Positions 1 through 28,938 of a stretch of 28,938 bases of DNA are shown one piece after another. Position numbers and translations under genes: made by a program. The stretch's first letter is position 1; each line of letters starts with the position of its first letter. Origin of the DNA: a virus. The notes below the pieces were generated by a model. The model worked only from the letters and a program-made list of their open reading frames with translations. It searched no databases and was not told the origin of the DNA. The stretch is taken from the IMG/VR virus record IMGVR_UViG_3300046820_000607, positions 1 through 28,938 of that record, one strand, 5' to 3'.

Positions 1-198
1 AGGTTATACAGGTCTAGTTAGCGTAGTGATGCAGTATACACAAACCAAATTCCAACGAACCCCAATATTATAATGAGAGATTATTCACTAGATTTTATTG
101 CCTCCATGAATTTACTAAGGAACGGCGTAAAAGGAAATACCCGAGCGTATGAGATAGCAAGCGGTAGACATAGTACAAATTTAAAACGGTGGAAAATA
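1..198. repeat. Terminal overlap, left copy
   Basis: This stretch matches 28739-28938 at the other end of the window with two differences. One is a C/T change at position 52. The other is two extra A's in the right copy between the tail-gene stop codon and the next start codon. The overlap means the assembled molecule is circular or circularly permuted, with a unit length of about 28,740 bases. Confidence 0.95.
2..73 (+). CDS. 3' end of the large tail-tip protein gene (partial)
   Basis: The last 23 codons and the TAA of the gene that is complete at 25749-28811. The encoded residues, ending RTPIL, are identical in both copies; the single base difference (TTC here, TTT in the right copy) is synonymous for Phe. 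The TAA overlaps the ATG of the next gene by one base (TAATG). Confidence 0.9.
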   Translation, partial: GYTGLVSVVMQYTQTKFQRTPIL

Positions 199-273
199 AA
201 GGCTATTAATTACACTATATTATTAACGCTAGCACTTTCATTTAGCGCATTAATTTATTGGATATGGCAGTAA
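73..273 (+). CDS. Small membrane protein, 66 aa, upstream of the tape measure gene
   Basis: I do not recognise this protein. Residues 1-43 are polar and basic, and residues 45-65 form one hydrophobic helix rich in Ile, Leu, Ala and Trp, so it is probably a single-pass membrane protein with its N terminus in the cytoplasm. It sits between the largest tail gene, which ends at 73, and the tape measure gene, whose ATG at 264 lies inside its last codons. That tight packing puts it in the late tail transcript. The start overlaps the previous stop by one base here, but the right-hand copy has two extra A's between stop and start. A virion or tail-related role is inferred from position only. Confidence 0.7.
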   Translation: MRDYSLDFIASMNLLRNGVKGNTRAYEIASGRHSTNLKRWKIKAINYTILLTLALSFSALIYWIWQ

Positions 274-2180
274 CGGAAATAATTACACTACAAACAGACG
301 CGAGCGGAGCGGTAACAGGAATAACGCAAGTAACCGAGGAAATGAAAAAACTCGATACTGCGACTACTCAAACTGAGGAAGCTACAATAAGTTTAAAAGC
401 CCAAATTCGTCAAATGACAAATGAGCTTTTGAATATGGCCGACGATGACCCAAATAGACAAAAGTTAATACAGCAACTCGGGGAGCTTAAAGATAGAGCC
501 GCAGACGCAGCCGACGCAGTTAAGGGTAATACAGGTCCTGCCTTTGAAAGTATGAGTAACACATTTGGCATTATGACAGGCCAACTTGCTAACCTAGATT
601 TTGACGGGTTCGGTAAGTCATTAACTCAGGTAGGCGCAGCCATAGGTAGAGTAAATTTTAAAAGTATTAAAGAGGAATTAGGCGGGCTTATTAAGGGAAT
701 TGGTGATATGGGTAAAGCGTTACTTGCGAACCCAATTTTTTTAATAGGTGCTACTATAGCGGGAGTAGTTGCATATTGGGATGAATTAAGCGCAGCGGTT
801 AGTAATTTTAATGTTACTCAAGAGGAGTCTATTGATAAAATGATGCGCAGTGAAGCGGTCATGAAAGAAATGGAGGAGGTTAAAATTCAAACTGCGCAAA
901 TTGAATTATTAGTACGCGCGGTCAATGATCATTCGAAAAGTGAAGAAGAAAGAAAAGGAGCTTTAGTAAAAGTCAATAAAGCTTTGGAAGATAACGGAAT
1001 TGCTGCAGTTAATGATATTAACGCTACCGAAGACGTTATTAATGCTAAAAATTTATTAATACAAAAATTACAGCAGGAGGCAAGGGTAAGAGGTAAGCTT
1101 GCTTATTTAGAGGAACTTTACGCGGAGCAGTCTCGATTAAATGCAAATAAAGGATTTACTACAACTGTATCTGAGGCGAATAAGGCAGGTCTTGCTTTGC
1201 TTGGTTTAGAAGGTGGTTTTATTCAAAGTATGACCGATATGGGTAACGGCATGTTTGGAACTACCGTAACGGAATTAGAAAATATACAAAAAGAAATTGA
1301 CGCGATTAGTGAGGATATATATAACGACCAGCAAGCAATGGCCGACCTTAGCATTAAAGGAACTAAAGATGATGAAGATAAGAAAAATAATATTATAAAA
1401 AAGGGCGGTGAAGTAAGAAGGAAAACACGCGACGAAATTTTACAGGAGGAAGCCAATGAAATGAGAAAAGCAATGGAGGAGGCTTACGAAGCTGAAAGGG
1501 TTAATGAGAGAAATTTAGAGTTACTTTATGAAGATAGTAGCTTAGAGGTTGCCGATATTTTAAAAGCTAGACAAGACCAAGTATTTAAAATAAATGAGGA
1601 AGGCGCTAATAAAACTATAGAACTGAAAAGAGTAGAGGTTAAAACTTTACAGCAAATAGAAGCAGAGGCCGCTCAGCAAAACGAAGATAGAATTAAAAAA
1701 CAACGCGATTTTAGAATACAGCAAGCCGCAGAAGCTTTAGGGGTTTTATCTGATTTGAACGACGCCTTTACAAGTCGAAACGAGAAAGTAGCTAAAAAAC
1801 AGTTTGCAGTAAGCAAGGCTTTAAATATGGCAGCAGCTATTATGAACACCTACGGAGCTATTAATAAGGCTTATAATGATGAGACCATGCCGAGCACAGC
1901 CGCAAGAATTATACAGGCTACTATAGTTGGGATAGCAGGTTTTGCCAATGTGGCTAAAATTGCTAAAACTCAATTTAATAGTAGTACTAGTGGCGGAGGG
2001 GGTAATAATGGCGGCTTAACCGGTGGCGGTGGTAATAATACACCTACAGCACCTGCAGTAGATTTCGGGTTTTTGCAGCAAACGGGACAGCCAGGCACAG
2101 TAGAGACTTATGTACTTGCGGGCAATGTAGCCAACGCGCTAGAAGCTAGACAAAAAATAATAGATCAGTCGTACTTGTAA
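264..2180 (+). CDS. Tape measure protein, 638 aa
   Basis: Probable tail tape measure protein, which sets tail length and enters the host envelope during DNA delivery. The N-terminal 100 residues are polar and helical (VTEEMKKLDTATTQTEEATI). A hydrophobic segment lies at about 148-168 (LLANPIFLIGATIAGVVAYW). Long charged coiled-coil stretches fill about 185-500, and a second Ala-rich helix (about 505-570) precedes a Gly/Asn-rich linker with GGGG runs. At 638 residues and about 1.5 angstrom per residue it would predict a tail near 95 nm (inference). I chose the ATG at 264 over the TTG at 258; it overlaps the upstream gene by 10 bases. The tail chaperone, usually next door, is about 7 kb upstream on the circle. 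Confidence 0.8.
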   Translation: MAVTEIITLQTDASGAVTGITQVTEEMKKLDTATTQTEEATISLKAQIRQMTNELLNMADDDPNRQKLIQQLGELKDRAADAADAVKGNTGPAFESMSNTFGIMTGQLANLDFDGFGKSLTQVGAAIGRVNFKSIKEELGGLIKGIGDMGKALLANPIFLIGATIAGVVAYWDELSAAVSNFNVTQEESIDKMMRSEAVMKEMEEVKIQTAQIELLVRAVNDHSKSEEERKGALVKVNKALEDNGIAAVNDINATEDVINAKNLLIQKLQQEARVRGKLAYLEELYAEQSRLNANKGFTTTVSEANKAGLALLGLEGGFIQSMTDMGNGMFGTTVTELENIQKEIDAISEDIYNDQQAMADLSIKGTKDDEDKKNNIIKKGGEVRRKTRDEILQEEANEMRKAMEEAYEAERVNERNLELLYEDSSLEVADILKARQDQVFKINEEGANKTIELKRVEVKTLQQIEAEAAQQNEDRIKKQRDFRIQQAAEALGVLSDLNDAFTSRNEKVAKKQFAVSKALNMAAAIMNTYGAINKAYNDETMPSTAARIIQATIVGIAGFANVAKIAKTQFNSSTSGGGGNNGGLTGGGGNNTPTAPAVDFGFLQQTGQPGTVETYVLAGNVANALEARQKIIDQSYL

Positions 2181-2181
2181 A

Positions 2182-2346
2182 ATGAAAAAAGCAAATTTTC
2201 CACTATTAAGAAAAGCAATTAAGCGGGGTACTCTTATAGGATTAGAGAGAATAGATGAATTAGATATAACCAAAGAGGAAGCTATAATAGCGGAAATAAC
2301 CGAGGCAATTTTAGAGCAAATAGAGGAACTATACAATTTTGAATAA
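2182..2346 (+). CDS. Small acidic protein, 54 aa
   Basis: A short open frame that fills the gap between the tape measure and protease genes exactly: its ATG follows the previous TAA by one base and its TAA overlaps the next ATG (TAATG). The first 20 residues are basic (MKKANFPLLRKAIKRG) and the remainder is an acidic, probably helical stretch ending EQIEELYNFE. No family is recognised. The tight junctions on both sides are the main evidence that it is translated. By position it could be a structural accessory or a small chaperone (inference). Confidence 0.65.
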   Translation: MKKANFPLLRKAIKRGTLIGLERIDELDITKEEAIIAEITEAILEQIEELYNFE

Positions 2347-2936
2347 TGAATAACGAAGTAAAAGTAATTGAATACGGACTAGGTGATAACGACGAATACG
2401 GAGTATACGCCATAAGTCTAGTAGACGAACCCGCTATAGAGGTAGACTTTGTAGCGCTAAATAAGGACCGCATTTTATTAGCTCGCGTTCAAGACGGTGA
2501 AAAGCGCATGTTATACGGTCCTGCCTTAATTCCTAATCAGGCTATAGTTAGATATGATAAACAAGGGCAAAAGTATTTTATTAAGTACTCACCTGAGACT
2601 ATTGAGAAAACAGCGCAGGAATTTCTTAAACGTAATTTACACCATAACCATACAGTACAACACGAACTACCGGTAGCAGGTTTAACTGTTGTAGAAAGTT
2701 GGATAAAGCAAGGCGCGGACAAAGGGCAAGAGTTTGGTTTTGACCTTCCCGACGGCACCTGGATGATCGGGGTAAAGGTAGAAGATGAAACTACTTGGGA
2801 AGCGGTAAAACAAGGCGTGCTTAAAGGCTTTTCTATTGAGGGTTTTTTCGTACCTGAAAAAGAGGAAGTTTATAATGAGAGCGAACTAGAGGCTATACTT
2901 ACTTCTCTAGTAAACGAAATTGGTGAAATAAAATAA
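2346..2936 (+). CDS. Prohead serine protease, XkdF-like, 196 aa
   Basis: Resembles the XkdF-type putative phage serine proteases, which cleave scaffold and capsid precursors during prohead maturation. Recognisable elements are YAISLVDEPAIEVDFVAL near residues 21-38, MLYGPALIPNQAIVR (55-69), a His-rich segment LHHNHTVQH (98-106) and KGFSIEGFF (160-168). In this family the His cluster and the Ser of GFSIEG (S163) are the likely catalytic residues. A scaffold-like gene and the major capsid gene follow directly, the expected order protease, scaffold, capsid. The ATG overlaps the previous stop codon. Confidence 0.8.
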   Translation: MNNEVKVIEYGLGDNDEYGVYAISLVDEPAIEVDFVALNKDRILLARVQDGEKRMLYGPALIPNQAIVRYDKQGQKYFIKYSPETIEKTAQEFLKRNLHHNHTVQHELPVAGLTVVESWIKQGADKGQEFGFDLPDGTWMIGVKVEDETTWEAVKQGVLKGFSIEGFFVPEKEEVYNESELEAILTSLVNEIGEIK

Positions 2937-2969
2937 ATGTTTTTTACACTATTAATAAACGCAAAAAAA

Positions 2970-3581
2970 ATGATCGCAGAGATTTTAAACAAATTCGCTC
3001 CATTGCTAGAAAAGCACGGGGTAAAGCTGTCAGCTGTAGAAGCTCCTGCAGAAGTTGCTACTGAGGAAACAAAGGTAGAAATGATGGTAGAGGGCGCACT
3101 AGCCGACGGTACTTACATAGCTTCACCTGCCTCGGAATGGGTAGAGGGAGTAGAAATTTTCGTAATGGATGCGGAAGGAAACCCACAGCCACTAGCAGAC
3201 GGGGAATATCAACTCGACAACGGTAAAATGATCGTTGTATCAGAAGGTAAAATCGCCTCCATTAAAGAAATGGAAGTAGAAGAGGAAGTTAAAATAGAAG
3301 TAGAAGCAGAAGCTACTGAGCAGTCTATAGAAGAAACTTATTCTAAAGACCAAGTAGAGGCGCTTTTAAATAACGTTATTTCTGAGTTTTCTACTAAGCT
3401 TTCAGCAGTAGAAGAAAAGCTAGCAGTAGCAGAGGCTAAAGTAGTAGAGCTTTCGCAAGCTCCTGCAGTAGCACCTGTTAAACAAAGAGCAGCAGTTCAA
3501 ACTCAGCAACCTATCCAATTAAATCAAATTCAAAATACTGCGGAGCGTGCTCGCGCTATCGTGGCTAAATACACCAAATAA
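2970..3581 (+). CDS. Scaffold-like head assembly protein, 203 aa
   Basis: Probable capsid scaffold. It is acidic and rich in Glu, Val and Ala, with a small beta-rich segment (LADGTYIASPASEWVEGVEI through GEYQLDNGKMIVVSEGKIASI) followed by a Glu-rich linker and a coiled coil (YSKDQVEALLNNVISEFSTKLSAVEEKLAVAEAKVVEL). The C terminus is basic and Gln-rich. The layout fits scaffolds between protease and capsid genes. I prefer the ATG at 2970, which follows a run of A's like the leaders of neighbouring genes, over the in-frame ATG at 2937 that abuts the previous stop and would add a hydrophobic stretch. The function rests on composition and gene order. Confidence 0.65.
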   Translation: MIAEILNKFAPLLEKHGVKLSAVEAPAEVATEETKVEMMVEGALADGTYIASPASEWVEGVEIFVMDAEGNPQPLADGEYQLDNGKMIVVSEGKIASIKEMEVEEEVKIEVEAEATEQSIEETYSKDQVEALLNNVISEFSTKLSAVEEKLAVAEAKVVELSQAPAVAPVKQRAAVQTQQPIQLNQIQNTAERARAIVAKYTK

Positions 3582-3600
3582 TTAAATACAAACAAAAAAA

Positions 3601-4515
3601 ATGGCAACAAATTTAACCATTACTTCAAGTTACGCGGGCGAATTAAGCCTCCCGTACATTGCGGCAGCTGTCCTTTCAGGAGACACTATCGCTAACAACT
3701 ACGTTACTGTAAAAGAAAACGTAAAACACAAATTAGTCCTAAAGACTTTATCTACTACAGGTATTGTTAAGGCATGGGGTTGCGACTTCGATAATACCGG
3801 AGCTGACCTAGATCTAACTGAGGCAGTACTTGAGGTTACAGACCTTAAAGTAAACGTTGAAGTTTGTAAGGATCAATTCGCAAAAGATTGGGAAGCAATG
3901 CAGACTGGCCGTGGTTTCGCTAACGATACTATTCCTGCTAATTTCGCTGATTTCATTATTGGAGTTTTAGCTGCTAAAGTTGCGGAAAATATCGAGTACA
4001 CTATTTGGCAGGGTAACTTCGGAGATTCACCTTACACAGCTTTCGACGGATTGTTAAAAGTAATTGACGATGCTAAGTCTAACACTCCTGACGTTAACTT
4101 CCCTACTTTGAGTGCATCTAACGTAATTGCTCAGTTGCAATTATTAGAGGCTGCTATCCCTGCAACTTTGGTAGGTGATGCAAACGTAAAATGCTACGTT
4201 AATAAGCAAACTGCTCAGTACTACCGCCAGGCTATCGGTACTTTGGGTTACTTACAACAGTATAACGCTGCTGTAGCTATTCCTTTGACTATCGACGGTT
4301 ACGAAATGTATGTATGCCCAGGTATTCCTAACGGGACTGCATTGTTCGCGAAGAAGGATAACCTTTTCGTAGGTACTGACTTAGTAAGCGACTTTAACGA
4401 GGTTAAGGTTGTAGATATGTCAGCTACTGACGGAAGCGACAACGTACGCATGGTAATGAAGTTCCGTGCAGGTACTCAGTGCGCTTTCCCTGCAGAAACT
4501 GCTCTAGGTTACTAA
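3601..4515 (+). CDS. Major capsid protein, 304 aa
   Basis: Probable major head protein. It lies just downstream of the protease and scaffold genes and has the size of HK97-fold capsid subunits. Its codon use stands out: AAC, GAC, TTC and TAC are strongly favoured where neighbours use AAT, GAT, TTT and TAT, as expected for the most expressed gene of a phage. An A-rich leader precedes the ATG, and a GC-rich hairpin terminator (4536-4564) follows the stop, giving it a separate transcript end. I could not identify a conserved capsid motif by eye, so the call rests on position, length, codon use and the dedicated terminator. Confidence 0.75.
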   Translation: MATNLTITSSYAGELSLPYIAAAVLSGDTIANNYVTVKENVKHKLVLKTLSTTGIVKAWGCDFDNTGADLDLTEAVLEVTDLKVNVEVCKDQFAKDWEAMQTGRGFANDTIPANFADFIIGVLAAKVAENIEYTIWQGNFGDSPYTAFDGLLKVIDDAKSNTPDVNFPTLSASNVIAQLQLLEAAIPATLVGDANVKCYVNKQTAQYYRQAIGTLGYLQQYNAAVAIPLTIDGYEMYVCPGIPNGTALFAKKDNLFVGTDLVSDFNEVKVVDMSATDGSDNVRMVMKFRAGTQCAFPAETALGY

Positions 4516-4535
4516 GATTTTCCTTTGTTATGTTG

Positions 4536-4564
4536 AAGGGTTGGCGCTACGGCGCCGCCCTTTT
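4536..4564 (+). terminator. Intrinsic terminator after the capsid gene
   Basis: Hairpin with arms AAGGG/CCCTT and GGCGC/GCGCC around a TACG loop, followed by four T's, 20 bases after the capsid stop codon. It could uncouple capsid expression from the downstream head genes, or protect the 3' end of the capsid mRNA. Confidence 0.8.
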
Positions 4565-4599
4565 ACTACAAATAATAATAACTAAAAAAATTAATAACT

Positions 4600-5148
4600 A
4601 TGGCATGTAACGCAACCGCAGGAATGGCCCTTAATTGTAAAGAGGGAATAGGTGGAATTAAGGCTATTTATGTAACCAACTTTTCCGCCATGCAAAACAA
4701 TTTTAATTTAACCGGTAACGAAGTAGCTAATATAGCGCCTAATGCTGTAACCGTTTACGAATACAAGCTACCTAAAAACACAGGTAGTTTTACAGAGGAA
4801 GCGGCTATAAGTATTGAAAACGGAACTGTATTTTACACTCAGACTGTTGTAGCTTCATTGCATGGGTTAACAACTGACCGAGCGCAAGAGCTTCAAACTA
4901 TTGCTAAAGGCCGTTTAACTGTTTTCGTACTAGATAGTAACGACAATATTTGGATGGTTGGCGGTAATACAGGCGCTGAGGTAACAGCTTTCTCTACCAT
5001 GACAGGAACTGCTAAAGGCGATATGAACGGGTACACTATTACGTTCACTGCAGAGGAAAAGAATAAAGCTTACTATGTAACTAATTCTGACCCTACAGAT
5101 CCATTTGACGATTACGCGAACGTAACTGTAGTAGCAGGTACTTTGTAA
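4600..5148 (+). CDS. Structural protein, possibly major tail tube protein, 182 aa
   Basis: It begins MACNATAGMALNCKEGIGGI and continues KAIYVTNF. An N-terminal Cys-x(n)-Cys plus GGIK pattern, together with a late GTAKGDMNGYTITFTAEEK segment, recalls tail tube or virion proteins of Bacteroidota phages, though I cannot name the family firmly. The chain looks beta-rich throughout with no membrane segment. It follows the capsid terminator with an A-rich leader before the ATG. Alternatives are a head decoration or head-tail joining protein. A virion role is fairly secure from context; the exact position in the virion is not. Confidence 0.6.
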   Translation: MACNATAGMALNCKEGIGGIKAIYVTNFSAMQNNFNLTGNEVANIAPNAVTVYEYKLPKNTGSFTEEAAISIENGTVFYTQTVVASLHGLTTDRAQELQTIAKGRLTVFVLDSNDNIWMVGGNTGAEVTAFSTMTGTAKGDMNGYTITFTAEEKNKAYYVTNSDPTDPFDDYANVTVVAGTL

Positions 5149-5172
5149 ATAAATTTGTGCTATATTTAAAGC

Positions 5173-5583
5173 ATGGTTTATTTACTAAAAAATACAGCGT
5201 CTCAGCTCCTCTTTTTGCAAATTCAAGAAGGGGAGCTTTTGCTGTCTAATTTCTATACCGATTACTTACTCGAATTAACTAACGAGCAGACACTAGAAAA
5301 ACTTTACTGTATACCTACGGTAGTAACAACAAACGAGCGTTATACGAGTATTCAAGTTGGCACTAACGCCAACACACCTTTAGCGGGCAGTTTATTAATT
5401 AACTACCCTGCAAGATTTAGCTTTAAGGTATACGGTCAAAATAGCAGCACTAATTTAGACCCTACCGACGCCTCAGTAGTAGGCATGATAGAGAAAGGCT
5501 ATTTAATGGTCCAAGATATTACTACTCCTTATTTTACTGACCCCAATTTAACTATTCCTACCGATGTCGCATACAACGGATAA
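5173..5583 (+). CDS. Hypothetical virion-associated protein, 136 aa
   Basis: Not recognised. The 136 residues look like a compact beta-sheet protein (LLEL, SIQVGT, FSFKVYGQNS), with no signal peptide, Cys motif or coiled coil. It stands between the putative tail tube gene and the portal fusion. A TAAATTTG sequence at 5150-5157 resembles a -7 promoter element but has no matching TTTG 19 bases upstream. Its last 20 bases overlap an upstream in-frame ATG of the portal gene, although I place the portal start after its stop. A head-tail or tail accessory role is inferred from position. Confidence 0.6.
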   Translation: MVYLLKNTASQLLFLQIQEGELLLSNFYTDYLLELTNEQTLEKLYCIPTVVTTNERYTSIQVGTNANTPLAGSLLINYPARFSFKVYGQNSSTNLDPTDASVVGMIEKGYLMVQDITTPYFTDPNLTIPTDVAYNG

Positions 5584-5590
5584 AAATATA

Positions 5591-7834
5591 ATGGCCGAGC
5601 CTATGGTAATTAACATGGCAGGCATAGCTTTGCAAGAGGCTGTTGAGAGAGAAACTCCTACCGGTTGGGTGAGTTATGGGGAAAGTAATTTATTCCCTAA
5701 TTATTTAATAGAATTATACAACGACTCGCCCGTACATAGATCGCTATCGATGTCTATAGCATTTACGATTGCAGGCAAGGAGTTTAAGAGCAGTTTACCC
5801 ATTGCGACGAGAGAAATTAACCGCCTTAAATTTGACGAAATAAGACACTGCACCGCGTTAGATTTAAAACTACATGGTGGCTTTTTTTGGGAGGTAATAT
5901 GGAGCGTAGACAGGTCTACAATAGCTCGCGTTAATCATTTGCCATACGAAAACTGCAGACTAGCAGTAACTAACGACGAGGATATAATACCTGGCGTTTA
6001 CTATTCTAAAGATTGGGCAGACTTCCGTAAAAAGAAAAATAAGCCTAGTTTTATACCAATGTTTAACCCTGCTACCAATGCAGAGGAACCTAGCCAAGTT
6101 TTATTTATTTCAGTAATGACGCCAGGCAGTGCTTACTACCCTAAGCCTGACTATTACGGAGCATTAAATTATATTGAATGCACGCGAGAAATTAGCGAGT
6201 TTTACCGTGCTTTCTTATCCAATGGAATGGCGCCTAGCTACATGCTGCATTTTAATAATGGCGTTCCTGATCCTGAGGAACAAATAGCCATTCGTAGACA
6301 GTGGGATAAAATGATAGGGGCGCAGAAAGCGGGTAAGGTTGTACTTACTTTTAATGAGAATGCCGACCGTACGCCTAAGTTAGATTTAGTACCCATGACC
6401 GACGCGGATAAGCAATGGGAGACTTTAACCGACCAAAGTAGAGAAATGATAATGAACGCGCACCGCGTTACCTCACCTCTTATTTTTGGCATTCGAGACA
6501 GTGGCGGACTGGGTAGTAATTCTGATGAAATAAAGCAAGCCTTTAGATTATTCGATAAACAAGTAATTGAGCCTTATCAAAAAATGATAAGCGACGCGGT
6601 AGAGGAGATTTTAAGAGGTATTGGTATAGTTGCAAAAATAGAGCTAGAGGGAAATGATGTTTTTGGTGAAGATGCAACCGCACAAACTGAAGGTGCACCG
6701 AGCGCAGCTGTTGCTCCTGCCGATATGCAAAACGTTTTAAATATTGCAGCGCAGTACATGCAGGGCGCAATTACCGCAGGTCAGGCTAAGCAAATTTTAA
6801 AGCTTGCGTTTCCTTCGCTTACCGATATTCAAATAGACACCTTACTAGGAGCTGAGCCTACACAGCTCGAAAAAAAAAAGATAGAACTTGCAATACCGGA
6901 GAGTTTTGCACCCACTAAAGAAATGGCCGCAGAGGCTGAGCTAGGTTTAAAATGGCGTGAGGAATACGGAAGGGGTGGTACCGAGGTCGGCGTAGCAAGG
7001 GCTAGAGATATTTCGAACCTTAGAAACTTATCTTACGACACGGTTAAAAGAATGAATAGCTACTTTTCAAGACATGAGGTAGATAAAGAGGCTACAGGTT
7101 GGAACCAAGGCGAGGAAGGTTTCCCAACTGCGGGCCGTATAGCGTGGCAGTTATGGGGTGGAGAGCCAGGTAAGGAATGGGCCGAGCGAATTATAACACG
7201 CTATCAAAATGAGGAGCTTGTAGATATTCCCGAATTCACCGAGGAAGCCGAGGACCAATGGATTGAATTTTTAAAAGACAAGGGCGAAATAGTCGATTTA
7301 AATGAGTGGGAACTTATCGAAGCTGAGCCTGTAGATATGGCTAGCGTTAGAAGTTACAGCCGACCCGATGAAAAAAGTATAATGGATTCAGGGTTATATA
7401 AAATTCGTTATAAATACAGCACTAATTTAAGCGCTAACTCTCGCAAATTTTGCCGCCAAATGGTAACGGCTAGCAAGGCAGGTTATGTATACCGTTATGA
7501 AGATTTGGACTATAACGGCTTCGAGGCTAATAGCATGAGCCAAAGTGGTGAAAATTCACAATTCGCGCCTAGTGGTATGGATAGTTACTCCGTATGGTTT
7601 TTTAAAGGCGGTTGTTACTGTGCCCATACATGGACCCGCCAAGTTTATTTTAGAAAAAGAGAAAAGGGGAAATTCCTAGCCGACAAAGGTTTAGAAAATT
7701 CCGACGAAATTAGCGTAGCTAAAGCCATTCGCGCAGGTATGCCCTTAAAAGATATAGCGGCTAACTTTGCTATGGCTAATACAGCGCCTAGAGATATGCC
7801 AAATAGAGGTTCTATTAAACACGCAAATAAATAA
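5591..7834 (+). CDS. Portal protein fused to C-terminal head domains, 747 aa
   Basis: Residues 1 to about 425 look like a portal, the dodecameric ring through which DNA enters the head: an N-terminal segment with PNYLIELYNDSPVHRSLSMS, FISVMTPGSAYYPKPDYYGA, and later MNAHRVTSPLIFGI and FDKQVIEPYQKMI. At 461-475 an RGGTEVGVARARDI motif begins a second domain (to about 540, with GRIAWQLWGG). Residues 600-747 form a third, with CRQMVTASKAG, GGCYCAHTW and a basic tail, resembling head proteins in XkdF-type phages. A run of ten A's (6870-6879) at codons 427-430 lies at the first domain border. I chose ATG 5591, with an A-rich leader after the previous stop, over ATG 5564. Portal proteins are usually 400-550 residues, so this is a fusion. 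Confidence 0.8.
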   Translation: MAEPMVINMAGIALQEAVERETPTGWVSYGESNLFPNYLIELYNDSPVHRSLSMSIAFTIAGKEFKSSLPIATREINRLKFDEIRHCTALDLKLHGGFFWEVIWSVDRSTIARVNHLPYENCRLAVTNDEDIIPGVYYSKDWADFRKKKNKPSFIPMFNPATNAEEPSQVLFISVMTPGSAYYPKPDYYGALNYIECTREISEFYRAFLSNGMAPSYMLHFNNGVPDPEEQIAIRRQWDKMIGAQKAGKVVLTFNENADRTPKLDLVPMTDADKQWETLTDQSREMIMNAHRVTSPLIFGIRDSGGLGSNSDEIKQAFRLFDKQVIEPYQKMISDAVEEILRGIGIVAKIELEGNDVFGEDATAQTEGAPSAAVAPADMQNVLNIAAQYMQGAITAGQAKQILKLAFPSLTDIQIDTLLGAEPTQLEKKKIELAIPESFAPTKEMAAEAELGLKWREEYGRGGTEVGVARARDISNLRNLSYDTVKRMNSYFSRHEVDKEATGWNQGEEGFPTAGRIAWQLWGGEPGKEWAERIITRYQNEELVDIPEFTEEAEDQWIEFLKDKGEIVDLNEWELIEAEPVDMASVRSYSRPDEKSIMDSGLYKIRYKYSTNLSANSRKFCRQMVTASKAGYVYRYEDLDYNGFEANSMSQSGENSQFAPSGMDSYSVWFFKGGCYCAHTWTRQVYFRKREKGKFLADKGLENSDEISVAKAIRAGMPLKDIAANFAMANTAPRDMPNRGSIKHANK
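6870..6918 (+). other. Candidate -1 frameshift site (A AAA AAG) inside the portal fusion
   Basis: Ten A's followed by G place A AAA AAG in the correct phase for -1 slippage (zero-frame codons AAA 6875-6877 and AAG 6878-6880), the same heptamer as in E. coli dnaX. After a slip the reading continues for 12 codons to TAA at 6916-6918 and would give a 442-residue free portal. A 6-bp hairpin (GAGCTG 6849-6854 with CAGCTC 6863-6868) lies just upstream. Only inspection supports this. Confidence 0.4.
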
Positions 7835-7838
7835 TAAT

Positions 7839-8414
7839 ATGCCAATTACTCCCGAAGTTTTATTTATAGACGAGCATTATTTAAAAAAATATACTCAGCT
7901 AAACGAGGCCGTAGATACTAACTTAATACGCCCTGCTATTTACTTGGCACAGGATAAATATATTCAGTTATGGCTAGGCACTGACCTGTATAATAAAATA
8001 AAAACTGAAATACAAAATAACACGCTAAGCGGAGTTTATGAAACTTTACTAGACCAATATATTTTAAAGCCAACGGTGTGGTGGACCATGGTAGAATTAT
8101 ACCCGAGTTTAACCTATAAGCATGATAACGGGAATATAGTTACAAGACAAAGTGAAAATACAACCGGTATAACTAAAAGCGAATTAGACAGCTTAGTAGA
8201 TAAGGCTAGAGATAACGCGAATTGGTACACTCAGCGTTTAGTAGATTACCTTTGCGATAACGCTAGCGCATACCCTGAATATAGAAGTAACACGTTTCCC
8301 GATATTGCACCGCTAAAAAAAGTAAACAGGCAAAGCTCGGTAATTTTCTCGGAGGGCAGAACTGAGCCTAGTTCATGGTCTAGATTTGGAGTAAGAGATT
8401 TTTATAACTCATAA
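7839..8414 (+). CDS. Head-tail connector, DUF6712-like, 191 aa
   Basis: The N terminus (MPITPEVLFIDEHYLKKYTQ, then LNEAVDTNLIRPAIYLAQDK) and the following segment (YIQLWLGTDLYNKI) resemble the helical DUF6712-type connectors of Bacteroidota phages, which dock beneath the portal. A conserved-looking WWTMVELYPSLTYKHDNGNIV stretch follows, and the remainder is largely helical. The frame is open upstream to 7767, but the ATG at 7839 comes four bases after the portal stop and behind an A/T-rich leader, so I start it there. Its place directly after the portal gene supports the call. Confidence 0.7.
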   Translation: MPITPEVLFIDEHYLKKYTQLNEAVDTNLIRPAIYLAQDKYIQLWLGTDLYNKIKTEIQNNTLSGVYETLLDQYILKPTVWWTMVELYPSLTYKHDNGNIVTRQSENTTGITKSELDSLVDKARDNANWYTQRLVDYLCDNASAYPEYRSNTFPDIAPLKKVNRQSSVIFSEGRTEPSSWSRFGVRDFYNS

Positions 8415-8422
8415 ATAACTGC

Positions 8423-8545
8423 ATGACTAAAGAGGAAAAAGAAAAAAACAACCGAAAAGAGCAGGAAAAAAAGCTACGCATTTACCTTGCTAAAATCGAA
8501 AAGCAAATAAAGAGAAATGAGAGTACCGACTATAGACGAGCTTAA
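8423..8545 (+). CDS. Small Lys/Glu-rich protein, 40 aa
   Basis: A short frame (MTKEEKEKNNRKEQEKKLRI, then YLAKIEKQIKRNESTDYRRA) between the connector and endolysin genes, overlapping the endolysin start by 29 bases in another frame. It is highly charged and probably one long helix. The ATG lies 8 bases after the connector stop. It might be a leader that couples translation of the endolysin, or simply low-complexity sequence; no family is recognised. Confidence 0.4.
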   Translation: MTKEEKEKNNRKEQEKKLRIYLAKIEKQIKRNESTDYRRA

Positions 8546-9062
8546 AGCTAAATTTACCGAGTTAGGCTACAAATGGGAACCTTTCCATTTAGTAGGTATT
8601 CGCTCCGCTGCCAATGAGCCTAATAAATTCGATGATCTAATAGGGGTAATTGATGGCAACGAGGTTAAATTTTACTCGGGTACAACTAACCCAGGTACAT
8701 ATTGGCTAAATTTACCCATGAACCCTCTCGGCGCTGCAGTTTTAAAAGCAGGGCAATATTTAGATACTTGGTCTATAGGTTTCCATAAAGGGAAATATAG
8801 AGCCTTAACACAAGCTAAGCCAATTACTGTATGGCGCGACGCGGATAAGGACAGCGTAGCAGAGGAGCAGGGCAAAGAGGATACAGGTATTTTTGGAATT
8901 AATATACACCGAGCTAATGAAGTTGTAGCCTCTAAAAACATAGACAAATGGAGCGCAGGCTGTCAGGTACTAAACGACCCTAAGCAATTTAAAGAGCTAC
9001 TAGATTTATGCGAGCAGAGCAAAAAGAAATATTTTACTTACACATTGCTACATGAATTCTGA
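8517..9062 (+). CDS. Endolysin, L,D-transpeptidase-like (His...SAGC) fold, 181 aa
   Basis: The C-terminal half carries GIFGINIHRANE (125-135) followed 15 residues later by DKWSAGCQVLND (143-154). A His, then a Ser-x-Gly-Cys motif is the signature arrangement of YkuD/L,D-transpeptidase-type enzymes, in which H131 and C149 would be the catalytic pair. The upstream segment SIGFHKGKYRALTQ holds a second His (H90). There is no signal peptide, so export would need the holins encoded next. Two small membrane proteins and two spanin-like genes follow with overlaps, which makes a peptidoglycan-active lysis enzyme the best reading. A cell-wall amidase with a related motif, or a virion protein, cannot be excluded. 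Confidence 0.65.
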   Translation: MRVPTIDELKAKFTELGYKWEPFHLVGIRSAANEPNKFDDLIGVIDGNEVKFYSGTTNPGTYWLNLPMNPLGAAVLKAGQYLDTWSIGFHKGKYRALTQAKPITVWRDADKDSVAEEQGKEDTGIFGINIHRANEVVASKNIDKWSAGCQVLNDPKQFKELLDLCEQSKKKYFTYTLLHEF

Positions 9063-9303
9063 AAAGGAAATAGAACTAATGCACGAGGAAATTAGAGAAA
9101 TTAATAAAAAACTAGATAGGGTTCTAGTTACTCTACTTGGAGATGAGCAAATGCAGATACAAGGCCTCACGCATAAAGTAGCAGAACATGATAAATATAT
9201 ACAGCGCCAAAAATTATTTATGGCAAAAATGAGCGGAATAGCTACGGCTATGGGAGTGCTCGGTAGCTTATTAGTGCAACTTGTTTTAAAACTCATTTCA
9301 TGA
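9052..9303 (+). CDS. Holin-associated membrane protein, XhlA-like architecture, 83 aa
   Basis: Residues 1-55 are charged and helical (EIREINKKLDRVLVTLLGDE and onward, coiled-coil-like). Residues about 59-82 form one hydrophobic helix (MSGIATAMGVLGSLLVQLVLKL). A cytoplasmic coiled coil plus a C-terminal membrane helix is the layout of XhlA-type haemolysin/holin partners. Its start overlaps the endolysin stop by 11 bases and its end overlaps the next holin-like gene by 4 bases (ATGA), so the genes are probably translationally coupled. Confidence 0.6.
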   Translation: MNSEKEIELMHEEIREINKKLDRVLVTLLGDEQMQIQGLTHKVAEHDKYIQRQKLFMAKMSGIATAMGVLGSLLVQLVLKLIS

Positions 9304-9545
9304 AATGGATTAAAAGTATACTAGCAGTAGACGGCAACCAAAGCTCAAAAAGATTAAGCGCAGTTTTAGCGCTTTTTTGTTGTATAGCTTTTGCCTGGAT
9401 AGCAACCTTTACACCGTACCAATGTCCTGAGTATATGTTTGAGGGCTTGCTAGTAATTGCAGGTGGGGGGTTAGGTCTTACTGTAATTGAGAGTATATTT
9501 ACACGATACAAAAAAGAAAAGGAAAATGGAAGCGAGGAAAATTAG
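9300..9545 (+). CDS. Holin-like protein with two membrane helices, 81 aa
   Basis: A small protein with hydrophobic helices at about 18-38 (RLSAVLALFCCIAFAWIATF) and 46-66 (MFEGLLVIAGGGLGLTVIES) and a charged C-terminal tail (RYKKEKENGSEEN), a class II holin layout. It starts with ATGA overlapping the previous stop and ends inside the start of the spanin-like gene. Within this cassette a holin role, controlling release of the endolysin from the cytoplasm, is the most likely. The family name is not certain. Confidence 0.65.
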   Translation: MKWIKSILAVDGNQSSKRLSAVLALFCCIAFAWIATFTPYQCPEYMFEGLLVIAGGGLGLTVIESIFTRYKKEKENGSEEN

Positions 9546-9840
9546 ACTAGGGTTAATAGTTATTTTTAGCTTATTGATGTGGGCGCTAATTAGCACTACT
9601 AAATATCAGGCGGAAATAATAAAGAGGTCCAAAGTAGAAAAGGCTCTACTAACTAATAAAACGCAAATAGATAGCTTAAAGGGCGTTAATGCGGAACGCC
9701 AGGCGCAAATAGATGAACTTAGCAAGCAATTAAAAATAAACGAAAATGAGTATAAAGAAAATATTAAAGCTATCGACTCTCTTAATAATCTTAATTTGCG
9801 TAAAGCCATGCAGCGCCTACTCGCAGAGCTTACCAAGTGA
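9526..9840 (+). CDS. Inner-membrane spanin-like protein, 104 aa
   Basis: Residues 1-6 are basic, 7-24 form one membrane helix (LGLIVIFSLLMWALIST), and the rest is a charged coiled coil (KTQIDSLKGVNAERQAQIDE onward) that would extend into the periplasm. This is the layout of Rz-type inner-membrane spanins, which help fuse inner and outer membranes in the last step of lysis in Gram-negative hosts. I chose ATG 9526 (MEARKIRLG), overlapping the holin gene by 20 bases, over the upstream ATG at 9487, which would add a charged extension. Its last 95 bases overlap the next gene in another frame, as Rz and Rz1 genes often do. Confidence 0.55.
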   Translation: MEARKIRLGLIVIFSLLMWALISTTKYQAEIIKRSKVEKALLTNKTQIDSLKGVNAERQAQIDELSKQLKINENEYKENIKAIDSLNNLNLRKAMQRLLAELTK

Positions 9841-10126
9841 TACTATTATATGTTTAAATGCGACTGAGGTACGCGCTTTATTAAAGCTTAAAGCGGAGCG
9901 CGACTATTTGCACTCTCAGTTAAAAGTAATGGTAAAGGCTGACAGTCTTAAAACAAAAGTCATAATAGATAACGACAAAACAATAAATAAGCTTACTTTA
10001 AACTTAGCCGAGACTGAAACTAAATACAACGATCAGTTAAATAAAAAAGAAAATTGGCGCACCGCTACGCTAGTCGGCATTCCCGTAAGTATTCTTACCG
10101 GTATTATTCTCTCTATATTTCTTTAA
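9746..10126 (+). CDS. Exported, C-terminally anchored spanin-like protein, 126 aa
   Basis: The N terminus is a signal peptide (MSIKKILKLSTLLIILICVK then PCSA-YSQ, with signal peptidase I-like cleavage after CSA). The middle is a charged coiled coil (LLKLKAERDYLHSQLKVMVK onward). The C-terminal residues about 107-126 form a second membrane helix (TLVGIPVSILTGIILSIF). Signal peptide plus C-terminal helix resembles unimolecular spanins, but the Cys residues near the signal peptide do not make a canonical lipobox. It begins inside the preceding spanin-like gene in another reading frame. It could be the partner of that protein or a second, independent membrane-disrupting factor. Confidence 0.5.
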   Translation: MSIKKILKLSTLLIILICVKPCSAYSQSLPSDTIICLNATEVRALLKLKAERDYLHSQLKVMVKADSLKTKVIIDNDKTINKLTLNLAETETKYNDQLNKKENWRTATLVGIPVSILTGIILSIFL

Positions 10127-10145
10127 GAGTTCCTCTGTTTATTCG

Positions 10146-10170
10146 TTATTAACATTCACTATGTTAATAA
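10146..10170. promoter_or_regulatory. Perfect 10-bp inverted repeat, operator or terminator
   Basis: TTATTAACAT and ATGTTAATAA flank a 5-base spacer. The site lies 14 bases upstream of a strong promoter and 20 bases after the last lysis gene. A run of eight T's follows at 10176-10183, so it could also act as an AT-rich intrinsic terminator. The half-site TGTTAATAA recurs at 15394-15402 and 18100-18108, which favours a protein-binding site. Confidence 0.55.
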
Positions 10171-10184
10171 ATATGTTTTTTTTG

Positions 10185-10215
10185 TTTGTGTAATTAAAAA
10201 AAGGTTGTACATTTG
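10185..10215 (+). promoter_or_regulatory. Bacteroidota-type promoter for the early/replication genes
   Basis: TTTG (10185-10188), 19 bases, then TACATTTG (10208-10215), an exact match to the TTTG-N19-TAnnTTTG promoter pattern of Bacteroidota. It lies about 28 bases upstream of the 10243 start codon, in one of the few intergenic gaps. It probably drives the small early genes and the replication module. Confidence 0.8.
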
Positions 10216-10242
10216 CTCTATAACCATAAAACAAAAAACAAA

Positions 10243-10365
10243 ATGAGAAAAGAACTTAAATTTATTCTAGGCTTAATTCTAATATTTATAGCCTGGGGAC
10301 TTATCGGTAACGACGAGTACGAATTTCAAAAGAGACACGAAACTGTAATAACTAAAAATAAATAA
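10243..10365 (+). CDS. Small single-pass membrane protein, 40 aa
   Basis: First gene after the strong promoter at 10185-10215, so probably early. MRKELK is followed by a hydrophobic helix (FILGLILIFIAWGLIG, about residues 7-22) and a charged tail ending HETVITKNK. An A-rich leader precedes the ATG, and the next gene starts two bases after its stop. No family is recognised. Being the promoter-proximal gene and membrane-bound suggests a host-takeover or superinfection role, but that is speculation. Confidence 0.6.
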   Translation: MRKELKFILGLILIFIAWGLIGNDEYEFQKRHETVITKNK

Positions 10366-10366
10366 A

Positions 10367-10549
10367 ATGGAAAAAAAAGTAAAATGGCAATTAGTAGAAA
10401 TGGAGCGCTATGACCGAACTATTTTTATGCTAAAACAAGACGGTCTAAGTATTAAAGCTTTTACAAATTACGAGGAGGCAGTGGCCGAATTTAACTTAGC
10501 GGTAAATTTTGTAGAAAAGGACACAGTACTAATGGAGGTGGAAATATGA
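10367..10549 (+). CDS. Hypothetical early protein, 60 aa
   Basis: A small soluble protein (MEKKVKWQLVEMERYDRTIF start), acidic towards the end, with alternating hydrophobic residues that suggest a beta-hairpin plus helix. It ends four bases into the next gene (ATGA-type overlap), which shows tight translational coupling. Not recognised. Confidence 0.6.
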   Translation: MEKKVKWQLVEMERYDRTIFMLKQDGLSIKAFTNYEEAVAEFNLAVNFVEKDTVLMEVEI

Positions 10550-10776
10550 AATACAAAGTAGTAGTTATTCCTATCGACGAAGTAAAGGTTTCTTTATACG
10601 ACCGTCTTAAAGTAAGTACCGAATTTCAAACCGACAGCTTCGAGGTAGCTCAGCAAATGCTAGCCATATTAGCTGACATCTACCAAATGCCTAAACCTAT
10701 TTGGTCAGACGTGCCTGGCGAGTTAGAAGTAAGAGACGAAAGCTTAATTTTAAAAATAACCATAGATCAAAACTAA
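10546..10776 (+). CDS. Hypothetical early protein, 76 aa
   Basis: Starts MKYKVVVIPIDEVKVSLYDR and runs through a predicted helix (FEVAQQMLAILADIYQM) to a beta-rich acidic end (LEVRDESLILKITIDQN). It overlaps the previous gene by four bases. The beta-helix-beta pattern is compatible with a small alpha/beta fold, but no family can be named. Part of the early operon. Confidence 0.6.
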   Translation: MKYKVVVIPIDEVKVSLYDRLKVSTEFQTDSFEVAQQMLAILADIYQMPKPIWSDVPGELEVRDESLILKITIDQN

Positions 10777-10798
10777 AACTTAAAAACATGACACAGGA
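10771..10798 (+). repeat. Duplicated 28-bp leader and start region, copy 1
   Basis: These 28 bases, spanning the A-rich leader, the ATG and codons for MTQ plus the next two bases, are identical to 11038-11065. A 13-bp core (AAACATGACACAG) occurs a third time at 11346-11358. In each case the shared block ends just inside a gene whose remaining sequence is unrelated. Confidence 0.85.
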
Positions 10799-11036
10799 GA
10801 AATTATTTGATTTGTTAAAAATGTATGACAAAAAAAACGAGCTTCACGTTAGATTGAAAAAATGCGAGTTAATGATAGAGCACGATTTAGAAAAAGCCTA
10901 CGTGCATTCAAGTAATGGCATGAATATACCCATAAGCTCATTAACCAATGAAGAATTTAAAAAATTAATGCAAAAAGAAATTAATAGTATTACTCATGAG
11001 TTAAATATAATAACTCTAAAATTTGAAAGAGCATAA
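10788..11036 (+). CDS. Hypothetical helical protein, 82 aa
   Basis: A charged, mostly helical protein (MTQEKLFDLLKMYDKKNELH, later FKKLMQKEINSITHELNIIT) with coiled-coil character at both ends. The frame is open upstream to 10701, but the ATG at 10788 lies in the duplicated leader that also begins the next gene, so it is the natural start. Function unknown; part of the early operon. Confidence 0.6.
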   Translation: MTQEKLFDLLKMYDKKNELHVRLKKCELMIEHDLEKAYVHSSNGMNIPISSLTNEEFKKLMQKEINSITHELNIITLKFERA

Positions 11037-11037
11037 C

Positions 11038-11065
11038 AACTAAAACTTAAAAACATGACACAGGA
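11038..11065 (+). repeat. Duplicated 28-bp leader and start region, copy 2
   Basis: Second copy of the 10771-10798 block; its ATG at 11055 starts the 90-residue gene. The identity stops after the first codons. Confidence 0.85.
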
Positions 11066-11327
11066 AAAGAATTTTATTTTTGTAGTATTTAAGTCGCCAC
11101 GTCGCTTAATACTAAGCACCTCAGAGGCAGGAACCGGTAACAGTGGAGAAAATATTATACTAGATTCTAAGCGCACTACCGACTATTATTTATGCCACGG
11201 AACCGAGGCGGAAGTTAGCAAATGGACCAACGAGCGCATGGCGGAAGGTTTCGACTTCGACGATTATTACAACCCCGCACCAAATTTTAACCCTTTGGAT
11301 CATTCAGACGTTTTAGTATATTTGTAA
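11055..11327 (+). CDS. Hypothetical protein, 90 aa
   Basis: MTQEKNFIFVVFKSPRRLIL begins a small alpha/beta-like protein that becomes acidic and aromatic near its end (GFDFDDYYNPAPNFNP). It shares only its first five residues and its leader with the previous gene. Its 3' end contains the promoter for the next gene (11294-11324). Function unknown. Confidence 0.6.
   Translation: MTQEKNFIFVVFKSPRRLILSTSEAGTGNSGENIILDSKRTTDYYLCHGTEAEVSKWTNERMAEGFDFDDYYNPAPNFNPLDHSDVLVYL
11294..11324 (+). promoter_or_regulatory. Bacteroidota-type promoter inside the end of the 90-aa gene
   Basis: TTTG (11294-11297), 19 bases, then TATATTTG (11317-11324). This matches the consensus and the spacing of the promoter at 10185-10215. 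Transcription would start near 11331 and serve the gene at 11350 and the SSB and replication genes beyond. Confidence 0.7.
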
Positions 11328-11349
11328 ACAATTTAAAACCTATATAAAC

Positions 11350-11580
11350 ATGACACAGTTTAAAAATGTAGTAGGAACGGTTACCGTTTCTAAATGGAGC
11401 GCCTCAGCTCACGAATGGCTACCTTACAGCCAATGCGAAGATTATTACTTATTAGATTTTAACGAGGTAGCTCGTCAGAATGAAGTAGTAATTGAAGATG
11501 CGAAATTTTTATTTCAATTCGAGAGCACCGGTAACGTTAATATTCAAACTTATTTCGGAAGTAATGAGTACTGTATCTAA
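11350..11580 (+). CDS. Hypothetical protein, 76 aa
   Basis: MTQFKNVVGTVTVSKWSASA start; aromatic and acidic (EWLPYSQCEDYYLLDFNEVA), probably beta-rich, without membrane segments. The start region shares 13 bases with the duplicated leader of the two genes before it. It lies directly downstream of the promoter at 11294-11324, and the next gene starts inside its last codons. Function unknown. Confidence 0.6.
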   Translation: MTQFKNVVGTVTVSKWSASAHEWLPYSQCEDYYLLDFNEVARQNEVVIEDAKFLFQFESTGNVNIQTYFGSNEYCI

Positions 11581-11848
11581 CTTGCAGCAGCGCGCGAAGT
11601 CTAAATTTATTTGCGTGCAGAGTAGCTACGGCCAGGCCGAGTACTCATTTAACGAAATAGTAGAATTACACCAATATGAAAACGGGACTACCGCCTACGA
11701 AAATTGGCGCGCCCATTTCGCAAATAATCCTCAAGAATTATGGATCATATCAAATGGACAAAGCTTAAACCCGAGTTCGATTGGGATAGAGCAGAAGAAA
11801 ACCTTGCTAACAAAATGCAAGGAGTACATAAATACATTGAAAAAATAA
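11564..11848 (+). CDS. Hypothetical protein, 94 aa
   Basis: MSTVSNLQQRAKSKFICVQS start. The middle (YGQAEYSFNEIVELHQYENG) and the later LWIISNGQSLNP resemble no family I know. The end is a basic helix (IEQKKTLLTKCKEYINTLKK). The frame is open back to 11492, but the ATG at 11564, overlapping the previous stop by 17 bases, gives the more compact arrangement. It immediately precedes the SSB-like gene. Confidence 0.55.
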   Translation: MSTVSNLQQRAKSKFICVQSSYGQAEYSFNEIVELHQYENGTTAYENWRAHFANNPQELWIISNGQSLNPSSIGIEQKKTLLTKCKEYINTLKK

Positions 11849-11850
11849 AT

Positions 11851-12306
11851 ATGAAAACAGCTAAAATAACAGCATGCACATTTACCCGGGAGTGGGCAGG
11901 TGCAAATGGAACAATTTACTACCACGATCTAACGCTAGATAATGGCGACAGCGGAAGCGTAGGAACAAAAGAAAAGAACAGCTCTAAAATTGCAGTAGGT
12001 GAGACTATTAGCTACAATATAGAGGCTAAAGAGTTCAACGGCAGAACTAGTTACAACATTAAACTAGCAGCTCCTGCTCCTAGCTTTAACAAGCCTGCAG
12101 GCGGAGGTTATTCTAACCCTGCTAATCAAAATGAAATTCGCAAAAGTGTATCGTTAAATAACGCGGTGCAATTTCATAAGGACCAAAAAGGGGCGACACC
12201 TGGAGCCGTACTCGAGACTGCAGAGATTTTTTTAGCATGGCTTCAAGAGGGTAAGGCAGAGGTAAAGCCTGAGGCTAAAGAAAACGAAAACGAAATGCCA
12301 TTTTAA
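11851..12306 (+). CDS. Single-stranded DNA-binding-like protein, 151 aa
   Basis: Residues 1-73 look like an OB fold (KITACTFTREWAGANGTIYY, DLTLDNGDSGSVGTKEK, ISYNIEAKEFNGRTSYNIKL). A Pro/Gly/Asn linker and an amphipathic segment (AVLETAEIFLAWLQEGKAEV) follow, and the acidic tail ends NENEMPF. An acidic C-terminal tail ending in Pro-Phe is the hallmark by which bacterial SSBs recruit partner proteins. The ATG at 11851 is preferred over the upstream in-frame ATG at 11740, which lies inside the previous gene. The DnaA-like gene follows after two bases, so this is the start of a replication module. Confidence 0.7.
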   Translation: MKTAKITACTFTREWAGANGTIYYHDLTLDNGDSGSVGTKEKNSSKIAVGETISYNIEAKEFNGRTSYNIKLAAPAPSFNKPAGGGYSNPANQNEIRKSVSLNNAVQFHKDQKGATPGAVLETAEIFLAWLQEGKAEVKPEAKENENEMPF

Positions 12307-12308
12307 CC

Positions 12309-12794
12309 ATGAAAAATATAGAGGAGCAACTAACAGTTAATTTAGATAACCTTTTAAAAATGGTTAAAAAAGAGGACCGCCTGCGCGCTAAAAGCTTATT
12401 GTATAAAATACACAATAATATAAATGCAGTAGACGGTAAGGCTAAGCATGAAAGCTACGGCGCCCCATTTGCAACCGAATTGCTCGCTAATATTTCCAAC
12501 GTAACCGCAGTTCCCTACTTAGATATAGTAGGGCGCTGTCGGAAGCGCGAGTATGTAGATATTAGACATTTTTGCTTTTGGGCCATTCGTAACAGCACGA
12601 AACTACCACTAAATAAAATAGGTAGATTTTTTGAGCGCGATCATGCGACAGTTTTGCATGGAATAACAAACTTTGAAAATTTATCTAAACATGACGAGGC
12701 TTACCGGAACCAGGTAAAGCATTACTTACAAGTCTTAGACATTCCCTTATTAATTGAAAAATACGAAATATTAACCGACACAGTAGTAAAATGA
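12309..12794 (+). CDS. DnaA domain IV-like replication protein, 161 aa
   Basis: Residues 83-120 (VDIRHFCFWAIRNSTKLPLN, then KIGRFFERDHATVLHGI) match the DNA-binding domain IV of DnaA: the helix-turn-helix followed by the signature RDHATVLHG at 110-118 (RDHSTVLHA in bacterial DnaA). The ATPase domain of DnaA is absent; the N-terminal 80 residues are helical and basic with no Walker motif. It probably recognises DnaA-box-like sites in the phage or host origin and may recruit or compete with host DnaA. It lies between the SSB-like gene and two more replication-region genes, overlapping the next by four bases. Confidence 0.75.
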   Translation: MKNIEEQLTVNLDNLLKMVKKEDRLRAKSLLYKIHNNINAVDGKAKHESYGAPFATELLANISNVTAVPYLDIVGRCRKREYVDIRHFCFWAIRNSTKLPLNKIGRFFERDHATVLHGITNFENLSKHDEAYRNQVKHYLQVLDIPLLIEKYEILTDTVVK

Positions 12795-13138
12795 AAAAGA
12801 AACAACTAGCCATAAAATTTAACAAGCAGACAGTTACTAAAGAGAGAATAAAAGCCGTTTGCGATTTAATAAATACCGGTAACTCGCCTAGCTACGCGCT
12901 AAAAAGTCTAGGCATGACTACGCGCTACGTTACCCCATTGCTAAAAGCGGGTATAATTTACAAGCACGATAAAGGCTATACTGCAGTTAAAAAGCTTTAC
13001 ATTGAAAAGTTCGAGCAGTTCAAAGAGCTAGAAATAAAAAGCCGATCTACAGCTATTCCAACTATGCAGGCTCATGAAGTAAAAAGAAATTGGCTTATTA
13101 GATTTTTTCTATATTTGTCCAAACTAATAAACAAATGA
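12791..13138 (+). CDS. Hypothetical basic protein, possible helix-turn-helix, 115 aa
   Basis: The sequence is Lys-rich. Residues 16-45 (TKERIKAVCDLINTGNSPSY, ALKSLGMTTR) suggest a small helix-turn-helix, followed by a basic stretch and a C-terminal hydrophobic-basic helix (WLIRFFLYLSKLINK). It overlaps the DnaA-like gene by four bases and the next gene by four bases. DNA binding is a guess from the composition and the HTH-like segment. Confidence 0.55.
   Translation: MKKKQLAIKFNKQTVTKERIKAVCDLINTGNSPSYALKSLGMTTRYVTPLLKAGIIYKHDKGYTAVKKLYIEKFEQFKELEIKSRSTAIPTMQAHEVKRNWLIRFFLYLSKLINK
13110..13117 (+). promoter_or_regulatory. Possible -7 promoter element (TATATTTG)
   Basis: Exact TAnnTTTG match 17 bases before the ATG at 13135, inside the end of the previous gene. 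The upstream element is weak: only TTGG at 13090-13093, with a spacing of 16 bases, instead of TTTG at 19. It could be an internal promoter for the next two genes. Confidence 0.35.
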
Positions 13139-13443
13139 ACCTAGCTTTTTTAATTCAGCGCCTGGAGGCGTTAGAGGCTCGGATAGAAAAATTAGAAAAG
13201 AGAAAAGGCGCAGAAAAATTTGAAGCGCCTACTCTTTTTGAAATTGAAAACGAGTGCGGAAATAAAGTAATTGCCCAAAACTTTTTTAACTATTACGAGG
13301 CCAACGGTTGGCACGTAGGTAAAGTAAAAATGAAAAATTGGAAAGCGGCATTACGCAAATGGATAACCCCTAAAAATAACGAAAATGAGCGAGTTGGTCG
13401 TATACAGCAGTCTGAGCTTCAAGCGTTCCTTAACAAGCCTTGA
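13135..13443 (+). CDS. Putative replication-region protein with C-terminal basic domain, 102 aa
   Basis: Residues 4-28 form a coiled coil (AFLIQRLEALEARIEKLEKR). The rest (PTLFEIENECGNKVIAQNFF, then NYYEANGWHVGKVKMKNWKA, ALRKWI) resembles the C-terminal domain found in many phage replication-initiation proteins, where a YYxxxGWxVGK...MKxWKAAxRxW pattern is common. Its job may be to couple the DnaA-like protein to replication, but this is inference. It overlaps the previous gene by four bases and the next by 59. Confidence 0.6.
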   Translation: MNLAFLIQRLEALEARIEKLEKRKGAEKFEAPTLFEIENECGNKVIAQNFFNYYEANGWHVGKVKMKNWKAALRKWITPKNNENERVGRIQQSELQAFLNKP

Positions 13444-14125
13444 AAAGCATTTTATTGACGAGCTGCACGGTAATAAAGTAATAAGCTTAGACCCTGCTAC
13501 CTGGAGACAGTTAATAGCTCAGGCTTGCGTTACAAACGGAATAAAAGATTTACCGAGTGATATCGAGGTAGACTTACTACTAAAAAGTTTTGAAAGTAAT
13601 AAGTTTGTTGGTATTACTCTACAGGCTTTTAACCTTGCTTTTTATTTGAATGCAATGGGCACGGAATGGGAGCGAGTGGATAGCTTTAACTGTTTCTCAG
13701 TAGCTTTCATGTGCGACGTACTTAACAACTATCTAGAGCTTAAAAATAAGAAATGGATAGAAATTAATAAAGCTATTAAGCAACCCGACGCACTACCCAA
13801 AACTACTAATACCGAAATGGATCTACATGAATGGCTGCAGTCAGATATTAAACGCTATTCAGAGGGTAAATGGCAGTATATCGAAGTATACGCAGCTAGT
13901 GTAGCTCGGGAAATGTTTAGTAAAAAATTATTTACGCCTGAGGACTTTACACCGGATCAGTGGAATAATTGGCGCAGCTCGGCACAGTTCCGCACCCAGG
14001 GCAAATGGAAAAGCGAAGGCAGGCGTTTAGAATTTGCTAAAGAGGATTTTACTTTTGAGGTTAACCAAGAAGTAGGTAGAGCTGTTTACGAGTACATTTT
14101 AAAAAATAAAATAAAAAGTAAATAA
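13385..14125 (+). CDS. Hypothetical replication-region protein, 246 aa
   Basis: A soluble, helix-rich protein (FIDELHGNKVISLDPATWRQ, LLLKSFESNKFVGITLQAFN, LHEWLQSDIKRYSEGKWQYI). I do not recognise the family. Its start lies 59 bases inside the preceding replication-type gene, in another frame, so the two are probably translationally coupled. In phages of this size a gene here often encodes a replisome organiser or helicase loader, but no AAA+ motifs are visible, so I leave the function open. Confidence 0.55.
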   Translation: MSELVVYSSLSFKRSLTSLEKHFIDELHGNKVISLDPATWRQLIAQACVTNGIKDLPSDIEVDLLLKSFESNKFVGITLQAFNLAFYLNAMGTEWERVDSFNCFSVAFMCDVLNNYLELKNKKWIEINKAIKQPDALPKTTNTEMDLHEWLQSDIKRYSEGKWQYIEVYAASVAREMFSKKLFTPEDFTPDQWNNWRSSAQFRTQGKWKSEGRRLEFAKEDFTFEVNQEVGRAVYEYILKNKIKSK

Positions 14126-14127
14126 CT

Positions 14128-14355
14128 ATGGAAAAGAAACAAACTGCGGTTGAATGGTTAGCTGAACAATTAGTGCCAAAGGCTATGCTTACCTATGATG
14201 CTATAACTTATAATGCTATTCAACAAGCCAAGCAAATGGAGAAGGAGCAGCAAAAGTATTTCTTTGATTGTGGAAGGCAATATCAATTAAATGGGGAAGG
14301 AACATTCACCCAAGTTTACAACGAAACTTACGGAGGTCAAGATGAAAGCAAATGA
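14128..14355 (+). CDS. Hypothetical small protein, 75 aa (accessory segment)
   Basis: MEKKQTAVEWLAEQLVPKAM start. Proteins with this AVEWLxEQL opening are common as short accessory genes in Bacteroidota phages and prophages, with no known function. It is helical and Gln-rich, ending GGQDESK. Codon use differs from the flanking genes: AAT, GAT and TAT dominate, and CTA (frequent elsewhere) is absent. Its end contains GGAGG followed by the ATG of the next gene, a Shine-Dalgarno arrangement unusual in this genome. Confidence 0.65.
   Translation: MEKKQTAVEWLAEQLVPKAMLTYDAITYNAIQQAKQMEKEQQKYFFDCGRQYQLNGEGTFTQVYNETYGGQDESK
14332..14347 (+). repeat. Repeated gene-junction sequence with Shine-Dalgarno and ATG, copy 1
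   Basis: The 16 bases GGAGGTCAAGATGAAA occur here and again at 14783-14798. Each is the end of one gene (GGQDE...K) and the start of the next (ATG AAA), with GGAGG five bases before the ATG. Confidence 0.8.
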
Positions 14356-14803
14356 ACTTAGAATTGGGAATTTAGTATCTCCACCTGTTGGATGTGAATA
14401 TCATTTTGGAGAAATAACTGCGTTAAATTTAGATACTTATGATTGCGAATTGGTAGATAATAATTACGAAGAATATGTTTCTTTATCTCAGTTTGGCAAA
14501 ATACGAGATTTAGAACCAATCCCACTAACAGAAGAATGGTTGTTGAAGTTTGGGTTTGAAAAGGTAATTACAGATACAGAAGATGCTTATGGGATTGATT
14601 ACAATTTAGAAGTTGCTGATATTTGCTACATATCATATTCTGATGATTTCTCTTGCGCAATATACGGTTCTGAATACGCATCTAAAAACTCAATAGGAGC
14701 TGTACCTAATTGGAATAGTATTAAATACGTTCATGGTTTGCAAAATCTATACTTTTCTCTTACGGGTGAAGAACTAACAATAGGAGGTCAAGATGAAAAG
14801 TAA
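14342..14803 (+). CDS. Hypothetical accessory protein (MKANELRIGN type), 153 aa
   Basis: The opening MKANELRIGNLVSPP, the middle PIPLTEEWLLKFGFEKV and the end KYVHGLQNLYFSLTGEELTI form a pattern seen in small proteins scattered through Bacteroidota genomes and phages, with unknown function. The ATG at 14342 has a GGAGG Shine-Dalgarno sequence and overlaps the previous gene by 14 bases. The frame is open back to 14291, but that part is inside the neighbour. The C terminus GGQDEK mirrors that of the previous protein. Codon use is again unlike the phage core. Confidence 0.7.
   Translation: MKANELRIGNLVSPPVGCEYHFGEITALNLDTYDCELVDNNYEEYVSLSQFGKIRDLEPIPLTEEWLLKFGFEKVITDTEDAYGIDYNLEVADICYISYSDDFSCAIYGSEYASKNSIGAVPNWNSIKYVHGLQNLYFSLTGEELTIGGQDEK
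14783..14798 (+). repeat. Repeated gene-junction sequence, copy 2
   Basis: Second copy of the 16-bp junction repeat. Its ATG (14793) opens a frame of only 18 codons (to 14849), which may be the stump of a third cassette gene. Confidence 0.8.
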
Positions 14804-14882
14804 AACACTTTTAAGTACGAATAAATGTACACATCAACACATATCTTGACTTATGGTCTTAAAAGTCATACAATAATATGAT

Positions 14883-14913
14883 TTTGCACCCTATAAGGTA
14901 TATTATACCTTTC
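14883..14913 (+). promoter_or_regulatory. Promoter of the regulator operon
   Basis: TTTG (14883-14886), 19 bases, then TACCTTTC (14906-14913), one base off the TAnnTTTG consensus with ideal spacing. It lies about 95 bases upstream of the 15008 start codon and probably drives the MazG-like and HTH genes. A 17-bp palindrome sits between and over its two elements. Confidence 0.6.
14895..14911. promoter_or_regulatory. 17-bp palindromic operator in the regulator promoter
   Basis: AAGGTATA-T-TATACCTT, a perfect 8-bp inverted repeat around one base. It fills the spacer and covers the first six bases of the -7 element of the promoter at 14883-14913. A dimeric repressor bound here would block RNA polymerase. 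The Cro/CI-like protein encoded 270 bases downstream is the natural candidate. Confidence 0.6.
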
Positions 14914-15007
14914 GATATTACACCAAGTACCCGAATGGGTATATATGAAATAGATGTTAAAAACCACATTTATCTCAGATATTTAGAAATTAAAAAAACA
15001 AAAAGAA

Positions 15008-15181
15008 ATGAGTAAAACATTAGAATCAGTTATTGCTGACCTTCGCCAGAGGGAAGAGAAAGGAATTCAGACCTATGGAGGCACAGTAGATCAGGCTAAT
15101 TTGAACAAAGAAGAATGGCTACAGCATGCATATGAGGAAGCTCTAGACCTTTGTATATATCTTAAAAAGTTAATGGCATGA
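15008..15181 (+). CDS. Small MazG-like helical protein, 57 aa
   Basis: MSKTLESVIADLRQREEKGI, then QTYGGTVDQANLNKEEWLQH and AYEEALDLCIYLKKLMA. The pattern YG.T....EWLxHAYEEALDLxxYLKK is typical of short phage proteins related to the all-helical MazG-like nucleotide pyrophosphohydrolases, where the Glu residues would bind a metal; whether this short form is active is not known. An A-rich leader precedes the ATG, and its stop overlaps the HTH gene by four bases, so both are expressed together from the promoter at 14883. Confidence 0.65.
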   Translation: MSKTLESVIADLRQREEKGIQTYGGTVDQANLNKEEWLQHAYEEALDLCIYLKKLMA

Positions 15182-15390
15182 GTAAAATAATTCCTTTACA
15201 TAAGACAGTTAGAATGTACCGTATTTTCTATGGTTATTCTCAAGAATATGTAGCTTTTCAGCTTGGGATAGAGCAGAGTAACTACCACCAAAGAGAACAC
15301 GGGAATACCATGTTTAAAGACTCCGAAATAGAAGTTTTAAAAGACTTATTTAAAATTGAAATAAGAGAGGATGTAAATTACACTATATAG
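15178..15390 (+). CDS. Cro/CI-type HTH transcriptional regulator, 70 aa
   Basis: A compact XRE-family helix-turn-helix protein: VRMYRIFYGYSQEYVAFQLG (helices 1-2), then IEQSNYHQREHGNTMFKDSE (recognition helix, then helix 4), ending with a short tail. Such 60-75 residue proteins act as dimeric repressors or Cro-like switches. It overlaps the MazG-like gene by four bases and is followed by a strong terminator. The palindrome in its own promoter suggests autoregulation. No integrase or partner repressor was found, so whether the phage is temperate cannot be decided. Confidence 0.75.
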   Translation: MSKIIPLHKTVRMYRIFYGYSQEYVAFQLGIEQSNYHQREHGNTMFKDSEIEVLKDLFKIEIREDVNYTI

Positions 15391-15402
15391 TAGTGTTAAT
15401 AA
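15380..15402. promoter_or_regulatory. Imperfect inverted repeat with TGTTAATAA half-site
   Basis: ACACTA (15380-15385) and TAGTGT (15391-15396) flank a 5-base spacer, the same spacer length as at 10146-10170. The right half runs on to TGTTAATAA (15394-15402), shared with the sites at 10162 and 18100. It lies at the end of the HTH gene. Confidence 0.35.
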
Positions 15403-15408
15403 CTAACT

Positions 15409-15438
15409 AAAGAGCTGTATTAACCTACAGCTTTTTTT
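15409..15438 (+). terminator. Intrinsic terminator after the HTH gene
   Basis: AGCTGTA and TACAGCT form a 7-bp stem with a TTAACC loop, followed by seven T's (15432-15438). It ends the early/regulatory transcript. Confidence 0.85.
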
Positions 15439-15451
15439 ATATATTTACAAT

Positions 15452-15814
15452 ATGTGGCCATTTAAAAAGAAAGTAAAACAAGCGGTTAAACCTGAGGAGC
15501 TATTAAAAGACTTGCAGCCTACCCTATGCAGTACCTACGTTATTCAGTGGAACTATGCCGAGGATCTAGAGAATGAGGCCATTTTTGCTGATAACGTGCC
15601 CCTAGCTTTTGACGCCAGGGAGGCTATAGCAATTCAGGCGGAAGTAGAATTTAGCGCAGACGGCACGTATAAAGTAGGTCATAAAACTCTAGTATTTCTA
15701 AAAGGCGCAGGCGCTCCGTTTATAGTTGACGTGCCTTACAACGAGTTTAAAAAATATTGGCAGGAATTTAAAACAAACGAGGCATATAATGAAATCTACA
15801 AGAACAGGCCGTAA
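15452..15814 (+). CDS. Hypothetical protein, 120 aa
   Basis: MWPFKKKVKQAVKPEELLKD start, then an acidic, probably beta-rich core (AIAIQAEVEFSADGTYKVGH, AGAPFIVDVPYNEFKKYWQE). Not recognised. It follows the terminator at 15409-15438 by 14 bases; TATATTTA just before its ATG resembles a -7 element but lacks the upstream TTTG. Its last 26 bases overlap the metallophosphoesterase gene. Confidence 0.6.
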   Translation: MWPFKKKVKQAVKPEELLKDLQPTLCSTYVIQWNYAEDLENEAIFADNVPLAFDAREAIAIQAEVEFSADGTYKVGHKTLVFLKGAGAPFIVDVPYNEFKKYWQEFKTNEAYNEIYKNRP

Positions 15815-16664
15815 CATAATTATTACGCAGGCTAAAGTAACTGACCGCTTTTATTTAATGTCTGACGTGCATTGGGATAACCCCCATTGCGACCGAAAAC
15901 TATTAAAACAGCATTTAGACAAATGCCTAGATGAAAATATAGGCATAGCTATAAATGGAGATTTATTTTGCCTTATGCAGGGCAAGTATGACCCCAGGCG
16001 TAGTAAAAATGATATACGACCGGAGCACAACGTAGCGAACTACTTAGACGCGGTAGTAAATACAGCTATAGACTATTTTAAACCTTATGCCCATTTAATA
16101 CAGTTCGTCGGTTACGGTAACCACGAGACGGCTATAATTAAGAACTGCGAGACCGACGTAATAGAGCGCTTCGTTAGCGGTTTAAATAGAGAGGCAGGCA
16201 CGGAAATACAAGTAGGAGGTTATGGCGGTTGGTGGGTAGTAAGAGTAGAGTTAAGAAAAAAAATACATTCTCTTTTCAAAATAAAATATTACCACGGCTC
16301 AGGCGGTGGCGGAGTAGTTACTAAGGGCGTTATTCAAAATAACCGCATGCAGGTAATGATAGAAGGCGCCGACTGCATTTGGAGCGGTCATGTACATGAA
16401 CTTTACCATCATGCCGACATGGCAGAGGAATTAGTATTTAGTCATTCGGGAGGCTTTAGAGTAGACACTAAATATATTCACCATGTTAGAACGGCAAGTT
16501 ATAAAGAAGAATACGACGAGGGTTACATGGGCTTTCACGTTGAACGCATGCGCCCCCCTAAGCCTCTAGGCGGTTACGAGTTGAACTTTACAACTAGACG
16601 CGAAATTAAAACGCATGATGTAACTGAATTAGTGCCTAACTTTGTTCAATGGCGAGAGAAATAA
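15789..16664 (+). CDS. Calcineurin-like metallophosphoesterase, 291 aa
   Basis: All five signature blocks of the metallophosphoesterase family are present: SDVHWD (25-30), INGDLF (55-60), YGNHET (109-114), YYHG (167-170) and SGHVHE (199-204). These residues bind two metal ions and cleave phosphoester bonds. The substrate is unknown; phage relatives may act on nucleic acid ends or nucleotides. I chose the ATG at 15789 over the one at 15726, which lies deep inside the previous gene. Its end overlaps the start of the large terminase by 16 bases, which hints at a role in DNA processing or packaging. Confidence 0.85.
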   Translation: MKSTRTGRNIIITQAKVTDRFYLMSDVHWDNPHCDRKLLKQHLDKCLDENIGIAINGDLFCLMQGKYDPRRSKNDIRPEHNVANYLDAVVNTAIDYFKPYAHLIQFVGYGNHETAIIKNCETDVIERFVSGLNREAGTEIQVGGYGGWWVVRVELRKKIHSLFKIKYYHGSGGGGVVTKGVIQNNRMQVMIEGADCIWSGHVHELYHHADMAEELVFSHSGGFRVDTKYIHHVRTASYKEEYDEGYMGFHVERMRPPKPLGGYELNFTTRREIKTHDVTELVPNFVQWREK

Positions 16665-17968
16665 ATTGGCAGTTTAAACCCTTACCCCGACAGCAGGAAG
16701 CTTTACAATACCTTAGTAACGACAGTAAGACCGAAGTAATACTATACGGAGGAGCTGCAGGTGGCGGTAAAACTATGCTAGGTTGTACTTGGCAAATTAT
16801 ACGACGTCTTAAATACCCAGGCACGCGGTCCTTAATAGGCCGTGCAAAATTAGATACACTAAAAAAAACTACCATAGCTACGTTTATGGAGGTGGCTAAT
16901 AGCATAGGTTTAGTACCAGGTCAAGACTTTGTTTACAACCAACAAAGCCATATAATTAAGTTTATGAACGGCTCAGAAATAATACTAGCCGACCTCTTTT
17001 TATATCCTTCGGACCCGCATTTTACTGATCTAGGCGGGTTAGAAATTACAGACGCCTTTATAGACGAAGCTACCGAAATAAGCGAGAAAGCTTTTAATAT
17101 AGTTAGCTCACGTATTCGTTATAAATTAAACGAGTATAACTTACAGCCGAAAATATTACTTACCTGCAACCCGTCTAAAGGTTGGATATATAACCAATTT
17201 TACTTACCCTACAAAAATAAAAACTTAGCAGAGCACCGCGCTTTTATTCAGGCGCTACCTGGAGACAATTTACACCTACCTAGTGGCTACGTCGTAAGCT
17301 TGCAGAGGTTACCCGAAGTAGATAGAAAGCGACTATTAGAGGGAGATTGGGAATTTGATAATTCAGCGGATAGGCTATACCAATACGACGAGTTAATTAG
17401 GTGCTTCCGTGAACCGTTGAATGTTGGAGAAAGTTATATAACGGGGGATATTGCGCGCCTTGGAAAAGATAGAACGGTACTATGTGCATGGAAGGGGTTA
17501 AGCTGCGTAGACATTGTTATACTCAGGCAAAAAAGACAAGATGAAGTAAAGGCAGAAATACAGCGCCTGCAGAAAATGTATAACGTAAAACTGTCTAACG
17601 TGCTCGTCGATGAGGATGGGGTGGGGGGTGGTCTAGTCGATGCGATGCGCTGCCGCGGTTTCCAAAATGGAAGTAAAGCAGTAAGAGGTTCACACTACCA
17701 AAATTTAAAAGCTGACTGTTATTTTAAACTAGGCGAGCTAATAGATAAAAACGAAATAACTCTACCAATAAGACTGCAGGAAGATATAGTAAAAGAACTA
17801 GAGTTAATTAGACGAGTAGACCCTGATAAGGAAGGGAAGCTACGGGTAACGAGTAAAGATACCATTTCTCAGCGCACAGGTGGACTGTCTCCCGATATTG
17901 CAGACGCTATAATGATGAGAGCTTACTTTGAGCTACAACCGAACTTTAATAAGTACGCATTTATTTAA
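16649..17968 (+). CDS. terL: Terminase large subunit, 439 aa
   Basis: The motor and nuclease that packages DNA through the portal. The ATPase domain has Walker A GGAAGGGKT (34-42), Walker B AFIDEATE (136-143) and the coupling motif LLTCNPSKG (170-178). The C-terminal RNase H-like nuclease shows ITGDIARLGKDRT (264-275), NVLVDEDGVGGG (317-328) and SPDIADAIMM (414-423), giving the acidic residues D267, D321 and D416/D419. The length is typical. The gene is followed by a terminator. Its small subunit lies 3 kb downstream, beyond the nuclease, the sigma-like gene and the gene-free region, which is an unusual separation. Confidence 0.92.
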   Translation: MAREINWQFKPLPRQQEALQYLSNDSKTEVILYGGAAGGGKTMLGCTWQIIRRLKYPGTRSLIGRAKLDTLKKTTIATFMEVANSIGLVPGQDFVYNQQSHIIKFMNGSEIILADLFLYPSDPHFTDLGGLEITDAFIDEATEISEKAFNIVSSRIRYKLNEYNLQPKILLTCNPSKGWIYNQFYLPYKNKNLAEHRAFIQALPGDNLHLPSGYVVSLQRLPEVDRKRLLEGDWEFDNSADRLYQYDELIRCFREPLNVGESYITGDIARLGKDRTVLCAWKGLSCVDIVILRQKRQDEVKAEIQRLQKMYNVKLSNVLVDEDGVGGGLVDAMRCRGFQNGSKAVRGSHYQNLKADCYFKLGELIDKNEITLPIRLQEDIVKELELIRRVDPDKEGKLRVTSKDTISQRTGGLSPDIADAIMMRAYFELQPNFNKYAFI

Positions 17969-17990
17969 ATACTTAAAAGTGTAACAAAAA

Positions 17991-18019
17991 AAAAGGCCTC
18001 ACCGTTGTGAGCGCCTTTT
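17991..18019 (+). terminator. Intrinsic terminator after terL
   Basis: AAAAGGC-CTCAC, loop CGTT, GTGAG-(C)-GCC-TTTT: a stem of at least 8 bp with one bulged C and flanking A and T runs, 23 bases after the terL stop. The A and T runs could let it work in both directions. Confidence 0.8.
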
Positions 18020-18099
18020 CTCTTAACCAATAAACAACTAACTTTTTGATTTGACACAGCAGAAAATTAGTATTACAAATGTATTTCGTGAATTTTTAT

Positions 18100-18108
18100 T
18101 GTTAATAA
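18100..18108. promoter_or_regulatory. Third TGTTAATAA site, upstream of the nuclease gene
   Basis: The same 9 bases as in the inverted repeats at 10162-10170 and 15394-15402, in the 190-base gap between terL and the VRR-NUC gene. The gap should contain a promoter for that gene. The best candidate, TTTG (18050-18053), 20 bases, TACAAATG, is weak. Confidence 0.3.
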
Positions 18109-18159
18109 GATAGTTGTTAAACGAATGCCCAAGTTATTAAATAGAATTACTTTTATAAT

Positions 18160-18504
18160 ATGAAGCACGAAGAGAGTAGAATACAGGAGCTAGTGGTTAG
18201 ATACTTACGAGTAGCTTACCCTACTGCGCTTTTTTGTGCAAGTTCTGGAGGTGCTCGCATGAGTATAAAACAAGCTCTAGTTATGAAGCGCACGGGTTAC
18301 GTTCGCGGCGTTCCTGACTTAGCCATTTACGAACCTAGAAATAATAAGCACGGTCTATTTATTGAAATAAAAACGGATAAAGGCGTAGCCTCCTCATTTC
18401 AAAAAGAATGGCAGGAAAAGTTAATAGAGCGAGGATATGAGGCGAAAATATGTAAAGGCTTCGACGCATGCATTAAAACTATAGATGAGTACTTTAGATC
18501 GTGA
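18160..18504 (+). CDS. VRR-NUC domain nuclease, 114 aa
   Basis: A stand-alone VRR-NUC protein of usual length. Conserved parts are HEESRIQELVVRYLRVAYP at the start, KRTGYVRGVPDLAIYEP (43-59) with the catalytic Asp of PDL, and GLFIEIKTDKG (65-75) with the E-x-K pair. These restriction-endonuclease-fold enzymes cut branched or specific DNA structures; in phages they may resolve replication intermediates. It overlaps the sigma-like gene by 20 bases. Confidence 0.8.
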   Translation: MKHEESRIQELVVRYLRVAYPTALFCASSGGARMSIKQALVMKRTGYVRGVPDLAIYEPRNNKHGLFIEIKTDKGVASSFQKEWQEKLIERGYEAKICKGFDACIKTIDEYFRS

Positions 18505-19012
18505 AATAAATAAGTATTACTCCGAATGGCGGAGAATTGCCCGTAGTGAATACCCAGGCAATACGGATAAAGCCGACGACTTACTTCACGAAGTACTTAT
18601 AAAAATACTAGAAGGCGACCGAGATAAAATAGAAGGAATAATAAAAAGGAATAAGTTTAAACAGTACGTTAGTAACTGCATTCGGTTTATGGCTCGCTGT
18701 TCTAACAGTTCGTTTAATTATACGGTAATGAAGTTCGAGAAATTAAGAACTGAGCTTAACCATGATATTCAAGAGGACTTTACGAGCGCAATACCTACGC
18801 GCTTATTCAATGAACAAATAGATATTTATATTAGTAGGCTTCCATTTTTCGAGCGGGAGCTATTACTGCTTTATGCCCTAGACGATTTTAGCTACCAAAA
18901 ATTAAGCGAGGAAACCAATATATCCCGCAGCTATTTATACCGCACAATAGAAAACGCTAAAACCATGTTGAGAAACTCACTAACACTAAATAAATACGAT
19001 GCTAATAAATGA
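18485..19012 (+). CDS. Sigma-70-like (ECF-type) transcription factor, 175 aa
   Basis: Region 2 is suggested by NTDKADDLLHEVLIKILEGD (26-45), where the DDLxxEVxxKxxE pattern matches sigma region 2.1-2.2. Region 4 is clear at 134-163 (DFSYQKLSEETNISRSYLYR, TIENAKTMLR), a helix-turn-helix that would read a -35 type element. The linker of about 60 residues is typical for small sigma factors. It may redirect host RNA polymerase to late genes. Those genes have few consensus TTTG/TAnnTTTG promoters nearby, in keeping with a different specificity (inference). Confidence 0.7.
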   Translation: MSTLDREINKYYSEWRRIARSEYPGNTDKADDLLHEVLIKILEGDRDKIEGIIKRNKFKQYVSNCIRFMARCSNSSFNYTVMKFEKLRTELNHDIQEDFTSAIPTRLFNEQIDIYISRLPFFERELLLLYALDDFSYQKLSEETNISRSYLYRTIENAKTMLRNSLTLNKYDANK

Positions 19013-19523
19013 AAACGACTATAAGGCTCGGCTAGACATTTGCAAAGCCTGTCCAGTATTCAATGAGAAGTTCGGCACCTGCGGACCTCCCACGAATGCT
19101 ATTAACCCATTTAAAAAACCCCATATACTAGACGGCGTTACATTTAAGCCGTGCGGTTGCCCCGTTGCACATTTGGCTAGCTACGCGGTCCAAGACTGCC
19201 CAGGTAAGAGGTGGCCAAAGTTAAACGCGGAGCAGTGGAAACCTCAGGCTATGAAGTTTTTACAGGAGCTAAAAGAACGCGGAGAAAAGCAATACAACAC
19301 CCGAATGAGCGCGAAGGAAGTTAGCCAAGTTTTCGAGCTAAGAAAAGAGCTACTCGGTAAACGTGATAACAAGACATTCACGAACTGCGGTAGCTGCATG
19401 AAGGAGCTTATTAATACATTAACTATTTTTTTGGCCAACGATCTAAAAGACAGTGAGCCTATAGTAAGCGAGGCTCCAATAAAAAAGAAACGCGGACGTA
19501 AACCAAAAAATACAAAACTATGA
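18999..19523 (+). CDS. Cys-rich, probable zinc-binding protein with AT-hook-like tail, 174 aa
   Basis: The N-terminal 70 residues contain three Cys clusters (CKACPVFNEKFGTCG, PCGCPVAHL, DCPGKRW) that could bind zinc. A second CxxC (NCGSCMKEL) follows near residue 130. The C terminus carries KKKRGRKPKN, an AT-hook-like basic motif (RGRK/RGRP type) that would bind AT-rich DNA. The function is unknown; a nucleic-acid-binding regulator or packaging cofactor is plausible. It overlaps the sigma-like gene by 14 bases and the next gene by four. Confidence 0.65.
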   Translation: MLINENDYKARLDICKACPVFNEKFGTCGPPTNAINPFKKPHILDGVTFKPCGCPVAHLASYAVQDCPGKRWPKLNAEQWKPQAMKFLQELKERGEKQYNTRMSAKEVSQVFELRKELLGKRDNKTFTNCGSCMKELINTLTIFLANDLKDSEPIVSEAPIKKKRGRKPKNTKL

Positions 19524-19702
19524 TTTTATTTATTTATCTAAATGTATTAGCCATACATACTATATTTTTAAGCGCATACATAGCTCGCAACGAGCGCGAG
19601 TATAGTAATTGGTATAGTTATGTAGGAATATTTCTAACAGGCTTAGTATGGCCTTTATTTTGGTCTCATTGGTTATACCTCCATTACTTTAAAAAAAAGT
19701 GA
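19520..19702 (+). CDS. Small membrane protein with two helices, 60 aa
   Basis: Helix 1 (ILFIYLNVLAIHTIFLSAYI, about 2-21) and helix 2 (YVGIFLTGLVWPLFWSHWLY, about 34-53) are joined by a charged loop (ARNEREYSNWYS), with a basic end (HYFKKK). It resembles no family I know. It is the last gene before the gene-free region, co-translated with the Cys-rich protein by a four-base overlap. Confidence 0.6.
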   Translation: MILFIYLNVLAIHTIFLSAYIARNEREYSNWYSYVGIFLTGLVWPLFWSHWLYLHYFKKK

Positions 19703-19796
19703 ATAACTAAATTTTACTAAGAACTAAAAAATAATAATATTTGCTCATGCGGAAAGATTTTCCAAATAGGGTTAAGATTATGTTTTTTTTTAAGAG

Positions 19797-19837
19797 TGCC
19801 TGGGGTGGTTCGCATACGCCCTGGGCATTTTCTTTTT
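19797..19837 (+). terminator. Intrinsic terminator of the terminase-region operon
   Basis: TGCCTGGG-GTG pairs with TAC-(G)-CCCTGGGCA over a GTTCGCA loop: 11 bp with three G-T wobbles and one bulged G, followed by TTTTCTTTTT. It comes 95 bases after the last gene of the 15452-19702 block. Confidence 0.75.
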
Positions 19838-19968
19838 ATGAGTAGAGAGACCCATTTAACCCGCGTAAGGCAAAGCGCGGTATAGAAAGCCTAAACTTGT
19901 AGAACTACGCTACTTGGACCGAGTAAATGCTACTTGTGAGCGTGAACGTTTGTTTTTTTGGGGGGAGC
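19838..19968 (+). ncRNA. Possible structured RNA or control region, untranslated
   Basis: No gene is visible here. Possible structure: CCGCG (19861-19865) with CGCGG (19876-19880), whose loop AGGC (19868-19871) could pair with GCCT (19889-19892) as an H-type pseudoknot. Then ACGCT (19907-19911) with AGCGT (19939-19943) enclosing the hairpin ACTTG-GAC-CGAGT (19912-19924). GCTACTTG is repeated at 19909 and 19929. T7 and G6 (19953-19965) follow. It is not a family I recognise, and it may be DNA structure and not a transcript. Confidence 0.25.
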
Positions 19969-19969
19969 T

Positions 19970-20023
19970 TTTTCTTTTCTTTCTTTTTCTTTTTACCTTT
20001 TTTCTTTTTCTTTCTTTTCTTTT
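19970..20023. repeat. Perfect 25-base polypyrimidine mirror repeat (H-DNA type)
   Basis: On the + strand the left arm (19970-19994) has T runs of 4, 4, 3, 5 and 5 separated by single C's. The right arm (19999-20023) reads 5, 5, 3, 4, 4: the exact mirror image. The spacer is ACCT. Mirror-symmetric homopyrimidine tracts can fold into an intramolecular triplex (H-DNA), leaving one strand free. Confidence 0.9.
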
Positions 20024-20106
20024 GAATATGTTTAATATATATAACTAACTAATTAAGATAAAATACTAAACTTATTACACTAATTAATAGATCTAATCTA
20101 TTTAAC
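20024..20106. other. AT-rich tract beside the mirror repeat, possible unwinding element
   Basis: About 80 bases with very few G or C, including a run of TA steps (TTTAATATATATAA) directly after the mirror repeat. No DnaA box could be matched exactly. With the neighbouring triplex-forming repeat it is a reasonable origin candidate, or merely the leader of the ParB operon. Confidence 0.35.
20086..20102. promoter_or_regulatory. 7-bp inverted repeat just before the 20107 start codon
   Basis: AATAGAT-CTA-ATCTATT, perfect, ending four bases before the ATG. It could be an operator for this operon's promoter or a small RNA hairpin at the translation start. Confidence 0.5.
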
Positions 20107-20253
20107 ATGAATAATGAATACAATTTTTTGCGCGCTCAGGTAAAAGCTTTTCACCCGAATTGGAGTGAGGAACAAATTAACAAAGAAATAGAACGCATTT
20201 TAAACGAGGGTGAGGGTGGTGAAGATGAAAACTGCCTTTACTGCGGTTCATAA
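20107..20253 (+). CDS. Small protein ending in a CxxC motif, 48 aa
   Basis: MNNEYNFLRAQVKAFHPNWS, then EEQINKEIERILNEGEGGED and ENCLYCGS. The first 35 residues look like an amphipathic helix-turn-helix hairpin, and the tail is acidic and ends in CLYC, a possible half metal site or redox motif. It is the first gene after the 400-base gene-free region. The ParB-like gene follows after 11 bases. Family unknown. Confidence 0.55.
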   Translation: MNNEYNFLRAQVKAFHPNWSEEQINKEIERILNEGEGGEDENCLYCGS

Positions 20254-20264
20254 ATTAAAGCAAT

Positions 20265-20768
20265 ATGATAAGGGACTACTTAGCTATAGATCAATTAAAG
20301 CCACACGAGGATAACCCGCGGACTATTTCTAAAAAGAAATTCAACAAGCTTAAAAAGTCTATAGCTAATTTTCCCGATATGTTAGCAGCTCGCCCCATTG
20401 TAATTAATGAGAATAAAGAAATTATAGGGGGCAACATGCGTTTTCTAGCATGCAAAGAGCTAGGCATTACAACCGTGCCCGTTATTATTGTTAATTGGTC
20501 CATTGAACGCCAACGCGAGTTTATGGTAAAGGATAACATAAGCCTTGGAAGTTGGGACCTGGATAAACTATTTAACGAGTGGGAACCTGAGGAAATTAAA
20601 CAGTGGGATATACCGGTAGTACACGAAGTTATGTTGGACCTATTCGACACGCAAGAAATAACATTTAGACTTAACCAAAAAGAGGCGGATTTTGTTACGT
20701 CGGAGCTTGGTAAATTTGGAGTAAATTTGGAGCACGCACTACTTAAATTATTAAAATACAATGAGTGA
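20265..20768 (+). CDS. ParB/sulfiredoxin-fold nuclease-domain protein, 167 aa
   Basis: An N-terminal ParB-like domain: LKPHEDNPRTISKKKFNKLK (11-30), DMLAARPIVIN (38-48) and EIIGGNMRFLACKELGIT (53-70), where GGNxRxxAxKELG is the family's phosphate-binding/catalytic box. The C-terminal part (MVKDNISLGSWDLDKLFNEW, then acidic helices) matches the stand-alone phage versions. These often sit beside terminase genes or DNA methylases; here no methylase is present. It may nick or bind DNA during packaging or replication, or act as a CTP-dependent clamp; which cannot be told. It overlaps the next gene by eight bases. Confidence 0.75.
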   Translation: MIRDYLAIDQLKPHEDNPRTISKKKFNKLKKSIANFPDMLAARPIVINENKEIIGGNMRFLACKELGITTVPVIIVNWSIERQREFMVKDNISLGSWDLDKLFNEWEPEEIKQWDIPVVHEVMLDLFDTQEITFRLNQKEADFVTSELGKFGVNLEHALLKLLKYNE

Positions 20769-21003
20769 AAATTATTTAAATATATTAGAGCACCACAACC
20801 AAGTAGAAACGGGGCATACTGATTTAATGTATTTAGCGGCTGTTTATGGAATTAAAGATTATAACTCAGCTTGTTTTATGGACATGCTAAAAGCTATTTG
20901 TGTAAGAGCTGCTAAACATAACCCTGAGTATATTGAGAACAATTTTAACGACTTCTTAAATACTGCCTATGCCATATCGGGAGTGCTAGAATCGAAAGGG
21001 TAA
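20761..21003 (+). CDS. Hypothetical protein, 80 aa
   Basis: MSENYLNILEHHNQVETGHT, then DLMYLAAVYGIKDYNSACFM: a small helical protein with no known motif. It sits between the ParB-like gene and the small terminase, so a role in packaging is possible. It overlaps the ParB-like gene by eight bases; the next gene starts 12 bases after it. Confidence 0.6.
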   Translation: MSENYLNILEHHNQVETGHTDLMYLAAVYGIKDYNSACFMDMLKAICVRAAKHNPEYIENNFNDFLNTAYAISGVLESKG

Positions 21004-21014
21004 TAGTTGCAAAT

Positions 21015-21374
21015 ATGGATGAGAATAAACAACGAAATGCAACATTAAAAAAGGATGCAATGGTTAAGGCGCTAGAAAAAAGTCTAGGCGTTGTAACTAC
21101 TGCGTGCCGAAATATAGGTATAGATAGAGCTACGCATTACAGGTGGTTAGAAGATGATCCCGAATATAAGGCAGCAGTTCAGGCGCTTAGTGATGTGGCC
21201 CTAGACTTTGCCGAAAGTAAACTTCATTCTTTAATTCAAGAGGGAGACACTACCGCAACTATATTTTACTTAAAGACTAAAGGCAAGCAACGAGGATATA
21301 TAGAACGCCAGGAAGTAAGCACGGAACTTAAGAGTATTAACATAACAATAGACGGGGGCAGTACGAATATATGA
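21015..21374 (+). CDS. terS: Terminase small subunit, phBC6A51-type HTH, 119 aa
   Basis: Residues 10-50 form a helix-turn-helix (LKKDAMVKALEKSLGVVTTA, CRNIGIDRATHYRWLEDDPE). A helical segment, ALDFAESKLHSLIQEGDTTA, and TIFYLKTKGKQRGYIERQEV follow. The TATIFYLKTKGKxRGY signature is typical of small terminase subunits with the homeodomain-like phBC6A51 fold, which recognise the packaging site and recruit TerL. Its end overlaps the tail chaperone gene by four bases. TerL is 3 kb upstream. Confidence 0.75.
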   Translation: MDENKQRNATLKKDAMVKALEKSLGVVTTACRNIGIDRATHYRWLEDDPEYKAAVQALSDVALDFAESKLHSLIQEGDTTATIFYLKTKGKQRGYIERQEVSTELKSINITIDGGSTNI

Positions 21375-21946
21375 AGATAAGCCTTAAATACTCAGACCAA
21401 ACGCTAGGCACCTATATAGACTTTATGGCTGCGGGTAATGACCCCATAGGCCAACTGTCAGCTATTACCGGTAAGAAACGCGAGCAACTGCGCGAGCTTC
21501 CAATGGAGACGGTAGAACAAATAATAGCGAGCTACATTTATAACTTAAAACAAGAGGAGAAAGTATTTAAACAAATTATAGAGCTAGAGGGTATACAGTT
21601 TGGCTTTCACCCGCATTTAAAGGCTATTACATTTGGCGAATGGCTAGACGCTATGGACTACGCTAAAGACTTACCTAAAAATTACGATAAGCTTTTAACC
21701 ATTTTATATAGACCTGTAACCGCACAATTTAACGACCGCTATACTATTGAACCATACGACGCAGATGTGCATAGTAAGTATGCAAGTAAAATGAGACAGT
21801 TACCGCTACCGGTTGTAAATGGCTGCATGCTTTTTTTTTCGACATTACTCAGCGACTTAATGAGCAATTCCCCCGAATACTTGGAGGAGCTACTGACGAA
21901 ACTACAGGCGGAAGTGAGGGAAATACAGAGCGAGGTAGAACTTTAG
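21371..21946 (+). CDS. Tail assembly chaperone, zero-frame (gpG-like) product, 191 aa
   Basis: Resembles the Bacteroidota phage family with FGFHPHLKAITFGEWLDAMD (78-97), ILYRPVTAQFNDRYTIEPYD (111-130) and LPLPVVNGCMLFFSTLL (144-160), which I read as the chaperone that coats the tape measure protein before tail assembly. A run of nine T's (21831-21839) at codons 154-156 is a probable slippery site. The zero frame ends in TAG 36 codons later. A long -1 frame extension is open from there to 22113. The gene overlaps terS by four bases. Confidence 0.65.
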   Translation: MKISLKYSDQTLGTYIDFMAAGNDPIGQLSAITGKKREQLRELPMETVEQIIASYIYNLKQEEKVFKQIIELEGIQFGFHPHLKAITFGEWLDAMDYAKDLPKNYDKLLTILYRPVTAQFNDRYTIEPYDADVHSKYASKMRQLPLPVVNGCMLFFSTLLSDLMSNSPEYLEELLTKLQAEVREIQSEVEL

Positions 21947-22113
21947 CCAACACGTACGAATGGTTCCATGTAATTGAGGAAATGGCGGAACGCGACGTAA
22001 CTAAATTTGAAGCCATTACCAACATAAGGGCAAGTACTATTTTTGCTCATTTAAGTTATTCGCTAGACTATTATAATACTGAGTTGGCGAAAATGAACTA
22101 TAATTTACACTAA
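21371..22113 (+). CDS. Tail assembly chaperone, -1 frameshift (gpGT-like) product, 247 aa
   Basis: Zero-frame codons 1-156 would be joined at T TTT TTT (21832-21838) to 91 codons of the -1 frame starting at 21838 and ending at TAA 22111-22113. The extension contains NTYEWFHVIEEMAERDVTKF, then EAITNIRASTIFAHLSYSLD, a compact helical domain with the look of the T domain of gpGT. It has no ATG of its own before that domain (first ATG at 21982, in its middle), so it can only be made by frameshifting. Lambda-like phages use the same arrangement. Confidence 0.6.
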
Positions 22114-22120
22114 TTAATAT

Positions 22121-22591
22121 ATGACTACCGTAGACTACCATTACAAGATTATAATAGACAGGTTCCGCACGTTTGCGGATAACCACTACCAACTGCGCCG
22201 CTTTACGCATGGCCTAGTAACCCAGGCAGATTTAGAAAAGGAGGCAGAGTGGCCTTGGATGCACGTTAAACCCTTAAATATTAATTATGAGAAAGGCGCA
22301 AAAGTTTATTCTTTCGATATTTATATATCTGACCTTCCCCGCGTGGAAGAAGATAAAACAGGATACGAAGCAGAAAGTATTAACTTGTGCTCGCTCATTA
22401 TGGGCGACCTTCTCGCTGTGGTTAATAATGGGACTTTATTTGGCGGTGATATTCAGTTACGCGCTCCTGTTCAAGCCGATGTTGAAATTGAGGTATTTAC
22501 TCACACGCTAGTAAGTGTAACTGCTACAATTAATTTAGAGGTAGACTGGGACTGGAATGCCTGCATTGTACCTATGGACCAACCTAATTAA
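22121..22591 (+). CDS. Putative neck/tail completion protein, 156 aa
   Basis: FRTFADNHYQLRRFTHGLVT, MHVKPLNINYEKGAKVYSFD, then YEAESINLCSLIMGDLLAVV and TINLEVDWDWNACIVP. The order of a short helix, DxHxQ, beta strands and a final WxxxC(I/V)P is common in Bacteroidota phage virion proteins placed near the tail chaperone, and I take it as a tail terminator or neck protein. The ATG follows the frameshift stop after seven bases. The call rests on pattern and position. Confidence 0.55.
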   Translation: MTTVDYHYKIIIDRFRTFADNHYQLRRFTHGLVTQADLEKEAEWPWMHVKPLNINYEKGAKVYSFDIYISDLPRVEEDKTGYEAESINLCSLIMGDLLAVVNNGTLFGGDIQLRAPVQADVEIEVFTHTLVSVTATINLEVDWDWNACIVPMDQPN

Positions 22592-22598
22592 ATAAGAT

Positions 22599-23663
22599 AT
22601 GCCAATTAATAGCACGGGAGCAGATTATAACGATCTAATAAATAAGCCTGGTACTAGCGGAGCTACACCATTTAATTATTTAGAGTTCGACACTACCCCA
22701 ACGGGGGTACCTGGAACTCAAGGAACTTTAAGTTGGGATATAGACCACAGTACCCTACAACTTGTTTTAAACGGGCATGTAGGGCAACTTATGCAAGATA
22801 CTTTTTACTATGCTAAAAATCAGACAGGTTCTACAATTCCTGCAGGCACAGTAGTAAGGGCAGACGGTACACTAGGCACAAGCGGTAGAATTAAAATAGC
22901 TCCATTCCTCGCAGACGGAACTTACCCGAGTAAATACTGCATGGGCGTAACAGCTGAAAGTATAGCCAATGGAGCCGACGGCATGGTTATGCATTTTGGA
23001 CAGCTCAGGGGTATAGATACTAGCGCTTACACCGACGGCACTATTCTTTATGCTAGTAGCACAGTAGCAGGTGGTTTTACTACTACCATGCCTACCTACC
23101 CTAAAAATCAGGTAACAGTAGCTATTGTAATACATGGGGCCGTTAATGGTATTTTACAAGTACGGCCAACTTTCGAGGACCCACTAAGCTTAATTAATAA
23201 AATTACAGTTACCGACGGCACCGCTGTAACCGGTACAACAGTAAGCACTAAAACGGGTAGTATTTTAATACCTGCTAATACGGTGCAAGTTGGAGACGTA
23301 ATAGTAGTTAAAACGAGAGTAAGGAAAACAGGAACGGCGGGAGTATTAACTACTCGCATGTACGTAAATACTGCAGACGCTATAGGAGGCTCCTTAGTTG
23401 GTACCTCAGCAACTGCGGCAGCACCTGGAGTATATTTCCAATACAATAGAACTCTAACCGTTAAAACTGCTACCAACACGGAAACAATGGCGGGTAATGG
23501 TAACGTAAATGCAGACGATAATACTTCACTTACAGTAGCCGTAAGTACAAATAATATAAATTGGGCTGTAGATCAATATTTAGTAGTAGCGGTCCAAAAT
23601 GGTTCTACTGCTGACAGTTCGAGAAGCTCATTTATTCACGTGCAAATTAATAAGCCAACGTAA
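22599..23663 (+). CDS. Receptor-binding/tail fibre-like protein, 354 aa
   Basis: The first 200 residues (LEFDTTPTGVPGTQGTLSWD, LMQDTFYYAKNQTGSTIPAG, MGVTAESIANGADGMVMHFG) match a module seen in phage tail-fibre and spike proteins: repeated short beta segments, Gly- and Thr-rich, with no membrane or signal sequence. Residues from about 200 form a second beta domain (VTDGTAVTGTTVSTKTGSIL onward) that could be the binding head. It probably contacts the host surface, outer membrane proteins or capsule. The target cannot be read from the sequence. Confidence 0.6.
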   Translation: MPINSTGADYNDLINKPGTSGATPFNYLEFDTTPTGVPGTQGTLSWDIDHSTLQLVLNGHVGQLMQDTFYYAKNQTGSTIPAGTVVRADGTLGTSGRIKIAPFLADGTYPSKYCMGVTAESIANGADGMVMHFGQLRGIDTSAYTDGTILYASSTVAGGFTTTMPTYPKNQVTVAIVIHGAVNGILQVRPTFEDPLSLINKITVTDGTAVTGTTVSTKTGSILIPANTVQVGDVIVVKTRVRKTGTAGVLTTRMYVNTADAIGGSLVGTSATAAAPGVYFQYNRTLTVKTATNTETMAGNGNVNADDNTSLTVAVSTNNINWAVDQYLVVAVQNGSTADSSRSSFIHVQINKPT

Positions 23664-23858
23664 ATGGAAATAATAGCAATAGAGAAAAATACAGTTACTT
23701 ACCGAGACGCACAGTACACGCTAAACGGCTACGAGGTAATAGATAGCGCTTGCATTCATTTATTTTTAGACGAGGGTATTTACGCTATTACTTTACCATG
23801 CACGATAAACACGCAAGTAATTACTACCGTTGAACAGTTTGAACAAATAATAAAATGA
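23664..23858 (+). CDS. Hypothetical small protein, 64 aa
   Basis: MEIIAIEKNTVTYRDAQYTL, then NGYEVIDSACIHLFLDEGIY: a beta-rich small protein that starts directly at the fibre gene's stop and overlaps the next gene by four bases (ATGA). Probably a tail accessory. No family recognised. Confidence 0.6.
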   Translation: MEIIAIEKNTVTYRDAQYTLNGYEVIDSACIHLFLDEGIYAITLPCTINTQVITTVEQFEQIIK

Positions 23859-24451
23859 GTATACTAAGCGAGTTATTTAAGAACGGCCATTTGCTCGAAG
23901 TTATGATGGACTTTAGCGAGGAAGTAGTACGCCAGGCTCGCTCGAATATTCGTATTAACCAAACTAAATACGGGCGTAAAAGAAAAGCCAATACAACGGG
24001 CAGATTAGCTGCCTCTTTGAAATTCGATATTAACCCCGACACGGGAGCGGTTAAGTTTGTATCTAGCGAACCATACGCGGGAGTAATTGAGTTTGGAGCG
24101 CGAGGTAGTGAGGAGTTAGCCAAGGGAATTACTAAGCTTTCGCCTGGTCCATTGCGACCGCCTGCGGATAGTATACTAGATTGGATGAACAAAAAGAAAA
24201 TACGTTTAAGAGAGAAAACAGCTACCGGTAGTAAGTTCGCTAAAGAGACACCTTCAAAAAGAAAATCAGTCGCTTACGCCATTGCACAAAGTATTCATAA
24301 AAAAGGTTTCTCGCCTCTCGAGTATTTTCAAGACGCATATAAAGAAACGCTACCCGATTACAGCGGAAAAATAGCAACGGCAGCGGCTGAAGCTATAGGC
24401 TTAACCATACTTTCACAAAATAGAACTTTAAATAATATAAAACCTAAGTAA
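23855..24451 (+). CDS. HK97 gp10-like tail completion/head-tail joining protein, 198 aa
   Basis: The pattern LAASLKFDINPDTGAVKFVS (51-70), then EPYAGVIEFGARG (72-84) and PLRPPADSILDWM matches HK97 gp10-type proteins, where a strand-turn ending in (V/I)EFGT/A and a following P-x-x-P region are typical. The N-terminal 45 residues are helical and basic, and the C-terminal part is helical (SVAYAIAQSIHKKGF). It would sit at the head-tail interface. It overlaps both neighbours by a few bases, so the whole tail block is one transcript. Confidence 0.65.
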   Translation: MSILSELFKNGHLLEVMMDFSEEVVRQARSNIRINQTKYGRKRKANTTGRLAASLKFDINPDTGAVKFVSSEPYAGVIEFGARGSEELAKGITKLSPGPLRPPADSILDWMNKKKIRLREKTATGSKFAKETPSKRKSVAYAIAQSIHKKGFSPLEYFQDAYKETLPDYSGKIATAAAEAIGLTILSQNRTLNNIKPK

Positions 24452-25752
24452 TGGCAATTACCCTAGTAGATAGACCCTACAAATTTACAGCACTAAAACA
24501 AAAGTTAATCTTTACAGCTACAAGCTCGCAAGTCGGACAGCCTGGCTTTAGATTCGTGGCGCAAGTTAGCGCTACAGTCGACGGTAATACAACTATGCAA
24601 ACCGTATACATACAGCCTAATTTAAATGGCGCAATGGTTTTAGATGTTTACCCGATTGTAAAAGATTTTATAGATTTATCGGTAACAGATGCTGCCGTGC
24701 CTAACTTATTTATGCAGGACACAGTATACTATACGCCTTACACCGACCTACACAATATAGTAGAAGTTACTGTAAATCTATACGACGGCTACGAGGTATT
24801 AGGAGTATTTACTGTAAATCCTTTAAGCCTTCCCGTAGTTAGAACTCGCTTAAGCTTAATAAATGCAGCCTTCCAAATTTCACAGGGTTACAACCCTGAC
24901 CCTAATTTAATTTTTGCTTTAAGCGGTCCGACAATGTACCAAATGACCGACCTTACTCCTGATGTATACGACTTAAGTACGGAAATTAGTACATATTCAC
25001 TAGGCGCGAATACAATAGGAATAAGAGCTAGATTTAATAGCGACTATGGAGTTATGACAATTCCAATAGATGACGGCACAAGACTTACAGCTAATTTAAT
25101 AGACGAAATACAGGTAATACAATTTAACAGCGCGGGCGCACCTATTCAAACGGATAGTATACCCATTGCACCACAAGAGGGCTATATAGTGCATGCCGGT
25201 ATATACCCCGCTAATGTCAGCGGTTCGTTAGGCTATGCTGCAAATATGCACCATTACCTAGTTAACTTTTTATACTTAGGTAGTGCTACTGCTCGCTCCA
25301 TTGCTTTTTTTCAGGCAGAAGATGAATGCCGTTTTGATACATACCGATTAGCCTGGATAAACTCACGCGGAGGGTGGGATTTTTGGAACTTTACTAAACG
25401 CAGTGAGCAAAACTACTCAATAGAGAGAAAGCGCTTTAGAAAAGTAATAGGCAACTATGCAACGGCTAACGCTAACTTTAGTTTTAATACATACGATAGA
25501 GGACTAACTGAGCGGGGCGCATTCGTAGAAAAAATGCTAACCGTTAGCACTGACTTTTTAAGCGAGGCGCAGTTTGAATTTTTAAAGGGTTTAAGTTATT
25601 CCGACAGCGTTTATATAATTGACGACAGCGGAATACCAACACCTGTAAATGTAGAAAATACAAACTTCGCAGCTATTAAAAATAGAAGCTACATAAAAGA
25701 GGGAACGCAATTAACAATTAACTTAAAATATAGTCAGGAGTATAACGTATGA
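24451..25752 (+). CDS. Tail-tip structural protein, 433 aa
   Basis: A beta-rich protein: MAITLVDRPYKFTALKQKLI, then LNGAMVLDVYPIVKDFIDLS, and a C-terminal part (WDFWNFTKRSEQNYSIERKR, NYATANANFSFNTYDRGLTE, SYIKEGTQLTINLKYSQEYN). It lacks signal peptide, coiled coils and enzyme motifs. Together with the 1020-residue neighbour it looks like the distal-tail/baseplate pair common in Bacteroidota siphophages. Its end overlaps the next gene by four bases. Confidence 0.6.
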   Translation: MAITLVDRPYKFTALKQKLIFTATSSQVGQPGFRFVAQVSATVDGNTTMQTVYIQPNLNGAMVLDVYPIVKDFIDLSVTDAAVPNLFMQDTVYYTPYTDLHNIVEVTVNLYDGYEVLGVFTVNPLSLPVVRTRLSLINAAFQISQGYNPDPNLIFALSGPTMYQMTDLTPDVYDLSTEISTYSLGANTIGIRARFNSDYGVMTIPIDDGTRLTANLIDEIQVIQFNSAGAPIQTDSIPIAPQEGYIVHAGIYPANVSGSLGYAANMHHYLVNFLYLGSATARSIAFFQAEDECRFDTYRLAWINSRGGWDFWNFTKRSEQNYSIERKRFRKVIGNYATANANFSFNTYDRGLTERGAFVEKMLTVSTDFLSEAQFEFLKGLSYSDSVYIIDDSGIPTPVNVENTNFAAIKNRSYIKEGTQLTINLKYSQEYNV

Positions 25753-28700
25753 GGCCCACAGTAATTTTAACAGTAACTTATGGAGGGCAGACTGCCGTAC
25801 TGGATTTATACGAAAACGAAAGTATAAGCTTTTCAAATGCGTTTACCGATATTACCGAGTTTAAGGCTCGCGGTGGTTTTAGCCGTGAGTTTAGAATACC
25901 GGCAACTAAAACGAATGTTGAGTTTTTTGGAGCGCAGCATAAAGTGGGTTTATTTTCTACTATTGATATTAAAAAGAAAATTGATGCAGTTTTAACTGTA
26001 GATACTTTACCCATTTCGGAAGGGCACATACAGTTTAAAAGGGCCATTACTCAGCACGGTAAATTATTCGAGTATGAAATAGCTTTCTTTTCTGAGGTAG
26101 TAGACGCGGCTAGATCTATAGGTGACAAAATGATAAGCGAGCTAGATTATTCTAGTTTAGCGCATTCGAGTACTTGGGATAACGTAGTAGATGCAAACGA
26201 CGGAATTATATTAGGCGGCAACGTTTGTTATACATTAACCGACCGCGGGCAAAATTGGACCGAGAGCAACGCTACCGGTAGCCGTCGTATTTTCAGCTCA
26301 GTAAACCCAATTTACACTAACGAGCTTACAGTAGCAGTAAAAACAAAATGGCTACTAGATAAGATATTTAGCGAGGCGGGTTTCACCTGGAGCGGCACTA
26401 CCATAGAGGCGGAGCTCGAAAATATGTGGTACCCGTTTATAAATAGTAATTTAACGCTAGGAACTGTAACCACCGACGCCTCACGATTTAGCGCAAAGTT
26501 TGCAGCCAATACTAATTTTACTATAGACCAACTGCAGGCAGACGGTAGCTACATTAAACAGCTTACAGGCTTTACTGAAACCTTCGACCCTAGTAACAGC
26601 TTCGCTACCGATACCTATACGGCTAACGGGAATTTTACGGTAAACTTCAATGTTAATTTTGAGGTAACCGTGAACACGGCAGGCTTTCCTACATGGCAGC
26701 CGCATAACTATGATTTTTATTTACAACGAACTAGAGGGGGAGTAGATACAATTATAAACCTAGTATATGGGCAGAATTTTAGTACTGTTCAATATGTTTA
26801 TGATAATAGCGGTCAAGATTACGGCCAAGTAACAATTAACCCATTTCTAGTAAATATTGCAGCTACTAACTTAAATGTAGAGGCGGGAGACCAATTAAAA
26901 GTATTCGTAAGAGCGCACCAAACTAGCAGCCAAGATATAACTATTAGCGCTAATGGTAGCATAGGTATAAGTTATGTTAGTGGCGAACTTCAAGCGCAGC
27001 CTGTAGGCTTTAAAAATAACTCACCCGAGCAGAAGCAAATAGAGTTCGTTAATGATATTCTAAAATTATTTAATGCTGTAATAGTACCCGATACAACTAT
27101 ACCCAACTCAGTTAATATTATTCCTATAGTGGAATTTATAGCAAGTGGTACGGATTACGATTGGACTACAAAACTAGACGAGGATAAAGATATTTTACTG
27201 CGACCTGCTACGGATCTACAACGTAGATTTTTAAGGTGGAGCTATAAAGAGCAGAGCGACCGATTAAACGCATATTATAAAAACGGAGCGCAACGGGTAT
27301 ACGGTGAGCTTAGGTTAAATAACCCTGAGAGCGACTTTGCCGTAGGAGATTACAAAGTAGAATTAACCTTTGGTCCTACTCCATGTAACGCAATACCGAA
27401 TACTACTTATGTAATTCCTAAATTCATAAACGATAGTGGGCAATTCGTAAACCCAGGGCCTCGCATTCTATACCGCAGACCATACGCAGAAAGCGCTAGC
27501 GTGCAGGTTTATAATGAGGGAACGAATGCAAGCCAATTAACAGTTATACCATTACTTAACCACTATAAAAATGTACCTACTGACGTAGATACTGACGACC
27601 TAAATTTTGGGCAAGAAATACCTCTATTTAACATTGAAGCCATGCCGTTAAAAACGATGTGGGACAAATACTGGAGGGAGTATATAGCCGAGATTTATGA
27701 TAGTGAGCAGCGTATAATGGAGGCTTACTTTGCGCTCGGAGTAACCGATGTTTTTAACTTAAAGTTTAACGATAAAATTTTTGTTAAAGATTCACTCTGG
27801 CGCGTGCTCGAAGTTAGCGACTACGTTATAGGCGATTTGCAAAGCACCAAACTAACGTTAATTAGATTGCTCGATTTAGGCGCCCTTTGTACATATACTC
27901 CATACCAAATTAACGCGAGCACGGGAGCTGTAACTTTCTTAGACCAAGCAGGTGGAACTAGCACAGGTAACCAAACGTGCTGTGAATATTACGGCTACAC
28001 TTGGGACACCTCGAAAAATAAATGTTATGCTACTTTACCCTATTTAACCGACAAGCCTATAATGAGCTCCCCAGGTAGCATAGGCGAGAGTAATTTAGTT
28101 ATAGCCAACGGCACGCAAAAAAGCACTACAGGTTTAGGCACCGTTGCAGGTGGCGATGTGGAGCTAGGAAACGAGAGACTTTTAGTAAATGGTAGCGGGC
28201 ATGCCATTGCACCTAATAACCGTAACTCGGTAGTAAGCGGTTCGGATAACATGCTAAAGACTAACTTACCTAGCTCGGCAGTATTCGGTAAAAATGCCTT
28301 TGGTGAATTACGAGGCGTTCATTTTGGCGGTGGTAGTTGGTGGGATATTACAAGCGACACAGCCGCACCGGTTCCAGGCAGAACTCAACACGGTTTTATA
28401 ACATTAATGGGTGAAGCTCCGCTAACAGGAACGGTAGATATTGACGTAACTATAGACGGGGCAGAAGCTTTATTTATAAACATGCCTACCGAGACTACAT
28501 GGCTAGTTAAGGCTTACGTTTCTTTTGTGGAGTACGATTACGGGGTAGGAGATTTTACGGGAGTGGTCGCAGGTGGCGAGTGGAACGGTTTATTTTTTAA
28601 AGACAAAACTACCCATACGGTTAGTAAAATGATAATGCAAGCTAGACACGGGAATGTTTTACCACCTGGAGATATTGACTGCAATGTAGCTGTAGTAGGT

Positions 28701-28811
28701 GGCGAAATAGTACCGACTGTAACAATTAAAAGAACGTCAGGTTATACAGGTCTAGTTAGCGTAGTGATGCAGTATACACAAACCAAATTTCAACGAACCC
28801 CAATATTATAA
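25749..28811 (+). CDS. Large tail-tip/hub protein with fibre-like C terminus, 1020 aa
   Basis: The largest protein of the phage. Residues 1-130 (ESISFSNAFTDITEFKARGG, FSREFRIPATKTNVEFFGAQ) resemble the N-terminal domain of tail-tip hub proteins. The middle 350-700 is beta-rich. At about 733-755 lies a Cys cluster (QTCCEYYGYTWDTSKNKCYA). Residues about 770-855 show a Gly/Asn/Ser-rich repeat-like stretch (GSGHAIAPNNRNSVVSGSDN, FGKNAFGELRGVHFGG) that recalls YadA-like trimeric beta-rolls. A final beta domain follows. It therefore probably combines hub and receptor-binding fibre in one chain. Confidence 0.65.
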   Translation: MRPTVILTVTYGGQTAVLDLYENESISFSNAFTDITEFKARGGFSREFRIPATKTNVEFFGAQHKVGLFSTIDIKKKIDAVLTVDTLPISEGHIQFKRAITQHGKLFEYEIAFFSEVVDAARSIGDKMISELDYSSLAHSSTWDNVVDANDGIILGGNVCYTLTDRGQNWTESNATGSRRIFSSVNPIYTNELTVAVKTKWLLDKIFSEAGFTWSGTTIEAELENMWYPFINSNLTLGTVTTDASRFSAKFAANTNFTIDQLQADGSYIKQLTGFTETFDPSNSFATDTYTANGNFTVNFNVNFEVTVNTAGFPTWQPHNYDFYLQRTRGGVDTIINLVYGQNFSTVQYVYDNSGQDYGQVTINPFLVNIAATNLNVEAGDQLKVFVRAHQTSSQDITISANGSIGISYVSGELQAQPVGFKNNSPEQKQIEFVNDILKLFNAVIVPDTTIPNSVNIIPIVEFIASGTDYDWTTKLDEDKDILLRPATDLQRRFLRWSYKEQSDRLNAYYKNGAQRVYGELRLNNPESDFAVGDYKVELTFGPTPCNAIPNTTYVIPKFINDSGQFVNPGPRILYRRPYAESASVQVYNEGTNASQLTVIPLLNHYKNVPTDVDTDDLNFGQEIPLFNIEAMPLKTMWDKYWREYIAEIYDSEQRIMEAYFALGVTDVFNLKFNDKIFVKDSLWRVLEVSDYVIGDLQSTKLTLIRLLDLGALCTYTPYQINASTGAVTFLDQAGGTSTGNQTCCEYYGYTWDTSKNKCYATLPYLTDKPIMSSPGSIGESNLVIANGTQKSTTGLGTVAGGDVELGNERLLVNGSGHAIAPNNRNSVVSGSDNMLKTNLPSSAVFGKNAFGELRGVHFGGGSWWDITSDTAAPVPGRTQHGFITLMGEAPLTGTVDIDVTIDGAEALFINMPTETTWLVKAYVSFVEYDYGVGDFTGVVAGGEWNGLFFKDKTTHTVSKMIMQARHGNVLPPGDIDCNVAVVGGEIVPTVTIKRTSGYTGLVSVVMQYTQTKFQRTPIL

Positions 28812-28938
28812 AATGAGAGATTATTCACTAGATTTTATTGCCTCCATGAATTTACTAAGGAACGGCGTAAAAGGAAATACCCGAGCGTATGAGATAGCAA
28901 GCGGTAGACATAGTACAAATTTAAAACGGTGGAAAATA
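28739..28938. repeat. Terminal overlap, right copy
   Basis: Repeats 1-198 with a T in place of C at 28790 and two added A's in the short gap before the next start codon (28809-28813). It marks the closure point of the circular assembly. Confidence 0.95.
28813..28938 (+). CDS. 5' part of the 66-aa membrane protein gene (cut by the window end)
   Basis: The first 42 codons of the gene complete at 73-273, identical in sequence. Here the ATG is separated from the TAA of the tail-tip gene by one base, whereas in the left copy they overlap. Confidence 0.85.
   Translation, partial: MRDYSLDFIASMNLLRNGVKGNTRAYEIASGRHSTNLKRWKI

Follow-up and report, generated by a model that had tools for sequence, protein, structure and literature searches.

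The portal gene of the virus studied here carries an uninterrupted run of ten A's followed by G (A10-G) at the point where the portal module ends and additional head domains begin. We consider it very likely that this tract serves functional recoding, and the comparison with related sequences makes it probable that it is a programmed transcriptional slippage site of the kind described for Thermus dnaX. RNA polymerase would sometimes add or lose A's at the tract: unslipped (A10) transcripts would give a 747-residue protein of portal, cassette and C-terminal domain, A11 transcripts would reach a stop 12 codons on and yield a 442-residue portal with the tail DRTCNTGEFCTH, and A9 transcripts would stop immediately, leaving a portal of ~430 residues that ends in ...EKKR. 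A single gene could in this way supply free portal subunits as well as portal subunits bearing a C-terminal head domain. Both products would then enter the virion, presumably side by side in a single ring of 12 subunits whose proportions would follow from how often slippage occurs. As far as can be read from the sequences, the tract is conserved, stops lie nearby, and the same tract is found elsewhere with a fused domain in the -1 frame.

In the window (the whole stretch of DNA that was analyzed, a 28.9-kb IMG/VR virus record), the A-run lies at 6870-6879, with G at 6880, inside a frame of 747 codons from ATG 5591 (756 from ATG 5564), ~317 codons of which lie beyond A10-G (Table 1). The upstream part matches Phage_portal PF04860 over residues 83-367 (E=5e-11; 42.7 bits vs a gathering score of 39.1) as well as the PHROGs portal families phrog_33693/11226. 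The first-pass annotation had read ten A's and a G phased for -1 slippage, GAA AAA AAA AAG, and this holds: the heptamer A AAA AAG (6874-6880) lies in -1 phase and follows the pattern X XXY YYZ, while the A10 in the coding strand also qualifies as a run of at least nine uninterrupted A's. Its reading of the two other frames is likewise confirmed, as the -1 frame encodes DRTCNTGEFCTH before TAA at 6916-6918 (430+12 = 442 residues, the predicted short portal ending ...EKKKDRTCNTGEFCTH) and the +1 frame is closed by TAG directly after the tract.

Table 1. Coordinates of the portal fusion gene in the window and of slip-site features in other loci (L numbers)
Feature	Position	Strand	Remarks
Portal fusion gene, 747 aa	5591..7834	+	open frame; in-frame ATG also at 5564 (756 aa)
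Portal module, ~aa 1-375	5591..6715	+	PF04860, TIGR01540 below cut-off, PHROGs portal; 58-73% identity to relatives
Variable linker	6716..6869	+	length differs among relatives
6-bp hairpin	6849..6868	+	-9.3 kcal/mol; not conserved, probably chance
Slippage tract A10-G, GAA AAA AAA AAG	6870..6880	+	invariant in 58/58 relatives, codon-invariant
-1 frame tail DRTCNTGEFCTH and TAA stop	6880..6918	+	predicted product of A11 transcripts or of a -1 ribosomal slip
+1 frame TAG stop	6882..6884	+	predicted product of A9 transcripts
Optional cassette domain, ~aa 438-545	6881..7213	+	absent from L010-L012, L016 and most of the family; phrog_2859 E=4.9e-27
Constant C-terminal domain, ~aa 547-747	7229..7831	+	in every relative complete at this end; long product only
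T TTT TTC sites	L296:1800-1806, L298:1878-1884, L299:1773-1779, L383:2913-2919, L384:2049-2055		
C-terminal domains behind MuF	L380:1639-4203; L296:1788-3110; L299:1626-3089; L384:2037-3341		

The window by itself is no proof. It holds one ten-A run where dinucleotide shuffles lead one to expect 1.30 (at least one being present in 50/100 shuffles), and 28 occurrences of AAAAAAG against 20.7 expected, so that chance cannot be rejected for the A-run there and the evidence for the tract has to be comparative. Relatives were therefore collected by a protein search of IMG/VR with peptide queries, the tract not being used as a query. This retrieved 61 sequences, with identities in the best segments ranging from 91-98% down to 58%; a protein search of genome contigs with the portal fusion protein found no relative. 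All 58 relatives that span the site share an A10-G of exactly this length and codon phase, a count that overstates the number of events since related sequences are not independent. Conservation of this extent nevertheless rejects chance alone for the A-run, whose significance comes only through it.

The surroundings of the tract are far more variable. Its position ranges from ORF residue 385 to 471, the preceding linker differs in length and sequence, and several kinds of sequence follow on the 3' side. Most relatives continue with GATTAATTTAG or GACTAATTTAG, with the -1 stop one codon and the +1 stop two codons downstream, and the I/T change between these variants keeps the stop intact. In the clade of the window +1 is closed immediately and 12 codons precede the -1 stop, whose position is shared by L002-L005; the relatives that lack the cassette have GTGTGA after the tract. 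Both non-zero frames thus close soon after the run in the window as well as in the main clade. In the 50 complete genes a single codon is kept at 8/232 invariant degenerate residues and at 0/13 invariant lysine columns, lysine being encoded by AAA (56%) or AAG (44%) and glutamate by GAA in 45% of cases; within the window clade, no part of the gene stays codon-invariant for longer than TQLEKKK. The run is therefore conserved between these homologues beyond protein constraint, and is absent in a marine clade. An alignment of homologues had been proposed in the first-pass annotation as a check, and its outcome, with A-run and phase kept and flanking codons varying, agrees with the expectation stated there.

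The same two proteins could be made in translation if ribosomes shifted into -1 on A AAA AAG in the manner of E. coli dnaX, the mechanism first put forward for this gene. The heptamer is exactly in phase, and wherever the fused ORF of such a gene lies in another frame, this is always -1. The latter does not decide the mechanism, because extra A's in a transcript give -1 too. A -1 ribosomal slip needs only seven bases in phase, and yet the full ten A's persist; among relatives and dnaX genes, both the codon phase of the tract and the base after it (T, C or G) vary; and the +1 frames are closed as well. The latter point can be put in numbers. In 21 dnaX genes the -1 frame closes after a mean of 1.0 codon (null 12.9) and the +1 frame after 3.9 codons (null 16.1), and in 16 virion genes, which are not all mutually unrelated and whose -1 stop was a requirement of the search, the +1 frame closes after a mean of 3.4 codons vs 12.6 (P below 5e-5). 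Such early +1 closure fits transcripts that gain and lose A's, and not ribosomes that only slip back. Stimulatory elements are also lacking in most members: a Shine-Dalgarno-like element shortly upstream is absent in 21/23 relatives tested (the window has AGGAG ~23 nt upstream of the heptamer), and no stable conserved downstream stem was found (mean z -0.95, range -4.2 to 0.9; 0.47 and 0.02 for the window), so that a consistent downstream stimulator is rejected. The 6-bp hairpin noted upstream in the first-pass annotation does exist, with arms GAGCTG (6849-6854) and CAGCTC (6863-6868) and a predicted fold of -9.3 kcal/mol, but its 5' arm is missing in the near relatives L002 and L012, and it is rejected as a stimulator for want of conservation. 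Taken together, the retention of ten A's, the variation in phase and next base, the early closure of both frames and the lack of stimulators favor slippage by RNA polymerase, and the in-phase heptamer is what stands of the E. coli-type proposal, a ribosomal mechanism being rather unlikely here. Some observations speak against the slippage reading nonetheless: the A10 also holds the in-phase ribosomal heptamer, fused ORFs outside the zero frame are always in -1, the -1 frame of the window clade runs on for 12 codons before its stop, and the wider marine/Nonlabens clade is fused without such a tract.

Readings without any recoding are less probable still. The lysine-rich linker could be merely a tolerant domain border or a seam for module exchange, with no decoding role for the A-run: the modules before and after the tract vary, this genome has many A-rich runs and tract-free fusions exist. 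We consider this very unlikely in view of the synonymous invariance of the run in 58/58 relatives, the presence of A10 in unrelated genes too, the prompt stops in both other frames, and the ORFs for the XkdF-associated HAD-like domain and the Peternella MuF described below, which make no sense without a change of frame. A homopolymer within a virion gene might also act as a phase-variable DNA tract, replication slippage toggling the fusion on and off; as neither A9 nor A11 was ever seen in the 58 separately assembled relatives or in 8 members of the Peternella family, this can be given hardly any credence.

The closest precedents for a programmed transcriptional slippage site are found in dnaX. 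In Thermus thermophilus, a sense-strand A-tract (A9) ends the N-terminal module of tau/gamma, the full-length product is read in the zero frame, stops lie close by in both other frames and the short product is a truncation, with transcriptional slippage giving ~50% short product (PMC1088944, PMC5009743). The window shares this layout and differs in having A10, a phage virion gene, and a 12-codon -1 tail, and in being known here from sequence. For dnaX genes carrying ten A's, two-ORF dnaX included, transcriptional realignment had been deduced in a previous survey (PMC3711429). In a set of 32 Bacteroidia dnaX loci, one of them picked by its tract, we found A10 in 23 and A9 in three, at the gamma/tau border, in all three codon phases and with T, C or G as the next base. 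Here again there are exactly ten A's, with the fusion in the zero frame or in -1 and the other frames closed early (cf. PMC3711429), in genes for a cellular clamp loader without sequence kinship to the portal gene. In four of them (L398, L416, L422, L426) gamma ends in the zero frame just after A10 and tau lies in -1; an automatic pipeline would be likely to report such a tau as absent or as split. Compared with E. coli dnaX, which likewise has A AAA AAG in -1 phase and a short product that arises from the slip, the window family has a longer invariant run, no Shine-Dalgarno-like stimulator in most members and no conserved downstream stem.

Recoding of virion genes is already established for tail chaperones and major capsid proteins. 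Known cases are the lambda-type tail assembly chaperones and the major head protein of phage A2, where one gene likewise gives a short and an extended structural protein; the genes here encode a portal (and a protease) and would be recoded, probably by transcription. Searches for the same tract in other phage genes were of two kinds: pattern scans for A10-GAYTAA(YYTA), which impose tract and -1 stop and so prove breadth but not frequency, and homology-based sets, to which all frequency statements are confined. The scans located the A10 element, with its phase unchanged, where domains meet in unrelated virion genes. These comprise Portal_Mu + Phage_Mu_F fusions (L189, L196, L201), Phage_portal + Phage_Mu_F fusions (L169, L180, and L170 with a sub-threshold Mu_F match), XkdF protease + cassette (L126, L166), an unidentified protein + XkdF (L195), and tail-chaperone-like genes ending in the A10-GACTAA element (L167, L184); the Saprospiraceae dnaX L204 carries it as well. 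Three further genes (L172, L179, L185) resemble the tail-chaperone-like ones and have the tract in another phase. The DUF935-MuF protein of L196, used as a query against viral contigs, retrieved only itself.

A mirror case is provided by the portal family of Winogradskyella phage Peternella_1, which was retrieved by homology and has exactly A10 in 8/8 members, which are split four and four between two codon phases. Peternella_1 is available in culture on Winogradskyella sp. HaHa_3_26. Within 0-5 codons of A10 the portal frame is closed, and MuF continues in -1 for 424-435 codons. As in the window, the portal ends at A10 and a partner head domain lies beyond; unlike in the window, the portal is of Mu type, MuF is in -1, two genes are annotated and the fusion, predicted to span KKKSKKSGLNNIAAH, would be the slipped product. 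The record calls MuF from a GTG 43 codons into its frame, and the main text of the paper describing Peternella_1 mentions no frameshift. In L380, a gut relative, both portal and MuF are read in a single frame, and A10 marks the boundary between them. Elizabethkingia, Bacteroides and gut phages have a different sequence between portal and MuF: T TTT TTC lies in phase before an early zero-frame stop, with MuF in -1. It lends some weight to ribosomal frameshifting at such borders, and probably represents a ribosomal solution reached independently. In Elizabethkingia phage TCUEAP3, MuF lacks an ATG for 104 codons and is annotated from an ATG 105 codons in, and in the Flavobacterium phages FPSV-S1 and lotta8-2 portal and MuF are separate genes. 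Beyond the slip site, weak CdiA_C or clear LPD3 (polyvalent protein) matches were seen C-terminal of MuF; slippage would also set the virion dose of domains of these types.

Among XkdF proteases (homology set), A10 is present near the protease end in 11/80 loci; the idea of a universal XkdF feature is rejected on this count, and A10 is here a feature of a clade. Six of these loci (L214-L218, L230) have the cassette in frame after A10, with -1 closed at once (GACTAA or GATTGA), and five have an immediate zero-frame stop and an ORF for a HAD-like domain of ~100 residues in -1, opening at the tract. This ORF has no start codon before residue 48, and none at all in L277; its HAD assignment is weak (phrog nucleotidase E=6e-4). 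The HAD-like domain (FDYDSTLSTAKGTE) was seen only in -1 behind the XkdF prohead protease, at ~2079-2390 of L261, L269, L271, L274 and L277.

A more complicated picture emerges from the wider portal family. An alignment-based search gave 80 more distant loci, in 75 of which the C-terminal domain could be scored; in 75/75 it is in the same ORF as the portal. Five of these loci (L307-L311, ~30% identical to the window) have A10, two as A10-GACTGA and three as A10-TCTTGA, the latter having a changed heptamer and yet retaining A10 and a prompt -1 stop. In the remaining 70, among them Nonlabens P12024, the full-length fusion lacks the ten-A tract, and a few have short A7 runs elsewhere. Fusions without the A-run had been named in the first-pass annotation as evidence that would count against recoding; they do exist at this distance, and none is found within the clade, where A10 is present in 58/58. 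It follows that the fusion does not require the tract, which is a clade-specific addition and dispensable for fusion, and not every member of the portal family needs the short product. Tract-free fusions outside the clade offer no explanation, however, for the strict conservation inside it. In the tree, A10 occurs in two groups with groups lacking it between them, indicating that it was either gained twice or lost several times.

The part beyond the tract, taken in the first-pass annotation for one fused head domain, consists of two modules: an optional cassette of ~105 residues (~aa 438-545) and a constant C-terminal domain. The cassette is missing from four relatives (L010, L011, L012, L016) whose portal part matches that of the window at 93-98% identity; there, A10-G is followed by a short linker and then the C-terminal part. 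Phages 94% identical to each other differ in its presence. The cassette is kin to stretches in head proteins of Roseobacter, Vibrio and haloarchaeal viruses, with a Halogranum virus prohead protease among its relatives, which makes it a widely mobile domain of virion genes. No relative with a complete C-terminal end lacks the last ~200 residues. These have no Pfam match, and no Phage_Mu_F match was obtained in any of 34 members; against MuF domains hhalign gave a probability of 0.2, with no profile similarity, and two AlphaFold models (pLDDT 38 and 52), neither of them usable, gave a best Foldseek E of 1.0. Identity with MuF or the SPP1 gp7 minor head protein is thus unsupported by Pfam, hhalign or structure.

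The overall proposal made for this gene, that a slippery tract ends the portal module and allows a short portal of normal length beside a long fusion, is supported by these data. Many free and few fusion subunits are not implied, since it is the unslipped transcripts that encode the fusion; rare slippage would leave fusions in the majority, opposite to what that guess assumed. Recoding of a portal gene was not found in the open-access literature searched, and neither was a description of an A10 element common to phages and to the dnaX of their host phylum, in two mirror-image layouts. The phages appear to infect the phylum whose dnaX genes carry A10. We raise, as an evenly balanced proposition, that Bacteroidota phages use the A10 element of their host phylum (dnaX gamma/tau border) as a general and transferable dosage device for virion fusions. 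It would cover portal-MuF, portal-C-terminal domain, protease-cassette and protease-HAD combinations, and in the 12-fold portal ring would give a set minority or majority of subunits bearing the extra head domain. If true, this provides a simple route to an asymmetric portal ring from one gene and explains why portal and MuF are fused, split or overlapping in Bacteroidota phages, and it means that gene callers miss or truncate such proteins (e.g., MuF of Peternella_1 and TCUEAP3). The choice between ribosome and RNA polymerase is directly testable through A counts in RNA reads.

Two minor observations concern gene and genome structure. The portal ORF at L170:2-2284 starts with a LAGLIDADG/intein-like stretch (Pfam E=5.6e-7), pointing to an intein in a portal gene. 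In the window, a tape-measure-like gene lies at the left end (258-2180) and other tail-like genes lie at the right end (24451-28811), an arrangement suggesting that the record represents a near-complete genome in circularly permuted form.
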